Of a stretch of 64,000 bases of DNA, positions 1 to 64,000 are shown in pieces. Source of the stretch: Halostagnicola sp. A-GB9-2. GTDB lineage: Archaea; Halobacteriota; Halobacteria; Halobacteriales; Natrialbaceae. Where the stretch lies: assembly GCF_030068615.1 (NCBI RefSeq), contig NZ_JASJOC010000001.1:875045-939044 (forward strand), read 5' to 3'. The position numbers and the translations under genes were made by a program. The notes beneath the pieces were generated by a model. It was not told where the DNA came from. It saw only the letters and a list, made by a program, of their open reading frames with translations, and made no database searches. Numbering within the stretch: position 1 is the first letter of the stretch; each line of letters opens with the position of its first letter.

Positions 1-91
1 CGCCCCCGGTTATTCGACTCAAGCAACCGGCGACACTCACCGTTGCAAGTCCGCCGATCCCCGTAAGTAGCTGTCTGCGTTCCATTGACAT
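1..91 (-). CDS. N-terminal fragment of a Tat-exported lipoprotein (possibly the sugar-binding protein of the adjacent ABC transporter)
   Basis: Only the first 30 codons are in the window; the gene continues beyond position 1. The peptide begins MSMERRQLLTG, has a hydrophobic stretch and ends in the lipobox VAGC, so a twin-arginine signal with a lipid-anchored cysteine is clear. Start is ATG at 91 or at 85 (two in-frame ATGs). A TATA-like AT-rich box at about 119-128 sits about 30 nt upstream, fitting a leaderless transcript. It is divergent from a MalK-type ATPase, and haloarchaeal ABC substrate-binding proteins usually carry such signals, so a solute-binding role is the natural inference; the mature protein is not visible. 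Confidence 0.7.
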   Translation of the reverse strand, partial: MSMERRQLLTGIGGLATVSVAGCLSRITGG

Positions 92-326
92 GGTGGAAAC
101 AGTGATGTATTATGACTTCATATATTTAGTAGTTAGGATCGAAGCCACGCTATCTGGGACGTAAACGAGAAATAGGCCGGTAGAGGCTTGCTATAGCCAA
201 TATAGAGTGTGTTGAAGAATTATGTAGAACACAGGTGGCTGACAGAGAATACGGAGTGTTTCGGCTCAAATACCAGATTGAGCGCCCACACCATCCGAAC
301 AGCGGACCTCGGGTTTTGAGATTTTG

Positions 327-347
327 TGTTGTAATATTACCTCTCAC
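327..347 (+). promoter_or_regulatory. Operator-like motif shared with the GH15/TrmB intergenic region
   Basis: The site reads TGTTGTAATATT-N3-TCTCAC and contains the perfect 10-bp palindrome GTAATATTAC (331-340). The same motif occurs at 3788-3808. It lies in the 308-bp divergent gap between the lipoprotein and the MalK-type ATPase, about 25 bp upstream of a TATA-like TTTTAC (371-376) that would serve a leaderless ATG at 400. The TrmB-family regulator encoded at 3971 is the obvious candidate binder (inference). Confidence 0.5.
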
Positions 348-399
348 ATTCCGATTTTTGGGAAAGGGTTTTACGCCCCCTCGACGAACCAGTGGGCAA

Positions 400-1536
400 A
401 TGGCACGAGTCAGGGTCGAATCGCTCCGAAAGGAGTACGACGTTGGAACGGTCGTCGCCGTCGACGACCTGAACCTCGAGATCGAAGACGGCGAGTTCGT
501 CACCGTCGTCGGACCGTCGGGATGTGGAAAAACGACAACGCTCCGGATGCTAGCGGGGCTCGAGGAACCGACATCGGGAACGATCTCGATCGGCGCGGAG
601 GACGTAACGGACGTGCACGCGAAAAACCGCGACGTCGCGATGGTGTTCCAGAACTACGCGCTGTACCCGCACAAGACCGTCTTCGAAAACATGGCGTTCG
701 GGCTCCGGATGAGCACCGACATGAACGAGGCCGAACGGGAACGACAGGTCGTCGAAACCGCCGAAATGATGGACATCGAAGGATTGCTGGAGGACAAACC
801 CGACCAGCTCTCGGGCGGGCAGAAACAACGCGTCGCGCTCGGGCGGGCGATCGTCCGCGAACCGGACGTGTTTCTCTTCGACGAGCCGCTTTCGAACCTC
901 GACGCCAAGCTTCGAACGACGATGCGCGCGGAGATTCAGCGCCTCCAGAACGAACTCGGGATCACGGCCGTCTACGTCACCCACGACCAGCACGAGGCGA
1001 TGACGATGGGTGACCGCATCGTCATCCTCGAGGGCGGAGAGCTCCAACAGCTCGGAAAGCCGACTGACGTCTATGAAAATCCCGCCAACGAGTTCGTCGG
1101 CGGATTTATCGGCTCGCCATCGATGAACTTCGTCGACGTAGAGGGGGACACTCGGGGAGATACCGTCCACCTGACGGGACTCGAGGGCGAGTTCGACTTC
1201 GAACTCTCGAGGGCGTACGTGGATCAACACGTCGATTCCCTCAGTTCGAACCGGTACACGCTGGGAATCCGCCCGGAGAACGTCGTATTCACCGACGACG
1301 ATCGAAACTCGATCACCGCACGCGTTTCGGTCGTCGAACCAGTCGGCTCGGACAACTTCCTGCACCTCGATATCGCGGGCGAGTTCATCGCTCGAGTCGA
1401 TCCGGCTATCGAACCCCAGCCTGGTGAAGACGTGACGCTCACGTTCGACGAGGACGATATCCACCTCTTCGATTCCGAAACCGGCCGCGATCTCCTCGGC
1501 TCGTCCGAAGAGCCCCAGGCGATGGTAACGTCCTGA
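400..1536 (+). CDS. Sugar-type ABC transporter ATP-binding protein (MalK/UgpC family)
   Basis: A 378-aa cytoplasmic ATPase that would energise import of a sugar or polyol. Visible motifs: Walker [10 protein letters not shown] (residues 38-46), Q-loop in [10 protein letters not shown], signature LSGGQ (137-141), Walker B with FDEP (160-163), switch His in YVTHDQ, then a C-terminal TOBE/OB regulatory region with GIRPENV. Length matches the MalK/UgpC family. The frame is open further upstream, but conservation starts at ATG 400 (MARVRVESL), which also has a TATA-like box about 27 nt upstream. Context (GH15 hydrolase, TrmB regulator, divergent lipoprotein) suggests malto-oligosaccharide or glucan uptake. 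The permeases are not in the window and presumably lie beyond position 1. Confidence 0.93.
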
Positions 1537-1589
1537 ACCGAAAACAACCGCGCGATCGACTGCAAAACGAAATTCTCGCCGAATCTCCC

Positions 1590-3752
1590 TTACTCCCGCA
1601 GCGACGCCTTCGTTCCGACGGTCGACCCCTCGAGATCCTCGAGCGCGGTTCTCGTCGCGAGACCTAACGCGTGAGGCCACCCCAGCGGCGTCGCACAGTC
1701 GGGAGTTCCGTCGTCGAACACCTGTTCGGGGAGGTACCCACCGTCGAATCGGAGCGAACCGCCCGGTTCAACCGCTGCGAGGAGTTCTTCGGCTCGCTCG
1801 CCGAACTCCCCGGCCGCGTCGTGGCCGTTCGCCGCGAGAAGCTCCTCGAGTTCCACCCCGGCGTGGGCACCCCACGCCGTCGTCACAGTCCAGATCTTCG
1901 GCTCGTCCTGGTCCCGAATCCGCCACGGATCGTCCTCGAATCTCGCTATTCCCTCGACCGGTCCGTCGGGGTTCCGCCAAAGTCCCTCGATCGTCGTTTC
2001 AAAGTGAGAAACAAGCCGATCGAGTCGTTCGTTGTCGACACCCGCGCGACCAGATTCGCCGTCGACGTCGCCGTCGCCGTCCCGCTCGAGCCGGTCGTAC
2101 TCGTTGTGCGCCGACGCGAGCGCAAACGTGCTACCGTCCAGCCGATCGTCGACGGTTTCATCGTCGAGTCGGAGGGCGTAGATTCCGCGTTCCGGGACCC
2201 ACAAGTCCTCGAGAGCACCGTAAACCCCCCGAGCGCGTTCGGCGGCGGTCTCGCGAACGCTCTCCTCGAGCGGCGCGCGGGCGATAGCCGCGTAGGCCTC
2301 GAGAAACGTCGCCGCAGTGTGAGTGAACCGCCCCGTCATGTTCTCCCAGGCGTTCTGGACGCGGGTCGGCAGGCCGTCGTCCTCAAGCGAGGCATCGAGG
2401 CCATCCATTGCGGCGAGCAGCGAGTCGCGGACGCGCTCGTCCGATGGATCGACGATGCGGAGGTAGGTCGCGAGGTACGTCACGACACTCGCGGTCTGGT
2501 CGGCCTGATACTCCGCCGCCGGTTCCGAACCGTCCTCGAGCCGACCGTTCGCCCAACCGGGCGCGAGACGACCGCTGTGGGGCCATACCCGGTGTGGCCA
2601 GGTGCCGTCGGAGCGCTGGGTCTCGATGTAGAACTGTGCGCTTTCCTCGTGCCAGTCCTCGAGCCCGAGGCCGGCGCGACGGTCCGCGGCGAGCAGGAAC
2701 CGCGAGATTTCGGCGTCGTCGCGGAACCACGTGTAGCCGTAGCCGCCGGAGTATCGATAGTACGGGTCGAATTCGGGGCCAGCGATTCGAGAGCCACTCG
2801 AGGCCCGCAACAGCTGAAGGGTCCGAAGGTCCTCGAACGCGCCCGCCACGTCTGCATTCGTGAGAGAGTCCCGTCCCAAACCGAGACGCCGTACCTGCGC
2901 TCGACCCGCCTCGAATAGCGACTCGCGAGTCGTGTAATCGGCCGCACCGGCACGGACGCACTCGAGGGCCTCGCATCGGGTCCGCTCGTCGGCGTCGGTG
3001 AGAAGCGTGGCGACCGTCGTCCGCGGGGTCGACCCCTCGAGCTCGATCTCCGCCATGGCGATCGGACTGAGACGGCCGTCCTCGTAGCGACCGTCGTCGG
3101 ACGCGCGCGGGAGCGTCGTCGGCTCGGATTCGAGGAGTTCGTCGAACGTTTCCGGGACCTGTCCTGTCACCTCGAGCCCCGTCGACGCGGTGAGAACGTC
3201 CCGTTCGCTGTCGTGGTGGACCTCAACGGCGTCGTCGTGCCAGAGCTGACCGACCCGACCGGCTCGACCGTCGGGTGCGAAGCCGAGACAGGCCTGAAGC
3301 GTGATATCTACGGCGTTAACGTCGGTGTCGACTTCCGTCTTCGCCGTCCCTTCCGACGGCGCATCGCGTTTGCGGTCCGCCTCCTCGGATTCGGTCTCGA
3401 GGACGAAATGTGTGAGATGGAGTCGACCGAGCGTCAGATCGTACTGTGAAATCGCGTACTCGCCGACGTGGTGAGTGGTTTCGACGACGGCAGTTCCGTC
3501 GACGTAGCGCTGGGTTCCGCCATCGAACCAGTGGACGCTCTCGCCCACGTCGATACCGAACCGCGATCGGTCGATTCCGACCAGTCCCGAAAGTGGATAC
3601 GAGTAGTCGCTAATAGCGCCCTCGGGCGACACGAAAACGAGTCGATCGTCGAGACCGGAAAACAGCCCCTCCGTCGACCGACGCTCGCCAGCGAAGCGGC
3701 GATCGCTTCCCCGAACGCGCTTGAAGTCGTTCAGGGCGGAATGTAGTGTCAT
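1590..3752 (-). CDS. Glycoside hydrolase family 15 protein (glucoamylase / glucan 1,4-alpha-glucosidase type)
   Basis: A 720-aa protein with an N-terminal beta-rich region (about 1-270) and a C-terminal (alpha/alpha)6 barrel typical of archaeal GH15. Seen: YGYTWFRDDAE (339-348), QRSDGTWPHRVWP, QADQTASVV, and the likely acid/base pair Glu470 (in AWEN) and Glu676 (in LPEQVFDDG). No signal peptide, so it is probably intracellular, cleaving glucose from the non-reducing ends of imported oligosaccharides or related glucans. ATG 3752 is supported by a TATA-like TTTAAT about 29 nt upstream (3778-3784), with the shared operator motif directly beyond it. Trehalose or dextran-type substrates cannot be excluded. 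Confidence 0.9.
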   Translation of the reverse strand: MTLHSALNDFKRVRGSDRRFAGERRSTEGLFSGLDDRLVFVSPEGAISDYSYPLSGLVGIDRSRFGIDVGESVHWFDGGTQRYVDGTAVVETTHHVGEYAISQYDLTLGRLHLTHFVLETESEEADRKRDAPSEGTAKTEVDTDVNAVDITLQACLGFAPDGRAGRVGQLWHDDAVEVHHDSERDVLTASTGLEVTGQVPETFDELLESEPTTLPRASDDGRYEDGRLSPIAMAEIELEGSTPRTTVATLLTDADERTRCEALECVRAGAADYTTRESLFEAGRAQVRRLGLGRDSLTNADVAGAFEDLRTLQLLRASSGSRIAGPEFDPYYRYSGGYGYTWFRDDAEISRFLLAADRRAGLGLEDWHEESAQFYIETQRSDGTWPHRVWPHSGRLAPGWANGRLEDGSEPAAEYQADQTASVVTYLATYLRIVDPSDERVRDSLLAAMDGLDASLEDDGLPTRVQNAWENMTGRFTHTAATFLEAYAAIARAPLEESVRETAAERARGVYGALEDLWVPERGIYALRLDDETVDDRLDGSTFALASAHNEYDRLERDGDGDVDGESGRAGVDNERLDRLVSHFETTIEGLWRNPDGPVEGIARFEDDPWRIRDQDEPKIWTVTTAWGAHAGVELEELLAANGHDAAGEFGERAEELLAAVEPGGSLRFDGGYLPEQVFDDGTPDCATPLGWPHALGLATRTALEDLEGSTVGTKASLRE

Positions 3753-3787
3753 TGTATCTCACCAGTACGTCCGCGAGGATTAAAGTT

Positions 3788-3808
3788 TGTTGTAATATTT
3801 ATTCTCAC
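3788..3808 (+). promoter_or_regulatory. Second copy of the sugar-module operator-like motif
   Basis: TGTTGTAATATT-N3-TCTCAC, matching 327-347 at all 18 specified bases. It abuts the TATA-like box of the GH15 gene on its upstream (BRE) side and lies 160 bp before the TrmB-family gene. A factor bound here could control the GH15 gene and perhaps its own gene. Binding by the TrmB-like protein is inferred. Confidence 0.5.
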
Positions 3809-3970
3809 TTTTCGCCCGCGCTTCGCCCGACGTTCTCGCCCGTTCGTTCCATCGATCGCAAAACCGCACCAACAGCAGATTGGATACCAACGGACCGGCC
3901 TCGCCATCGTCACCGAGCGACAGCGAATCTTTTTCAGGTGGCGACCCAATCTGTGACGTACTGCATATAC

Positions 3971-5032
3971 ATGGATCAAGACGGGCTCACCGACCTGCTC
4001 GAGCGATTCGGGCTCTCCGAGAAGGAGATCGACACGTACCTCGCGATTCTCGAACACGGAGAGTCGAAAGCGAGCACGATTTCGGACGCCGCCGACGTCT
4101 CCAAGCGATACGTCTACAGCATCAGCGAAGCGCTCGAGAAACGGGGGTTCGTCGAGGTCGACGATCACGCCGTGCCGACCGTTATCAAACCGGTTCCGCC
4201 CGAAGAAGTCGTTGATCGCTTAACTGAAAGCGTCGAAGCGATCGAGCCGGGGATCCGATCGCGTTACACCGCGACCGAGCGCACCGGCGAGCAGTTCGAG
4301 GTGATCAAGTCCCGCCAGACGGTTCTCAAACGGATCGAGACGTTGCTACGGAACGCAGAAACGGAGGTCACCCTTTCTCTGCCAACCGAGGTACTCCCCC
4401 AGATCAGATCGACGCTCGAGGAAACGGTCGATCGCGGCGTTCTCGTCTTGCTTTTGCTCAGTGCGACCGACGAGAACGACCCGGATATCGCGACGTTTAC
4501 CGGGACGGCGAGTACGGTTCGAACCTGGGACGCGCTGGTCCCGACGATGATGACGACCGACCAGCGCCACGGGCTACTCGCACCCAGCCAGTTGCTGACG
4601 AGTACGACCAGCGAGACGAAAGCGATCGCGCTTAGCCAGGAGCAGTTGGTTCCCGTCTTCGTCGGCTCGTTTCTGGCGAACTACTGGCCGACCGCCGACG
4701 AACGATACGTCACAACACCGGCGACGCTCCCCGAAACCTACGACGGGTTTCGAAACGCGGTGTTTCAGGTCGCGCTCCACGAGGCCGCCAACACTTCGCT
4801 CGAGGCCACGGTCACGGGTTCACCTGTCGGCGAACGGGACCTCCCCTCGACGCTTTCGGGTCCCGTACTCTCCGTCCAGCAGAGTCTCGTCCGGCCCGTC
4901 ACCTCGACGTTCCCCGTCGAGAACTCCTTCGAGATCGACGTCGACGGGGAGCGGTACAAAATCGGCGGGAGAGGCGCGTTCCTCGAGGATTTCGAAGCTG
5001 AGTCGGTCGCACTCGAATACCTCGAGGAGTGA
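3971..5032 (+). CDS. TrmB-family sugar-responsive transcriptional regulator
   Basis: A 353-aa protein. Residues about 1-85 form a TrmB-type winged helix (LSEKEIDTYLAILEHG, ASTISDAADVSKRYVYS as recognition region), followed by a short helical linker and a C-terminal sugar-binding-like domain as in TrmB (PF11495-type). The open frame extends upstream to 3746, but MDQDGLTDLLERFGLSEKE at 3971 is the family-typical start. It is encoded next to the GH15 hydrolase and ABC ATPase, so it probably senses a sugar and controls this module through the repeated TGTTGTAATATT motif. Whether it activates or represses is not visible. Confidence 0.9.
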   Translation: MDQDGLTDLLERFGLSEKEIDTYLAILEHGESKASTISDAADVSKRYVYSISEALEKRGFVEVDDHAVPTVIKPVPPEEVVDRLTESVEAIEPGIRSRYTATERTGEQFEVIKSRQTVLKRIETLLRNAETEVTLSLPTEVLPQIRSTLEETVDRGVLVLLLLSATDENDPDIATFTGTASTVRTWDALVPTMMTTDQRHGLLAPSQLLTSTTSETKAIALSQEQLVPVFVGSFLANYWPTADERYVTTPATLPETYDGFRNAVFQVALHEAANTSLEATVTGSPVGERDLPSTLSGPVLSVQQSLVRPVTSTFPVENSFEIDVDGERYKIGGRGAFLEDFEAESVALEYLEE

Positions 5033-5136
5033 TCCAGTCGGGGGAATCAACCCCCGATGACGTAGTTCCGTTTGCCATCTGCACTCTCCGTGCTGTTTTC
5101 AGTCACTCTCGCTTTCGATCTCGGGTCCGTTTGATA

Positions 5137-5868
5137 TTACTCTCGGTCTCGAGCCCGTTCGATATCGATCGACCAGTCCTCACCGTACATGCTCTCGTAC
5201 TCGAGCCGCGGTACTGCGGTCTCCGGAAGGGCGTCGTACTCCCGCAGGAACTCGAGGACGCCGCTTCCGCCGCCGAAATCGCCGCGGTACCAGAGGAACA
5301 GAAACGGGACGGTGGCGGTGTTCGATCCCGCGTCGTAGACGACCGTCTCCTCGAGATACCACTCGGTCGTTAGGTCGAGTTCCTCGTCGATATCCGCCGA
5401 CGAGAACACTGTTGACGGCGGACCGGTCTCCCCGATTCGACCCAGCGCAAAGTGGATCCGCGGATCGACCGATTCGAGGCGGAACTCGCGTTCGAACGAC
5501 GAGGGAAATGGACGTGGAAGATACCCCAACCCCCACGGGTGTTTCGATCCCCGAAGCATCCCGTGTTCGATGTCCGCGAGGCTCAGCCAGACGCCAGCTA
5601 TCGGGATGCGATCACGGGCATAGAACTTCCAGCGCTCGAGGGAACTTCCGTCGATGATCGATGGAGAGCTCTCACACAGCAGATGGAGGTACGCGTTGTA
5701 ACAGTTAAGCCAGAACGCGAGTCGCTGCTCTCGGCCACGGAGCGACCGGAGAAGGTGCGATCGCTCGAGAGTTGCGAGATGGCGTTTCAACCAGTCTACA
5801 TCATCAGCCGTCCTTACTGCGTACAACAGGTCGGCCGACAAGGAGAGGGGGTCGAGCTGGGTCGGCAT
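5137..5868 (-). CDS. DUF547 family protein
   Basis: A 243-aa soluble protein. Diagnostic DUF547 motifs are FWLNCYNAY (52-60), IEHGMLRG (100-107) and PRIHFAL (136-142), with YLEE and FLFLWYRGDFGGG near the C-terminus. The usual cysteine pair after IHFAL is replaced by GRIGETGPP. The biochemical function of the family is not established. No signal peptide is seen. It is a single gene, convergent with the TrmB-like regulator and divergent from the AI-2E-type permease. Confidence 0.82.
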   Translation of the reverse strand: MPTQLDPLSLSADLLYAVRTADDVDWLKRHLATLERSHLLRSLRGREQRLAFWLNCYNAYLHLLCESSPSIIDGSSLERWKFYARDRIPIAGVWLSLADIEHGMLRGSKHPWGLGYLPRPFPSSFEREFRLESVDPRIHFALGRIGETGPPSTVFSSADIDEELDLTTEWYLEETVVYDAGSNTATVPFLFLWYRGDFGGGSGVLEFLREYDALPETAVPRLEYESMYGEDWSIDIERARDRE

Positions 5869-6053
5869 TCGGATACCTCTAAGCGCACCAGATTCTTGAA
5901 AGACTGTGGCGGGTGCGGACGACTGTCGCGCCTACGAACAGGTTATGGCGGTATTAGCTGGTGGTTTCCTAACCGAAGGACCGGTATACGATACATTCAT
6001 CAATTCGATCTGGTTCCTGCCGGTTTTATCTGAGCATCCGTTGACGGACCACT

Positions 6054-7085
6054 GTGAACCGTCGCAAGGGATATATCCTCGCCCTGTTGCTCGCCTTCGG
6101 CTATCTATCGTTCTTGCTGATTCTTCCGTTCGCACAGTACGTCCTGACCGCCGTGTTGATCGCGTATGTCCTCACTCCCCTCCAGCGTCGCCTCGAAGAA
6201 CGGACGTCCGGATCCATCGCCGCGTTCTCGCTGGTCATCCTCGCGGTCGTGGCGTTTATCCTTCCGTTCATCGTCGTCGTAATCGTTATCGCGGATGACG
6301 CCGCGAGGATGGCACAGGATCTCAACCCGGAAGATCTTCAGCTAACCGAACTCGAGGAGTTGATCGAGACCGAGCTCGGCCTCGAAGTCGATATCGCCTC
6401 CTCGGCCGCCGACCTCGGCCAGCAACTGGGAACGACGGTGCTCGAGCAGTCGACGGCGTGGCTCAGCACGATTACGCACGCTTTGGTCGGGATCGGGCTC
6501 GCGCTGTTTCTCATTTACTACCTGCTCAAGGACGGCGACACGCTCTACGGCTGGGTCCGTGAGATGACCCCGCTTCCGGAGGACGTACAGACCGAACTGT
6601 ACACGGAGCTCGACGAAGTCATGCGGGCCGTCCTCCTCGGGCACGTCCTGATAGCCATGGTGCAGGGGCTCATCGCGGGGCTCGGCTTTTTCGTGACCGG
6701 TATCCCGAACGCCGCGTTCTGGACGGCGCTGATGATCGTTCTGGCACTTATTCCGCTCGTCGGGACGTTCCTGGTCTGGGGACCCGCAGTCGGATACCTG
6801 GTGTTAACCGGAGAGCCGGTGTTCGCCGTCGGATTATTCGTCTACAGTGCGATCATTGTCGGCGTCTCGGACGACTATCTTCGCCCCATCGTGGTCGACC
6901 GCTACGCGGACATCAACCCCGCCGTGATCATCGTCGGGGTCCTTGGGGGCGTCTACGCGTTCGGGTTCATGGGACTCTTCTTCGGCCCCGTCGTGTTGGG
7001 GGCGTTTATCGCGACGGTTCAGGTGGTCGACGAAAACTACGAGCGACTCGAGGAGACGGGCGGACGGTCGGGCGAGCCCGAGTGA
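6054..7085 (+). CDS. AI-2E family transporter (multi-pass membrane protein)
   Basis: 343 aa with about eight transmembrane helices: two at the N-terminus, a soluble/amphipathic region (about 80-140) and a hydrophobic C-terminal block including LIYYLLKDG, VLIAMVQGLIAGLGFF, LIPLVGTFLVWGPA and the family-typical DDYLRPIVV. The order matches the PF01594 permease fold. Members include AI-2 exporters and Na+/H+ antiporter-like proteins; the substrate here is unknown. Start is GTG at 6054 (MNRRKGYILALLLA); no better ATG precedes it. It ends 79 bp before the methylthiotransferase on the same strand. Confidence 0.9.
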   Translation: MNRRKGYILALLLAFGYLSFLLILPFAQYVLTAVLIAYVLTPLQRRLEERTSGSIAAFSLVILAVVAFILPFIVVVIVIADDAARMAQDLNPEDLQLTELEELIETELGLEVDIASSAADLGQQLGTTVLEQSTAWLSTITHALVGIGLALFLIYYLLKDGDTLYGWVREMTPLPEDVQTELYTELDEVMRAVLLGHVLIAMVQGLIAGLGFFVTGIPNAAFWTALMIVLALIPLVGTFLVWGPAVGYLVLTGEPVFAVGLFVYSAIIVGVSDDYLRPIVVDRYADINPAVIIVGVLGGVYAFGFMGLFFGPVVLGAFIATVQVVDENYERLEETGGRSGEPE

Positions 7086-7164
7086 GAAGGGGTACCGAGA
7101 CGCTCGCGGAAACGCCGAATCCGTCGCGCTTTTGACCGACGAGCCCAGACTACCCTGTAGACGA

Positions 7165-8418
7165 ATGGCCCGGTATCATATCGAGACGTACGGTTGTACG
7201 TCGAACCGCGGAGAGAGCCGCGAGATAGAGCGGCGGCTCCGCGACGCGGGCCACCATCAAGTCGAGGGTCCAGAGCGGGCCGACGTCGCCATCCTCAACA
7301 CCTGTACGGTCGTCGAAAAGACCGAACGGAACATGCTTCGTCGAGCCGAAGAACTGGCCGACGAGACCGCAGACCTGTTCATCACGGGCTGTATGGCTCT
7401 CGCACAGGGCGAGGAGTTCGCCGGTGCGGGGATCGACGGCCAGGTGCTCCACTGGGACGAGGTCCCCGAGGCGGTCACGAACGGCGAGTGCCCGACGACG
7501 ACGCCGGACGCCGAACCAATCCTTCAGGGCGTAATCGGCATTCTCCCCATCGCTCGAGGCTGTATGTCGGATTGCTCGTACTGCATCACCAAGCAGGCGA
7601 CCGGAAAGATCGACTCCCCGCCGATCGAAGAAAACGTCGAGAAAGCCCGCGCGCTCGTCCACGCCGGCGCAAAAGAGATCCGCATCACCGGTCAGGACAC
7701 GGGCGTCTATGGCTGGGATACGGGCGAACGAACGCTTCACGAACTCCTCGAGCGGATCTGTGCTATCGACGGCGACTTTCGGGTCCGCGTGGGGATGGCC
7801 AACCCGAAGGGCGTCCACGGCATTCGTGAGGAGCTTGCGAACGTCTTCGCCGAGAACGAGGAACTCTATAACTTCCTGCACGCGCCGGTCCAATCGGGCT
7901 CGGACGACGTGCTGGGTGATATGCGCCGGCAACATCAGGTCGAAGAGTACCTCGAGGTCGTCGAGACGTTCGATTCGACCCTCGAGTACTGGACGCTTTC
8001 GACGGATTTCATCGTCGGCTTCCCGACCGAGACGGACCACGACCACGAACAGTCGATGTCCTTGCTTCGGGAAACCCGCCCCGAAAAGCTCAACGTCACG
8101 CGCTTTTCGAAGCGACCGGGAACCGACGCCGCCGAGATGAAAGGGCTCGGTGGCACAATAAAAAAGGAACGCTCGAAAGCGATGAGCGACCTCAAACTCG
8201 ATATCGTGGGCGAAGCTTACGAAGAGATGGTCGGCGAAGTGCGAGAGGACGTACTCGTCGTCGAGGAGGGAACCGCCGACTCCGTGAAGTGTCGGGACGG
8301 CGCGTACCGTCAGATCATCGTCCAAAACGCCGACGATCACGGGATCGAAATCGGCGACTTCGTCGACCTCGAGATTATCGGCCAAAATACGGTGTATGCG
8401 TTCGGAGAGCCGCTCTAG
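7165..8418 (+). CDS. tRNA (N6-threonylcarbamoyladenosine(37)-C2)-methylthiotransferase (archaeal MtaB / e-MtaB type)
   Basis: A 417-aa radical-SAM enzyme that adds a methylthio group to t6A37 of ANN-decoding tRNAs. The N-terminal UPF0004 domain carries Cys11, Cys47 and Cys76 for the auxiliary 4Fe-4S cluster; the radical-SAM motif is CMSDCSYC (Cys133, 137, 140); a TRAM domain ends the protein (EDVLVVEEGT to IGQNTVYAFGE). Start ATG 7165 gives the canonical MARYHIETYGCTSN; the upstream open frame is not conserved-looking. Confidence 0.93.
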   Translation: MARYHIETYGCTSNRGESREIERRLRDAGHHQVEGPERADVAILNTCTVVEKTERNMLRRAEELADETADLFITGCMALAQGEEFAGAGIDGQVLHWDEVPEAVTNGECPTTTPDAEPILQGVIGILPIARGCMSDCSYCITKQATGKIDSPPIEENVEKARALVHAGAKEIRITGQDTGVYGWDTGERTLHELLERICAIDGDFRVRVGMANPKGVHGIREELANVFAENEELYNFLHAPVQSGSDDVLGDMRRQHQVEEYLEVVETFDSTLEYWTLSTDFIVGFPTETDHDHEQSMSLLRETRPEKLNVTRFSKRPGTDAAEMKGLGGTIKKERSKAMSDLKLDIVGEAYEEMVGEVREDVLVVEEGTADSVKCRDGAYRQIIVQNADDHGIEIGDFVDLEIIGQNTVYAFGEPL

Positions 8419-8550
8419 CTCCTAATTCCCATAGTTTCAGATTCGAGAAGGAGGCGATTTTTGACGTGAAATACCACAACGGTGGTGGAGTTCTCGGTGT
8501 CGGTTGCAGACGACACCCACTCTTTTGCGCTTTCGAGACGAAGCCGGGGT

Positions 8551-8787
8551 ATGATCACGCTGTACCAACTCGAGGGCTGTCCGTACTGTGAAACCGTCGA
8601 CGAAGAACTCGAGACGCTCGACCTCGACTACGAGAGCATCTGGGTAGAAGGACTACACTCGGAGCGAAACGAGGTCAAACGCGTCTCCGGCCAGCGACAG
8701 GTACCCCTCGTCGTCGACGAGGCATACGGTGTCACGATGGCCGAATCGGAAAACATCCTCGAGTATCTCGATCGGACCTACGCGTAA
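8551..8787 (+). CDS. Glutaredoxin-like / GST N-terminal-like thioredoxin-fold protein
   Basis: A 78-aa protein with redox motif CPYC at residues 10-13 after a beta strand (ITLYQLEG), cis-proline in QVPLVVD (Pro52), and ESENILEYLDRTY typical of glutaredoxin or GST-N domains. Likely a cytoplasmic thiol-disulfide oxidoreductase; haloarchaea use gamma-glutamylcysteine rather than glutathione, so the partner may be that thiol. ATG 8551 is chosen because the fold begins there. It is convergent with the HIT gene 30 bp downstream. Confidence 0.88.
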   Translation: MITLYQLEGCPYCETVDEELETLDLDYESIWVEGLHSERNEVKRVSGQRQVPLVVDEAYGVTMAESENILEYLDRTYA

Positions 8788-8817
8788 GGCCAGATTCCGG
8801 CCAGAAATCGACGGAAT

Positions 8818-9357
8818 TCAATCGAACACGACGGCCCGGGCGTCTCCGGGAACCGTCGCTCCATCCTGCTCGGCGAACGCTTCGTGGAGGCTCTCGTAGG
8901 TTTCATCGAGCGCTTCGACGATGACTGAGGTGTCCCCGATAACCGGCATGAAGTTGGTATCTCCCTTCCATCGAGGGACGATATGGGTGTGGAGGTGGTC
9001 GCCGATCGAGCCGCCGGCACCCTCTCCGAGGTTGAGACCCGCATTGAAGCCGTCGGGTTGAAGCGCCGTCTCAACGGCCTCGAACGTCCGCTGTTTGAGT
9101 CGGGCGTGATCCAACAGCTGTTCGTCGGTGAGATCCGCGTACTCGCCCGTGTGTACGCGCGGAATCACCATCACGTGACCCGGGCTGTACGGGTAGTTGT
9201 TCAAGAGAACGAACGCGTGCCCGCTCCGCGCAACGAGCAGGTTCTCCCGGTCGTCATCGCGTTCGGGGAACTCACAGAACACGCAGTCCTCGATATCGGC
9301 GTTTTTATCCTCACGTCTAATCCATTCGATTCGCCACGGTGCGAACACCTGGTCCAT
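8818..9357 (-). CDS. HIT family nucleotide hydrolase/transferase
   Basis: A 179-aa histidine-triad protein with catalytic HLHTHIVPRW (His121, 123, 125), a CVFC metal-binding pair (Cys25, 28) and the N-terminal MDQVFAPWRIEWI signature. Length and the CxxC place it with Ap4A-hydrolase/phosphorylase-like HIT proteins rather than short HINTs. Start is ATG 9357; a GTG four codons upstream (9369) is less likely. Probably acts on dinucleoside polyphosphates or AMP derivatives in the cytoplasm. Confidence 0.92.
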   Translation of the reverse strand: MDQVFAPWRIEWIRREDKNADIEDCVFCEFPERDDDRENLLVARSGHAFVLLNNYPYSPGHVMVIPRVHTGEYADLTDEQLLDHARLKQRTFEAVETALQPDGFNAGLNLGEGAGGSIGDHLHTHIVPRWKGDTNFMPVIGDTSVIVEALDETYESLHEAFAEQDGATVPGDARAVVFD

Positions 9358-9369
9358 ACGGGAGACCAC

Positions 9370-9694
9370 TCGAGCCGAACCTAAAGCATTTCATCAGTGG
9401 CAGTAGCGAATCCTCGATCGTTGCGATCGTAGTTATTGACGTCGACCCGTGTGAACACGAAGGTTGCTACCGCAAAACATGTGTCTGGCTGTCAAAGAAA
9501 CCGATAATACAAACTTAACCGATTGTCATATTCGTGGGAAAGTCGATTAATAAGTCATTAAATCCGGTTCTAAACAATCTCGAGCGATCTCAGCAAGTGA
9601 TTTTCCCCACCCCGCCCACGTCTTGCGATTATTACGACTCAATATCCGTAATGGGACACGGGTTTATGATGCCCCTAATCTTAAACCAGTTTCA
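9370..9694. other. Intergenic stretch, 325 bp, mostly AT-richer; no gene recognised
   Basis: No convincing ORF on either strand. The 3' end holds a TATA-like TTTATGAT (about 9663-9670) some 28 nt before ATG 9695, which fits a leaderless promoter for the zinc-finger gene. The middle (about 9480-9580) is AT-rich and unexplained. Confidence 0.5.
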
Positions 9695-9895
9695 ATGGCA
9701 ACAACAGACAACTCATTCAACGGGATGACCGAACACTGCGACGATTGCGAACTCGAAACGGTCCACGAAGTGAACGTGCAGATCCGAACCGAGAGCCTGA
9801 AACAGGAAAACGCCCAGTTCTCTCGTGAGCCCTACCGCGTGGCCGAGTGCCAGCGCTGTGGAAACCGAACGAGCCAGCGAATGAACAACGCCTGA
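9695..9895 (+). CDS. Small zinc-finger protein (two CxxC pairs)
   Basis: A 66-aa acidic protein with CDDC near the N-terminus and CQRC near the C-terminus, spaced to form one zinc ribbon. Typical of the many small zinc-finger proteins of haloarchaea whose roles are mostly unknown. ATG 9695 (MATTDNSFNGMTEHC) is favoured over upstream in-frame starts because a TATA-like box sits about 28 nt before it. A strong hairpin plus T-run follows at 9943-9980. Confidence 0.78.
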   Translation: MATTDNSFNGMTEHCDDCELETVHEVNVQIRTESLKQENAQFSREPYRVAECQRCGNRTSQRMNNA

Positions 9896-9942
9896 AACGG
9901 CCCGGAAGCGACGGTACACGATACCAAAACAGTTGCGTAGAT

Positions 9943-9980
9943 CGGACGGTGATCGGTGGGAACACCGTCCGTTGTTTTTT
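9943..9980 (+). terminator. Hairpin plus T6 terminator between the zinc-finger gene and map
   Basis: Perfect 9-bp stem CGGACGGTG (9943-9951) / CACCGTCCG (9963-9971), 11-nt loop, then a T6 run at 9975-9980. It looks like a bacterial intrinsic terminator; archaea mainly need the U-tract. It lies between two convergent genes. Confidence 0.6.
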
Positions 9981-10027
9981 GGTCGCAGGTGTGATAGAGA
10001 ATGTCTATACGTTTCCCAGAGTCGACG

Positions 10028-10924
10028 CTACTTCGTCGTTACCTCACAACCGTCTTCCGTGACGATGATTGTATGCTCTTTCTGGCTCACGAGACATCCC
10101 TCGTCCTCCTTGAGGACGGGATAGCCGTGGACGATGTTGTTGCGTTTGAGTCGCCGCAGTGCGACCTCGGGACGACCCGTCTCGAGCCACCGCGTCGCGA
10201 ACGGGAGGGTTCGAAAGTCACCGGTGATCTGCTCGAGCGCCTCTCGAGCCTGCCGGTTCCGAACCGACCCCTCCCGCTCGAGCGAGAAGATTTCCTCGCT
10301 CGAGCCCTCCGTCACTTTTCCGCCGCCGTCCGTCGCGAACGGTTCGATAGCGACGACGTCGCCGGTTTCGAGCGTCGTTCCCTGTGAAACGGCGCGATTG
10401 GGGATGTTCGGACTCGTGTGTTGCTCCCAGTGACCCAGTCCATGGCCGGTGAGGTTGACGACGGGATTGTAGCCGTAGCCGTCGATCACGTCCTCGATTT
10501 CGGCGCCGATATCGCCCGTCTCCACGCCCGGTTCGATCACGTCGATCGCGGCCTGAAGCGCCTGTTCGGGTGCCTCAGCGAGTTCCGGGTTGCCTGAGAG
10601 ATCGACGGTGATAGCGGTGTCTGCCAGCCAGCCGTCGATGTGAACGCCGATATCGAGGTTGATCATCTCCTCGCCGAAGGTCGACTCGTCGTCAATACTC
10701 GGCGTCGCGTGTGCCGCCTCCTCGTCGATCGAGATATTCACCGGGAACGCCGGTTTTCCGCCCAACTCTCGTATCCTGTCTTCGGCGTATTCGGCGATCT
10801 CGAGGTGACTCGCACCGACCTCGACGCGCTCTGCAGTCTCCTCACGGACCTTCGAGAGGATTTCGCCGGCTTCGCGGTGCTTTTCGTACATCTCCGCCTC
10901 GAGATCGACTTCCGTTTCGCTCAT
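10028..10924 (-). CDS. map: Methionine aminopeptidase, type II (archaeal)
   Basis: A 298-aa metalloenzyme removing the initiator Met from nascent proteins. Pita-bread fold residues are visible: Asp ligands in INLDIGVHIDGWLADTA, His in LTGHGLGHWEQH, Glu in VAIEPFAT and a final Glu in SQKEHTII. The type II insertion between the last two motifs is present. ATG start at 10924; the C-terminus VTEDGCEVTTK matches archaeal homologues. Single gene. Confidence 0.95.
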   Translation of the reverse strand: MSETEVDLEAEMYEKHREAGEILSKVREETAERVEVGASHLEIAEYAEDRIRELGGKPAFPVNISIDEEAAHATPSIDDESTFGEEMINLDIGVHIDGWLADTAITVDLSGNPELAEAPEQALQAAIDVIEPGVETGDIGAEIEDVIDGYGYNPVVNLTGHGLGHWEQHTSPNIPNRAVSQGTTLETGDVVAIEPFATDGGGKVTEGSSEEIFSLEREGSVRNRQAREALEQITGDFRTLPFATRWLETGRPEVALRRLKRNNIVHGYPVLKEDEGCLVSQKEHTIIVTEDGCEVTTK

Positions 10925-11080
10925 GTACCCGGGTTGTATCGGTCAGCAAAAAGAGGTTCCGCCTGCCGAGTCCGCGATCCCATCGGTCGAACCCGACGCT
11001 ACGCGGCGGATAGACGCAGAGCATTGGTAGACGACACTCTTCAGCCCGCTCGCGAAGAGTGTGGGTCGCCGGGAGGACAG

Positions 11081-11218
11081 TTACGATGAGGACACGGGAG
11101 GCGAGTCGGTGTCTCCGGTCCACTCGCAATCGGGACAGGCGGCGACGCCCTGAACGTTCGACAGCGTCGCTCGACAAAGCGGACATCGTTGTGCTGCATG
11201 CTGTGGGGGGCGGAGCAT
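11081..11218 (-). CDS. 45-aa CPxC zinc-finger microprotein
   Basis: A short ORF that is easy to miss. ATG at 11218, TAA at 11081-11083. The product begins [10 protein letters not shown], then carries CPLC (Cys12, 15) and CPDC (Cys28, 31) with 12 residues between, ending in an acidic/serine tail. This is the classic arrangement of haloarchaeal small CPxCG-related zinc-finger proteins. Upstream (about 11240-11252) is AT-rich, compatible with a promoter. Located between map and the isoaspartyl peptidase, all on the minus strand. Confidence 0.65.
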
Positions 11219-11272
11219 TATCGAGTGATTTTCATCGACGATAATAAATATGTGCTACGACGATCGTCGATA

Positions 11273-12265
11273 TTATTGCCGTTCCGTTGCCGTTTGCATC
11301 GCATTGCTGTTGTACGCCGACCCGAGGTGGCCGCGCGCGTCAACGACGATAACGCCGGCGGTCGACCCGGTCAGTTCCGCGAACTCCTCGATGGCGAGTT
11401 CGGCGGCCGCGCCCGCCTCGAGACCGCGCTCGACGTGTCCCGCTACGCGTCGTGAGAGCGTCGTTCGGGCGATATCCTCTCCGGCTCCGGTCGCGCTCAC
11501 CGCCGCCGCGGGTGAACAGTAAAAGCCGGACCCAACCTGTGGAACGTCGCCGACGCGGCCGGCGAGGGCCAACCAGCGTCCGCCCGTCGAGGTCGCGGCC
11601 GCGAGGGAGTCGCCGTCGAACGCGACTGCACCGACGGTATCGTGGTCGTGTTCGTCACCGCAGGCGCGCTGGTCCCCGTAGCGGTCACCATCTTCGCCGG
11701 GGTGGTGGACATCGGACTCGTATTCGTTAGAGGGAGCCTCCGTCTCGCGGTCGATGTCCGCCCCATCTCGTCCGCCAGCATCCGTCTCACCGAACCGTTC
11801 GTCGATCCACTCGAGTTGGGTCCGCGCGCCGCCGACCGGGACCTCGAGGTCGTCCCACTTTTCGCGCGTTCGATCGGTCCAGAGGTCGGCGTCGACCTCG
11901 ACATCGAACGACTCCGCGAGTTCGACGGCGTGATCGCCCGAAACGAACGTATGTGGCGTCTCTTCCATGACTATCCGAGCAACGCGAGTCGCACGCTTGA
12001 CTCCCTCCATCGAACAGACGGCACCGACCGAACGGTTGTCGGTCATGATTCCCGCGTCCGTTCGGATCTTGCCGTCACTCTGGACGGCGCTCCCGACGCC
12101 CGCGTTGAAGCGCGGTGAGGACTCGAGAACGCCGACGGCGGTCTGGACGGCGTCGACAACTTCGGCTTCGGCTGCGCCCGCATCGGCGGCGCCCTCGAGA
12201 ACCTCCTGTCTCTCGGTCGGGTTTTCGGGATCGCTCCCGGCCCCGCCGTGAACGACGATTTGCAC
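11273..12265 (-). CDS. Isoaspartyl peptidase / L-asparaginase (plant-type Ntn hydrolase)
   Basis: A 330-aa self-processing Ntn hydrolase. The predicted autocleavage site precedes Thr210 in HDTVGAVAFD, giving alpha and beta subunits with Thr as nucleophile. Other motifs: VVHGGAG at the N-terminus, PRFNAGVGS, STGG, RVGDVPQVGSG. It hydrolyses beta-aspartyl dipeptides and/or asparagine. The linker before Thr210 (about 160-209) is very acidic and His-rich and probably disordered. Start is GTG at 12265. Confidence 0.92.
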   Translation of the reverse strand: MQIVVHGGAGSDPENPTERQEVLEGAADAGAAEAEVVDAVQTAVGVLESSPRFNAGVGSAVQSDGKIRTDAGIMTDNRSVGAVCSMEGVKRATRVARIVMEETPHTFVSGDHAVELAESFDVEVDADLWTDRTREKWDDLEVPVGGARTQLEWIDERFGETDAGGRDGADIDRETEAPSNEYESDVHHPGEDGDRYGDQRACGDEHDHDTVGAVAFDGDSLAAATSTGGRWLALAGRVGDVPQVGSGFYCSPAAAVSATGAGEDIARTTLSRRVAGHVERGLEAGAAAELAIEEFAELTGSTAGVIVVDARGHLGSAYNSNAMQTATERQ

Positions 12266-12433
12266 GCTCCGATCTGCTGATCCGCGCGGATTAACTCTCT
12301 CGGTTTCGATCCTTCAGTTTCACACTGTCGCCCATCGGTTCGAGTAGCGGCGGTCGGTATCCAATCGCTCAGCCGTCGGCCATCGTCCCGATTCCCTCAC
12401 ACTTACCACGATCCACCGTGTATCCGGACGACG

Positions 12434-12706
12434 ATGACGCCACTCGTCTTTCTGGTCGGCTTCTGTCTGATCCTCGGGATGATCGTAATCGGACGAGTGG
12501 TGAGCGAAACGTCGACGCGCCCAACCGACGGCGGAAGCGCATCGATCGTTCTGGGTATTACGGTGCTTTCCGTATTCTGGGTCGCGCTCGAGGAATCGTT
12601 ACTGACGAGTCCGGTGTGGATCGTGATCGTTGGGTTCGGATCGATACTGATCGCGGTTGGGGTGGCCCTCGTGATCCGTCGATGGGACGAGTCGGTACCG
12701 GCATGA
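12434..12706 (+). CDS. Small membrane protein, three predicted helices
   Basis: 90 aa, mostly hydrophobic: helices at about 3-20, 37-53 and 60-80, with a short polar loop (SETSTRPTDGG) and a charged end RRWDES. No recognised family. An overlapping frame (12418-12750) is Arg/Asp-rich and looks like a shadow; the membrane-like pattern favours this frame. Upstream TATA not obvious. Confidence 0.6.
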   Translation: MTPLVFLVGFCLILGMIVIGRVVSETSTRPTDGGSASIVLGITVLSVFWVALEESLLTSPVWIVIVGFGSILIAVGVALVIRRWDESVPA

Positions 12707-12809
12707 GTGGGGCATTTCCATTTTTTGTCCGACCACCAGCCCTGACTTAAAAGGGTTCTCGAGGGAAATGGTAGACCTTTTACCCCTATCGAAGAACCGT
12801 ACAGACGAA

Positions 12810-14081
12810 ATGAGCTACGACAAGATCGAAGTCCCTGAACAGGGGGAAAAGATCACGCTGAAGGACGGTTCCGAGGACGAACTCGAGATCCCCGACAATC
12901 CGATTATCCCGATTATCTACGGTGACGGTGTGGGCAGCGACGTCGGTCCCGCCGCACAGAAGGTGCTCGACGCCGCCGCGGATGCGACCGGTCGCGAAAT
13001 CAACTGGATGCGCATCTACGCAGGCGAGTCCGCCCGCGAGATGTACGACGAGAATCTCCCGGACGAGACCGTCGAAGCCATCAAAGAACACCGCGTCGCG
13101 ATCAAGGGCCCGCTCACGACACCGGTCGGCGCCGGCTTCCGCTCGCTGAACGTCGCGTTGCGACAGACGCTCGATCTGTACGCTAACGTCCGTCCGACCT
13201 ACTACCTCGACGGCGTCCCGTCACCGGTAAAGGCACCCGAGGAGATGGACATGGTGACCTTCCGAGAGAACACCGAAGACGTTTACGCCGGAATCGAGTG
13301 GGAAGCGGGCACCGAGGAGGTCGAACAGGTCCGCGACTTCATCGAAGACGAGATGGGCTTTGACTCGACTATCCACGAGGGTCCTGTCGGGATCGGTATC
13401 AAGCCGATCACCGAGAAGGGATCGAAGCGCCTCGTCCGCGAAGCGATCGACTACGCCTTAGAGCAAGGTCGCGACAAGGTCACGCTCGTCCACAAAGGGA
13501 ATATCATGAAGTTCACCGAGGGGCAGTTCTCGGAGTGGGGCATGGAGGTCGCCGACGAAGAGTACCCCGACGACGAGGTCTTCGCCGCACCCGACTCCCT
13601 GTGGGAGGAACAAGACGACATCGACATCCCTGAGGGAGCCATCATGGTCGAGGAGCGCCTCGCCGACGCAATGCTTCAGTGGATGCAGCTGCGCACCGAC
13701 GAGTTCGACGTGCTGGCCATGCCGAACCTCAACGGTGACTACCTCTCCGACTCCGCCGGCGCACAGATCGGCGGCCTCGGCATCGCACCCGGCGGAAACT
13801 TCGGCAAGGGTCGCATGCTCGCGGAACCGGTCCACGGCTCCGCGCCGAAACGTGCCAATCAGGACATGGCCAACCCGAGCGCGCTGATCCTCTCCGGCCG
13901 CTTGATGTTCGACTACATGGGCTGGGACGACGCCGCAGACCTCGTGCGGGACGCCGTCGAGGAGACGATTTCCTCGGGCAAGGTCACCTACGACCTCGAG
14001 CGCCAACTCGAGGACGCCGAGAAACTCGCGACGAGCGAGTACGCCGAAGAAGTCATCGACAACATCGAAAAGCTCTCGTAG
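12810..14081 (+). CDS. icd: Isocitrate dehydrogenase (NADP+)
   Basis: A 423-aa TCA-cycle enzyme converting isocitrate to 2-oxoglutarate. Seen: IIYGDGVGSDVG, substrate loop with SLNVALRQTLDLYANVRP, RENTEDVYAGIEWE, TLVHKGNIMK, the metal-binding DYLSDSAGAQIGGLG region and EPVHGSAPK. ATG 12810 (MSYDKIEVPEQGEKI) is the family-typical start; the frame extends 14 codons upstream without support. A T-rich run follows at 14104-14118. Confidence 0.97.
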   Translation: MSYDKIEVPEQGEKITLKDGSEDELEIPDNPIIPIIYGDGVGSDVGPAAQKVLDAAADATGREINWMRIYAGESAREMYDENLPDETVEAIKEHRVAIKGPLTTPVGAGFRSLNVALRQTLDLYANVRPTYYLDGVPSPVKAPEEMDMVTFRENTEDVYAGIEWEAGTEEVEQVRDFIEDEMGFDSTIHEGPVGIGIKPITEKGSKRLVREAIDYALEQGRDKVTLVHKGNIMKFTEGQFSEWGMEVADEEYPDDEVFAAPDSLWEEQDDIDIPEGAIMVEERLADAMLQWMQLRTDEFDVLAMPNLNGDYLSDSAGAQIGGLGIAPGGNFGKGRMLAEPVHGSAPKRANQDMANPSALILSGRLMFDYMGWDDAADLVRDAVEETISSGKVTYDLERQLEDAEKLATSEYAEEVIDNIEKLS

Positions 14082-14103
14082 AGAGGTTCTACAGTAGTAC
14101 TGC

Positions 14104-14118
14104 GGTTTTTTCTTCTTT
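14104..14118 (+). terminator. T-rich run downstream of icd
   Basis: GGTTTTTTCTTCTTT, 20-35 nt after the icd stop codon. Such U-tracts are the usual archaeal termination signal. No strong stem precedes it. Confidence 0.4.
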
Positions 14119-14194
14119 CATCGGCTTGAGACTGGTCGAGCCCCCATTTCAAAACCACAACGTTCTCACCGTCGAGTCCGTGTACACTCACGTG

Positions 14195-14638
14195 ATGGCT
14201 GTAGTTCGCGTCGACGACGAGCAGGGCCTCGAGGACGCCTTCAGTGTCCGACAGACGGTGTTCGTCGAGGAGCAAGGCGTCGACGAGGAGATCGAGTACG
14301 ACGAGCACGAGGACGACGCCGTCCACTTCGTCGCGTACGAGCGAACGGATACCGGCGAGGGGCACCCGATCGGGGCAGCACGCCTTCGAGAGCCCGAAGA
14401 CGGCGTCGGGAAGGTCGAACGCGTGGCGGTGCTCGAGTCACATCGCGAAAACGGCATCGGCCGAGAACTGATGGACGCCCTCGAGACGGAAGCTGGTTCG
14501 GACGGACTGGAGACGCTCAAGCTTCACGCCCAGACTCGGGCGGCCGGATTCTATCGCGGGCTCGGCTACGAACAATACGGCGAGGAGTTCGAAGAGGCGG
14601 GGATCCCCCACGTCGCGATGAAAAAGTCTCTCGAGTGA
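14195..14638 (+). CDS. GNAT family N-acetyltransferase (ElaA/YjcF-like)
   Basis: A 147-aa acetyl-CoA-dependent transferase. The N-terminal RQTVFVEEQGVDEEIEYDEHE resembles ElaA/YjcF-type GNATs; motif A is in VERVAVLESHRENGIGRELM with the acetyl-CoA loop; C-terminal LHAQTRAAGFYRGLGYE is motif B. The substrate is unknown. ATG 14195 (MAVVRVDDE) is chosen over an upstream open frame. Confidence 0.88.
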   Translation: MAVVRVDDEQGLEDAFSVRQTVFVEEQGVDEEIEYDEHEDDAVHFVAYERTDTGEGHPIGAARLREPEDGVGKVERVAVLESHRENGIGRELMDALETEAGSDGLETLKLHAQTRAAGFYRGLGYEQYGEEFEEAGIPHVAMKKSLE

Positions 14639-14676
14639 TCCCGCGGGTACTCGAAAAAAGCGAGAGTCCCTGCTAC

Positions 14677-14850
14677 TTACTCGAGTCGCGCTAACTCGCC
14701 GGTTCGTTCCTTGCGAATGAGATAGCGAACGAACAGCCGAAGCTGTCGCGCCAGATCCGCTCGGTCGTCATATGAGTAGATGCGCGCCTCCCATCGATCG
14801 CGGACGGCCGCAATCATCGCGCTCCGAACGCCCGATTCGTGGACGAACAT
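14677..14850 (-). CDS. Possible small protein of unknown function (57 aa)
   Basis: ATG at 14850 gives MFVHESGVRSAMIAAV, a basic, helix-rich protein ending in LIRKERTGELARLE. Roughly 70% of codons end in G or C, as in real genes here. The frame is also open to a TTG at 14910, which would overlap the divergent regulator. No family recognised; a protein of this size could be DNA-binding, but that is a guess. It fills the gap between the acetyltransferase and the ArsR-like gene. Confidence 0.42.
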   Translation of the reverse strand: MFVHESGVRSAMIAAVRDRWEARIYSYDDRADLARQLRLFVRYLIRKERTGELARLE

Positions 14851-14872
14851 CACTCGTTCTCGGCGGTTATCG

Positions 14873-15211
14873 GTGGTCTCGTCGTCGAACAGCGCCGAGG
14901 AGTACCTCAAGATGCAACGGTCGATCGGGAACGAAACGAGGTTTCGAATCGTCGATACGCTCGTCGAGGGCAGGTCCCAAAGCGCCAGCGAACTTCGTGA
15001 CAGGCTCGAGGTCCGGTCGAACGCGTTACACTACCATCTCGAAGAACTCGTCGAAGTCGGATTGATCGAAAATCGAAAGCGGAAATCGCCCGACAAGGAC
15101 GGATTGTACTCCTATTACCGAGCGACCTCACCTGGCGAAGGGATTCTCACCGACGGCGTCCGCGAACTCATGGCTCGAGAGTGGGACGCACTTGAGGCGT
15201 ACAGCGAGTGA
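14873..15211 (+). CDS. ArsR-like winged-helix transcriptional regulator
   Basis: A 112-aa protein. Core wHTH: SIGNETRFRIVDTLVEG, SASELRDRLEVRSNALHYHLEELVEVGLIENRK, followed by a YSYYRATSPGEGIL wing. I choose GTG 14873 (VSSSNSAEEYLKMQRSIG); ATG 14912 would remove the conserved-looking AEEYLKMQR helix. The longer frame from 14780 overlaps a minus-strand ORF and is unlikely. Probably a cytoplasmic repressor with an unknown ligand. It is convergent with the downstream SDR. Confidence 0.82.
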   Translation: MVSSSNSAEEYLKMQRSIGNETRFRIVDTLVEGRSQSASELRDRLEVRSNALHYHLEELVEVGLIENRKRKSPDKDGLYSYYRATSPGEGILTDGVRELMAREWDALEAYSE

Positions 15212-15229
15212 CCGTCGACGCCGATCACC

Positions 15230-15964
15230 CTACCGAAACTGCATGCCGCCGTTGACACAGAGCACTTCGCCCTGCACGTAGGAATTTTCGATTAGGTACT
15301 CGACCGAGTGAGCGATCGCGTCGGGTTCGCAAGCGTACTGGGGAAGGTGAGTGTCGATCCCCTCGTGGCCCCGGAACTCGACGGACTCGAGATAGTCGAC
15401 GATTTCATCGTTCATATCCGTTTCCACGGGTCCCGGCGCGACCGCGTTCACCTGTACCCCGTCGTCGCCAAGTTCTCGAGCCAGCGAGCGGGTGAGTCCG
15501 TGTAGCCCGGCCTTGCTTGCCGCGTAGGAGGCGTCGACGGTGCCAGCCGTTCCGCCAATACTCGAGACCATCACGACATCGCCCCCGATTTCACGGAGAT
15601 CCGGGGCCGCGGCCTGAGTGACAGAAAACGCCCCGGTCAGGTTCGTCGCAACGACCTCCTCGAACGTTTCCGGCTCGAGGTCCTCGATCGGGGCCGGCTC
15701 GACGATACCGGCGTTGTTGATCACGGCCTCGATCGAGTCGAACGTGTCACGCGTCCGCTCGAGGAGTGCTGTCACTTCGGTGGGTTCAGTGACGTCCGCC
15801 TGAATCGCAACCGCGGACGCCCCGGCGGATTCGACCTGTTCGACCGTTTCTTCTGCCGCACCGCCGTCGGAGCGGTAGTTGACGACGATATCGTGTTCGT
15901 GAGCTAATCGGGTCGCGATCGCCCGTCCGATTCCTCGACTTCCACCGGTAACGATGACTGCCAT
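15230..15964 (-). CDS. SDR family oxidoreductase (FabG-like)
   Basis: A 244-aa Rossmann-fold dehydrogenase. Cofactor motif TGGSRGIGRAIA, NNAG, catalytic Ser in VMVSSIGGTAG, YAASK (Tyr-x3-Lys) and the PG motif in VNAVAPGPVETDM are all present. NADP preference is suggested by Arg after the glycine motif (YRSDGG). ATG 15964 is preferred to a TTG three codons upstream. Substrate unknown; FabG-like ketoacyl reductase or alcohol dehydrogenase are options. Confidence 0.92.
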   Translation of the reverse strand: MAVIVTGGSRGIGRAIATRLAHEHDIVVNYRSDGGAAEETVEQVESAGASAVAIQADVTEPTEVTALLERTRDTFDSIEAVINNAGIVEPAPIEDLEPETFEEVVATNLTGAFSVTQAAAPDLREIGGDVVMVSSIGGTAGTVDASYAASKAGLHGLTRSLARELGDDGVQVNAVAPGPVETDMNDEIVDYLESVEFRGHEGIDTHLPQYACEPDAIAHSVEYLIENSYVQGEVLCVNGGMQFR

Positions 15965-16021
15965 GCGTGCCAAATCGGGAGCAACGGTCTTTCCAATACC
16001 GGAATCTCCCTCACCCGTTCG

Positions 16022-17377
16022 TTACAGGACGTTATCTCGAATATATCGACCGCAGAGCCCGAGCATCGCGAGCGCCATCGCGACGGCGAAGGCGACGACG
16101 AACGCCGAAGCAGGCTCCGTAACTGTCGCGAGCTCGCCGCGGACGAACTCACCTGCGAGCACGATCGCGACGAGTAGCAGGGCAACTCCACCGACGTTCT
16201 CGAGAAGCGAATTCGTCTCCGGCACCGCGTCGGAATCGTTCAGCAGGTAGAGGATCACGATGAGTGCAAACGGCGTCCCGACGAGTCCGAACGCGAGAAC
16301 GAGGACGAGCAACTGGAAGAACGAACCGCCGAGGAACGCCCCGAGTGCGGAGACGAGCGCGACGACGACGATCATCGCGCGGAATCGAGAGTCCTCGACG
16401 GACTGCTCCCAACCGAGTTTGTCCGCGAGGAGGTACGGCGGAACGATCGTGTTCCCGCCGAGCGTCGAGATTGCCGCACCCCACAGGCCGAGGAGAAACA
16501 GCCAGACGGCGTATTCACCAGCGACGGGACCGAGCGCCTCCGCGGCCTGGATTTCGGTGATCGTCGCCGGGTCGAGACCGGTTTCGGGCAAGACGCTCGC
16601 TGCGACGAGGAAGATCGCGAGACTGAAGATTCCGAACGCGACGAGCATCGAACTGATGATGTCGAATCGGGCTAGTGAGACATCGTCTCGAGTCCAGCCT
16701 CGAGCCTGCATCGTGTAACTCTGCATAGTCAACAGCGTGATGTGGACGGCACCGCCGAGCACACCCGCCGCGACCAGTGCGCCGCCGACACCGGCGGGAA
16801 TCTCGGGCTGGAGCCCGGAAACCGCAGCTCCCGTATCGATCGGGACGACGAACGCTGCGGCGATGAACGCGAGAACGACCAACGAGACGATGATCTTCAC
16901 ACCGACCTCGGCGAATCGGTAGCCGCCGCCGGCGAGCGTCAACGCGAGGAACATCGCCCAGATGACTCCCCAAATTCGTGGATCGGCCGCAGCGTCGAGT
17001 CCGGCACTGCCGACCATCGTCGCGCTGACGTCAGCGAGCGTCTGCATGATCACCAGTTGTGCGAGCCCCGAGGCGAGAACGGCGTCGATAAGGAGCACCC
17101 ACGCCCAGAACTCGCCGAGGTGTTCCTCGACCACGGCGATGATCCCCTTCTCGGTGAGCAACCCGAGTCGCATGGCGAGATACTGGCCGATCGTCCCGAG
17201 AACGGCAGAGACAATGACGACCCACAGCAGTGCGTAGCCGAAACTCGCACCCGCGGTGAGCAGACTCGCCATCGTCGCCGGTCCCGCGGCGATCGCACCG
17301 GCGAGCCACGTCGGCCCTAACTGTCTGACGAACGTTTCGATACGACCACCGTACACCTGTCTCGACTCCGTTGCCAT
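16022..17377 (-). CDS. Nramp (SLC11)-family transporter with non-canonical metal site
   Basis: A 451-aa protein with 10-11 transmembrane helices. The TM1-TM2 region GASFGYALLWVV and overall layout match Nramp. The canonical DPGN of TM1 is replaced by AGPATM (LAGAIAAGPATMASLL), and the MPH motif expected in TM6 is replaced by GGAVHITLL. So the usual Mn2+/Fe2+ ligands Asp, Asn and Met are absent. It may move another cation (Mg2+ in Nramp-related transporters) or another solute. ATG 17377 follows a proposed longer start at 17431 that lacks support. Confidence 0.85.
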   Translation of the reverse strand: MATESRQVYGGRIETFVRQLGPTWLAGAIAAGPATMASLLTAGASFGYALLWVVIVSAVLGTIGQYLAMRLGLLTEKGIIAVVEEHLGEFWAWVLLIDAVLASGLAQLVIMQTLADVSATMVGSAGLDAAADPRIWGVIWAMFLALTLAGGGYRFAEVGVKIIVSLVVLAFIAAAFVVPIDTGAAVSGLQPEIPAGVGGALVAAGVLGGAVHITLLTMQSYTMQARGWTRDDVSLARFDIISSMLVAFGIFSLAIFLVAASVLPETGLDPATITEIQAAEALGPVAGEYAVWLFLLGLWGAAISTLGGNTIVPPYLLADKLGWEQSVEDSRFRAMIVVVALVSALGAFLGGSFFQLLVLVLAFGLVGTPFALIVILYLLNDSDAVPETNSLLENVGGVALLLVAIVLAGEFVRGELATVTEPASAFVVAFAVAMALAMLGLCGRYIRDNVL

Positions 17378-17559
17378 CGGCCCACCTTGACAAAGGGAGT
17401 TTATAACTCCGTGGTATTGGATCGTGTTCATATCATCTTGATAGTGTTTTCTGGTCGAATATGAAGTCGATCTGTCGTGCGAGAATTCGATTATGAAGCG
17501 CCCAAAAGAGCGACGAGAAGCGACAGAAGCGCCGGTGTCAAACTCGAGATCGACTCTCG

Positions 17560-17784
17560 TCAGCCCGGGTGCTCCCGCGGCAGGCCGAAAATGTCCACGC
17601 CTCGAACGGTTTCATCGCCGCGATTCGTGACGGCGCGTGATTGATCTCCAGGGATCACGGAGGAATCTTCCGGACCACAGACGATTTCCTCGACAGCGGT
17701 AACGAGAGACAGACATCCAAAGCGATACTGGCCGGCAACCCGCGTTCGAGGAAACGGCCCCGTTCCGATCGGTTTCACTTTCAC
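17560..17784 (-). pseudogene. Probable remnant of a small cupin protein
   Basis: The 74-codon frame ends in GDQSRAVTNRGDETVRGVDI plus FGLPREHPG, which resembles the last strands of a cupin (PGD...NRGDE...PRE). The first 35 residues do not look like a cupin and the metal-binding His motif is missing, so I read it as a decayed C-terminal fragment. Alternatively it is chance coding in a 450-bp gap. No clear promoter. Confidence 0.35.
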
Positions 17785-17829
17785 TCCACTTGCCGAACGT
17801 TAAACTACGGCGGGAACTACCGTCAGGAT

Positions 17830-18354
17830 ATGTACGCCGTCGTCGGTTGCAGCGAGTGCTCGCATCTCTGGCTTCTCGAGGGGCGCTCGGAGACGACCCA
17901 GTGCCCCCGCTGTGGGTCCCGTCGGGCCTACGAAAAACGAAAGAAGTTCGTCGAAACCGAAGACGCTGATCACGCGCGAGACGTTCGCGCCTCGATGTTG
18001 GCGAACCGTCAGGGCGAGGGGGAAGCGTTCGCCGAAATGGATTCCTATGCCACCCTCGAGACCAGAGTCGATGGCGGGGTCATCGACGAAACCGCGTATC
18101 TCGAGGCCTCCGGGCTCGATGTTGAAGCGGTCGACGCCGCCGGCGACCGCGATCCGCGAGGCCCGACTCGGCGCGGGAGCAAGAAAGACGTCGTCACCCG
18201 AGCGCTCGAGGAACTCGAGAAACCGACTGAAGACGAGATCGTTCAGTACGCCGGTAATCGGGGAATTTCGGCCGACTACGTTCGAAAGGCACTCGACAAG
18301 CTCTCGAGACAAGGCGAAGTCAGCGAACAACGCGGGCAGTACCGGTCGCTATGA
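17830..18354 (+). CDS. Zinc-ribbon plus winged-helix protein (DUF5817-like)
   Basis: 174 aa. N-terminal zinc ribbon with CSEC and CPRC (residues 7-10 and about 29-32), a middle acidic helical region (about 45-110), and a C-terminal winged helix (KKDVVTRALEELEKPTEDEIVQYAGNRG). Likely a DNA- or RNA-binding protein conserved in haloarchaea; I recall the DUF5817 name for this layout. ATG 17830 (MYAVVGCSEC) starts exactly at the ribbon. Role unknown. Confidence 0.8.
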   Translation: MYAVVGCSECSHLWLLEGRSETTQCPRCGSRRAYEKRKKFVETEDADHARDVRASMLANRQGEGEAFAEMDSYATLETRVDGGVIDETAYLEASGLDVEAVDAAGDRDPRGPTRRGSKKDVVTRALEELEKPTEDEIVQYAGNRGISADYVRKALDKLSRQGEVSEQRGQYRSL

Positions 18355-18421
18355 TACCCGCAAAATAAGACAGTTGAGAACGATGCCCTCGATTTAAGCA
18401 ACCCGACGGTGAATAATCAGT

Positions 18422-18565
18422 ATGGATCTAAGTGAGTTACTCGAGGGGGATGCGCTTACCGGGCGGCAAGCAGCGATTATCTTCTTCGTCTTCCTCAGTC
18501 TCATCATCATTGCGGGGATACTCCTGATACTGTTCGGGGATGTCTTCCAGGATCTGTTCACGTAG
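18422..18565 (+). CDS. 47-aa single-pass membrane microprotein
   Basis: ATG 18422 to TAG 18563-18565. N-terminus MDLSELLEGDALTGRQ is acidic, followed by one strong helix (AAIIFFVFLSLIIIAGILLI) and a short acidic tail GDVFQDLFT. GC3 and the sharp hydrophobic profile support a real gene. No family recognised. It lies 67 bp after the DUF5817-like gene and precedes another small membrane gene on the same strand. Confidence 0.6.
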   Translation: MDLSELLEGDALTGRQAAIIFFVFLSLIIIAGILLILFGDVFQDLFT

Positions 18566-18651
18566 CCGGCGACGGACTGAGTGAGCCCCCACACGGGTAG
18601 TAGATAGTGTCGAATCGTCATGGCTATCCCCGCCCGCTCGAAACGACGGCT

Positions 18652-19017
18652 ATGGGAGAGACGGTCGAAACGGTCGACGTTCAGGGGACCGCTATCGGTG
18701 TCGGAACCGTGATCGCGATGGCCTGTCTGGTGTACGGAACGGTCATCAGCCAGACGATCGTCGGGATCGACACGACGGCGGTAGCAATGTGGGTGTTCGC
18801 CGCAACCTTCCTCGCCGTCGGAACGCTACACGCCGCGTACGGCCACGGAAATCTCGCGTGGGGACACGGCGGCGCGGCGGCAGGGTGGCTGTTCATCCTC
18901 CTCGGGACCACTGGATTGCAGGTGGGGATTGGACTCATCTTGCTCCTTCTCTCGGGAGCCTACATCGTCCTCGTAACGCTTCGGTTCCGACGCGATGGAG
19001 CCGCGACGCCGACTTAG
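18652..19017 (+). CDS. Membrane protein with four predicted helices
   Basis: 121 aa. Helices at about 12-33, 40-60, 70-88 and 90-110, separated by short loops (SQTIVGIDTT, YGHGNLAWGHGG). ATG 18652 (MGETVETVDVQG) is preferred to the longer frame from 18607. Function unknown. Its stop overlaps by 3 bp the stop of the convergent gene at 19014. Confidence 0.72.
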   Translation: MGETVETVDVQGTAIGVGTVIAMACLVYGTVISQTIVGIDTTAVAMWVFAATFLAVGTLHAAYGHGNLAWGHGGAAAGWLFILLGTTGLQVGIGLILLLLSGAYIVLVTLRFRRDGAATPT

Positions 19018-19202
19018 GGCCACCCGAGTGCGACAGCCAGCGAAAGACCGAACGTCGCGACCGAAAGGAGGAATTCGACCACCACGAGGAATCGGTGGGT
19101 GCGATGCAACTCGAGCAACGGGTGAACGGATGTGCCCGGATCTGGGTCCGGAGCCGAGTCGGGATCTGGCTCCGGGTCCGGGTGGGAACAGTCACAACTC
19201 AT
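19014..19202 (-). CDS. Small Pro/Asp-rich, single-helix membrane protein
   Basis: 62 aa with ATG at 19202. The N-terminus MSCDCSHPD leads into PEPDPDSAPDPDPG, then a short polar linker and one C-terminal transmembrane helix (FLVVVEFLLSVATFGLSLAVAL). The repeat of Asp-Pro units is low complexity. Two cysteines and a histidine at the N-terminus could bind a metal. No homologue recalled. It is tail-to-tail with the preceding membrane gene. Confidence 0.5.
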   Translation of the reverse strand: MSCDCSHPDPEPDPDSAPDPDPGTSVHPLLELHRTHRFLVVVEFLLSVATFGLSLAVALGWP

Positions 19203-19455
19203 ATGCTGTGGAGCGCCCGCCGGTGCTCGCCGAACGGACGCATTGTCAACTACAGGATCGACGGGAAAATACCAAAGCCAACAGCGCGTGGTGAAAGTGA
19301 AAGTGACTGTGAGAGCCTACTATACCTGTCTGTTGTCCACAGCGGAGACGATAGTACGGAACGGAACTCAAAGGAAAAGTGAAAGTAAACCCGACGAGCA
19401 CGTTCGACGGCGAATGCTGTCCTGCGGCCAGTTTCGGGGCTAGCTATCCGACACA

Positions 19456-19501
19456 GCAACGACCGCTACCGGCCGATTTCGCAACGACCGCTACCGGCCG
19501 A
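19456..19501 (+). repeat. 21-bp direct repeat covering the hmgA stop codon
   Basis: GCAACGACCGCTACCGGCCG plus one A occurs at 19456-19476 and again at 19481-19501, with 4 bp between. The second copy contains the end of HMG-CoA reductase (codons for LGR and TAG); the first is just downstream. It looks like a recent slippage duplication. Confidence 0.8.
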
Positions 19502-20750
19502 GATCCTCGTGGGCACTCGCGAGATGGTTCGAGGCCAGGGCGGCGAGCAATGAGAGTTCGCCCGCAAGCGCGCCGGCGGCGATGACCTCCGCGAGCGTGT
19601 CCGCGTTCGATCCCGCGGGATCGCCGCCGCCGCGGACGCCGACGACGTCGAGCGCTTCAGCTTGCGTCGGGAGTTTCGTGCCGCCACCGACGGTTCCGAC
19701 CTCGAGGGAAGCAAGCGAGACGCTCGCGTACAGATCGGTCACGGTCTCGGAGTCGCCCGACTCGGACGCTTCGGCCGCCTGCTCCCGTTCTCGAGTATCC
19801 ATCGTCGTGATGGCGTTGGCCGCTTCGACGACCTGTGCCTCGTCCTGTCCGGTCGCGAGGAAGGCCGCGGCGACGACGTTCGCGGCGTGGGCGTTGAACC
19901 CCAGACTCCCCGCCTTGGCGCTTCCGATCAGGTTCTTTCGGGTGTTGGCCTCTACGATCGCGGCGGCGGTCGTGTGAAGTCGCTCCTCGAGGAGTTCGCC
20001 GGGGATGACGACATCCGCGGTCACGGATCGACCGCGACCCTCGACCGCGTTGATCGCGGCGGGTTTCTTGTCCGAACAAAGATTGCCCGAGAGCGCGACG
20101 AGCGACGCGGGCGTTTCGTCCTCGACGACGCGACAGGCTGCCTCGGTCGCGATGGTCGCCATGTTCATTCCCATCGCGTCTTTCGTGTCGTAGGCGAACC
20201 GGAGGAACACCGAGTCGCCGACGACGTAGGGTTCGATGCCGATTACCTCACCGTGGCTCGTGGTCTCCTCAGCAGCTTCGGCGAGTCGGTCGCCGTTTGT
20301 CTCGACCCACTCGACCGTCTCGGCGGCGTCGGCGACGCCCGAAACGCGAAACACCGGCGCTCGAGTCATCCCGTGTTTGGTTACGCGCGCGGTGACGCCG
20401 CCGGCGTCGTCGAGCACCGAGAGTCCGCGGTTGACGGAAGCCAAGAGCGCCCCTTCGGTGGTGGCGAGCGGGAGGTAGTACTCGCCCGAGGCCGCGCCAC
20501 CATCGATCGAAACTGGCCCAGTGACCCCCATCGGAATTTGGGCGGCACCGATCATGTTCTCGATCGCCGATTCGGCCGCCTCGGCATCGAAGCCGTAGGA
20601 GCCGATCGCCTCGAGATCCGCGTCGGTGTCGGCCTCGAGGAGTTGTCGTCGCGCGCTCGCGGCGGTGTCGTGATCGGCATGATCCTCGAGTTCGTGCAGG
20701 CGAAGGTCGCCCTCGCGGACGCGTCGAGCGAGGGAATCTGCGTCTGTCAT
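19491..20750 (-). CDS. hmgA: Hydroxymethylglutaryl-CoA reductase (NADPH), class I
   Basis: A 419-aa enzyme making mevalonate for isoprenoid ether lipids, carotenoids and quinones; target of statins. Catalytic residues are visible: Glu64 in ENMIG, Lys in SDKKPAA (about 228), Asp191 in DAMGMNM, and His414 near the C-terminus in SAHEDLGR. GTVGGGT is the dinucleotide-related motif. No membrane anchor, as usual in archaea. ATG at 20750. Confidence 0.97.
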   Translation of the reverse strand: MTDADSLARRVREGDLRLHELEDHADHDTAASARRQLLEADTDADLEAIGSYGFDAEAAESAIENMIGAAQIPMGVTGPVSIDGGAASGEYYLPLATTEGALLASVNRGLSVLDDAGGVTARVTKHGMTRAPVFRVSGVADAAETVEWVETNGDRLAEAAEETTSHGEVIGIEPYVVGDSVFLRFAYDTKDAMGMNMATIATEAACRVVEDETPASLVALSGNLCSDKKPAAINAVEGRGRSVTADVVIPGELLEERLHTTAAAIVEANTRKNLIGSAKAGSLGFNAHAANVVAAAFLATGQDEAQVVEAANAITTMDTREREQAAEASESGDSETVTDLYASVSLASLEVGTVGGGTKLPTQAEALDVVGVRGGGDPAGSNADTLAEVIAAGALAGELSLLAALASNHLASAHEDLGR

Positions 20751-20888
20751 GAGTCACCAGTCACAGCCCTCGGACCTAACAGTTGTTGATTCGCCGCGAA
20801 GGCGAGGGTCGAGCCAACAGACGCCGGAAGGCAGTTCGCAGTGAGCCAAACGGTTTTGGCGCTCGCCGATGCTCACTCGGATAGGATC

Positions 20889-22454
20889 ATGACCGAGGCC
20901 GCCGATCGGCTGTTCGTCGACGGAGAGATACACACGCTCGAGCGCCCATCCGAGACGTACGAGGCGATGGCGGTTCGGGACGGTGAGATCGTTCGCCTCG
21001 GTCCAACCCGTGAGATCGCGTTTCTCGAGGGCGTCGAAACCGACGTAATCGACTGCAACGGCCGGGTCGTCCTCCCGGGATTCATTGACGCCCACACGCA
21101 TATGGAGAACCTCGGCAGATCCCTGGTTCACGCCGATCTCGCGGGGGCAAGCACACGCGAAGTGGCACTCGAGCGGCTGAGCGAGCAGGCGACGGCCAAC
21201 GACCGGGAATGGATTCTCGGCTTCGGCTACGATGAAAGCGACTGGAACGAGTCCCGATATCTCACCCGTGAGGACCTCGATGCCGTCAGTGACGAGCGGC
21301 CCGTGATCGCGGTTCGAGTCGACATGCACACCGCCTCGTTGAACACAGTCGCCCTCGAGAAGCTCGCCGACGCAATGGCGGCAACTGATATCGAAACGAA
21401 GGGCGGTGAACCGACCGGCGTAGTCCTCGAGGAGGCCACCGACGCCGTCTGGGAGGCAATCGAACCCGGCTACGCAGAAACCCGCGAACTCGTTACCGCG
21501 GCAATTTCGCGCGCGTCCGAACTGGGCGTCACCTGCGTCCACGACATGAACAGACAGTCAGCATCACCGCGAGTGTACCGCGATCTCGAGGCTAGCGGAG
21601 ACCTCGAGTGTCGCGTCCGGCTGAACTACTGGAGCGACCACCTCGAAAGCGCAGTCGACGTCGGCCTCGCGACGAACGGCGGGAGCGAATTCGTTCGGAC
21701 GGGTGCGATCAAGACGTTCACGGACGGGAGTATCGGCGGTCGAACGGCGAAAGTGAGCGAGTCGTACGCTGACGGTTCGGCTGCTGGTTCACGCGACGAT
21801 CACGCCGGAGACGGGAACTGCGGTCAATGGGTCGTCGACCCGGGCGAACTTGAGGACCTCGCGACTCGAGCCGACGACGCCGGCTTTCAGCTCTCGGTAC
21901 ACGCTATCGGTGACGAAGCGATCGAGGAGACGGTCTCGGTCCTCGAGACGACGACAGATCCCGCCGGGTCGCGACATCGGATCGAGCACGCCGAACTCGC
22001 CAGTGACGATGCCATCGAGCGGATGGCGAAAGCGGGGATCATCGCCTCGATGCAGCCGAACTTCCACCAGTGGGCGGGCGAGGGCGGCCTCTACGACCAG
22101 CGACTCGGCCGGTCGCGACGACGGCGCTCGAACCGGCTCCGGGCGATGCTCGAGGCGGGCGTTGCGCTCGCGCTCGGTTCGGACTGCATGCCGCTCGATC
22201 CGTTACTCGGTGTCCATCACGCAGTGAACGCGCCCGCCGACGCCCAGCGGCTGTCGGTCACCGAAGCGCTCCGCGCGTACACGCTCGGCGGAGCCTACGC
22301 CGGGTTCGACGAGGATCGACTCGGGACCCTCGAGGTCGGCAAACGGGCGGATCTGGTGGTACTCGAGGCGTCGCCGTGGGAACAATCGGATCGGATCGAG
22401 GAGATAGACGTATCGATGACCGTCGTCGATGGAGAAGTGGTGTTCGAACGATAA
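20889..22454 (+). CDS. Amidohydrolase family 3 protein (YtcJ/NfdA-like)
   Basis: A 521-aa metal-dependent hydrolase. Composite beta-sandwich at both ends (LFVDGEIHTL; LEVGKRADLVVLE), metal-binding DAHTHMENLG, Lys in KTFTDGSIGGRT, His in SVHAIGD and RIEHAEL, Asp in LGSDCMPLDPL. Family members hydrolyse formamides, N-acyl compounds and others; the substrate is unknown. ATG 20889 (MTEAADRLFVDG) rather than the GTG at 20841. Confidence 0.9.
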   Translation: MTEAADRLFVDGEIHTLERPSETYEAMAVRDGEIVRLGPTREIAFLEGVETDVIDCNGRVVLPGFIDAHTHMENLGRSLVHADLAGASTREVALERLSEQATANDREWILGFGYDESDWNESRYLTREDLDAVSDERPVIAVRVDMHTASLNTVALEKLADAMAATDIETKGGEPTGVVLEEATDAVWEAIEPGYAETRELVTAAISRASELGVTCVHDMNRQSASPRVYRDLEASGDLECRVRLNYWSDHLESAVDVGLATNGGSEFVRTGAIKTFTDGSIGGRTAKVSESYADGSAAGSRDDHAGDGNCGQWVVDPGELEDLATRADDAGFQLSVHAIGDEAIEETVSVLETTTDPAGSRHRIEHAELASDDAIERMAKAGIIASMQPNFHQWAGEGGLYDQRLGRSRRRRSNRLRAMLEAGVALALGSDCMPLDPLLGVHHAVNAPADAQRLSVTEALRAYTLGGAYAGFDEDRLGTLEVGKRADLVVLEASPWEQSDRIEEIDVSMTVVDGEVVFER

Positions 22455-22498
22455 AGTGCACAGAGCACTACAAATCCAGTTCCAAAAGTCAGACTGTC

Positions 22499-24064
22499 TT
22501 AGTGATCCGCTTCGGTCAACTCGTCGACGCGACCGATAAGCGTCGTCATGATCTGCTCTTGCTCGTTCGTCGTCTCGACGATGCGCTGGGTCGCCTCCTC
22601 CGAGCGATCTGAGCGGTCCCTGACAGTCTGTAACGTTCCAGTGAGTCCTTCGACCGTCGAAGCCTGTTCGTCCGTTACGCGGGCAACCTCGGAAATTCCG
22701 TGGGCGGCCTCCTCGACGGATTCGCTGATCTCCTCGAGCGAACTGTGCATCTGCTCGATCTGGTCGTCAGCGTGTTGAATCCGATCCTGCGAGCGGTCGA
22801 CCGCCGACGCGGTTTTTTCGGATTGGTCCTGGAGTGCGGAGATGCTCTTGGTGATCGCGTCAGCGTGCTCGTTCGTCTCGTCGGCGAGTTCCTTGACGTG
22901 ATCTGCGACGACGGCGAACCGTTCGCCGCCCTGATCGGAGCCAGCCGCTTCGATGGTCGCGTTGATCGCGAGCAGGTTCGTCTCGTCGGCGATATCCGAA
23001 ATTACCTCGATCACTTCGTCGATATCGCTGATCTGGTCGGACAGCTCTCGGACGGTTTCGGAGAGTTCGTTGCCGATCTCGACGACTTCCTCGGTCGCTT
23101 CCCGAGTTGCGTCTCCCGCTTCGAGGCCCTCTTCGGCGGTCTCGAGCGAGGCTTCGGCGGCTGCGCTAACCTCGTTTGCCTCGGCGGCGACTTCCTCGAT
23201 TTCCGCGGCGAAGGACTGAATTTCGGTCGTCGCGTCTTCGACCAGCTCGCTCTGCTGTGAGACGTTCTTGGCGATTTCGGTCGCCGCCTCGTTGGCCTCG
23301 TCGGTCGCGTCGTCCATCTGCTCTGCGTGCTCGTTCACCTGACCGGTGATATCCGCCAGGTTCTGGGCCATCTCGTTGATCGAATCGACGACTGCGACCA
23401 GATCGGAATCGAGCGTGGAGAACGTCGATTTTCGCTCGGCTCGAGCCGACAGGTTGCCCTGTTTGATCGACTCAGTGGTTTGTTGGACCTCCGAAATCAA
23501 AGCAGTCGTTGCGTCGCGTTCGTTGGTCGTCTCCGTGCGGTCGATGACGACTTCGACGACCCCGATCAGCTCGCCATCGTCGTACAGCGGCGTCGCGGAG
23601 AAATCGATGTGGCGTTCGTCACCGTGTTGGTCGACCATCGTACTCGTATCGCCGACGCGATTCGACGACGGATCGCGGAGTTCGACGTCGTGTTCGACGT
23701 GCGCCCGTTCGGGCGTCTCGAGAACCTTGTCCGCGAGCGTCTTCGCTCGGCGACCGTCGGGATAGAACATCTCCGAAGCCCGATCGTGACCGACCGCTTC
23801 CTCGCGAGTTGCCCCGGTTAACTCGGCGAGCGTCCGGCTCCACTCGACGATCACCCCATCGGTATCGAGTACGAACGTCGGCGTCTCGATTCCGTCGAAC
23901 AATTGCGTGTACCCGGCTCGAGTCAACGTTTCTCGGTCGGCTTCGGTTGAACTCGTAGCTGGGTCGACGTCACCCTCCACAGCGCCTGGAGATGCACCCG
24001 TCTCGTCCGGTTCCTTCGCTTCCGGCTCCCCCCCTTCAGTGAGTGACGAACGGTTTCCTGTCAT
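22499..24064 (-). CDS. Soluble methyl-accepting chemotaxis transducer with PAS domain
   Basis: 521 aa without transmembrane helices. A Pro/Glu-rich N-terminal tail (1-45), a PAS domain (about 50-175; TPTFVLDTDGVIVEWS, GHDRASEMF, SATPLYDDGELIGVVEVVIDRTE), a short linker (IKQGNLSARAE) and a long methylated coiled coil. The signalling tip reads ISDIADETNLLAINATIEAA then GSDQGGERFAVVADHVKELA, with His where Glu is usual in VADEV. Probably a cytoplasmic sensor acting through CheA. No che genes nearby. Confidence 0.93.
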   Translation of the reverse strand: MTGNRSSLTEGGEPEAKEPDETGASPGAVEGDVDPATSSTEADRETLTRAGYTQLFDGIETPTFVLDTDGVIVEWSRTLAELTGATREEAVGHDRASEMFYPDGRRAKTLADKVLETPERAHVEHDVELRDPSSNRVGDTSTMVDQHGDERHIDFSATPLYDDGELIGVVEVVIDRTETTNERDATTALISEVQQTTESIKQGNLSARAERKSTFSTLDSDLVAVVDSINEMAQNLADITGQVNEHAEQMDDATDEANEAATEIAKNVSQQSELVEDATTEIQSFAAEIEEVAAEANEVSAAAEASLETAEEGLEAGDATREATEEVVEIGNELSETVRELSDQISDIDEVIEVISDIADETNLLAINATIEAAGSDQGGERFAVVADHVKELADETNEHADAITKSISALQDQSEKTASAVDRSQDRIQHADDQIEQMHSSLEEISESVEEAAHGISEVARVTDEQASTVEGLTGTLQTVRDRSDRSEEATQRIVETTNEQEQIMTTLIGRVDELTEADH

Positions 24065-24406
24065 TTGTAGTAACGTGTCCCGTAAAGAGAACGATTGAGA
24101 ACCGGTTTATTCTTTGTGGCAGGTGCTGTCATAGCCGTTGCTCTCGTCAGGCACACAATTCGAAGACCAAATCTTCGGAAGCGATCAAAAACGGTATTTC
24201 AGTTCATCCTGGGAACGTATAATATTCTTGTCTTCGATGTTAGCCGGCTCGGGAAGCGTATCAAAGCGGAGATAAAATCGGAATAAGAGACGAACCAGAA
24301 GGAACTGGGACGCGAACAAACAGAGAGAGGAGATGATTGATAAACGGTGGTCGACAGGACGAAGGAATATGGGGACCGAGAATCGAGAACGTGAACGGGG
24401 TTTCGT

Positions 24407-24565
24407 TTACCCGGTAATAAACCCACCCGGCGGACAGTGTTTCGCCGGCCGGCCGTCGTCAGTCGTCGCCGGTTCGTTCCCGAACTCGGGCGAGTGACGG
24501 ATCGTTCGTCGGACTTTGGCTCCTCGTCGTGCGATTCGAGTCGTGAGGACTAGTAGTTTACTCAT
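24407..24565 (-). CDS. Possible 52-aa basic protein
   Basis: ATG 24565 gives MSKLLVLTTRIARRGAKVRR, then an acidic/polar part and a C-terminal KHCPPGGFITG. A TATA-like AATACTTATG on the minus strand (about 24591-24600) is 28-35 nt upstream, fitting a leaderless transcript. The start codon lies inside a palindrome. No homology recognised; codon bias is weak, so this may be non-coding. Confidence 0.4.
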   Translation of the reverse strand: MSKLLVLTTRIARRGAKVRRTIRHSPEFGNEPATTDDGRPAKHCPPGGFITG

Positions 24566-24575
24566 ACATGAGTAA
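24558..24575 (+). promoter_or_regulatory. Palindrome TTACTCAT-AC-ATGAGTAA
   Basis: Perfect 8-bp arms with a 2-bp spacer. It contains TACT-N7-GAGTA, the consensus I recall for the Halobacterium TrmB regulator of central metabolism. It overlaps the proposed start of the 52-aa ORF. Could be a regulator site or a chance palindrome. Confidence 0.35.
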
Positions 24576-24652
24576 TTGTTCCGTGACACGCATAAGTATT
24601 TTCGAGACGATAGATTGTGTTGGTTAGTTCCCTGTCCAATCAACGAACGGAC

Positions 24653-24729
24653 ATACTGCCGGCTGTACCTCTGTGAAGATTCTCGCACCCCGGGTGGGAG
24701 AATCGTAAACGACGTACAGCCGGCAGTAT
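24653..24729. repeat. Nested inverted repeat (77 bp)
   Basis: Outer arms ATACTGCCGGCTGTAC (24653-24668) and GTACAGCCGGCAGTAT (24714-24729) are perfect 16-bp complements. Inside them GATTCTCGCACCC (24678-24690) pairs with GGGTGGGAGAATC (24692-24704) with one mismatch. The whole can form one long stem with a symmetric internal bulge. It lies about 90 bp upstream of the LLM gene. Confidence 0.85.
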
Positions 24730-24820
24730 ATCTCACGCCGTCGATTTCGAATCGATGACGATGAGGGAGCTACTGAAAGAACGGGCCGAGGTTTTTGCCC
24801 TGTGACGTGAATAAGCCGGC

Positions 24821-25804
24821 ATGGAACTCGATCTCATCGTCTCGGAACTCCACGGGGAGGACCCGACCGATCTCGCGAAAGAAGCGGAATCGCTCGGTTA
24901 CGACGGGCTCTGGCTGACGGAGCTCTGGGGCGAAAACGCCGTCGTCCAGCTCACCGAGATGGCGATCGCGACCGAGGATATCGGTCTCGGAACGGCTATC
25001 GTCAACGTCTATTCGCGCTCGCCCGCCGTGCTCGCGATGACCGCCAACTCTCTCGAGCGAGCGTCCGACGGCCGGTTCGTGCTGGGAACCGGCGTGAGTA
25101 CGAAGAAGGTGATCGAAGACCTCCACGGCGAGTCGTTCGACCGGCCGGTTCGGCGAGCCCACGAGACGATCGAACTCGTCCGAAAATTCACCGCTGGCGA
25201 CGGCGACCGCGTCCGGTACGATGGCGAACTCATCGATGTCGCGGATTTTCCCGCGCTCGAGGCCGACGTGCCGATCTATCACGCCGGACTCGGGCCCGCG
25301 AACCGCCGCGTCGTCGGCCGGCTCTGTGACGGGTGGATCCCGCACAATATCCCGTTTTCGGGACTCGAGGAGGCGTTCGAGACCGTCGCCGAGGCCGCAC
25401 GGGAACGGGACAGAGATCCAGACGAGATTACCGTCGCACCCTACGTTCCGACGGCGGCGAGCGAGGATCGGGAACTGGCTCGAGAAACGATGCGACAACA
25501 CGTCGCTTACTACGTCGGGAGCGGCGAGGGGTATCGAAAGGCCGTCGCGACGAAATACGAGGACACCGCGGAGCGAATCGCCAACGCCTGGCGGAACGGG
25601 GCTCGAGACGAGGCGACGGGGATGGTTACCGACGAGATGGTCGACGATCTCGGCGTCGCCGGCACCCCTGAGACGGTACGGAACCGACTTCGAAAGGTGG
25701 CGGAGGAGACGATCATCGACCGGCCGATCGTCGTCGTTCCCGAACCGGCGACTGCCGACCTCCGCGAGGAAACGATCCGAGAAGCGGCACCCGAGCGGTT
25801 CTAA
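24821..25804 (+). CDS. LLM-class, F420-dependent-type oxidoreductase (TIGR04024-like)
   Basis: A 327-aa luciferase-like TIM-barrel flavin/F420 enzyme. Seen: ESLGYDGLWLTELWGENA, GLGTAIVNVYSRSPAVLAMTA, LERASDGRFVLGTGVS and the late GTPETVRNRLRKV. Haloarchaea make F420 and carry several such paralogues, so F420 is the expected cofactor. Substrate unknown. ATG at 24821 (MELDLIVSELHGED). Confidence 0.88.
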   Translation: MELDLIVSELHGEDPTDLAKEAESLGYDGLWLTELWGENAVVQLTEMAIATEDIGLGTAIVNVYSRSPAVLAMTANSLERASDGRFVLGTGVSTKKVIEDLHGESFDRPVRRAHETIELVRKFTAGDGDRVRYDGELIDVADFPALEADVPIYHAGLGPANRRVVGRLCDGWIPHNIPFSGLEEAFETVAEAARERDRDPDEITVAPYVPTAASEDRELARETMRQHVAYYVGSGEGYRKAVATKYEDTAERIANAWRNGARDEATGMVTDEMVDDLGVAGTPETVRNRLRKVAEETIIDRPIVVVPEPATADLREETIREAAPERF

Positions 25805-25879
25805 AGGACTCAGCGCGAGTTCGACGGGTCACCCGACCCGTGGTCGTTTACGCGCCTCGGATCACAGCCCCGAATTCGC

Positions 25880-26953
25880 TTACGATTCGAATTCGACGCG
25901 GTCGCCCGTCTCGGCGGACTCGTAGGCGGCCTCGATCACTCGAAGGTCCGCAACACCATCCGTTCCGTCGGGTTCCGGGTGCGTTCCCGTCTGTACGCAG
26001 TACCCGAAGTAATCGAATTCTTCGCAGACCTCGTCTACAGGTGGCCCGGTGTACTCCATTCGCATCTCGCCGCTCTCGACGACGATTTCCTGGGGGACGA
26101 CGCCCCCGAACGGCGAGGCAATCGAGATCATCCCGTCCGTTCCGACGAGTTGGAGCTGACTGCTTGCGTGGGCGTCGAAACTCGCCGTACAGGCCGCCGT
26201 TGTACCCCCGGGGAATTCGAGTTGGACCGAAACGTGCTCGTCGACGCGGTCGAACGGCTCGTCGCTCGAGTGGGTCGACGCGTACACCGAGACGGGGTCA
26301 GCATCGAGGAGGTATCGCGTGGTGTTGATCGGATAGATGCCGAGATCGACCAACGCGCCGCCGCCGGCGAGTTCTGGATTCAGCCGCCACGTGTCGGCGT
26401 TCGTGTACTCGAGCAACGGATGGGAGAACGCGCCGTGAACCTGCACGACGTCGCCGATGACGCCGCCGCCAACGAGTTCCCGGGATCGTCGGACCGTCGG
26501 CTCGAGTTGCAGTCGATAGGCGGTCATCAGCGTAACGCCTACTGTCGAACAGGCGTCGACGACCTCACGCGCACGCTCAAGCGTTACCTCGAGCGGTTTC
26601 TCACAGATGACGTGTTTTTCGCGTCGGGCCGCCGAAAGTGCGTACCGTCCGTGGTACGCGTTCGGCGTCGAAATGTAGACGGCGTCGTATTCGGCCTCGA
26701 GGTCGCCGGCTAGATACGCGTCGTAACCGATGACGTGCTCGACATCGAACTCGTCCGCGACGGCTCGCGTTCGACGCGCCGAACTCGTCACGAGGACCGT
26801 CGTCTCACAATAGGATCCCGCACGAATACCGGGAAGCGCACGGTTCCGTGCGAAGCCGCCGATTCCGAGTACTGCGATCCGAACCGTGTCGTCGATCGAT
26901 TCTCGCTCCCAGTCACGCCGTCTGAAGTCAATGAAGTAGTCCTCGAGCGTCAT
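25880..26953 (-). CDS. Gfo/Idh/MocA oxidoreductase, resembling haloarchaeal D-xylose 1-dehydrogenase
   Basis: 357 aa. N-terminal MTLEDYFIDFRRRDWERE then Rossmann motif VLGIGGFARNRALPGI, CEKPLEV (catalytic Lys-Pro), and the GFO C-terminal fold with DTWRLNPELAGGGALVDLGI and PINTTRYLLDADPV. From memory this pattern is very close to the NADP+ xylose dehydrogenase (Gfo6/Xdh) of Haloarcula and Haloferax. That enzyme oxidises xylose (and glucose) to lactone. ATG 26953 rather than 26977. No other pentose-pathway genes are adjacent. Confidence 0.87.
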   Translation of the reverse strand: MTLEDYFIDFRRRDWERESIDDTVRIAVLGIGGFARNRALPGIRAGSYCETTVLVTSSARRTRAVADEFDVEHVIGYDAYLAGDLEAEYDAVYISTPNAYHGRYALSAARREKHVICEKPLEVTLERAREVVDACSTVGVTLMTAYRLQLEPTVRRSRELVGGGVIGDVVQVHGAFSHPLLEYTNADTWRLNPELAGGGALVDLGIYPINTTRYLLDADPVSVYASTHSSDEPFDRVDEHVSVQLEFPGGTTAACTASFDAHASSQLQLVGTDGMISIASPFGGVVPQEIVVESGEMRMEYTGPPVDEVCEEFDYFGYCVQTGTHPEPDGTDGVADLRVIEAAYESAETGDRVEFES

Positions 26954-27115
26954 ACCACCGCTACGACATCGACCCAAAAGATTCCAATTCAGGGGGTGAA
27001 GACAGTTCGAGTGAGATGGTAGTTTCGTCCGTCAAAGGGGAGACGGACACAGCATTGGCAGTCAATAACAATCAGTCAAACGCTGTGATTGAAGGAAAAA
27101 GTTATTCAATGGCGG

Positions 27116-27140
27116 CCTGTGGACTAGGACAATCCACAGG
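27116..27140 (+). promoter_or_regulatory. Palindromic operator before nadABC
   Basis: CCTGTGGA (27116-27123) and TCCACAGG (27133-27140) are perfect 8-bp arms with a 9-bp spacer. A TATA-like GTTATTCAA (about 27101-27109) places the transcription start inside it, and the nadA ATG is 9 bp downstream. This position suits repression by a NAD-status regulator; the protein is unknown. Confidence 0.6.
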
Positions 27141-27148
27141 AAGATACA

Positions 27149-28282
27149 ATGGTAACAATGGAAACCGCAGATCTCGATACAGATCTAAGTTTATTCAAAT
27201 ACGACAATCTCGAACAACTTCCACCCGGGTATCGGGATCTCGAAGAGGATGAACGAACGGAGCGTATCGAAGCCGCACTCGAGGCGTTAGGCGAGGACGT
27301 GGTGATTCTGGGACACAATTACCAGCGTCGGGAGATCGTCGAACACGCCGATTTCGTCGGTGACTCATATCAGCTTTCGAAGGAGGCCGCGAAAGCCGAC
27401 GCCGAGTACGTCATCTTCGGCGGCGTGACGTTCATGGCCGAGTCCGCAGACATCATCACGGACGACGACCAGACCGTTATCCTCCCGTCGATGGAAGCGT
27501 CGTGTCCGATGGCCGGAATGGCCGAAGCGTTGCAGGTCGACGCCGCCTGGGCGGAGATCACCGACGCCGCACCCGACGAGGAGATCATCCCGATCACGTA
27601 CATGAACTCCTACGCGGATCTCAAGGCGTTCTGTGCGAGTCAGGGTGGCCTCGTCTGTACCTCCTCGAACGCGCATAAGGCGTTCGAGTACGCCTTCGAA
27701 AAGGGGGACAAGGTCCTGTTTTTGCCCGACAAACACCTCGGCGAGAACACCGCCCACAGGCTGGGCTTGGCGGACGATATCGCCGAGTGGGATCCCTGGG
27801 ATCCCGAGGGGAAAGACGCCGAAGAGGTCGCTGACAGCGACATCATCCTCTGGGACGGCTACTGTCAGGTCCACGAACGATTCCGGGTCGAGCACATCGA
27901 GGAAATCCGCGAATCGGATCCGGACGCGAAGGTCATCGTCCACCCGGAATGTCGCCGTGAAGTCGTCGAAGCCGCCGACAAAGCGGGCTCGACGGCGACG
28001 ATCTGTGAGACGGTCGAAAACGCAGATCCCGGCGACACGTGGGCGATCGGCACCGAAATTCATCTCACGAACCACCTCCAGCGCTGGCACCCCGAGGTGA
28101 ACGTTTTGCCGCTCTGTGGTGACGCGTGCATGGATTGTAACGCGATGCGCCAGATCGATCCCAACTACCTCACCTGGGTCCTCGAGGAACTGCTCGAGGG
28201 ACGCGAACGGAACGTCATCGAGGTCGCGCCCGGCGAAAAGGAGATGGCCGAACTGGCCCTCGAACGAATGCTCGAGATCTAA
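27149..28282 (+). CDS. nadA: Quinolinate synthase
   Basis: A 377-aa 4Fe-4S enzyme condensing iminoaspartate with dihydroxyacetone phosphate to quinolinate. Seen: ILGHNYQRREIVEHADFVGDS, VFGGV-type motif IFGGVTFMAE, EASCPMAGMAE (first cluster Cys), VHPECRREV (second), and GDACMDCNAMRQI (third). ATG 27149 directly follows the palindrome. Operon: the nadA stop is 2 bp before nadB. Confidence 0.97.
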   Translation: MVTMETADLDTDLSLFKYDNLEQLPPGYRDLEEDERTERIEAALEALGEDVVILGHNYQRREIVEHADFVGDSYQLSKEAAKADAEYVIFGGVTFMAESADIITDDDQTVILPSMEASCPMAGMAEALQVDAAWAEITDAAPDEEIIPITYMNSYADLKAFCASQGGLVCTSSNAHKAFEYAFEKGDKVLFLPDKHLGENTAHRLGLADDIAEWDPWDPEGKDAEEVADSDIILWDGYCQVHERFRVEHIEEIRESDPDAKVIVHPECRREVVEAADKAGSTATICETVENADPGDTWAIGTEIHLTNHLQRWHPEVNVLPLCGDACMDCNAMRQIDPNYLTWVLEELLEGRERNVIEVAPGEKEMAELALERMLEI

Positions 28283-28284
28283 CC

Positions 28285-29928
28285 ATGACGGACGAATCCA
28301 GTACCACGATCGATCGAGAGCAAGAAGAGTTCGCGGACGTCCTCGTCGTCGGAAGCGGCATCGCGGGCTGTTCGGCGGCGCTCGCCGCCGCTCGAGAGGG
28401 TGCAGACGTTCTCCTCATCACGAAATCGAGCCGACCCGATGGGGCGAGTACGGATTGGGCACAGGGTGGGATCTCGACGACTCGGGGCAATCCGAAGAGC
28501 CTCAAGGCGGATATTCTCGAGGCGAGCGACCAGACTGCCGACCCAGACGCCGTCGACGCGCTGGTCGAGGATGCGGACGAAGCGGTTGAAGACGTTTTGC
28601 TTTCAACACTCAAAATCGAATTCGATGAGTCTTCGGAAGATCGCGACGAATCCTCCACGGACGGGAACGAACCGGCGGCGGACGACACCTTCGACTACAC
28701 GAGAGAGGCCGCCCACTCCGAACACCGAATTCTCCACGTCAACGCCTCGACGGGGACGCACATCCTCCGACCGTTTCTAAATCATCTCGACGAGTACGAC
28801 GGAATCGAGATTCGCCAGGATACCGCCGCACTCGAGTTACTTACCCACGAGGGCCGAGTCCACGGCGTCGTCACCGACGAGCAAGCGAGTGGGAAGCCGA
28901 TCTACGCGGGCGCGACGATTCTCGCGACCGGGGGTATCGGCGCGCTCTACAGTCGGTCGACCAACCCCGACGGCGCCACGGGAGACGGCATCGCGATGGC
29001 CGCCCTTGCGGGAGCCGACGTGGCGGATATGGAGTACATCCAGTTTCACCCGACTGCCTATGCCGGGGGCAAGGCGCGTGGTGACTCGAATCGAGGCGAC
29101 GATGCCGCCGAGGGAGACGACCCCTTCTTGCTCTCAGAAGCGCTCCGAGGCGAGGGAGCCGTCCTCCGAAACGGAGACGGCGAGCGGTTCATGACGGAGT
29201 ACCACCCGCAAGGAGACCTCGCCCCGCGGGATATCGTCGCCCGCGCGGTGGCCGACGAACGCGACGCGACCGGCGAGGTCGTCCTCGACGTGAGCCCACT
29301 CGAGTTCGAGGCGGAGTATCCGGCGCTGGCCGAGAAGTGCCGCGCCCGAGGAATTACGGGCGAGGAGATTCCCGTCGCACCCTGCGAACACTTCCTCTGT
29401 GGCGGCATCGACGTCGACGAGGACGGCCGCACGTCGCTCGACCGTCTCTATGCAGTCGGCGAGTGCGCCCGAACGGGCGTTCACGGAGCGAACCGATTGG
29501 CGAGTACGAGCCTGCTCGAGGGGCTCGTCTGGGGGCTCCGCGCCGGCGAAGATGCCGCGGGGGACGAACCCGAACCCGACCGCGTCGAGGCTCCCGACCT
29601 GTTGAATCGAGACCCCGAACTCCCCGAACGCTTCGCCGCGGAAAAATCGCGCCGGCTCGAGCGAACGATGGACGAGCACCTCGGATTGCGACGCAACCCC
29701 GGCGACATCGGGCGTGCGAACGCGGTACTCCGTCGACTCAAAGGCGAGGTCGACGCCTACATTCGCACGCGCACCGCCCGAGACCTCTACGAACTCCGGA
29801 ACGCGAGCGTGACAGCGCTGTTGATCGCCCGCGCGGCGGGCGAGAATACGACCTCGAGAGGGTGTCACTACGTCGTCGACGATAGCGAGAGCGTCGAGAC
29901 ACATGCGAACACGTCGGCCGACGACTGA
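28285..29928 (+). CDS. nadB: L-aspartate oxidase
   Basis: A 547-aa flavoprotein oxidising aspartate to iminoaspartate for NadA. Dinucleotide motif VLVVGSGIAGCSAALAAA, the succinate-dehydrogenase-like STDWAQGGI, FAD region ATGGIGALYSRSTNP, substrate residues in EYIQFHPTA and HGANRLASTSLLEGLVWG. An acidic insertion (about residues 112-135) is a haloadaptation. Expect fumarate or O2 as acceptor. Translationally linked to nadA. Confidence 0.96.
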   Translation: MTDESSTTIDREQEEFADVLVVGSGIAGCSAALAAAREGADVLLITKSSRPDGASTDWAQGGISTTRGNPKSLKADILEASDQTADPDAVDALVEDADEAVEDVLLSTLKIEFDESSEDRDESSTDGNEPAADDTFDYTREAAHSEHRILHVNASTGTHILRPFLNHLDEYDGIEIRQDTAALELLTHEGRVHGVVTDEQASGKPIYAGATILATGGIGALYSRSTNPDGATGDGIAMAALAGADVADMEYIQFHPTAYAGGKARGDSNRGDDAAEGDDPFLLSEALRGEGAVLRNGDGERFMTEYHPQGDLAPRDIVARAVADERDATGEVVLDVSPLEFEAEYPALAEKCRARGITGEEIPVAPCEHFLCGGIDVDEDGRTSLDRLYAVGECARTGVHGANRLASTSLLEGLVWGLRAGEDAAGDEPEPDRVEAPDLLNRDPELPERFAAEKSRRLERTMDEHLGLRRNPGDIGRANAVLRRLKGEVDAYIRTRTARDLYELRNASVTALLIARAAGENTTSRGCHYVVDDSESVETHANTSADD

Positions 29929-29954
29929 TACCGAACGATACGACGCATCCAAAC

Positions 29955-30770
29955 ATGATATCCGACACGCAGATCGAACACTGGCTTCGCGAAGATATCG
30001 GCCACCACGACGTAACTAATCAGGTTCCCGGCGAGACGACGGGACGACTCGTTGCGAAAGAGTCCGGCACCGTCGCCGGCCTCGAGGCGGCTCGTGCCGT
30101 CTTCGACTACCTCGGCGTCGACGTCACCGGGTCGGTCGATCCAGGGACTCGAGTCGACGCCGGCGACGTTGTCTTCCAAGTCGAGGGACCCGCACGCGAC
30201 GTGCTTCGAGGCGAACGCGTTGCCGTCAACCTCGCCGGCCACGCCTCGGGAATCGCGACGAAAACGCGGGCAGCGGTCGAGCGCGCTCGAGGCGAATCCG
30301 ACGCCGTTCGGATCGCAGGGACCAGAAAAACGACGCCCGGCCTCCGCGGACTCGAGAAGCGAGCCGTCGTCGCTGGTGGCGGCGACACCCACCGACTCGA
30401 CCTGTCGCATATGGTCATGATCAAGGAGAACCACATCGCCGAAATGGGCCTCGAGGAAGCCATTGGCGAGTTCCGCGAGCGAGTCTCGTTCGCGACGAAG
30501 ATCGAAGTCGAGGTGGAAACGGTCGAGGATGCCCCGCGAGCGGCCGAAGCCGGTGCCGACATCGTTCTACTCGACAATATGGACCCCGAAGCGGTCGAGA
30601 CGGCCGTCTCGGCACTCGAGGTATACGAAGGGACGCTTACCGAAGCCAGTGGAGGGATTACGCTCGAGACGGTCCCCGAATATGCGGCGACGGGAGTCGA
30701 CATCGTTTCGATGGGGACGCTCACCCACTCGGCGCCGACGCTTGACCTCTCGTTTCGAACGTCCGGGTAG
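29955..30770 (+). CDS. nadC: Nicotinate-nucleotide pyrophosphorylase (quinolinate phosphoribosyltransferase)
   Basis: A 271-aa enzyme making nicotinate mononucleotide from quinolinate and PRPP. Seen: LREDIGHHDVTNQV, ERVAVNLAGHASGIAT, GTRKTTPGLRGLEKRAVVAGG, HMVMIKENHI, and VDIVSMGTLTHSA. It completes the nadABC operon with 26 bp after nadB. ATG at 29955. Confidence 0.97.
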   Translation: MISDTQIEHWLREDIGHHDVTNQVPGETTGRLVAKESGTVAGLEAARAVFDYLGVDVTGSVDPGTRVDAGDVVFQVEGPARDVLRGERVAVNLAGHASGIATKTRAAVERARGESDAVRIAGTRKTTPGLRGLEKRAVVAGGGDTHRLDLSHMVMIKENHIAEMGLEEAIGEFRERVSFATKIEVEVETVEDAPRAAEAGADIVLLDNMDPEAVETAVSALEVYEGTLTEASGGITLETVPEYAATGVDIVSMGTLTHSAPTLDLSFRTSG

Positions 30771-30834
30771 CAATTTGATGGGGGAGATTGTCAAACCATA
30801 ATACATATAAATTCAATGTGAGAGATACGAAGGT

Positions 30835-31263
30835 ATGGACGGGACACACGGCTCTGAGGCGGAAGGGTTCGAAAACACGCCGTTGACGCCGACACGGCTC
30901 GGAGCGGCCGCCGCAGTTTTCGACATCGTCGCTTTCACTTTCATCGGTTATCTCGTACTCGAAGATCCTGCACTCGGCGCCGTTTCCGGCCTTCTGATCG
31001 GCCTCGGCGTCTACCAGTTCCTGCCCCTGATGATGCAACCGGACGGCCTCGAGTCGAATGAGGACTCCGCCTCCGGTAATCCGGTCCGCGGATACCACCG
31101 ACTCGCAGGCGGCTACGGATTGTCCGTCGCGGGCCTCGTCTTTTTCGCGGTGGGGTTCGCCGAGTTCGAGCTCCTGGTCGGCGTCCCGGCGGCGCTCGTC
31201 GCCGGTGCCGTGGTGTATATCGTCGCCGGGTTCGTGTTCCCTAACGCGGCGGTAGGTGAGTAG
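30835..31263 (+). CDS. Membrane protein with four predicted helices
   Basis: 142 aa; helices at about 23-42, 46-65, 93-112 and 117-138, with a charged loop after the second. A TATA-like AATACATATAAA (about 30800-30811) is about 28 nt upstream of ATG 30835, so it has its own leaderless promoter rather than belonging to the nad operon. No family recognised. Confidence 0.75.
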   Translation: MDGTHGSEAEGFENTPLTPTRLGAAAAVFDIVAFTFIGYLVLEDPALGAVSGLLIGLGVYQFLPLMMQPDGLESNEDSASGNPVRGYHRLAGGYGLSVAGLVFFAVGFAEFELLVGVPAALVAGAVVYIVAGFVFPNAAVGE

Positions 31264-31375
31264 AGCGGCCACACCATCGAGTGGGCCGGTTTCGTCACGA
31301 CTCGAGCCGACAGCGAGTGCACTCGAGCGAACCGAATCCGTTCCACCGTATCGTCATACGCTCGAGCGAACTCAC

Positions 31376-32359
31376 TCAGAGCGTATAATCGGTCTCCGAG
31401 GCGGCAAACGGCATGACGGTCGCGTTCCGCTGGGCGACCCATGAAAGCCGGAGAACGAACGACGCGAGAATCGCCAGCGGAGCGAAGCAGGCGACCAACG
31501 CGACCAGCGTCGCGCCGACGATAGCGGTCGCCGGAAGCGCCTCGATCGCCGCGAGATCGTAAACCGCGAGCGTCGCGGCGGTGAGAAACTGCGCCGGAAG
31601 CCCGACGAACAGCAAGATCCTCGAGAGAAAGGACAACTCCTTTGTGATGTAGACGGTTCGAAAGTACTTCCGAGCGACGTCGATGTGAAGCAGATGCTCG
31701 CGGATCGATTCGACTAATTCGCGCTGGGACTCCGAAAGCCGGTCCGCGTATTCGGTCTCGATTCGGGAGAGTTCGTAGAGCTGTTCGGCCTGTGTCGTCC
31801 CGAGCGTCGCCGCGATGGCACCGAAAATCTCCTCGTCGGCGGCGGGCGTATCGAGTGCCTTCGTGACGGTTCGGACGTCCCGACGGAGCGCGCCCGCGAG
31901 GTCGTCGAACTCCGCCGCCAACTCGTCGCTCGCCGCGTCCGTGCTCGATTCGCGAAGTCGCTGAGCCCGATTTCCGAGGTTCTCGTGGAGCACTCGCAAG
32001 AACGCCCCCGGCATCACGGGGCTTACCTCCCGGTCCATCACCGATTGAACCTCGTTTCTGTACTCGACGGCGTTTCGCGTTCGTTGCTCGAGATTCCCCG
32101 GCGACCCCAGTTCCCTCGAAAACACCAACTGGTTGATCGCGATGACGACCGTGATCAGCGTGAGGTTGCCACCGAGAAACGCGCTTAACAGCAGGTAAAG
32201 CGGTTCTCCGGGCTCTCGAGGAAACAGGTTCGTCACGAGAAGCACGCACAGCAACCCCAAAATCCCGCCGAGCAGGAGTCCAGCGACCGTGAGGCGATTC
32301 CCCTCGATGATTGCCCACCGAAAAACCGGATTTGCTCGAGTACCCGATTCGTTGGCCAT
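31376..32359 (-). CDS. Membrane protein with central helical domain
   Basis: 327 aa. Two N-terminal helices (about 23-45, 57-80), a long soluble acidic helical segment (about 85-240, AEFDDLAGALRRDVRTVTKAL), and two C-terminal helices (about 245-300). ATG 32359 (MANESGTRANPVF) chosen over an upstream GTG-like extension. Conserved-looking haloarchaeal membrane protein of unknown role. Confidence 0.8.
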   Translation of the reverse strand: MANESGTRANPVFRWAIIEGNRLTVAGLLLGGILGLLCVLLVTNLFPREPGEPLYLLLSAFLGGNLTLITVVIAINQLVFSRELGSPGNLEQRTRNAVEYRNEVQSVMDREVSPVMPGAFLRVLHENLGNRAQRLRESSTDAASDELAAEFDDLAGALRRDVRTVTKALDTPAADEEIFGAIAATLGTTQAEQLYELSRIETEYADRLSESQRELVESIREHLLHIDVARKYFRTVYITKELSFLSRILLFVGLPAQFLTAATLAVYDLAAIEALPATAIVGATLVALVACFAPLAILASFVLRLSWVAQRNATVMPFAASETDYTL

Positions 32360-32464
32360 AGTCGGTCTTGCTATCAGAGCCGCCATTGTGAAGGTGCTAC
32401 CGGCGAGAGAAACGGCTTGAGGAGTTCGGGATCGCTCGGTCAGCGGGCGATGACGGTGTAGAAG

Positions 32465-32484
32465 GCGAGGGTTGGGATTTGAAC
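32465..32484 (-). repeat. 20-nt copy of the tRNA-Leu 3' end (att-like)
   Basis: GCGAGGGTTGGGATTTGAAC is identical to 32593-32612, the T-arm and 3' acceptor half of the tRNA-Leu. Tyrosine integrases commonly duplicate this part of a tRNA when an element inserts. Here only 108 bp separate the copies, so this looks like a scar. Confidence 0.8.
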
Positions 32485-32527
32485 TACGCGAAGACGTTCC
32501 AGGACGCTCGTTTCAATCGCGTCCGGG

Positions 32528-32590
32528 CTGCGACTTCTCTACTTCAAATCCTGTTTGTCGCAGTTACCACTCACGGATGTTCGTGGTAAC
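32528..32590. repeat. Two adjacent hairpins between the tRNA-Leu and its 3' copy
   Basis: CTGCGAC (32528-32534) pairs with GTCGCAG (32557-32563), and GTTACCAC (32563-32570) pairs with GTGGTAAC (32583-32590). Both stems are perfect. The second begins 2 nt after the tRNA discriminator base. They could be integrase arm sites or a tRNA terminator/processing structure. Confidence 0.65.
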
Positions 32591-32591
32591 A

Positions 32592-32675
32592 TGCGAGGGT
32601 TGGGATTTGAACCCAAGGACCCCTACGGGAGCGGGTCTTAAGCCCACCGCCGTTGGCCTGCTTGGCTACCCTCGC
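32592..32675 (-). tRNA. tRNA-Leu (anticodon UAA)
   Basis: Minus-strand 84 nt including discriminator A. Acceptor GCGAGGG/CCCTCGC is a perfect 7-bp stem; the anticodon loop CTTAAGA gives UAA; a long (class II) variable arm is present as expected for leucine; T-arm TTGGG-TTCAAAT-CCCAA is perfect. No intron and no encoded CCA. Confidence 0.96.
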
Positions 32676-32879
32676 CCAAAACGTACTTGCTCGTTGCCAC
32701 CGCCTTGGGATGTGCGTTTCGGTGTGTACTCGAGTGAATTCCAGTTAACCTACAGACACGACCCACTGATAGGGTCGTTCATACCTATTTTCAACCAGCC
32801 TCAGCGGAGAACGAGTTTCGCCGAGCGAAACCGACGACTGAGTATCTATGCCGGGAGAGAATTACGAACGACCCAATGA

Positions 32880-33218
32880 CTACCAATCGACGCTGAGCGT
32901 GCCGTCACCGTGTGGGTCAGGTGCGATCTCCTCGTCGGTTCGGCGGTCGACGACGTGGATACAGCCGTCGTCTTTTTTCGCCGGACAGACCTCCGCGGCG
33001 CGGACGTTCTCCTCGAGATCCTCCTCGTCGAAGAAGTACGATTCGGGCTGTGCTAATCCGGATTTGATATCCATCGTCCAGTTATCGGCGACCTCGGCGC
33101 ACTTGCCCGCGCCGAAGCACTTGTTCGCCTCGAAGATGATCTTGTAGGGCTTTTCCTCGACCGGCGGGGCGTCGGCTGAACCGACATCGCTCGGACGTGT
33201 AATCTCGTCGTCGCTCAT
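32880..33218 (-). CDS. Ferredoxin, single cluster
   Basis: A 112-aa acidic ferredoxin. Cluster ligands are in CFGAGKC and VCPAKKDDGC; the usual four-Cys CxxCxxC motif is reduced, so a 3Fe-4S or atypical 4Fe-4S cluster is likely. The N-terminal 25 residues are a haloarchaeal acidic extension. ATG at 33218. It could serve a P450 or another oxidoreductase, but neighbours give no clue. Confidence 0.85.
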   Translation of the reverse strand: MSDDEITRPSDVGSADAPPVEEKPYKIIFEANKCFGAGKCAEVADNWTMDIKSGLAQPESYFFDEEDLEENVRAAEVCPAKKDDGCIHVVDRRTDEEIAPDPHGDGTLSVDW

Positions 33219-33411
33219 TACTCGAGTATCGGAATTCGGGCGACTTTCACGTTACGGTCGAGCGAGACGGAACACGAGGAGACGGCCTGCTCTGAACCGC
33301 CGCTGAAATGGTTCACCTATTATCAGTTTCGTCGATTAATACTATGTGATGAAATTATTTTTTTAGCTAGAATAAGTTGTTTATTATCTTCGATCGAATT
33401 ACAACACGCCC

Positions 33412-34179
33412 ATGCAGTATACCCGACGGCAAGCGCTCATGCTCACAGGAGGATCGCTCTCGATAGCTCTCGTCGCCGGCTGTCTCTCCGACACCGGCGC
33501 AGAAAGAACGCCAGCACTCGGGTCCACGGCTGACGGAAGCCCGAACGGGCCCGGTGATCGCGACGCTGGAGGGCCGAGCCAGGGGCTCCCCGACGATCTC
33601 GATCGGATCGATGTCCCGCCGTATGAAATCGAGCGGGAAAGCTGCGGTCCCAACTCGGATCGCGATCCGCTCTATCTCAGCGCCCAGATGCCCGACGAAC
33701 CGTCTCTTCCCTTCGAACACGAGGAGACGGCACGATCGATACTGCTCGACGATGGGCTCGGTGCCGAGAGCGGCTCTGACGGCGACCCGCAGCTGTATGC
33801 AACCCTCCTCACCGACGAGGACGACCTCGAGCGAGTCGCCCTCGAACCCGACATTCCGGCGACGGCGTTGATCGAAGATGCCGATTTCGACGAGGACGTG
33901 ATCCTGATCGCCCAGACCGGCTGGGGCTCAAGCGCGGAAACGCCGTTCATCAAGCGGATCGAAGAAACCGAAGACGGCATCCACGCCTTCGGGTGTTATC
34001 GCCGGCCGTGTCTGATGACGGCGGATTACACCTATCGAACGACCGTCGCTCGCGTCGACCGACCCGACGAACTCGAGTCCGGCTTGGTCAGTCTGACGGG
34101 CGATCCTGACACGCGCGTTAATTTCGCCGCCGGAGAAGGCGTCGTCACGCTCGAGGACGACTGGGCTCGGCCCACATAG
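33412..34179 (+). CDS. Tat-exported lipoprotein of unknown function
   Basis: 255 aa. Signal MQYTRRQALMLTGGS with lipobox LVAGC (twin-arginine plus lipid-modified Cys at about 24), then a Gly/Pro/Asp-rich linker (25-60) and an acidic globular part with two Cys pairs late (GCYRRPC). No domain recognised. A strongly AT-rich promoter (TTTATTAT about 33380-33387) precedes ATG 33412. Confidence 0.83.
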   Translation: MQYTRRQALMLTGGSLSIALVAGCLSDTGAERTPALGSTADGSPNGPGDRDAGGPSQGLPDDLDRIDVPPYEIERESCGPNSDRDPLYLSAQMPDEPSLPFEHEETARSILLDDGLGAESGSDGDPQLYATLLTDEDDLERVALEPDIPATALIEDADFDEDVILIAQTGWGSSAETPFIKRIEETEDGIHAFGCYRRPCLMTADYTYRTTVARVDRPDELESGLVSLTGDPDTRVNFAAGEGVVTLEDDWARPT

Positions 34180-34376
34180 CGTTCGGGAACAGACCGGTTC
34201 GGGAATCGATCGGGTGAATCGCGATCGCGTTTTTTCGATGCATCATCAATTGGTCGACGGATGGTGACAATACAACAGGAGGAAACGATACTGCCGCTGC
34301 TGCGTCCTATACCTCGAGGAATATTCGCGACTTCTCGGGGTGGTGAACCGGAAAAACGTCACGTTCGGGGGTTCGG

Positions 34377-35042
34377 TTACTCGTCATCGTGAACGGTCAC
34401 GGACTCGAGGAGGATCTCCTCCGTCGGCCGGTTGTTCGCGTCGGTTTCGACCGACCCGATGTCGTGGACGACGTCCATTCCACTGGAAGACCCGCTTTGC
34501 TCGTCTTCCGGGCCTCCGTTCACGCCACTTGCGGAGCCATCGATGACCGACCCGAAAATCGAATGATGGCCGTCGAGGTGGGGCTGGGCGCCGAGCGTGA
34601 TGAAGAATTGCGAACCGTTCGTATCCGGGCCGGAGTTGGCCATGCTCAGGATACCCGCGTCGTCGTGGCGCAGGTCGTCGTGGAACTCGTCGTCGAACTC
34701 GTAACCGGGGCCGCCGCGACCGGTCTCGGTCGGGTCGCCACCCTGAATCATGAAGTCCTCGATGATGCGGTGAAACGCCACATCGTCGTACAGCGGCTCG
34801 CCCTCGACTTCCTCGCCCGATTCGGGATCGGTCCAGGTTTTGCCGCCGGTCGCGAGGCCGACAAAATTGTCGACGGTCCGCGGCGCGCGGTCGTCGTAGA
34901 GTTCGACATCGATGTCGCCCTCGCTCGTGTGTAACGTCGCGATCAAACGCTCGTCAGTCGAACCCGTCCCTGAACTGTCGGCGTCGGGACCCGTCTCTCC
35001 GTCCGTCTCGTTCGAGTTGTTCACACAGCCAGCGAGAAACAC
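34377..35042 (-). CDS. Lipoprotein cyclophilin (peptidyl-prolyl isomerase) lacking a standard start codon
   Basis: The cyclophilin core ([57 protein letters not shown]) is intact. The called start is GTG 35042 (MFLAGC), but the same frame is open upstream to a TAG at 35118-35120, adding the leader [22 protein letters not shown]: a textbook Tat signal and lipobox. That leader contains no ATG, GTG or TTG before RR, so the natural start is lost or non-canonical (several ATC codons are available). It also has a Gly/Ser-rich insertion before the C-terminus. Likely outer-face protein folding if expressed. Confidence 0.7.
34571..34919 (-). repeat. Cyclophilin duplication, copy A
   Basis: 349 bp that align without gaps to 35357-35705 with 14 mismatches by eye (about 96% identity). 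Identity stops sharply on both sides: the N-terminal leader and the C-terminal part differ. Confidence 0.92.
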
Positions 35043-35221
35043 TCCGAGACTCGAGGCGATTCCGGTCAGTAACGGTCGTCGATAGCGGTCGATATCGCTC
35101 GTGGGGATGGAGATGACCTAACGCTATCGAATTTGCCGGCGGTGACCGATATCGGGTCGCGCTCGACTCGATCCGCGAATTGCCGCAAAACAGGTCGTAA
35201 TCGGCCGCGTTCGCTCGTGGT

Positions 35222-35740
35222 TTACTCGTAGTCGACGGAAACGGACTCGAGGACGACGTCTTCGTTCGGCTGGTCGTTCGCATTGGTGTCGACATCACCG
35301 ATCTCGTTGACGACGTCCATCCCGTCGGTGACTTTTCCGAAGACGGCGTGGCGGTCGTCGAGGTGGGGCTGGGCGCCGAGCGTGATGAAGAACTGCGAAC
35401 CGTTCGTGTCCGGGCCGGAGTTGGCCATGCTCAGGATGCCCGCGTCGTCGTGGCGCAGGTCGTCGTGAAACTCGTCGTCGAACTGGTAGCCCGGGCCGCC
35501 GCGACCGGTCTCGGTTGGGTCGCCGCCCTGAATCATGAAGTCCTCGATGATGCGGTGGAACGCCACATCGTCGTACAGCGGCTCGCCCTCCACTTCCTCG
35601 CCCGATTCGGGGTCGGTCCAGGTTTTGCCGCCGGTCGCGAGGCCGACAAAGTTGTCGACGGTCCGCGGCGCGCGGTCGTCGTAGAGTTCGACATCGATAT
35701 CGCCACGGTTCGTGTGCAGTGTCGCAGTAACGTCTCCCAT
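35222..35740 (-). CDS. Cyclophilin-type peptidyl-prolyl cis-trans isomerase (cytoplasmic)
   Basis: 172 aa. Starts at ATG 35740 (MGDVTATLHTNRGDI) with no signal. All cyclophilin landmarks are present: [49 protein letters not shown]. Accelerates proline isomerisation in the cytoplasm. The upstream in-frame extension to 35917 overlaps the divergent M14-like gene and is rejected. Near-identical sister of the lipoprotein copy 180 bp downstream. Confidence 0.94.
   Translation of the reverse strand: MGDVTATLHTNRGDIDVELYDDRAPRTVDNFVGLATGGKTWTDPESGEEVEGEPLYDDVAFHRIIEDFMIQGGDPTETGRGGPGYQFDDEFHDDLRHDDAGILSMANSGPDTNGSQFFITLGAQPHLDDRHAVFGKVTDGMDVVNEIGDVDTNANDQPNEDVVLESVSVDYE
35357..35705 (-). repeat. Cyclophilin duplication, copy B
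   Basis: Partner of 34571-34919 at a constant offset of 786 bp. One amino-acid change (Q for E in GPGYQFDDE) within the core of about 110 residues. Confidence 0.92.
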
Positions 35741-35834
35741 AGTCACCGAGACGGTCGGCCGAGTGAAAACGGTAGTGGTCTTCGTTGGCATCGGCGGCCG
35801 CAGGTACATACCGCTGGCCGTGAAACGAGTGTCT

Positions 35835-36821
35835 ATGAGTGACGGCACGCACACGGCCGAGCAGGTAACTCTCGCCCGGTTGCCCTCGGGCGTAGAACTA
35901 CCGACCACGGTCCACACCTATCACGGTGACGAACCGGGACCGACGCTGTACGTGCAAGCGGCCCAGCACGGACGCGAAATCAACGGTACGGAGGTCTTGC
36001 GTCGATTCCACGACCGACTTCCGCTCGAGTCGCTTTCGGGAACGATTGTCGCCGTTCCGGTCGCGAATCCGCTAACTTTCGACCGGGTCTCCTATACGAC
36101 GCCGGAAGCGCTCGATAGCGTCAACTCCAATATGAATCGCGTTTGGCCAGGGGACGATGAGGGAAGCCTCCACCAGCGCATGGCCGCCCGCCTCTGGGAG
36201 TACGTCGAAGACGCAGACGCCGTCGTCGACCTTCACACCGGGAGCCCGGACATGCTCCCCCATGTCGTCTACCTCGATGACGACAATGCATCCGCCAACC
36301 TCGCACAGGCGTTTGGCACCGACCTTCTCCTCGCGGAGGAAGCAAACGAGGACGCCCCAGGCGAGTGGCACCGACGCGGATTCGCTGGGAAGCTCCGGGT
36401 CGCCGCCACGAGAGAAGATATTCCGTCGATAACGCCCGAGCTGGCACACAGTAAGCAGATACTCGAGGACGTCGTCGAGGACGGCGTAAACGGACTATTG
36501 AGTACCTTGAGTCATCTCGAGATGCTTCCGCCGGTGTACGCCCGCGAACACGGATCGGATCGAACGACGGAGCCGACCGTCGCGCGAAACCACCTCGGAC
36601 AGGTTACTGCGAACGAGTCGGGACTGTTCCGGCCGAATCCCGAACTCGAGCTCGGCCAGCCCGTCTCGATAGGCGTCGGTCTTGGGACCATCTATCACCC
36701 GACAACGTACGAACCGGTTCAGGAGGCCGTAACCGATCGCGGGGGAATCCTCTATACGCTCACGCAGGAAGCGACGGTGATGGCGGGGAGCAAGCTCGCG
36801 AGCGTCGCGATTCGAGATTGA
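35835..36821 (+). CDS. Succinylglutamate desuccinylase / aspartoacylase family protein
   Basis: A 328-aa M14-related zinc hydrolase. Zinc ligands are in QHGREINGTE (His and Glu) and VDLHTGS (His). The region VNSNMNRVWPGDDEGS is the family arginine loop. Members deacylate N-acyl amino acids or act as carboxypeptidase-like amidases; the substrate is unknown. ATG 35835 (MSDGTHTAEQVTL); divergent from the cyclophilin with about 94 bp between. Confidence 0.88.
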   Translation: MSDGTHTAEQVTLARLPSGVELPTTVHTYHGDEPGPTLYVQAAQHGREINGTEVLRRFHDRLPLESLSGTIVAVPVANPLTFDRVSYTTPEALDSVNSNMNRVWPGDDEGSLHQRMAARLWEYVEDADAVVDLHTGSPDMLPHVVYLDDDNASANLAQAFGTDLLLAEEANEDAPGEWHRRGFAGKLRVAATREDIPSITPELAHSKQILEDVVEDGVNGLLSTLSHLEMLPPVYAREHGSDRTTEPTVARNHLGQVTANESGLFRPNPELELGQPVSIGVGLGTIYHPTTYEPVQEAVTDRGGILYTLTQEATVMAGSKLASVAIRD

Positions 36822-36874
36822 GAACGGAGCAACGAGTGAAAGCGATGGGCGGACTGAAATTCGGGTCAGTCGTC

Positions 36875-37636
36875 TTAACAGGTCGAAAAGCCGCCGTCGA
36901 CGACCAATCCGTGGCCGCTCACGAACGACGCTTCGTCGCTTGCGAGGAACAAGATCGCATCGGCAATTTCTTCTGGTTCGGCTAAACGCTTGAGCGGGTA
37001 CTCAGCTTCCATCTCCTCGCGTGCGGCTTCGGGATCGCCCTGGCCCTCGAGATACTGTTCGACCAGTTGCGTGTTCGTAAAGCCGGGACAGACCGTGTTC
37101 GCTCGAACACCGTAGGGCCCCGCCTCGGCGGCGATCGCTCGAGTGAAGTTCAACACCGCACCCTTGCTCAGCGAGTAAGCGGCCTGTTTCGGAAGCCCGA
37201 GAATGCTCGCGAGCGATCCGACGTTGACGATCGCACCGTGGCCCTGCTCTTTGAGATGCGGGAGCGCGGCGTGACAGCCGTTCCAGACGCCGTTGACGTT
37301 GACGTCCATGACGAAGTCGCGGATCGACTCGTCGGTCTCTTCCATTCGCGACGACGGATGGCCGGTCCCGGCGTTGTTGACGAGCACGTCGAGACCCTCC
37401 TCCTCGGCGACAGCGTCGATGACTGCGTGAAACTGGTTGCTATCAGTGACGTCGAGTTCGTAAAACGCCGCCTCACCGCCAGCGTCCTCGATCGACGCGA
37501 CGACCTCGTCGCCGCCGCTCGAGTCGATGTCGGTGACGATAACCTGCGCACCCTCCTCGGCGCACCGTTCGGCGGTCGAGCGCCCGATTCCCGCGGCCGC
37601 ACCGGTGACAACCACTGTCTTGTCTTCGAGTCGCAT
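36875..37636 (-). CDS. SDR family oxidoreductase
   Basis: 253 aa, classical SDR: TGAAAGIGRSTAE cofactor loop, DIDSSGG after beta2 (Asp favours NAD+), NNAGTG, NVGSLAS with the catalytic Ser, YSLSK, and PGFTNTQL. C-terminal VSGHGLVVDGGFSTC. ATG at 37636. Substrate unknown; resembles 3-oxoacyl reductase or hydroxysteroid-type SDRs. Confidence 0.92.
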   Translation of the reverse strand: MRLEDKTVVVTGAAAGIGRSTAERCAEEGAQVIVTDIDSSGGDEVVASIEDAGGEAAFYELDVTDSNQFHAVIDAVAEEEGLDVLVNNAGTGHPSSRMEETDESIRDFVMDVNVNGVWNGCHAALPHLKEQGHGAIVNVGSLASILGLPKQAAYSLSKGAVLNFTRAIAAEAGPYGVRANTVCPGFTNTQLVEQYLEGQGDPEAAREEMEAEYPLKRLAEPEEIADAILFLASDEASFVSGHGLVVDGGFSTC

Positions 37637-37867
37637 AGATCTGCAATCGAGCGGACACTATATAAATTCGTTCATGATTTTCCACGCAATACTCGATCTC
37701 GTTCAGCGTTCTGTGTCCTCAGACAAACACTGGTAACAGGTCGCTCGAGAGCCCAATCGATTCGTCGCAATCGGGTCTCGCCGGATCACGGAGTTAGCGG
37801 GGAACGAAGTGAAGAATAGTCGAACGGCCGAGTACAGAAATCGAGTCAGTTCACGTCCTTTTGGACC

Positions 37868-38938
37868 TCAGAACGACTGGAGGTCCTCGAGTACAGCCTG
37901 TGCGCTTCCGTCGTCGATAACGGCCCGAGCCGCCTCGAGTCCGTCCTCGAGCGAGTCGACGTCGCCGCGGGCGTAGATTCGGAGCGCGCCGTTGAGAGCG
38001 ATGGCGTCGGCGAAGTGATCGTCTCGCTCGCCGGAGAGTACTTCCTCGGTGATTGTCGCCGAGTCGGCCTGCACGTCCTCGACTTCGAGGTCCTCGCTTT
38101 CCATCTCCATGCCGTACTCGGCGGTTTCGATCTCGAAGTCCTCGAAGGTGCCGTCGGCTTCGTCCCATTCGGCGACCTTCGTGTAGCCGGGACGGATGTC
38201 GTCGTAGCCTTCCATCCCCTGGAACATGATCACGCGCGAGTACCCGAGGTGCTCGCTCCCTTTGATCAGGTCGGTCATCTTCTTTGCGAACGCGAGGTGG
38301 TAGAACGAGCCCAGGTGCACGTCGGCGTTGGCCGGGTTCGCGACCGTTTCGATGGTGTTGACGAACGTCCGGACGCCCATCTGGTCGCGCCGGTCGTGCA
38401 ACGAGTCGATGGCGGGGTTGAACTCGGGCTGGTAGTAGAATCCGAAGCCGGTTTCATCGACCATCTCGGCGCTCTCTTCTGGCTCGATCTCCGTTCGAAC
38501 GCCCAGTTCGTCGAGGACGTGCTTGTACGCGGTCTCTTTTTGGGTCGGGACGCGGTCACCGGAGTGGACGACGACCGGCGTTCCCGCGGCGGCGGCGACG
38601 AGGCCCGCACCGACGCCGAGGATCGCCGAGGTGTGCTTTCCGTCGTAGTTCGCGCCGCAGTCGACGGGATCGCAGTCGGGTTCAGCGCCGACGACGCCCT
38701 CCTCTATCATCACGTCGGTAAACGCCGAGAGCTCCTCGGCGTTGTTGTGCTTCCATCGGTTCGCGAGCCAGAACGCGCCGAGAGTCGTATGGTCCGGTTC
38801 GCCGGCGAGGATGCGCTGGAAGGCCTCTCGAGCCTGCTCGGAAGACATGTCCTCCGCCGATTTCGTGCCGGTCCCGACGACTTCGGTCATCAGCCGTTTC
38901 AAGGGCCATTCGCCGAACTCTGGGGTTGCTTGCGCCAT
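37868..38938 (-). CDS. TrpD-like phosphoribosyltransferase-fold protein (anthranilate PRTase family)
   Basis: 356 aa. N-terminal helical bundle typical of nucleoside phosphorylase type III/TrpD (EQAREAFQRILAGE), then the PRPP-region equivalent DCGANYDGKHTSAILGVGAG and VVVHSGDRVPTQKET. The canonical GTGGD and KHGN motifs of TrpD are altered, so true anthranilate transfer is doubtful. No trp genes are adjacent. ATG 38938 (MAQATPEFGEWPL). Divergent from the heme-type regulator/decarboxylase gene. Confidence 0.8.
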   Translation of the reverse strand: MAQATPEFGEWPLKRLMTEVVGTGTKSAEDMSSEQAREAFQRILAGEPDHTTLGAFWLANRWKHNNAEELSAFTDVMIEEGVVGAEPDCDPVDCGANYDGKHTSAILGVGAGLVAAAAGTPVVVHSGDRVPTQKETAYKHVLDELGVRTEIEPEESAEMVDETGFGFYYQPEFNPAIDSLHDRRDQMGVRTFVNTIETVANPANADVHLGSFYHLAFAKKMTDLIKGSEHLGYSRVIMFQGMEGYDDIRPGYTKVAEWDEADGTFEDFEIETAEYGMEMESEDLEVEDVQADSATITEEVLSGERDDHFADAIALNGALRIYARGDVDSLEDGLEAARAVIDDGSAQAVLEDLQSF

Positions 38939-39105
38939 ATTCTGTCGTTCGAACGGGCGGCGCAAAAGCCTCCCGCTTCCGGGCATCGGTTGACACGAAA
39001 GTCCGCCCGTCTGTGCTCGAGATTCGGTTCCGAACGAAAGACAATTACCCCGGAACGCTCCCGAGATCCGAAACCACTACCTTCGGCTCGTCCCTAGGCA
39101 AGCCA

Positions 39106-40173
39106 ATGAGTACCCAGTCGGGTGCCTGGCTCGAGTCGGTCGACGAGGTCGACGCCGCGATCATCGACAGCTATCAGAGCGGTTTTCCGGTCGCCGAACG
39201 GCCGTTTCGCCGACTCGCCGACGCACTCGAGATTGACGAATCGGACGCCCTCGAGCGGGTTCGGCGGCTTCACGAGGAGGGGATCTTCCGGCGCTTCGGT
39301 CCGGTTCTCAACCCGCCCGTAATAGGCTCGTCGACGCTGGCTGCGGTTCGCGCACCCGAGGACCGCTTCGACGAGATTGCAGCGGTCATCAACGGCTACC
39401 GGCAGGTCAACCACAACTACGCCCGCGATCACGAGTGGAACATGTGGTTCGTCGTGACCGCCGGCTCTCGCGAGACCAGAGACGAAATCCTCGAGGAGAT
39501 CGAAACCCGAACTGGCTGTTCGGTTCTCAACCTGCCGATGCTGACCGATTACTACATCGACCTCGAGTTCCCCGTCGTCAACGCCGACCGGTTCGCCCGC
39601 CAAAGCCTCGAGTCGGACGCTCGTCCCGCAGAGAGCGTCGAGCAAAGCGAGGCCTCGCCCACCCGAATCAGCGAGGACGCGGCGACAGACCTCTCCTCGT
39701 TCGAAGCCAACCTCTTGCTCGAGGTTCAAGATGGGTTCCCGCTTTCGGAGACGCCGTATCGAGATCTGGCGACGGCGCTCGAGGGAGACGTTTCGGACGT
39801 GCTCGAGGCGATCGAGCGACTCAGCGAGAACGGCTGTATCAAGCGGATCGGTTGCGTCGTGAACCACGTCGTGACGGGCTTCGACGCGAACTGCATGGTC
39901 GTCTGGGACGTGCCCGACGACGAACTCGACGAACGCGGCGTTCGCGCAGGCGATCTCTCCTACGTCACGCTCTGTTATCACCGGCCTCGTCGGGAAGCCC
40001 TCGAGTGGCCCTACAACCTCTTTACGATGATCCACGGACGCGATCCGGCGGCCGTCGACGAGAAAATCGACGAACTCGCCACGGAGTACCTGCCCGTGGA
40101 CCACGAACGATTGTACTCGACGGAAACGCTGAAACAGACCGGCGCGCAGTACGAAGAGTTGGTCGGGAACTGA
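39106..40173 (+). CDS. Fused two-domain siroheme decarboxylase-type protein (AhbA-AhbB/NirDL-like)
   Basis: 355 aa made of two similar halves. Half one: SYQSGFPVAERPFRRLADAL, FRRFGPVLNP, VNHNYARDHEWNMWFVVTA; half two: EVQDGFPLSETPYRDLATAL, KRIGCVVNHVV, YVTLCYHRPRREALEWPYNLFTMIHG. Each is an AsnC/Lrp-like wHTH plus the ferredoxin-like domain of siroheme decarboxylases, which form AhbA/AhbB in the alternative heme pathway. The conserved His-x-Arg and Tyr residues are in the YHR motif of half two. ATG 39106. It is not a simple Lrp regulator. Confidence 0.83.
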   Translation: MSTQSGAWLESVDEVDAAIIDSYQSGFPVAERPFRRLADALEIDESDALERVRRLHEEGIFRRFGPVLNPPVIGSSTLAAVRAPEDRFDEIAAVINGYRQVNHNYARDHEWNMWFVVTAGSRETRDEILEEIETRTGCSVLNLPMLTDYYIDLEFPVVNADRFARQSLESDARPAESVEQSEASPTRISEDAATDLSSFEANLLLEVQDGFPLSETPYRDLATALEGDVSDVLEAIERLSENGCIKRIGCVVNHVVTGFDANCMVVWDVPDDELDERGVRAGDLSYVTLCYHRPRREALEWPYNLFTMIHGRDPAAVDEKIDELATEYLPVDHERLYSTETLKQTGAQYEELVGN

Positions 40174-40526
40174 GTGCTCGTTTGGCCTCGACGCGCCTCC
40201 TTTCAGCACCTCTCCCGACACCTCGAGCCGCCCCAGCCTCGGCGTTCGACGTCGTCGACTGCGTGTGCGAGTACGAGAGGCCGGGCCGGGAGTGCGACTC
40301 GAGCAACGCAAGAGCCGCACGACTCGGGGAAAGGCAGGCAATCGCGAGCCCTGGCGGAATGAAAGGGCGAGGTGGAGTCGCGGGTGTTCTGGCGACTCTA
40401 TCTGAACGAAGTGAGGATATCCGTCAGAACACCCGCGAGCACACCGAGGGCTTTCACTTGATTGTTAGCTTTAATGTAGCCACCGCACAAATATCTGCAC
40501 CTATTGGGATGAAATGAAAATTAGAC
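40174..40526. other. 352-bp intergenic stretch
   Basis: No coding frame is convincing. It contains the long inverted repeat 40378-40438, then an AT-richer end (about 40450-40520) before the stop of the convergent dehydrogenase gene. Confidence 0.5.
40378..40438. repeat. Inverted repeat with 14-bp arms (terminator or repeat element)
   Basis: TCGCGGGTGTTCTG (40378-40391) and CAGAACACCCGCGA (40425-40438) are perfect complements with a 33-nt loop. It lies between two convergent genes, so a bidirectional transcript end or a dispersed palindromic element is plausible. Confidence 0.7.
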
Positions 40527-43500
40527 TTACTCGAGCGCTTTCCCTACCAACTCGATCGGCGTCGGCGGCTCCTCCTCAGCGTCGGGATGGCCCTCGAGCT
40601 GGCTCCGACAGGAGGCACCCGGCGCGACGACCCGATCTCCCTCGCTCGAGTCGACCTGCTCGTAGAGCACGGCAGCGATCGCGTTGCTCATCGAGGCGTG
40701 TTCGGCCTCGTACCCGAAACTGCCGGCCATACCACAACAGCCCGAATCGAGCGGGTCGACGGCGTAGCCCGCCCGCCGGAGGAGGCCGACGGCGTGGTGG
40801 TCTTTCGCCGTCGCCTTCTGGTGGCAGTGGCCGTGGTAGGTGAGGTGCTCGAGGGCGTCGGTATCCGTATCCGTGTCCGGATTGACATCCGACGGCGAAA
40901 CGAACGATATCGACTCGTCGAGCCGGAACGTGTCGAGGTACTCGCAGACGCCGTAGGTGTGCTCCGCGAGGGTCCGAGCGTCGTCACCGAGCAGGTCCAA
41001 GTAGTCCGACTGCAGCATAACGGCGTCGGAGGGCTCGACGAGGAGGATATCCCGGCCGTCCTCGAGGTGAGAAGACAGCGCTTCGAGGTTTGTTCGAGCG
41101 GTCTCGCGGGCCTTCTCGAGAAAGCCCTTCGAAAACGCTGGGCGACCCGTGTCGCCGACGCCGTTGGGGACCGTGACGTGGATGTCCGCGGCCTCGAGGA
41201 CTCGAACCGCTGCCTTGCCGGCCTCGGGATGGTTGTAGTTGGTGTAGGTGTCCGGGTAGAGGACGACCTCGCGGACAGCGTCGGCTTCCTCGACGTTCGT
41301 CCCGCCGCGGCGTTCGAACCAGTCCGAGAAGGTGTCGCTGTGGAACGTCGGCAGGGGCCGATCCGCGGCAATCCCGACCGTCTTCTCGAGGAGCCAGCGC
41401 GAACCCGGTATCTTCGGGAGGACGTTCGACAGCGGCGCGAAGCGACTCCCCCACCGGGAAAGGTTCGAAACGTTCGCGAACAGCCGATCGCGAAACGACG
41501 AGCCGTTTCGCTGGTGGTACTCGTGAGTCACTTCGGCCTTCAGCTTCGCCATGTCGACTTCGCTCGGGCAGTCGATTGCACAGCCTTTACAGCCGATACA
41601 GAGGTCCATCACCTCTTCGGTGAACTCGTCGGAGAACTGCTCTCCCGGCGGAAGGTCGCCGCTCATCGCCTGCCGAAGGGCGTTTGCCCGCCCGCGGGTG
41701 CTCGTGATCTCCTCGTGGGAAGCGCGATAGGTCGGACACATCACGCCGCCGGTGGTCGACTGCTCGCCGCGACAGCCGCCACAGCCGTGACAGAGTTCGA
41801 CCATCCCCTGCATGCCGTTGTCGTTCTCCCACTCAAGTTCGGGCTCGAAGCCCGCCTCGTACTCGTAGTCGGGGTCGAATCGAAGGTTCTCCCGGAGATC
41901 CGCCGGATCCTCCTCACGGTAAACGACCTGTCCCGGATTCAGGAGCCAGTCGGGATCGAACGCCGCCTTGAGGTCCCGAAAGGTCTCCCAGAGATCTTCG
42001 CCGTAGAGTTTCCGATTCCACTGCGTTCGAGCCCGGCCGTCCCCGTGTTCGCCCGAAACGGAGCCGCCGAGATCTACCACGAGATCTGTCACGTCCTCGG
42101 CAATCCCGTGCAACTGGTCGATCCCGATATCGGTCTTCGTGTTCACCAGCGGCCGCACGTGCAACACGCCGGGTCCGGCGTGGGCGTAGAAGGTCGCGTA
42201 GGTGTCGTGGGCCTCGAGGATCGCCTCGAACCGTTCAACGAACTCGGGCAGGTGTTCCGGCGGAATCGCCGTATCCTCGATGAACGAAACGTGTTTCTCG
42301 TCGGTGGTCCTCGAGAGCAAGATCGGGAGCCCCGACTTGCGGAGCTTCCAGAGCTGTGCTCGCTCGGCCTTCTCGTAGGCCTCGAGGGCGTCGATCGCGA
42401 CCGGTTCCTGCGCGCTCGAATTGTTCTGACTCGCGTTCATGTCGCCGAGATCCATCTCCGAAACGCCGCCGTCGGGCGTCCCGGCTGGCGTGACGGACGG
42501 GCACCGATCGGCGAGCAGTTCGGCGATCCGCTCGCGACTCTCGGCCTCGTCTTCGGCGTAGAACTCGACCAAAAGCGTCGCGTTCGTACCCTCCGGAAGC
42601 ATCTCCGTCACGGGGGCGAACTCCGCGGTCCCGCGAGCGAGGTCGATCAACACGTCGTCGAGCACCTCGACCGCCGCGGGGTCGTGCTCTATGATCGGCG
42701 CGACGTCCGTCATCGCGTCGTGGAGCTCCGAATAACAGAGCAGGGCGACGGACTTCGTTTCGGGAACCGGCTCGAGCGAGACGGTCGCTTCCGTCACGAT
42801 TGCGAGCGTTCCCTCGCTTCCAGCGAGCACTCGAGCGAGGTTGACGGTTCCCGGATCTCCGGTTTCTTCGCCGCCTGGAAGGGGTTGGCCGCGGGCCTCC
42901 GCAATCAGCCTGTCGAGGTTGTAGCCCGAAACGTTTCGCTTGAGATCGGGGTACGCCTCAGCGATTTCGTCCGCGTCTTCCTCGAGGATCCGGTCGATTT
43001 CGGCGTAGATCCGCTCCTCGAGCGAGCCGTCCGGGTCGGCGCGTTCATCGATCTCCTCGAGAGTCACCTCGCCGAATCGGGTGACCGTTCCGTCCGCGAG
43101 GACGACCTCGCAGGATTCGACGTAGGCGTCAGTCTTGCCGTACTGCAGGGAGTGTGCACCCGTCGAGTTGTTTCCGATTGCGCCGCCGATCGCGCTCTTG
43201 TCGCCCCAGGCGGGATCCGGCGCGAACTTGAGATCGTGGGGCTCGAGCGCTTCGTTTAGCGTCCCGAGGATCGTTCCGGGCTGGACCGTCGCGGTCCGGC
43301 CGTCGGGATCGACCGCGAGGATTTCGGTCATGTGCCGAGTGAAGTCGAGAACAACGGCGCGGTTGACCGTCTGCCCGGCGAGGCTCGTCCCGCCGCCGCG
43401 GGGGAGCACCGGAATTCCCCGTCGCGCGCAATACTCGAGAACGCTGGCGACGTCGCTCGTCGATTCCGGAAAGACGACGCCGACGGGCGTCATTTCGTAG

Positions 43501-43670
43501 GCGCTGGCGTCGGTCGCGTACAGCTCGCGCGAGTACGAATCGAATCGAACCGAACACTCGACCAGGTTCTCGAGGTCGCGAACCAACCCCGGCCGGTCGA
43601 CGTCGGTGCTCGCGTAGTCGTAACTCGCACGTGCGTCGGCGGCCGGGTCGTCGCTCGGCTCCGTGGCCAT
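40527..43670 (-). CDS. FAD-linked oxidase fused to FeS/CCG domains (D-lactate or glycolate dehydrogenase type)
   Basis: A 1047-aa GlcD-GlpC fusion. Residues about 55-240: PCMH FAD-binding domain (GVVFPESTSDVASVLEYC, PRGGGTSLAGQ, GGAIGNNSTGAHS); about 260-590: FAD-oxidase C-terminal domain (FYAHAGPGVLHVRP, SVSGEHGDGRARTQW). Two 4Fe-4S motifs follow (CHGCGGCRGEQ; CIGCKGCAIDCPSEVD), then CCG domains (YHGHCHQKA; SGCCGMAGSFGYE). Oxidises a 2-hydroxy acid and passes electrons to quinone. ATG at 43670. D-lactate is likely but glycolate or others remain possible. Confidence 0.93.
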   Translation of the reverse strand: MATEPSDDPAADARASYDYASTDVDRPGLVRDLENLVECSVRFDSYSRELYATDASAYEMTPVGVVFPESTSDVASVLEYCARRGIPVLPRGGGTSLAGQTVNRAVVLDFTRHMTEILAVDPDGRTATVQPGTILGTLNEALEPHDLKFAPDPAWGDKSAIGGAIGNNSTGAHSLQYGKTDAYVESCEVVLADGTVTRFGEVTLEEIDERADPDGSLEERIYAEIDRILEEDADEIAEAYPDLKRNVSGYNLDRLIAEARGQPLPGGEETGDPGTVNLARVLAGSEGTLAIVTEATVSLEPVPETKSVALLCYSELHDAMTDVAPIIEHDPAAVEVLDDVLIDLARGTAEFAPVTEMLPEGTNATLLVEFYAEDEAESRERIAELLADRCPSVTPAGTPDGGVSEMDLGDMNASQNNSSAQEPVAIDALEAYEKAERAQLWKLRKSGLPILLSRTTDEKHVSFIEDTAIPPEHLPEFVERFEAILEAHDTYATFYAHAGPGVLHVRPLVNTKTDIGIDQLHGIAEDVTDLVVDLGGSVSGEHGDGRARTQWNRKLYGEDLWETFRDLKAAFDPDWLLNPGQVVYREEDPADLRENLRFDPDYEYEAGFEPELEWENDNGMQGMVELCHGCGGCRGEQSTTGGVMCPTYRASHEEITSTRGRANALRQAMSGDLPPGEQFSDEFTEEVMDLCIGCKGCAIDCPSEVDMAKLKAEVTHEYHQRNGSSFRDRLFANVSNLSRWGSRFAPLSNVLPKIPGSRWLLEKTVGIAADRPLPTFHSDTFSDWFERRGGTNVEEADAVREVVLYPDTYTNYNHPEAGKAAVRVLEAADIHVTVPNGVGDTGRPAFSKGFLEKARETARTNLEALSSHLEDGRDILLVEPSDAVMLQSDYLDLLGDDARTLAEHTYGVCEYLDTFRLDESISFVSPSDVNPDTDTDTDALEHLTYHGHCHQKATAKDHHAVGLLRRAGYAVDPLDSGCCGMAGSFGYEAEHASMSNAIAAVLYEQVDSSEGDRVVAPGASCRSQLEGHPDAEEEPPTPIELVGKALE

Positions 43671-43746
43671 ACCTTACTCTAAGGCGTCGTCAGCATAAAG
43701 CGTGGGGCATCGGCCGCGGTCCGTCGAGTCGAAAAATTCGACAGGA

Positions 43747-44508
43747 TTAGTCCACATTGACGGCCTCTATCTGTCGATCGCCGACCAGCGTCTCTTCGAG
43801 AACGCGTCGAACGCGCTCGGTGTCGAGACGTCCGCCCGATCGCGACCCGGTCTCACCGCGGCCGCTCCGGCCGGTGTTCGCGATCGCACCGACGGACGCG
43901 GAATCGAACGGAATCTCGAGCGCCTCGTACACGCCCGCGAGAACGTTCGCGAGTTCGTCCCGGTTCGCGACAACGATGATCCCCGAGGCGAGCGCAGCGT
44001 CTTGCTGGACGCGCTGGGCGATGCCCACGATTTTCCGAGGCTCCGCGGACAACGGAGAACCGGCGTGATCCCTCGAGTTCGCGACCGAGAGCGAGTGCGC
44101 ACCCGGACAGAATGAGTCGTCGGGTTCGCCGCGAACGGCGTCGATGTCGAGGCGTTCGAGGGCCCGCTCGAGGTTGTTGGTCAATCGTTCGTACCGCTCG
44201 TCCGTTCCCTGCCGAAAGTCCTCGACCGGTTCGGCGCGGGCGAACGCGAGCGTCGTCTCCCCGTCGTAGGCGACCGCGCGGCCGCCGACGCTCCGCTCGA
44301 CCGGCGGAAACCCGTGCGTTCGTGCGACCGCTTGAGCGTCCTCGTACCCCTCGAGTCTGGCGTCTCGCCGACCGAAGGCGACCTGCCTGTGGGGTCGCCA
44401 GACGCGGACCGCCGGGGTTCCGCCGGATGCGATCTCGAGGAGTCGCTGACTCGCCGCTCGGTCGGCATCGACGCTCTCGGCTCGGCCCCGCAAGACGGTG
44501 ACTGACAT
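43747..44508 (-). CDS. Lipoate-protein ligase A family protein
   Basis: 253 aa. Biotin/lipoate transferase fold with VWRPHRQVAFGRRDARLEGY, ERSVGGRAVAYDGETTLAF, and RKIVGIAQRVQQDAALASG (catalytic-Lys motif). It attaches lipoate or octanoate to E2/GcvH proteins. ATG 44508. Divergent, with 69 bp, from the M23-like gene. A C-terminal Gly/Arg-rich stretch (GRSGRGETGSRSGG) is unusual. Confidence 0.87.
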   Translation of the reverse strand: MSVTVLRGRAESVDADRAASQRLLEIASGGTPAVRVWRPHRQVAFGRRDARLEGYEDAQAVARTHGFPPVERSVGGRAVAYDGETTLAFARAEPVEDFRQGTDERYERLTNNLERALERLDIDAVRGEPDDSFCPGAHSLSVANSRDHAGSPLSAEPRKIVGIAQRVQQDAALASGIIVVANRDELANVLAGVYEALEIPFDSASVGAIANTGRSGRGETGSRSGGRLDTERVRRVLEETLVGDRQIEAVNVD

Positions 44509-44577
44509 TCGTCGTACTGCGACGGGCTACGCGCCGACGTGCCTAAACCTTCGTGGCGCAGACGGGAAGACGAACAG

Positions 44578-45537
44578 ATGGCCGTCACCCTTCCCGATTC
44601 GATGCTCGCCCGGTACGAGCGGTTCTCGCTGTACAATTCTCCGTACCCGGCCCACGACGGCGGCCGCGCGATCGACCTCTACCCCGGCACGCTCCGGGAC
44701 GGCCGAACGACCGACGCGCCCAGCCCCGTCTCGGGAACCGTCCTCGAGACGAAAAACGTCCGCGCGCCGTCGAAACCCTACGCGCCCGAGCACGATCACC
44801 TCATCCTGCTCGAGGTCGACGCGCCGACAGGTGGCGGTGGATTCGGCGAATCCAAGGCCGTAACCGAAACCGATGGCGAAGGCCTCGTCGCCCGAATCCT
44901 CCACGTCGAACCCACCGTCGAGGCTGGCGATACCGTCTCCGCGGGCGACTCCCTCGGAACGCTCGTCCGCGCGGGCTTTTTCGCGCCGTGGGTGGACAAC
45001 CACCTCCACGTCGGTTTTCGTCACCCCGAGCAAAACCACTACCGCGCATCGGGCTCGCTCCTTCTCAAGATCGGACCGGATGTCGAGCTAACGCCCCTCG
45101 AGTGGGACGGAACGGGAACTATCGTCGAGAGCGGCGACACCTACGCGATCCTCGACAGCCCGACCCATCCGAATCCCGGCGTCGCGTTCGCGGGTATTCG
45201 CATCGACGGGGGCAGGGTTCTCGACGGCGGGCTCCCACACTACGACGGCGGCGGGGTTCTCGGCGGCAGGAGAGCGCTCGAGTCAGGCCGGGCTTTCGAA
45301 TCCGACGAGCCCGCACTCGAGACATCGGCGGTATCGCTGAACGGCGACCGCCTGGGCATCGCTAGCGGGCGGACGATCGCGTGGGACGATGTCACCGTCA
45401 CCGTCGACGGTGAACCGATTACCGGCCTCTCCTTGTTTTGCGCTCGAGACGCCACCTTCGGTGCCAAGCTCATCTGTCCGGAGCGATCGCTTGAGGTCGG
45501 ACGAACGGTTCGGGTCCGCGTTCACAACCGCGACTGA
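44578..45537 (+). CDS. Conserved haloarchaeal protein with lipoyl/M23-like beta domain
   Basis: 319 aa, no signal peptide. The N-terminal half (SPYPAHDGGRAIDLYPG, APSPVSGTVLETKNV, HVEPTVEAGDTVSAGDSLGT, NHLHVGF) resembles a lysostaphin-like (M23) or biotinyl/lipoyl hairpin fold. HxH in NHLHVGF could bind zinc, but the first zinc His motif is degenerate. The C-terminal half is a beta-rich region. Activity unknown. ATG 44578. Confidence 0.75.
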   Translation: MAVTLPDSMLARYERFSLYNSPYPAHDGGRAIDLYPGTLRDGRTTDAPSPVSGTVLETKNVRAPSKPYAPEHDHLILLEVDAPTGGGGFGESKAVTETDGEGLVARILHVEPTVEAGDTVSAGDSLGTLVRAGFFAPWVDNHLHVGFRHPEQNHYRASGSLLLKIGPDVELTPLEWDGTGTIVESGDTYAILDSPTHPNPGVAFAGIRIDGGRVLDGGLPHYDGGGVLGGRRALESGRAFESDEPALETSAVSLNGDRLGIASGRTIAWDDVTVTVDGEPITGLSLFCARDATFGAKLICPERSLEVGRTVRVRVHNRD

Positions 45538-45583
45538 TCGCCTGCGATTTCATCGGCCCGCTTTACAAGCGGTCTAGGAGAAG

Positions 45584-45606
45584 GCCCCGGGGCTTGACCC
45601 CGAGGC
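45584..45606. terminator. GC-rich hairpin between two convergent genes
   Basis: GCCCCGGGG (45584-45592), loop CTTGA, CCCCGAGGC (45598-45606); 8 of 9 bp pair. No T-run follows. Could mark transcript ends of the M23-like gene and the PAP2 gene. Confidence 0.35.
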
Positions 45607-45609
45607 GGT

Positions 45610-46653
45610 TCACCGGGTTCGGATCCACTCGAGAAGGCGTTGACTGTGATGGCGAAGTCCAGCGTAGGCTCGCCGCCACGTACTCGGGGTGAGCAGATAG
45701 CGGATACCGAGCAGGCCCATGCGGATCCAGAACGAAATCGCACCGCCGACTCGGCGGGCGTACTCGGAGTGTCGCATCACCGGGATCGTGACGATCACCG
45801 CCGTCGTGAGGCCGATCGTCCCGCCGGCGGTGTACGCCGACAGGAGCGGGAAGTATTCGTAGGTCGCGAGCAACGACGCGAGGGCAAGCGACGCGAATCC
45901 GCCCCGGACGGCGATCGGGCGCAGAGCCCGAGAGGGGCGCGAAACCGCGACCAGTTCGCGGCCGAGCATGATGAGTTGCCAGCCGGCGAACGCTCCCAGG
46001 GAGGCCCCCAGGATGAAAATCGCGTCGGCGTCGATCTCGCTCGTCACGACGAAAAAGACGCCGAAGAGCACGGCCAACCCGAACGTAATCGTCGCCGGAT
46101 CGCTGAGGCGACGGTTAATGAGGGCTCGAGCGGCCAAGAGCAAGGCCAGCCCGACTGCGACGCCGACCACGACGTCGACGAGGTAGTGGACGCCGAGTGC
46201 GAGGCGAGTAAAACAGACGGTGGTGACGATCGCCGCCGCACTGGCAAAGCGCCGGCGAGCCGTACTAACCGTGAGGACGTACGCCAGCCCGAAGTAGACG
46301 ATCGTCGTGTTGACCGCGTGGCCGCTCGGGAACCCGTACCCGGTCGCCATCGCCGTCGCTTCGTAGAGCGGTTGGATGAGCTTCGGGAGAAGCTCGGGGT
46401 CGAGTAGGGGTTCGTTCGGTCGTGGAAAGCCGAAGATTTCTTTCAATCCCTTGTACATCCCCATTCCGGCCAGCCACGCGCCGGCAACCGTTGCAATATT
46501 GTCCCGCCGTGGCGCGTCGAACCAGTAAAACGCAGCGAGGACGAACGCCAGAAACCAGATGTCACCCAGCTGCGTGAGCAAGGCGACGACGACCGCCAAC
46601 CACTCGGGGACGAGTTCTTGAATCGGCTCGAGTTCGCCAATACCCCGCGACAT
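45610..46653 (-). CDS. PAP2-superfamily membrane phosphatase
   Basis: A 347-aa integral membrane phosphatase with about nine helices. The three PAP2 signatures are complete: KGLKEIFGFPRPN (C1), YGFPSGHA (C2) and RLALGVHYLVDV (C3). Likely dephosphorylates lipid phosphates or isoprenyl diphosphates. ATG 46653. A soluble tail of about 30 residues ends the protein. No gene partners. Confidence 0.93.
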   Translation of the reverse strand: MSRGIGELEPIQELVPEWLAVVVALLTQLGDIWFLAFVLAAFYWFDAPRRDNIATVAGAWLAGMGMYKGLKEIFGFPRPNEPLLDPELLPKLIQPLYEATAMATGYGFPSGHAVNTTIVYFGLAYVLTVSTARRRFASAAAIVTTVCFTRLALGVHYLVDVVVGVAVGLALLLAARALINRRLSDPATITFGLAVLFGVFFVVTSEIDADAIFILGASLGAFAGWQLIMLGRELVAVSRPSRALRPIAVRGGFASLALASLLATYEYFPLLSAYTAGGTIGLTTAVIVTIPVMRHSEYARRVGGAISFWIRMGLLGIRYLLTPSTWRRAYAGLRHHSQRLLEWIRTR

Positions 46654-46874
46654 ACGAGACAGTTAGCTACTTGAGACAAAAAACCCGCTATATCGTGACG
46701 AGCCGCGGTCGGATTCCACGGGACTGACTCGATACACGCAACCTCACGAACTGACGGCACACGAGGCCGAAAACGCACTCGAGTCGACCGAGGGGCTGCC
46801 GGCCCAATAAACGGGTGTGAACGTGAAATCGCGAAAGCGCAGAGATCAAGGCGGCCGCTCGCAGACAACTGGGC

Positions 46875-47384
46875 ATGAGCGAGGAGACACCGGAGTCGAT
46901 CGGAATACCGAATTCCGTCGAGGATCCATCCGATCTCGGGGAGATGCTACAGGGATATATCGACGAGTACCAGGAGTTTCTGTCGTGGATTGGCACCTCT
47001 GTCGATCACATCGGCGAGGGAACGATGACGCTCTCGATTCCCTATGACGAGAAGCTCACGAACGTCCGTCCGGAGGCGGGTCCGGATCGGCGACCGGACA
47101 TGCACGGCGGCGTGGCCGCGACGCTTATCGACACCGCGGGTGGGTTGGCCCTGCGGACTGAACTCGAGGACCCCTTCGCGGCCAGCATCGCGACGATTAA
47201 CCTCAACGTCAACTATCTCCGGCCGGCGACGGGCGACCTGAGCGCGACCGCGAACGTGATCCGCGTCGGCTCGAGCGTCGGCGTCAGCGAAATCACCGTC
47301 GAGAGCACGACCGCCGACGGCGAGACGAAAGCGGTCGCGACCGGACAGGGATCCTACCGGGTCTTCCGCGCTAAAAACGACTGA
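46875..47384 (+). CDS. PaaI-type hotdog-fold thioesterase
   Basis: 169 aa. Hotdog core: DMHGGVAATLIDTAGGLALRT with the HGG motif, ATINLNVNYLRPATGD, and VSEITVEST. Hydrolyses an acyl-CoA, possibly aromatic or medium-chain. ATG 46875 (MSEETPESIGIPN). Convergent with the small membrane protein at 47398. Confidence 0.9.
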   Translation: MSEETPESIGIPNSVEDPSDLGEMLQGYIDEYQEFLSWIGTSVDHIGEGTMTLSIPYDEKLTNVRPEAGPDRRPDMHGGVAATLIDTAGGLALRTELEDPFAASIATINLNVNYLRPATGDLSATANVIRVGSSVGVSEITVESTTADGETKAVATGQGSYRVFRAKND

Positions 47385-47397
47385 GTCGGTGCGCGAA

Positions 47398-47559
47398 TCA
47401 GTTTTCCGAACGCTCGGTCCGCCGGTAGCCACGCCAGATGTGGCGGTGAAGGAAGAGTCCGATAGCCGCGACCACGACGAAGTAGAGGTAGATGGCCGTC
47501 TCGAGGTACTCTGGAATCATTCCAAGCGAAGTCGCGTCGGCGGGAACCGGTTCGATCAC
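47398..47559 (-). CDS. Small single-pass membrane protein (53 aa)
   Basis: GTG 47559 gives a 53-aa protein; ATG 47520 would give 40 aa. I prefer the GTG because a TATA-like GTATAAC (47581-47587, minus strand) lies about 26 nt upstream. One helix (AIYLYFVVVAAIGLFLH) followed by a basic tail RHIWRGYRRTER. Function unknown; likely in the cytoplasmic membrane with a C-terminal cytoplasmic tail. Confidence 0.6.
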   Translation of the reverse strand: MIEPVPADATSLGMIPEYLETAIYLYFVVVAAIGLFLHRHIWRGYRRTERSEN

Positions 47560-47695
47560 ACTCTCGAGTTCGACTCGATCGTTATACGGACGCGCCTTCA
47601 CAGATTCGGACACTAAGGTCGGGTGCGAAGCGTTCAGCGAAACGCGACTGACAGTGATTTCGAACGATCCGGAGACTGCCTCCTCGATCAGCGAT

Positions 47696-48298
47696 TCACT
47701 CGTCGGACCGGAACGCCTCGAGGGACTGATCGGTCGCCTCCGTTCGGTGGCTCGTCGCGAGTCCGGCAAGGTGTGGCGCTTCGGGAACGATGAGCTTCTC
47801 GCAGGCGGTTCGACAGGCGTTCGTGCTTCCGGGGAGAGTAAAGACCGGCGTGTCGACGGCGATGCCAGCCGTGGCTCGAGAGGCCATCGCACGGGTTCCG
47901 ACTTCGTCCCAGGAAAGCGACCGGAACAGTTCGCCGAAGCCGGGCAGTTCGCGTTCGAACAGCGACGCGGTCGCTTCGGGCGAGACGTCGTCGGCGGTGA
48001 CCCCCGTTCCGCCGGTCGTCACCACGATATCGATCTCGCGCTGGGCGACCAAGCGCCGAACGGCGGTCCGAATCGCGGCGTAATCGTCCCGGACCAAGAC
48101 GCGCTCGCGCACCTCGTGACCCTCGTCTTCGAAACACGCCGCGACCGTGTCGCCGCCGGGATCCTCGAGCGTTTCCGGATCTTCAGTTTCCGCCGCGGCC
48201 GCTCGAGAGGACGATACCGTTACGATCGCGACGTACAGCGGGTCGATGATGTCGTGGCCGTGCTCGTCCGTCGTGCGTCGAGTCTCGTCTGTCGTCAT
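47696..48298 (-). CDS. moaB: Molybdopterin biosynthesis protein MoaB/MogA family
   Basis: A 200-aa protein. MPT-binding TTGGTGVTADDVSPEA, DEVGTRAM region and LPGSTNACRTACEKLIVPEAPHL match the MoaB/MogA adenylyltransferase family. It adenylates molybdopterin before metal insertion. An acidic insertion precedes the fold (AAETEDPETLEDPG). The aldehyde oxidoreductase at 59995 would be one cofactor user. ATG 48298. Confidence 0.93.
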   Translation of the reverse strand: MTTDETRRTTDEHGHDIIDPLYVAIVTVSSSRAAAAETEDPETLEDPGGDTVAACFEDEGHEVRERVLVRDDYAAIRTAVRRLVAQREIDIVVTTGGTGVTADDVSPEATASLFERELPGFGELFRSLSWDEVGTRAMASRATAGIAVDTPVFTLPGSTNACRTACEKLIVPEAPHLAGLATSHRTEATDQSLEAFRSDE

Positions 48299-48417
48299 GT
48301 AAGTGGCTCTATGCTCGAGGGCGATAATAGCTCCCCCGCACGGAGATTGCAGAGAAGGTCAACCCCGGGTTCCGTATCCGGGGGCCTCGGGAAGCGATCT
48401 ACGGACAGCCATCGGGG

Positions 48418-49092
48418 CTACGGGCGACCTCGGAGCGACAGCCGCCCGTCGAGGTAGCTCCGCGCGAGCCTGGCTTCGGCCTTTCGCAAGTGGTTCCCGG
48501 CCGTACTGCTCGAGACGCCCAGTTCGTCACCAACGTCGCTTACAGTGCCTTCTCGAGGAATTTCGTAGTAGCCCACCCGCTCGGCGGTCGCCAGCGTCTC
48601 CCGCTGTCGGTCGGTAAGCCCCACTCGACCACCGGTCGGGCGTATCGCGGTAACGGCCTCGAGTTCGACGTCAAAATCGTCCGGAAACTCGTCTACCACC
48701 GTTTCGACGTCGACGGCGGTTCCAAGCACCTGTACTGTGAGTCGGCGACCGGACAGAAACGAGATCGGAGGCACAGCGACGAGGTTCGTTTGCATGAACG
48801 CCTCGTAGAGCTTTCGATCGCCTTCCGACGGCGCGTCCCAAACGGAGAGATACAGCTCTCCGGACCGAAGTTCGACCAGTTCGTAGTCGTCGATCGACGC
48901 GACCTCGGTCAGCGCCGTTTCGTACACCTCTCGGTCAGCGAGGACGCGAAACACCAGCCCAATCCGGTCCTCGCTCGTCACGTTCCACTCGAACATCTCG
49001 CTCCGGTTGACGGCCTGGTGGTCGTCGATCAATCGGTGCATCGGGTGCAGTGCCCGGTCGGGAATCCGAATCGACACCGTGAACGAACGCAT
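48418..49092 (-). CDS. HTH_10 (Bat-like) transcriptional regulator
   Basis: 224 aa. C-terminal HTH_10 helices: LTDRQRETLATAERVGYYEIPREGTVSDVGDELGVSSSTAGNHLRKAE. The N-terminal about 150 residues form the bacterio-opsin-activator-like sensory region (RIPDRALHPMHRLIDDH). ATG 49092 preferred to 49116 or 49191; TATATGG (about 49113-49119) lies about 25 nt upstream. Divergent from the P450 gene with about 84 bp, so probably its regulator. Confidence 0.88.
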   Translation of the reverse strand: MRSFTVSIRIPDRALHPMHRLIDDHQAVNRSEMFEWNVTSEDRIGLVFRVLADREVYETALTEVASIDDYELVELRSGELYLSVWDAPSEGDRKLYEAFMQTNLVAVPPISFLSGRRLTVQVLGTAVDVETVVDEFPDDFDVELEAVTAIRPTGGRVGLTDRQRETLATAERVGYYEIPREGTVSDVGDELGVSSSTAGNHLRKAEARLARSYLDGRLSLRGRP

Positions 49093-49175
49093 ACCGATGC
49101 CGACACCTCTTTCCATATAAAGACACGGATGAGTCCGTGGCAACGACGAAGGCGGACCCGGTTCGACTGTTGCGT

Positions 49176-50663
49176 ATGTCCGAGGAGACACACGCTCCCG
49201 AGCGTATCGGCACCGGTCACGACCCGCCGACCGCCGACGGGGACGGCGGGGAGGCCACCTCTGCAGACGGGGACCACTCGAGACCCGCTCCCGGCGACAC
49301 CAATCGACCGGAACGCCCGCAGCCGCTCCCCGTGATCGGCAATCTTCATCAGATAACCCGAAACCCGCTCGGGTTCTTCGAGGCGGCCCGCGGAGACGAC
49401 CTGATGCCGTACCGGGTGTTCACCGATCAATGCTACGTCGTCTCTAACCCCGAGGCCGTCCAGACCGTCCTCGTCGACGACGACGGCGCGTACCGCAAGG
49501 GCGAGATGATGCGAGGACAGATCGGGAGCCTCCTCGGCGACGGGATTTTTCTCGCCGAAGGCGACGACTGGCAAACTCAGCGGGCCACGATGCAGCCTGC
49601 GTTCTACCGTGACCGGGTCACGGGGTACGCCGACGCGATGGTGGACAGCTCGGCGGAGCTGGCCGATTCCTGGGAGGACGGCAAAGTAGTCGACGTTGCA
49701 ACGGCCTCGAGCGACCTGACGATCTCGGTGCTCGCGGATACCCTCCTCGGGATCGAGCCCGGTTCGGATCGCGAGGTCGTCACCCGAGCGGCGGAGGCAA
49801 TCGCCGTCAGATACGACTCCCGACGCGTCGGCGCGTTTCTCCCGGAGTGGATCCCCTCACCGACCAACCGCCGCTACCGACGTGCGCTCGAGGAACTTCG
49901 GCAGACCATCGATCGGATCATTCGGGACCGCCGACGTACCCTCGAGGACGGCGGCGATCCCGGTGCGGACCTCCTGTCGATTCTCGTGACGGCCACCGCC
50001 GACGGGAAGATGGACGACGAGACACTCAGAGATAACGTCGTCACGTTCCTGTTCGCCGGGCACGAAACGACCGCGCTCGGCCTGACGTACGCGCTTTACT
50101 CGCTCGCCGACGAGCCAGCTGAACAGGAGCGACTTCGCGAGGAATTCGAAGCGTTCGGCGATCCGGTCGACCGTCCGAACGACGCCGCCGCGCGCGACGC
50201 GCTCCCGGCGACCGACCGCGTCGTCGACGAGACGCTCCGGCTGTATCCGCCGGTGCAATCGTTCTTCAGGGAACCCGCTCGACCGGTCGAGTTGCTCGGG
50301 ACGCAGGTTCCGGCGGGAACCGTCCTCGCGCTGTCGCCGTGGACCTGCCATCGCGATCCCCGCTGGTGGGACGACCCCGAAGAGTTCCGTCCGGAGCGTT
50401 GGTCGAGAGACCCGACCCGACGTACAGGGGGAGCGTCAAAGTCCAAATCGGAGTCGGCTCGCCCGGAGTACGCGTACTTCCCGTTCGGTGGCGGCCCGCG
50501 TCACTGTATCGGCATGCGGTTCGCGCTGCTGGAGCTTCGATTGAGCCTCGCAACTTTGCTCTCGAGGTGGCGCTTCGAACCGGTCACCGAAACGCTCTCG
50601 TTCGCGCCGAGCGCAACGCTCCAGCCCGACGGACCGGTTCGACTCCGAGTGATCCGTCCATGA
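49176..50663 (+). CDS. Cytochrome P450
   Basis: 495 aa. I-helix AGHETTA, ExxR in DETLRLYPP, and heme-ligand loop FPFGGGPRHCIGM with axial Cys. Soluble; the N-terminal 45 residues are a disordered acidic extension. Haloarchaeal P450s need a ferredoxin donor; substrate unknown (carotenoid, fatty acid or terpenoid possible). ATG 49176 (MSEETHAPE); GTG 49137 would overlap the promoter. Confidence 0.94.
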   Translation: MSEETHAPERIGTGHDPPTADGDGGEATSADGDHSRPAPGDTNRPERPQPLPVIGNLHQITRNPLGFFEAARGDDLMPYRVFTDQCYVVSNPEAVQTVLVDDDGAYRKGEMMRGQIGSLLGDGIFLAEGDDWQTQRATMQPAFYRDRVTGYADAMVDSSAELADSWEDGKVVDVATASSDLTISVLADTLLGIEPGSDREVVTRAAEAIAVRYDSRRVGAFLPEWIPSPTNRRYRRALEELRQTIDRIIRDRRRTLEDGGDPGADLLSILVTATADGKMDDETLRDNVVTFLFAGHETTALGLTYALYSLADEPAEQERLREEFEAFGDPVDRPNDAAARDALPATDRVVDETLRLYPPVQSFFREPARPVELLGTQVPAGTVLALSPWTCHRDPRWWDDPEEFRPERWSRDPTRRTGGASKSKSESARPEYAYFPFGGGPRHCIGMRFALLELRLSLATLLSRWRFEPVTETLSFAPSATLQPDGPVRLRVIRP

Positions 50664-50701
50664 TTACGGATCGAACTCGAGGATAGTCGTCGAATCGAAC
50701 G

Positions 50702-51096
50702 GAAGACTCCAGCGTCATCTCCGTCGACAGACTGGCCCGCACGCTCCCCTGGCTCCGGGTGGTATTCGGCGCGATAGGAATCCTTTCACCGCGGCTGCTC
50801 GGGCGGTGGTACGGAATCTCCCACGACGCTCATCGGCGGTCGCGATTCGATACGCCTGCATTCGAGCGGTGGGGCTGGGAACCGGCCAACTCAGCACACC
50901 GTCCGAGCGACGCGCGGAGTGGTGCCGCGTCGCGCTTCTTGTGGATACGCTCGATACGCTGATGGTGATTCATGCCGGCCTACGCGGCAAAATTTCGCCG
51001 AAAAGCGCCGCCGTCATGTTGAGCGGAACCGTCTTCGGTGCGGTCGTCGGAGCGGCTTCGATCGCCACGAACCGAGAGCAAACACAGGCGGAGTAA
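50702..51096 (+). pseudogene. Frameshifted DUF4267-type membrane protein gene
   Basis: Frame one (from about 50702) reads RTLPWLRVVFGAIGILSP, LLGRWYGISHDAHRRSRFDTPAFERWG. Frame two then continues RRAEWCRVALLVDTLDTLMV, HAGLRGKISPKSAAVML and FGAVVGAASIA, ending at 51096. Together they resemble one small DUF4267-like membrane protein. The shift is near 50865-50890 and part of the second helix appears missing. No start codon is present before the conserved N-terminus. Confidence 0.7.
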
Positions 51097-51188
51097 CGGA
51101 GGAAACCAAACAGCGAGAGGACAAACGCAGAACACGAAAGCACGTGAACGGCATACTCGTCGCTCGTTTCGTTCTCACCTGCGTTGTC

Positions 51189-51512
51189 CTACCCGTCTCT
51201 TTCAGCGCTTCGGTCGTCGTCCTCTCGAGTGGCCTCGTTTCCATCAGCACTCGAGAACGGGAAATCGTCTTCGCGCGATGGATGAATGTTGTACCCACCG
51301 CCCGCGTAGGGGTCCTCCGACGGATCGTACTCGAGTTCGCTGCGCTCGAAGAGGTACATGAAGAACCCGAATATCGGAATCAGCCCGACGAGCAACAGCC
51401 ACCGCCTGCGCTCGAGGGGCACCCGGCCCGTATCGTAATAGACGAGCGCCACGACCCCGAGGTGGATGCTCAACGGGATGAAGATGAGCGCGAACAGCAG
51501 GATGTTGCTCAT
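51189..51512 (-). CDS. Membrane protein with two helices and acidic tail
   Basis: 107 aa. Two helices (about 3-25 and 37-54), then ERSELEYDPSEDPYAGGGY and a highly acidic tail. The pattern (helix, YYDTGRVPLERRRWLL, helix, FGFFMYLFER) recalls phospholipase D nuclease-like N-terminal transporters-associated small proteins. Role unknown. ATG 51512. Confidence 0.75.
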   Translation of the reverse strand: MSNILLFALIFIPLSIHLGVVALVYYDTGRVPLERRRWLLLVGLIPIFGFFMYLFERSELEYDPSEDPYAGGGYNIHPSREDDFPFSSADGNEATREDDDRSAERDG

Positions 51513-51607
51513 GGAGATAATTCGAGCTCGGAGCTTGTAAATCGCTCCGTCCCAATCCGACCACAGAAACGAGAATCAACGGCCAGCGCGTCTCAGTTAC
51601 CGCCGAG

Positions 51608-51625
51608 CTCGATCGCCGCTCCCTG
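51608..51625 (-). repeat. 18-bp copy of the thiolase 3' end
   Basis: The 18-bp stretch at 51608-51625 equals 51731-51748, which encodes QGAAIE near the C-terminus of the thiolase. In the same frame the copy reads QGAAIELGGN then TGA, so it looks like the tail of a second thiolase gene. Confidence 0.6.
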
Positions 51626-51715
51626 ACGCGACCACCTTTTATCTCGACCGACTCGCTCGCGTCGCTCGCTCTCGGCCTCGTAAAATCTGGGCTAAAAGGT
51701 GAAGGATACCGCCGC

Positions 51716-52852
51716 TTAGTTGACCTCGAACTCGATCGCCGCTCCCTGTCCGAAGCCGACACAGAGCGTCGCCAGTCCGCGGCCGCCGCCGCGTTTCTGG
51801 AGTTCGTGGATCAGCGTGACGGGCAGGCGAGCGCCGGAGGCACCGAGCGGGTGACCGATCGCGATCGCACCGCCGTTGACGTTGAAGATGTCGGGATCGA
51901 TACCGAGTTCGTCACGCGAGTAGAGACTCTGGCTGGCGAATGCCTCGTTGAGTTCGACCAGATCGTAGTCCTCGATATCGCGGCCGTTCCGCTCGAGGAG
52001 TCCCTCGGTAGCCGGCACCGGGCCGATTCCCATAACCGTGGGGTCGACGCCGGCGACGTTGTTCATGCCGACCTCCGCGAGGATCTCGAGGTCGTTCTCC
52101 TCGGCGAACGCCTCACTCGTCACGAGGAGCGCGGAGGCACCGTCGGAGATCTGGGAAGCGTTTCCGGGGGTGACGCTGCCGTCGGATTTGAAGACCGTCG
52201 GTAGTTCTCCGAGTTTCTCGGGGGTCGTTCCCGGACGGAGCCCCTCGTCTTCGGTGATCGGACCGTTCTCAGTTTCGATCGGAACGATTTCGTCCTCGAA
52301 GCGACCCTCTTCGGTCGCTTCGACGGCTCGCTGTTGACTCTGTGCGGCGTACTCGTCCTGTTGCTCTCGAGTGACGCCAAACTCCTCGGCGACCTTCTCT
52401 GCGGTCATCCCCATCTGGAGTTCGCCGACGTTGTACTCGGCGGCCATCCGCGGGTGGACCTCCATCGTGTTCTCGCCCATCGGAACGCGGGTCATCGACT
52501 CGACGCCGCCGGCGATGATCGCGTCACGGTTACCCGCGGCGACGGCGTCCGATGCAGAGATGACCGCCTGCATGGATGAGGCACACCAACGGTTGATCGT
52601 CGTTGCCGGAACGCTCTCGCCGAGGTCCGAAAGCAACGCGATGATACGGGCGACGTTGTTGTCCTGTTCGCCGCGTTGCTGGGCACAGCCCCACATCAGA
52701 TCGTCGATATCGTCGCTCGAGAGGCCGCTGTCGGCGAGGATTTCGTTGATCAGCGGAATGGAGAGATCTTCGCTTCGCAGGTCGGCGTACACGCCGTCTT
52801 CTTTCCCTTGCGGGGTGCGATACGCGGCTGCGATAACTGGCGTCTGTGACAT
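51716..52852 (-). CDS. Acetyl-CoA C-acyltransferase (thiolase)
   Basis: A 378-aa thiolase. Nucleophile Cys in RWCASSMQAV (about residue 89), the GGVESMTRVP loop, NEAFASQ, GGAIAIGHPLGASGAR and C-terminal CVGFGQGAAIEFEVN with the second catalytic Cys. Works in beta-oxidation or in acetoacetyl-CoA synthesis (mevalonate or polyhydroxyalkanoate). ATG 52852. No OB-fold partner gene follows, unlike some archaeal thiolases. Confidence 0.94.
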   Translation of the reverse strand: MSQTPVIAAAYRTPQGKEDGVYADLRSEDLSIPLINEILADSGLSSDDIDDLMWGCAQQRGEQDNNVARIIALLSDLGESVPATTINRWCASSMQAVISASDAVAAGNRDAIIAGGVESMTRVPMGENTMEVHPRMAAEYNVGELQMGMTAEKVAEEFGVTREQQDEYAAQSQQRAVEATEEGRFEDEIVPIETENGPITEDEGLRPGTTPEKLGELPTVFKSDGSVTPGNASQISDGASALLVTSEAFAEENDLEILAEVGMNNVAGVDPTVMGIGPVPATEGLLERNGRDIEDYDLVELNEAFASQSLYSRDELGIDPDIFNVNGGAIAIGHPLGASGARLPVTLIHELQKRGGGRGLATLCVGFGQGAAIEFEVN

Positions 52853-53045
52853 AGGCTACTGGACGGTCTTTATCATCTTAAAACACACAGAACCACTCGA
52901 AATGCAATGGGAGTTTATCGCATTAGTCGCACCTCGAGAAAATATCCCATGGAGCGGCCGGAGACGAAAATACCGGAGTAACAGGATCGGGGAATGAACG
53001 GCGTCGAGAACAATCCTTATCTCTGGCCCTTGGGAATAAGCAGTC

Positions 53046-53825
53046 ATGAACGAGGACGGTTCGCAGACGGAGTCGACGGAATCGGACGACTCCGGATCGA
53101 ACGAGGTGGAAGGCGATGGGCCTGAACGGGACGAGATGCAAGAACGAGACGCTGGTCAGCGCGAATCATCGCCTCGGTCTTCCGACTCGAGCGAGTCCAC
53201 CCCTGTGGAAACTCCCACCGTCGATTCGGCAGTCGCCGATCCCAATACTCTCGACGGTGGCGAATCCGTCGAAGACCCGGAAGATGAACAGTCCATGCCG
53301 GGCGTTCCAGAGCCCGACGAAGCCGACGAGAGCGACGTACCGACGGACGTCCAGAAGTACGCGCGCTTCCAGAAGATGGACAGCGCGCAGTACGATCGGG
53401 TCAACGAGTTCCTGCGGGATCGGACCTACATCACGGCCCGCGAGTGGGCCATCGCCCGACTCTGTTCTGACTTCCGGACCGAAACCGGCGTCGAGATGAC
53501 CAAAATCGGCGAGAACCTGCCTGAACTCGTCCCCTTCATGACGGACACGTACACCCCCCAGGCCGTCAATCAGGCTCGAAGCTCCTTCGAGGACAAGATC
53601 CGAACCGCCGGCGCGACCTTCCTCTACGGCGCGATGTGTGACTTTTTCACCGCCGAAGAGCTCGACGACGTGATGTACGAGTCGACCGAGGTCGCGAAGT
53701 TCCTCCTCGAGGTCGAGGGGGTTGACCTCTCGGTCGAAGAAGAACTCGAGGCCGAAGAACGAATCTCGTCGGTGATGCGCGACGTCCGCGACGCGAGCCA
53801 GGAGCTCCGAGAAGACGAAGCCTGA
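53046..53825 (+). CDS. DUF5806 family protein
   Basis: 259 aa. An acidic disordered N-terminus (about 1-100, Glu/Ser/Asp-rich) precedes a globular core: KYARFQKMDSAQYDRVNEFLRD, AREWAIARLCSDFRTETGVEMTKIGENLPELVPFM and EVEGVDLSVEEELEAEERI. The core matches a haloarchaeal family of unknown function. Spacing suggests a DNA-associated helical protein, but that is speculation. ATG 53046. Confidence 0.85.
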   Translation: MNEDGSQTESTESDDSGSNEVEGDGPERDEMQERDAGQRESSPRSSDSSESTPVETPTVDSAVADPNTLDGGESVEDPEDEQSMPGVPEPDEADESDVPTDVQKYARFQKMDSAQYDRVNEFLRDRTYITAREWAIARLCSDFRTETGVEMTKIGENLPELVPFMTDTYTPQAVNQARSSFEDKIRTAGATFLYGAMCDFFTAEELDDVMYESTEVAKFLLEVEGVDLSVEEELEAEERISSVMRDVRDASQELREDEA

Positions 53826-53861
53826 GCGGAACGAATCGGCGGTAGCGTTCTGACTCGAGCG

Positions 53862-54404
53862 TTAGTCCTCGAGTTCGTCGACTGCATCGATAAACAGCGA
53901 CGGCTCGTCGTGGGTGAAGACGATCCACCGGTCGTCGCCTTCTTCGGTTTCGTTCGTCCCGTCGACCTCACCGGTTTCGTCGGCCGCCGTCTCGAGGTAG
54001 ACGAAGAGGTGCCCCTCCGCGAGCGAGGCTTCGAGCATCGACCGGGCATCGGGCAGGTCGTAGTACAGCGGGAGCAACACGGCGTGTTCGCTCGAGTCGT
54101 CGCGTTCGACGGCGAGGACGAACGTCGTCTGACCTTCCGTCTGGTAGTAGACATCGACCGCGGCGAACGTGACGTCGTCCCGGCCAATCAGCTCCTCGAC
54201 GGCGGTATACTGGTCGCCCGAAACGGCCGCCCGAAGACCGACTCGGTCGTCGGTATCGACCGGCGTGACCGCCTCCGGTTCGACGAAGGTCGTCTCCCAG
54301 CCCGCGGTCTGGAACTCGCCCTCGATGGCCGCCGCGTCCTCGAGCAGTTCCTGCCAGGGGTCGGCCTCGTCGGACGTCGATTCTGAGGTCGTTCCGTCGG
54401 TCAT
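53862..54404 (-). CDS. Haloarchaeal protein of unknown function (180 aa)
   Basis: Acidic protein without signal or helices. Mixed alpha/beta pattern: QELLEDAAAIEGEFQTAGWE, VYYQTEGQTTFVLAVERDD, VLLPLYYDLPDARSMLEASL, HLFVYLETA. The C-terminal part looks like a small binding domain; no family recognised with confidence. ATG 54404 (MTDGTTSEST); the open frame continues upstream to 55040 through another gene, so it is not used. Convergent with DUF5806. Confidence 0.78.
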   Translation of the reverse strand: MTDGTTSESTSDEADPWQELLEDAAAIEGEFQTAGWETTFVEPEAVTPVDTDDRVGLRAAVSGDQYTAVEELIGRDDVTFAAVDVYYQTEGQTTFVLAVERDDSSEHAVLLPLYYDLPDARSMLEASLAEGHLFVYLETAADETGEVDGTNETEEGDDRWIVFTHDEPSLFIDAVDELED

Positions 54405-54560
54405 CAGCGAGCCACCCACGGGTCGTAGCGGTTTCCGTCCATACGTGATGCACCAACGGTCTCGAGGAAAAGCATTGTCCTCAACAGCAAGCGGTGTGGA
54501 GAACGTTCCAACAGCCAGACCGGTCCAACGACCTTTCTTCCTCGGGCACGTGATACTCGT

Positions 54561-55244
54561 GTGAGTATTATAACCGAGTTCACGGTCCCGGTGGAGGCGT
54601 TCGCACTCGAGGAAACCTTCGAGGAGGTTCCGAACGTGACGATCGAAATTGAACGACTCGCGACCCACAGCCGGGAGTGGGTGATGCCGTTTCTCTGGGC
54701 GACGGACGGCGATCTCGACGCTCTCGAGAGCGCGCTTCGAAACGATTCGTCGGTCGCGGAGCTCAAGGTAATCGATGTGACCGACGATATCGGCTATTTC
54801 AACGTCACCTGGACCGAGGAAATCGAGGAAATGATCGATCAGATCGTCAACAAACACGGGATCGTCCAGGAGGCGAGGGCGGCCAACGGACGCTGGCACC
54901 TCAAGCTCCAGTTCGTCGATCAGGAGACGCTCAAAGAATTTCAGGAGTACTTTCGGGAGCAAAACTACTCGCTCGAACTCGAGCGACTGTACGACGGGAC
55001 GGCACCGAAAGAACGAGAGTACGACCTGACGCCGCCACAACGCGAAGCCCTCGTAGCCGCACTCGAGATGGGGTATTTCTCCGTTCCCCGCGATTCACAG
55101 ATCGGAGATATCGCCGAAGAGCTCGAGGTTTCGACGAACGCGGTCTCCCAGCGGCTTCGCCGGGCAACCGGAAACCTCACTCGAAACGTCCTCACGGTTT
55201 CGACGGGCGAGGCGCCTGCCGGCGGAACGAAACCGAGAGAGTAG
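54561..55244 (+). CDS. HTH_10 (Bat-like) transcriptional regulator
   Basis: 227 aa, GTG start at 54561. N-terminal sensory half (FTVPVEAFALEETFEEVP, SREWVMPFLWATD) and C-terminal HTH_10 helices LTPPQREALVAALEMGYFSVPRDSQIGDIAEELEVSTNAVSQRLRRA. Second of three HTH_10 genes in the window. Probably regulates a nearby gene; no target proven. Confidence 0.87.
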   Translation: MSIITEFTVPVEAFALEETFEEVPNVTIEIERLATHSREWVMPFLWATDGDLDALESALRNDSSVAELKVIDVTDDIGYFNVTWTEEIEEMIDQIVNKHGIVQEARAANGRWHLKLQFVDQETLKEFQEYFREQNYSLELERLYDGTAPKEREYDLTPPQREALVAALEMGYFSVPRDSQIGDIAEELEVSTNAVSQRLRRATGNLTRNVLTVSTGEAPAGGTKPRE

Positions 55245-55311
55245 CCGGTTTCTTATAAACAGTCTCGAGTTCGAAGCACGCACCGTATCCCCCTGAGAGA
55301 CGTTACTTCGG

Positions 55312-55530
55312 ATGATGAGTGAAAGTACGACTCCGAAGGTCTCCGCCGACTCAGTATCTACCGAGAGCGAAACGGAGAAAACCAAAGTCGCCGCCGTTTG
55401 CACGTCTTGCGGTGAGATCTACGCCGCCGAGCAGGCGTCGGACGGCGAGGTCCGACCGATCGGCCGGAAGGACGGCTGTCGGTGCGGCGTCGGAACGTTC
55501 GAAGCGATCGGAACCGAAGCTGCGAACTGA
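55312..55530 (+). CDS. Small zinc-finger protein (72 aa)
   Basis: Serine/Thr/Glu-rich N-terminus, then CTSC (about 30-33) and CRCG (about 56-59), giving a likely zinc ribbon. ATG at 55312 or 55315. The gene is separate from its neighbours and unlike known haloarchaeal zinc-finger classes that I can name. Probably a small regulator or RNA/DNA-binding protein. Confidence 0.7.
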   Translation: MMSESTTPKVSADSVSTESETEKTKVAAVCTSCGEIYAAEQASDGEVRPIGRKDGCRCGVGTFEAIGTEAAN

Positions 55531-55590
55531 AATCGAGCGGAGTCGGCCGGGATACCAGCTTTTATTCGATCCGGCGACGGGGCTACCGGT

Positions 55591-56511
55591 ATGGGAACGA
55601 GCGACGTCCACGAAGTCACGGCCGGCGACTGCACGGATCTTCACTACGTCGACACCGGAATGTTCGGTGCTGACGAGTATGGTGCGGTTTATCTGCTCGA
55701 TAGCGAACGGCCGGCGGTCGTCGAAACCGGCGTCGGAACGAACTACGAGCGCATCCTCGAGGCGATGGACGAGATCGGAATCGACCGCGAGGACCTCGAG
55801 GTGATCGCGGTCACGCACATCCACCTCGATCACGCCGGCGGCGCAGGCCTTCTCGCCGAGGCGTGTCCGAACGCGGACGTCTACGTGCCCTCGATCGGTG
55901 CGAGTCACCTTGCTGACCCGTCCCGATTGGTCGAGGGAACGAAACGAGCCGTCGGCGACCGGTGGGAGTTCTACGCCGAACCGGAGCCGATCCCCGAATC
56001 GCGAATCGTCGAACTCGAGGACGGTGATACCGTCGATCTGGGCGACCACGAACTTCGCGTCCACGCCGCGCCCGGACACGCGCCCCACCAGGTCGTCTTC
56101 GAAGATCCCGAAAACGACGCGGTGTTCACCGGCGACGCCGCGGGGATCTGGGTGCCCGAACTCGAGGAGATCCACGAGACCTCGCCGCCGTCGAACTTCG
56201 ACCTCGAGCAGTGTCTCGAGGACGTCGAGACGCTGAAGGCGATCGATCCGGACGTGCTCCTGTACACGCACTTCGGGCCGCGCGAGGTCGGCGACGACGC
56301 CGAAGCCGCACTCGAGGAGTACGCGGCGGTTCTTCGCGAGTGGGTGAGCGACGTCGAGGACAAACGCGAGGAACTCGCGGACGACGAGGCGGTCATTGAT
56401 CAGTTCGCGGATCAGGCCGCTTCGGTCGGTGCCTGGGGCGAGCGGGCGGCTCGAGCCGAAGCGACGATGAACACCCGCGGCGTCCTCGGCTATCTCGATC
56501 ACCGGGAGTGA
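55591..56511 (+). CDS. MBL-fold metallo-hydrolase
   Basis: 306 aa. Zinc motif THIHLDHAGG (HxHxDH), further ligands in APGHAPHQVV and TGDAAG, last His in LLYTHFGP. Family members are hydrolases or glyoxalase-type enzymes; a C-terminal helical tail (about 235-306) is shared with SoxH/AhlD-like subgroups. Substrate unknown. ATG 55591. Confidence 0.9.
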   Translation: MGTSDVHEVTAGDCTDLHYVDTGMFGADEYGAVYLLDSERPAVVETGVGTNYERILEAMDEIGIDREDLEVIAVTHIHLDHAGGAGLLAEACPNADVYVPSIGASHLADPSRLVEGTKRAVGDRWEFYAEPEPIPESRIVELEDGDTVDLGDHELRVHAAPGHAPHQVVFEDPENDAVFTGDAAGIWVPELEEIHETSPPSNFDLEQCLEDVETLKAIDPDVLLYTHFGPREVGDDAEAALEEYAAVLREWVSDVEDKREELADDEAVIDQFADQAASVGAWGERAARAEATMNTRGVLGYLDHRE

Positions 56512-56684
56512 AAATCCGGCGATCGGCCATTCGCGAACTCGAGTTTTGGAACGGGACGCCAGCTCGTCGGTTAACAATGGTAGCGACCGCCGAACTGTTC
56601 CTCCGCCTCGCACGATCCTCAGATATCGACCCTTCAGGCGGCCTCGAGCACCTCCAGCGGAGATAAGCGAGCATATAAACCGGA

Positions 56685-56713
56685 AAACATGTGAAACTCG
56701 TTTCAACATGTTT
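56685..56713 (+). promoter_or_regulatory. Near-perfect palindromic operator before the acyl-CoA synthetase
   Basis: AAACATGT-GAAAC-TC-GTTTCA-ACATGTTT: arms of 13 bp apart from one extra A. A TATA-like box at 56711-56718 (TTTTATCG) overlaps its right end and would start a leaderless transcript near ATG 56743; another, GCATATAAAC (56671-56680), lies just upstream. Binding here should block the promoter. Confidence 0.6.
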
Positions 56714-56742
56714 TATCGCTCGGGACCGTCTGTCACACGCAT

Positions 56743-58698
56743 ATGAACTGGCGGGATGCCGAACGAGAGTACGACGACGAGGTAATCGGGGAGACGACGC
56801 TCGGGCGAATGTTCGAGAACGGTGCCGAGCGGCACGCGAACCGGCCAGCACAGCAGTACAAGGGCGGTATTTACGATCGATCGCTCACCGAATCGATCCT
56901 TCCCGCGGCCGACACCGGACGGTTCCGGACGATTTCCTACACGGAGATGCGGAACATCGTTCGAAACCTCGCAGCGGGCTTTCGTGACCTCGGCGTCGAA
57001 ACCGGCGATCGGGTCGGCATCTTCTCGAACACCCGGATGGAGTGGGCCCAGACCGACTTCGCCCTCCTCGGCATCGGGAGCGTCATCACCACGGTCTACA
57101 CCAGTTCCTCGCCGGATCAAGTGCGATACCTGCTCGACGATCCCGACGCGTCGGGCGTCGTCGTCGAGAACGAAGAGCTCTTAGAGCGCGTCCTCGAGGT
57201 CGAAGACGAACTCGACCTCGAGTTCATCGTCTCGGTCGATCGGCTCGAGGAGTACGACGACCATGACGATATCATGACCCTCGCCGAGGTCCACGACCGC
57301 GGCGAGGAGGACTTTGATCTCGAGGCATACGAGGAGTGGGTCGACGAGCCCGCGATGGACGATCTGGCGAGCCTGATCTACACCAGCGGTACGACGGGCA
57401 AGCCCAAGGGCGTCCAGCTCACCCACCGGAACTTTCGAGCGAACGTGAACCAGGTGCGCAAGCGCTACGGACCCCGTCCGGACAAGGGCGAGGACGTGTC
57501 GTCGATCGACGAGGAGACGACCGTCGTCTCGTTCCTGCCCCTCGCACACGTCTTCGAGCGAACGGCGGGGCACTTCCTGATGTTCGCCAGCGGGGCCTGC
57601 GTCGCCTATGCAGAGGACACGGAATCGCTTCAGGAGGACTTCGGACTCGTCCAGCCCCAGAGCGCGACGAGCGTCCCTCGCGTGTACGAGAAGATCTACG
57701 ACGCCATCCGCGAGCAGGCGAGCGAGTCGCCCGTCAAAGAGCGCATTTTCCACTGGGCGACCGGCGTCGGCCGGGAGTACCACGAAGCCGACTCGCCGGG
57801 TCCGATCCTGAACCTCAAGCACTCGATCGCGGACAAACTGGTGTTCTCGACCGTTCGAGAGGCGCTGGGCGGCGAGATCGAGATGTTGATCAGCGGCGGC
57901 GGGAGCCTCTCACCCGAGTTGGCGACGCTGTACCACGGAATGGACCTCCCGATCTACGAAGGGTACGGGCTAACCGAAACCGCACCTGTCGTCTCCTGTA
58001 ACCCAATGGAGGAGCCGAAGGTCGGAACGATCGGCCCGGCCGTCCCGGGCGTCGACGTCAAAATCGACGAGTCGGTCACCGATGACGATACCTTCGACGA
58101 CGATCCGGGCGAGGTCGGCGAACTGCTCGTCAACGGGGAGAACGTCACGCAGGGCTACTGGAACAAGCCCGGCGCGACCGACCGGGCGTTCACCGAAGAC
58201 GAGGACGGCAAACGGTGGTTCCGGACCGGCGATATCGTCCACCTGCGTCCCGATGATTACATCGAGTTCCGCGAGCGGGCGAAACAGATCCTCGTCCTCT
58301 CGACCGGCAAGAACGTCGCACCCGCACCGATCGAGGATTCGTTCGCCGCCAGCGAAGTCGTCGAACAGTGTATGGTTGTCGGCGACGGCGAGAAGTTCGT
58401 CGGCGCGCTACTGGTTCCCAACACCGCACACGTCCTCGAATGGGCCGAAGAAGAAGGAATCGACCTCCCTGACGATCCCGAAGCGATCGTCGACGATGAC
58501 CGGGTGCAGGCGTACGTTCAGAAGGAAGTCGACCGCGTCAACGAGAACTTCGAGAAACACGAGACGATCAAGCAGTTCCGACTCGTCCCACAGGAGTTCA
58601 CCGAGGAAAACGACATGCTCACGCCGACGATGAAAAAGAAACGTCGCGTTATCCTCGAGCGGTTCGACGACCGGGTCGACGAGATCTACGCGGAGTAA
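56743..58698 (+). CDS. Long-chain fatty-acid--CoA ligase (AMP-forming)
   Basis: A 651-aa ANL-superfamily enzyme. P-loop YTSGTTGKPKGV, YEGYGLTETAPV, GWFRTGD equivalent RWFRTGDIVHL, and the hinge DYIEFRERAKQI plus the catalytic Lys near the C-terminus (LTPTMKKKRR). Makes acyl-CoA for beta-oxidation or lipid remodelling. ATG 56743 (MNWRDAEREYDDEV). A thiolase is 3.9 kb upstream, but not in an operon. Confidence 0.94.
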   Translation: MNWRDAEREYDDEVIGETTLGRMFENGAERHANRPAQQYKGGIYDRSLTESILPAADTGRFRTISYTEMRNIVRNLAAGFRDLGVETGDRVGIFSNTRMEWAQTDFALLGIGSVITTVYTSSSPDQVRYLLDDPDASGVVVENEELLERVLEVEDELDLEFIVSVDRLEEYDDHDDIMTLAEVHDRGEEDFDLEAYEEWVDEPAMDDLASLIYTSGTTGKPKGVQLTHRNFRANVNQVRKRYGPRPDKGEDVSSIDEETTVVSFLPLAHVFERTAGHFLMFASGACVAYAEDTESLQEDFGLVQPQSATSVPRVYEKIYDAIREQASESPVKERIFHWATGVGREYHEADSPGPILNLKHSIADKLVFSTVREALGGEIEMLISGGGSLSPELATLYHGMDLPIYEGYGLTETAPVVSCNPMEEPKVGTIGPAVPGVDVKIDESVTDDDTFDDDPGEVGELLVNGENVTQGYWNKPGATDRAFTEDEDGKRWFRTGDIVHLRPDDYIEFRERAKQILVLSTGKNVAPAPIEDSFAASEVVEQCMVVGDGEKFVGALLVPNTAHVLEWAEEEGIDLPDDPEAIVDDDRVQAYVQKEVDRVNENFEKHETIKQFRLVPQEFTEENDMLTPTMKKKRRVILERFDDRVDEIYAE

Positions 58699-58803
58699 CG
58701 CGGTATCGAACCCCATCTGCCCGTCGCAGGAATCGACCTCGAGCGACTCAGGAGACGAGTTCGACCGAAAGGTTATGCCGGGGGTGATACTATCCTCCAC
58801 GGA

Positions 58804-59454
58804 ATGACGTTCGTCGCTGAGTTTACGATGCCACCTGAAGAGTTTTCTTTTGGAAACGTACTGCGGGAACATTCTGATCTCGCTATCGAATTCGAAAGCG
58901 TCGTTCCAATGCACCACGGACTCATGCCGTTTATCTTCGTCTGGAGCGACGGAAAGTACGACGAGATCGAATCCACGATTCAATCGGATCGAGGCGTCGA
59001 AACGATAACGGAAGTCGACCAATTCGACGGCGGCCGACTGTACAAAGTCGGCTGGTCCGACTCGGTTCCCGGTCTTGCAGACGCGGTCCTCGAGTCCCGC
59101 GCGACGCTGATCGAAGGAGTCGGGACTGACGACGGTTGGAGCTTCGAGATCAGGTTCCAAGAGCAAGAACGGATCGAAGCGTTTCAAGAGTGCGTCCGCG
59201 AGTACGACATCAGTCTTGATCTCGAACGATTACAGGCGGAACTCGAAGTCTCGACGAGTAGGAAGTATGACCTTACCGACAAGCAGTACGAGACACTGGT
59301 GACCGCCCTCGAAGAAGGCTACTTCGAGAATCCGAAGGAAGCGACGCTCGAGGAAATCGGCGACGAACTCGGCGTCTCGGGTGCGGCTGTCACCGGGCGC
59401 TTGCGACGCGGCTTGACGACGGTGCTCTCACAGACCGTGATGCGCGGTGACTGA
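58804..59454 (+). CDS. HTH_10 (Bat-like) transcriptional regulator
   Basis: 216 aa, ATG 58804. N-terminal FVAEFTMPPEEFSFGNVLREH, HHGLMPFIFVWSDG; C-terminal LTDKQYETLVTALEEGYFENPKEATLEEIGDELGVSGAAVTGRLRRGL. Close in architecture to the copy at 54561. Placed 105 bp after the acyl-CoA synthetase on the same strand, so a role in fatty-acid control is possible. Confidence 0.87.
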   Translation: MTFVAEFTMPPEEFSFGNVLREHSDLAIEFESVVPMHHGLMPFIFVWSDGKYDEIESTIQSDRGVETITEVDQFDGGRLYKVGWSDSVPGLADAVLESRATLIEGVGTDDGWSFEIRFQEQERIEAFQECVREYDISLDLERLQAELEVSTSRKYDLTDKQYETLVTALEEGYFENPKEATLEEIGDELGVSGAAVTGRLRRGLTTVLSQTVMRGD

Positions 59455-59593
59455 GTGGAGGAATCGACGTGACGGGAACTGGACAGCAATCGGATGACGG
59501 AAAAGAACCTAAAGACGTTAAGGACGATATTGAGGGAGGGCGAGAACGTACTACGACACAGAGCTGACGAATCGACGCCAAACAAGGGATTCC

Positions 59594-59932
59594 ATGTCAG
59601 ATTCATCGGGAACGCATCCACAGAGATCCGGAGAAACAGTCACGTATAAGACGACAATTCAGGCGAACGAGGGAACGACTGGCGCAATCGTTCGTCTCCT
59701 CGAACGGATTCCGACGAGCAGTTACGAGGAGGTAAGCCCGCTCTACGAGCACGTCGACCCCGAAGCGCTCGATCAACTGTTCGCGAACACGAACTCGGCC
59801 CCTCGAGAGGGAACGGCGACGGTGACGGTCGGTAACCTCCAGATCGTGGTGAGAGACAGCGAACGCGTCGAAATCAGGGTGCCAGTTGAAACAGTAACAG
59901 GTTCCGCCGAGGGCGGCTCGACGGAGCGCTGA
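59594..59932 (+). CDS. HalOD1 output-domain protein
   Basis: 112 aa. An N-terminal polar tail, then the HalOD1 core (TIQANEGTTGAIVRLLERIP, SYEEVSPLYEHVDPEALDQLF, GTATVTVGNLQIVV). This haloarchaeal domain often sits at the end of signalling proteins; here it stands alone. ATG 59594. Function unknown. Confidence 0.85.
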   Translation: MSDSSGTHPQRSGETVTYKTTIQANEGTTGAIVRLLERIPTSSYEEVSPLYEHVDPEALDQLFANTNSAPREGTATVTVGNLQIVVRDSERVEIRVPVETVTGSAEGGSTER

Positions 59933-59994
59933 CACGAATTGTCCTGACTGGTTGAATCGGTAGCGTTTTGCAACTTCACGTCGCAGAAATTCAC

Positions 59995-61674
59995 ATGAAA
60001 AATGCACGGGGACCGTTGTGTTCGATAGACGTGAGCGATCGAACGGCCGATCTCGAGGAGATCGACGACGTGCTCGAGTCGTTCATCGGCGGTCGCGGCG
60101 TCGGAACGAAGTTAGCCCACGACCGGGTTCCCTTCGACGCGGACCCATTCGGTCCGGAAAACAGCCTCTATCTGGCGACGGGGCCGATGCAACACGCGAC
60201 CATGAGTTTCACCGGTCGAATGTCGGCGACGGCCGTTTCGCCGCTGACCGACGGGTTGCTCTCTTCGAACGCCGGCGGCTTTCTCTCGCGAAACTTCACC
60301 GCGACGGGATACGGGGCCGTCGAGATCACCGGTGAGAGCGACGAACTGCTCGTCATCCACGTAACCGATGACGGCGTCGAGTTCGAGGAAGTCCCCGAAC
60401 TCGAGGGGTCAGAAACCACCGAGACGTGCGAGTACATCGCCGACGAGCACGACCTCGACGCCGAAAACACGATCACGATCGGACCCGCCGGCGAGAACCT
60501 CGTTCGATTCGCTTCGATCATGACCTCGCGAGAGCGAGCGTTCGGCCGCGGCGGCCTCGGCGCGGTGCTTGGCTCGAAGAACGTCAAGGCGATCACCTTT
60601 GACGGCGATTCGACTCGAGAAGTCGAGATTCCGTCGCTACAGATGGACGTCCACCGCGAGGCCGCCCAGTCCGATCACATCATGAAAGAGCAGGGGACGA
60701 CCTCGGTGACCGAGTACGCGAACATGGTCGGGGCCCTGCCGACGCACTACTTCTCGGAGCTCACCTTCGACGGGGCCGAGGGGATAAGCGGCGACGCGGT
60801 CGCGGAGAAGAAATACCAGAAAGGAACCTGTTCGGCGTGTGCGTTCGCCTGCAAACTCCCGACCAGAGACGAGGAGAGCGGCCTCGAGACAGAAGGACCG
60901 GAGTACGAAACCGTGATGGCCTTCGGCTCGAACTCGGGCGTCGACGACATCGTCGACGTGATGAAATCGAACAAGCTCTGTGACGAACTCGGCCTGGACA
61001 CCATCTCCTGTGGCGACGTCGTCGCGGCCTACCTCGAGAGCGAAGACGAGTTCGGCAACGTCGAGTTGATCCACGACCTCGTCGAGAAGATTGCCCACCG
61101 AGAGGGAGTCGGCGACACGCTCGCGGAGGGCGTCGACCGCTTCCACGACGACCTCGGCGTCGAGAACTGGAGCGTCAAAGGGATGGAGTTTCCGGCCCAC
61201 GACGGCCGCACGCTCAACGGACAGGGACTTTCCTTTGCGACCTCGAACCGTGGCGCAGACCACATGTACGCCGAGTTCTACTCGCTCGAGTACCCCCTCG
61301 TCGACGCCGACAAAGCGTTCGAAAAGGACGGCCTCGAGGGCAAGCCGCCGAAGGTCGTCGAGAAGGAGAACATGAACGCGGTCAAAGACAGCGGCGTCAT
61401 CTGCAAGTTCTCGCGGGACTTCATGACCCACGAGCGGTTCGAAACCTTGCTCGACACCGACTACGAGACGCTCCTCGAGACCGGCGGCCGGATCGTCACC
61501 CTCGAGCGCCACTTCAACAACCAGCGCGGCTTCGATACGGACGAGGACACGCTTCCCTACGAGCTCCCCGACTTCGACAGCGCGCTCGAGGAGTACTACG
61601 GCGAGCGCGGCTGGAACGACGACGGCACCGTCCCGACCGAGCGAGTCGAAGGCGGCGCGCCCGCCGACGACTGA
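59995..61674 (+). CDS. Aldehyde:ferredoxin oxidoreductase family protein
   Basis: A 559-aa tungsto/molybdopterin enzyme. N-terminal MKNARGPLCSIDVSDR, SFIGGRGVGTKLAHDR and FTGRMSATAVSPLTDGLLSSNAGG; 4Fe-4S cysteines in CSACAFACK plus a later Cys in GVICKFSRD. Oxidises aldehydes to acids using ferredoxin. ATG 59995 rather than the TTG at 59968. Uses the cofactor made via MoaB-type steps. Confidence 0.92.
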   Translation: MKNARGPLCSIDVSDRTADLEEIDDVLESFIGGRGVGTKLAHDRVPFDADPFGPENSLYLATGPMQHATMSFTGRMSATAVSPLTDGLLSSNAGGFLSRNFTATGYGAVEITGESDELLVIHVTDDGVEFEEVPELEGSETTETCEYIADEHDLDAENTITIGPAGENLVRFASIMTSRERAFGRGGLGAVLGSKNVKAITFDGDSTREVEIPSLQMDVHREAAQSDHIMKEQGTTSVTEYANMVGALPTHYFSELTFDGAEGISGDAVAEKKYQKGTCSACAFACKLPTRDEESGLETEGPEYETVMAFGSNSGVDDIVDVMKSNKLCDELGLDTISCGDVVAAYLESEDEFGNVELIHDLVEKIAHREGVGDTLAEGVDRFHDDLGVENWSVKGMEFPAHDGRTLNGQGLSFATSNRGADHMYAEFYSLEYPLVDADKAFEKDGLEGKPPKVVEKENMNAVKDSGVICKFSRDFMTHERFETLLDTDYETLLETGGRIVTLERHFNNQRGFDTDEDTLPYELPDFDSALEEYYGERGWNDDGTVPTERVEGGAPADD

Positions 61675-61748
61675 TCGCGGAGCCGGTTTTCTCCGCAGGT
61701 TTCGCTCGCAAGCCACGTTCAATTCTCGAGTCAGGTTTCGCCCTCGAG

Positions 61749-63386
61749 TCACGTCGTTTCGTAGGCCTCGAGCGACCGCCGGGCGTATCGGTAGCCGAGC
61801 CAACCAGCGCCGACACAACACACGCCCGTCGCCACGACCACAAACACCGCAGCGACGGCTTGTGAACCCACGGGCTCGGCGACTCCGAGTCCCACCATCG
61901 CCGGCGCGGAGAGGACGCTCATTACGAACAGGAACGCGACCATCGCGTACAGTTCGGGCGGCGTCAGGGTCGCCGAGGTCGCCGGCCCTTCGAGGTTCGG
62001 GAGCCACGCGCCGATTCCGAGCGAGACGCCGACGCCGCCGGTCGTGAGCGCGGCCGCGACGAGTATCAGCGCGAGGAGTTCGATCGGCGAATAGCCGCTC
62101 GTGACGCCCGCAACCAGCGCGACAGTCACGACCAGCGGGACACCCGGAACGAGCGCGGCTAACGCGTGTCCCTGAAGCACCGATCGCCGTCCGTCGGGAG
62201 TCGTAAGGATCGCGGGCAACGCGACCCGCGCGTTACCGATCGGGTTGAGCGTCGTCCCGAGGCCGACGGCGACGGCGAGGTAGGTTACGACGAGGACGGG
62301 AACGGCCCGGGGGAACACCCACGACAGTTGAATGACGACCGGCCAGAGCAGACCGATCGGCAGGAGGACGTAGGTCATCGCCCGCGGTGCCCGTCGCATC
62401 CGTCGCCAGGCCGCCTGTGTAACTCCCGCCGTGGGACGACCGGCGAACCGATCGATCGAACGGCCCAGGAGTCCATTCCCCATCGATTCGGTCCCGTCAT
62501 CGCCTACTTCACTCCCCTCGCTGTCTCGTTTCGTCTCCGAACCGGCCCGTTGCCCCTCGTCGAACCAGAGCGTTCGACCGGCCAGAATCGTCAGCGGAAG
62601 ACAGCCCGCGAAGACGACAGCCAGCGCTGTGAGTGCGCCGCCAACGCGGAGCGAACTCGAGGCGACGCCGGGCGTCGTCGCGACCAGCACGTCGCCGTAC
62701 CAGCCAAGCGGCGTCGCGGCGAGGCGATTTCCGATCTGCCGACTGAACGAGAGGACGACGAACGTGAAAAAAAGGCTCAGCATGCCGATCGTGTACCGAG
62801 CGGCGTAGAGTCGCGACGAGCGACGGAGTACGGCGCGAACGCCCAGCCCCAGACTGGCACCGAGGAGCAGTCCGGAGAGTGCGATGGCAGTCGCACCCAC
62901 AGTCGCCCCCGCGAGCGTCGCCGGGGATCCCGTCCCAGCCGCGAACGCCAGCGCGCCCGCACCGACGACGGGGGCGACGAACCAGCTACTCTCGAGGAGT
63001 TCGTCCCCCAGCACGCCGAGAATCGCTTCCGGAACCGAAATCGCCGTCACGAGTTCCGGAGGAGATTCCTCCCAGGCGTCGCTCGTGACCGCGCTGAGCG
63101 CCGTCAGTGCGGTGATCGCGACGACGCCGATCGCGCCGATTTCGCGGGCCCGCCCGAGGACCGCGGGTCCGTTCTCGCCCGCGAGCGCGCCGTAGTGGTA
63201 GGCGCCGGGCTGGGGCCAAACATGCTCGTAGGCACCCAGCGGGAGCGAGCCGACGACGGCTATCGCCCCGACGACGATCCCGACCGAGAGTGCAACGAGT
63301 ATTTGCGGATGGCGAAGCCGTCGCCGCACCTCGACTCGATGTCGGACAGTGGTGACGAGGGCTATCCGCCGAAGGACGCCGATCAC
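61749..63386 (-). CDS. Large integral membrane protein (ABC-2 permease-like)
   Basis: 545 aa with about 12-14 predicted helices arranged in two halves, and a charged middle loop (TKRDSEGSEVGDDGTESMGNG). Pattern and the leading RIALVTTVRHRVEVRRRLRHPQ resemble ABC-2-type exporter permeases, but no ATPase lies beside it. GTG start at 63386. Function unknown. Confidence 0.72.
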   Translation of the reverse strand: MIGVLRRIALVTTVRHRVEVRRRLRHPQILVALSVGIVVGAIAVVGSLPLGAYEHVWPQPGAYHYGALAGENGPAVLGRAREIGAIGVVAITALTALSAVTSDAWEESPPELVTAISVPEAILGVLGDELLESSWFVAPVVGAGALAFAAGTGSPATLAGATVGATAIALSGLLLGASLGLGVRAVLRRSSRLYAARYTIGMLSLFFTFVVLSFSRQIGNRLAATPLGWYGDVLVATTPGVASSSLRVGGALTALAVVFAGCLPLTILAGRTLWFDEGQRAGSETKRDSEGSEVGDDGTESMGNGLLGRSIDRFAGRPTAGVTQAAWRRMRRAPRAMTYVLLPIGLLWPVVIQLSWVFPRAVPVLVVTYLAVAVGLGTTLNPIGNARVALPAILTTPDGRRSVLQGHALAALVPGVPLVVTVALVAGVTSGYSPIELLALILVAAALTTGGVGVSLGIGAWLPNLEGPATSATLTPPELYAMVAFLFVMSVLSAPAMVGLGVAEPVGSQAVAAVFVVVATGVCCVGAGWLGYRYARRSLEAYETT

Positions 63387-63534
63387 GGTTGCTCAAGTGA
63401 GCCCGCGGTAGTTTCGATAGTGAGGACGATCGCGTTCATAGCCATTCGTTTTCGTGATTTCGTGATAACGGTTTCTCGTTGCAGACACCGATTTCTCGAG
63501 GGAGACACGCTCGAGCGTTCAACCGGGGGATCGG

Positions 63535-64000
63535 TCAGGCGTTCAATCGCCAGATCTCGAACGTGAGAACGGTCGCGAACGCCACCCAGAGGAGATACGG
63601 TATCAGCAACGCCGCCGCCATTCGGTCGACGCGCCGAAACGCGGCGACGGTGGCGACGACCAAAACAAGGAGGACGGCGATAACGCCGAGCGCGAGTAAC
63701 GGTTGCTGAAGCGTGAAGAACGTCGGCGTCCAGGCGACATTACAGACCATCTGAACTCCAAAGAGGCCGAACGCGAGTCGCCGTCCGGAGCCGTCGGCTC
63801 GCCAGACGAGCCACAACGCTATCCCCAGCAACGTGAACAGGACGGTCCAGACGATCGAAAACGCGATCGAAGGCGGATAGAACCAAGGCTTCGCGAGGTT
63901 CTGGAACCACATCGTCGACGTCGAGGTGACGAGGGCCGGCGCGCTTCCGACGACGTTGACGAGCAGGACGAAGCCGACGAGTTCGGCTATTGGACGGGGT
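63535..64000 (-). CDS. TspO/MBR-family membrane protein (partial, 5' end outside the window)
   Basis: The visible 154 codons run from the window end to 63535. Five-helix TspO pattern: PWFYPPSIAFSIVWTVLF, GLFGVQMVCNVAWTPTFF, LLIPYLLWVAFATVLTF. The frame continues past the ATG at 63912 with GFVLLVNVVGSAPAL, so that ATG is internal and the true N-terminus lies beyond 64000. TspO proteins bind tetrapyrroles and may sense oxidative stress. Confidence 0.88.
   Translation of the reverse strand, partial: PRPIAELVGFVLLVNVVGSAPALVTSTSTMWFQNLAKPWFYPPSIAFSIVWTVLFTLLGIALWLVWRADGSGRRLAFGLFGVQMVCNVAWTPTFFTLQQPLLALGVIAVLLVLVVATVAAFRRVDRMAAALLIPYLLWVAFATVLTFEIWRLNA

Follow-up and report, generated by a model that had tools for sequence, protein, structure and literature searches.

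A putative operator of a starch and maltodextrin regulon in Halostagnicola and its likely TrmB-family regulator

The DNA analysed here, a 64,000-nucleotide stretch of contig NZ_JASJOC010000001.1 from Halostagnicola sp. A-GB9-2 (the window), begins within a sugar module in which two promoter regions share a short motif. What does this motif do, and is it recognised by the TrmB-family regulator encoded beside it? The module extends upstream of the window (locus L003) and reads gdh, gad, malG, malF and malE, then malK, gh15 and trmB. The first two genes, recognised from sequence without a family match, are taken by us to encode glucose dehydrogenase (gdh) and gluconate dehydratase (gad). The ABC proteins of the module find their best matches in MalE/MalK-type models, partly under the curated cut-offs. 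The lipoprotein gene described in the initial annotation was confirmed and refined to that of a MalE-like binding protein starting at window position 91; its best NCBIfam match is PRK09474 MalE, under the cut-off of that model. The gh15 product matches TIGR01577 partially and below cut-off, and its plasmid relatives are annotated as glycoside hydrolase family 15. Promoter elements were inferred from conserved alignment blocks and from position. The features are as follows.

1..91, minus strand: malE, 5' end of the gene for a MalE-like sugar-binding lipoprotein; the rest lies upstream (L003:12877-14091), with malF and malG next
103..122, plus strand: predicted malE operator copy, the third, TGATGTATTATGACTTCATA; from the held-out model and near-group conservation
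121..129, minus strand: malE TATA-like box, CTAAATATA on the minus strand; alignment footprint, function from position
327..347, plus strand: predicted malK operator copy, TGTTGTAATATTACCTCTCAC
360..374, plus strand: malK BRE/TATA-like element, GGGAAAGGGTTTTAC; alignment footprint, function from position
400..1536, plus strand: malK, ATPase of an ABC transporter, TOBE/OB domains present (Pfam PF00005, PF08402, PF17912)
1590..3752, minus strand: gh15, glycoside hydrolase 15-like, of the oligosaccharide amylase/glucoamylase type (NCBIfam TIGR01577)
3780..3787, minus strand: gh15 TATA-like box, AACTTTAA on the minus strand; alignment footprint, function from position
3788..3808, plus strand: predicted gh15 operator copy, TGTTGTAATATTTATTCTCAC; on the strand opposite to gh15
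3971..5032, plus strand: TrmB-family regulator P0001, 353 aa, predicted operator binder (PF01978 and PF11495)

The initial annotation had proposed one motif in two places, and this was borne out: 327-347 and 3788-3808 both carry TGTTGTAATATT-N3-TCTCAC, with 18/18 specified bases the same, and the core palindrome that it noted in the first copy, GTAATATTAC, was found at 331-340. With up to three mismatches, a scan of the window returned only these two places (mean in shuffled sequence, 0.01). The whole genome of 4,679,536 bases likewise held only these copies, with 0 matches to the reversed pattern, and random copies elsewhere, which had been named as evidence against the motif, were not found even at three mismatches. 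By chance, the exact 18-mer is expected ~1e-5 times in this 4.68-Mb genome. Two details of the proposal needed revision. The 18 specified bases are identical, but the N3 spacer between them is not free. The identical pair is unique in the genome, but the count of two overlooked a third, more divergent copy at 103-122 in the malE promoter. The motif TGTTGTAATATT-N3-TCTCAC represents one form of a degenerate putative operator with a partly palindromic sequence, roughly TGATGTAWTAWTACWTCA; in relatives, the malK site reads TGGTGTAATATTACTTCTCA and the gh15 site TGTTGWAAAATGTATTCYYA.

We surveyed 125 genomes of the family, 69 of which encode P0001 relatives at E<=1e-40. An orthologue (46-92 % identity) was counted in 65, and four genomes (G077, G085, G093 and G094) were treated as carrying weaker paralogues. 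Sixty orthologous loci were compared besides that of Halostagnicola, 61 in all. The site lies 32-36 bp ahead of the start in all gh15 promoters (52/52), without exception on the strand opposite to gh15 and with at most 5/18 mismatches. In the near group, the malK site is found in 33/33 loci, ~50 bp upstream of malK each time, and a related malE site in 33/33 promoters, of which 103-122 is the Halostagnicola counterpart. The right end of the site co-varies at gh15 and malK, being TTCTCA-like in the near group; distant-group sites have TTCACA or ATCACA there. A matrix was trained on near-group sites from genera other than Halostagnicola, which makes near-group scores partly a matter of construction; among held-out promoters of the distant group, it reached >=13 bits at gh15 in 13/13, at malK in 2/12 and at malE in 1/2. 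The motif had been assigned to the gap between gh15 and trmB. The location is correct, but the site belongs to the gh15 promoter and not to trmB: in seven loci (L128, L129, L132, L133, L140, L141 and L142) 2.3 kb separate gh15 from trmB, and the site remains with gh15. Autoregulation of trmB through the site was considered and is not supported, with matches within 100 bp upstream of trmB in 1/46 and 1/15 cases and a best match of 7-9 mismatches in the seven separated loci.

The Halostagnicola genome contains four sites, at malE, malK, gh15 and, on another contig, an alpha-amylase gene. They were examined with a sequence-only model built from 58 sites, all from other genera. Across the whole genome at E<=10, with 150 of 321 first-look candidates scored, this model picked out three places: malE, gh15 and G000:C23:210277-210294. 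Among these scored candidates, the malE site has the top score in both window and genome; the malK site scores lower, at 8.9 bits, third in the window. The site at G000:C23:210277-210294 stands 19 bp ahead of the start of a gene for a 683-aa alpha-amylase, the only PF00128 gene detected in the genome, whose N-terminus, judged by eye, resembles a Tat signal. Relatives of this amylase occur in 34/125 genomes, every one with a trmB orthologue. In a held-out test of 30 amylase loci, taken from 37 matches, a site was detected in 29 (shuffle p<=0.01); no site was found in the remaining promoter, that of L188. Across relatives, the sites keep a fixed distance to the amylase start, as they do at malE, malK and gh15. 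Many of the amylase sites are more palindromic, for example TGATGTATTATTACCTCATA, suggesting that the ideal operator is close to the consensus given above.

The degenerate pattern TGNTGWAAWATNNNWTCHYA was used to follow the site through the family. It has 60 exact matches in 47/125 genomes and 0 for the reversed control; 56/60, judged by position, fall in the sugar cluster or its moved parts. Outside the cluster, the degenerate pattern was also matched at alpha-amylase genes of G090, G120 and G096. Exact matches without a starch link were seen at L156, L157 (family-5, SBP_bac_5) and L159 (type-6, Peripla_BP_6 solute-binding), and one-mismatch matches of this kind at L161/L162. Exact matches are confined to genomes with a trmB orthologue, 47/65 against 0/60 without one. 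With one mismatch allowed, the orthologue-bearing genomes have 165 matches versus 24 in the control, and the 56 genomes without a P0001 relative have 27 versus 21, which is background. Since gh15 itself follows trmB (59/63 gh15 genomes), pattern counts alone do not separate the regulator from its targets. Six genomes keep the trmB orthologue and have no gh15; of these, only G104 has a site before trmB, and G104 and G067 retain amylase sites.

The occurrence of trmB is confounded with that of gh15 and amylase, and only the sister genomes G087 and G088 separate trmB from its targets. They belong to the same genus as several genomes carrying sites. Both have lost trmB (loci L144 and L143, respectively), probably in one shared event, and L143 retains a trmB fragment; the gene between the trmB position and gdh in both loci, recognised from sequence without a family match, is presumably an aldolase. 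The gh15 site scores 9.2 in G088 and -5.5 in G087, compared with a near-group median of 29.4, and gh15 itself is without a stop in L143 and frameshifted in L144. Both loci share an identical gdh promoter element, TTCAAATATTTACTACAGATAGCGTAATCTT, with the sister locus L104, and their gad promoter element is intact despite the loss of trmB. Since the gh15 site decays while the gdh and gad elements stay intact, the operator appears to follow trmB and the other two elements do not. Control of gdh and gad by P0001 was therefore set aside, the motifs in both promoters having outlasted trmB.

The domains of P0001 place it in the TrmB family (PF01978, 61.3 bits; PF11495, 176.1 bits; both above cut-off). 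It fails the haloarchaeal TrmB equivalog NF047392, reaching 137.2 bits where the cut-off is 500; the genome encodes the canonical haloarchaeal TrmB separately, as a paralogue on contig C35 that scores 615.4 bits. The recognition-helix region of P0001, SKRYVYS, is invariant in 61/61 loci and 6/6 plasmid relatives. Three paralogues have VYD or IYD at this position, as does Pyrococcus furiosus TrmB, in which Y50 and D51 were reported to be important for DNA binding (PMC4158304). In an alignment to 3qph, N305, G320 and E326 of the P. furiosus protein have counterparts that are kept in 61/61 loci, the N305 match also in 2/6 plasmid relatives. According to PMC10817205, N305 is maltose-specific and is not conserved outside hyperthermophiles. 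The apparent N305 match in P0001 is therefore of note, in an alignment that is gapped beside this residue.

Judging by sequence comparison, the motif very probably serves as operator for a starch/maltodextrin regulon consisting of malEFG, malK, gh15 and the secreted alpha-amylase, most likely bound by P0001. The earlier proposal of one operator for the adjacent TrmB-like protein has gained comparative support from the 52/52 gh15 and 33/33 malK promoters, from the restriction to trmB-bearing genomes and from the decay upon loss. Its expectation of a specificity distinct from TACT-N7-GAGTA also held. Halobacterium TrmB has the motif TACT-N7-8-GAGTA (PMC4158304). A true TACT-N7-GAGTA form was seen a single time in the 20-kb cluster, in front of gad, and in this search it was absent at malE, malK and gh15. 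The starch-regulon operators could instead be bound by the canonical TrmB (C35), by a paralogue (C36 or C10) or by a global sugar regulator, and the genome does encode at least three other full-length TrmB-type regulators. We consider this improbable: exact matches are found only where a P0001 orthologue is present, the gh15 site decays upon its loss, and the canonical TrmB uses a different motif, as described in PMC4158304, which is intact before gad.

The position of the sites relative to the promoter elements differs between genes. The malE site ends 11 bp from the malE ATG and abuts the TATA-like box on its downstream side, and the amylase site also lies just downstream of a TATA-like box. 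The malK and gh15 sites lie upstream of or against the BRE/TATA: the former is 12-13 bp before a separately conserved BRE/TATA-like element, and the latter, 35 bp upstream of the gh15 ATG, adjoins the TATA-like box from upstream. The motif is AT-rich and less than 60 bp from start codons, as might be expected of a core-promoter element (BRE/TATA) common to a class of strong promoters, with no specific regulator. We reject this very unlikely reading, given the BRE/TATA that malK has of its own and the geometry that varies between genes; moreover, the motif has only two genome copies, and control promoters gave 0/87 matrix matches (gdh 0/26, gad 0/31, malF 0/27, duf547 0/3). That the identical pair arose by recent local duplication or gene conversion, and not through function, is hardly credible: the perfect 18-base identity of the malK and gh15 sites is unique to the Halostagnicola genome among the loci compared, but the flanks are without similarity by eye, and dozens of genomes have the orthologue of each site in place with its own variant.

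A plausible mechanism for the P0001 regulon follows the known TrmB systems. A TrmB dimer would bind the imperfect palindrome through its recognition helix with the invariant SKRYVYS signature, and this binding would change with a maltose-type sugar, possibly through the kept contacts N305, G320 and E326. The position downstream of TATA is that of repressor sites of TrmB proteins (PMC4158304). At malE and amylase, where the site is just downstream of the TATA-like box, repression is expected; our best guess is that the bound protein would block RNA polymerase when sugar is absent. At malK and gh15, P0001 could activate transcription or block TFB.

Similar to the TrmB of Thermococcus litoralis and P. 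furiosus, P0001 is a PF01978 and PF11495 sugar-sensing regulator beside a maltose-type ABC transporter and keeps the residues matching N305, G320 and E326. Unlike these proteins, it has a putative operator of unrelated sequence (theirs is TACT-N3-AGTA, as given in PMC4158304), has Y-S in place of Y50-D51 in its helix, and has a predicted regulon that takes in gh15 and the secreted alpha-amylase. Both Thermococcales TrmB features are absent from our set, with no TACT-N3-AGTA at the sites and Y-S in 61/61 loci. P0001 shares its two-domain architecture and class of archaea with haloarchaeal TrmB (VNG1451C; TrmBHar HAH_1548), whereas the latter is described as using TACT-N7-8-GAGTA and controlling gluconeogenesis (PMC10817205); in Haloarcula, a gdh promoter is among the targets bound by TrmBHar (PMC10817205). 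Like TrmBL1/Tgr (PMC4158304), P0001 is predicted to have position-dependent repression or activation around BRE/TATA and a regulon of sugar uptake and amylase. It differs from TrmBL1/Tgr, with its Thermococcales glycolytic motif TATCAC-N5-GTGATA (PMC4158304), in its operator and in a predicted regulon that is local, with four promoters in the Halostagnicola genome.

The arrangement also occurs in other haloarchaeal families. We examined 6 of 47 plasmid records with a match. Plasmids of Halorussus vallis, Halobaculum limi and Halomicrobium urmianum have the same gene set and matching distances for the sites (malE 11-12 bp, malK 52-55 and gh15 33-36), some of which score low, such as the Halobaculum gh15 site at 5.9 bits. 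The Halomarina relative has the gh15 site only, and in Halapricum and Halocatena a trmB relative was seen but no cluster. In the viral collection, a search for relatives found none. Tentatively, and with slightly more doubt than belief, we propose that the SKRYVYS orthologue group runs a dedicated starch regulon via a new palindromic operator near TGATGTAWTAWTACWTCA. It would act in two geometries, repressing malE and amylase from sites that follow TATA and, at malK and gh15, activating or blocking BRE from sites that precede it; every promoter would retain an operator variant of its own throughout the haloarchaeal families.

Haloarchaeal genomes have about three sugar-sensing TrmB paralogues each, and a 2024 account states that those beyond the canonical TrmB had not been characterised functionally (PMC10817205). 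In the open-licence PMC literature, a starch regulon or operator for such a paralogue was not found among titles and abstract openings. Our analysis points to a real putative operator with a well-supported regulator and a new specificity inside the known TrmB family. One paralogue group would thereby gain a putative operator, a regulon and a recognition-helix signature. The change of specificity within the family becomes testable by swaps of helix and site, and a maltose-type inducible promoter would be a useful tool for halophiles.

The degenerate, partly palindromic operator was traced together with trmB, the gene of the TrmB-family regulator predicted to bind it. The start of trmB is preceded by a promoter block that is kept in near-group loci (46 aligned), one of two sets of loci that differ in the right end of the operator:

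window 3905-3970: trmB promoter block, GAATCTTTTTCA ... CAATCNGTGANGTACTGAATAC

The trmB orthologue is retained without gh15 in six genomes (G016, G025, G026, G042, G067 and G104), and in G104 a site still lies in front of trmB. In G020 (loci L084/L145), gh15 and malEFGK have been relocated to a different contig from trmB, and the operator was found at both the old and the new place of the moved genes. In loci from two distant-group genomes (L161 and L162), an operator-related sequence, TTTGCTGTGATATTTCTTCTTATG or a near variant, is flanked by two large transducer-like ORFs.

Elements of the canonical TrmB type, TACT-N7-GAGTA, the Halobacterium TrmB motif, were also located:

window 24559-24574: near-palindrome, TACTCATACATGAGTA, ~250 bp before the ORF at 24821
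L003:9333-9348 (in the part of the locus that lies upstream of the window): exact element, TACTATGATACGAGTA, before gad

The exact pattern has 19 copies in the genome of the window versus 14 for the control, so that most of them are due to chance. A similar sequence, TACT-N8-GGTAA, precedes gdh. Alignment of the loci revealed that both the gad and the gdh elements are kept in relatives.
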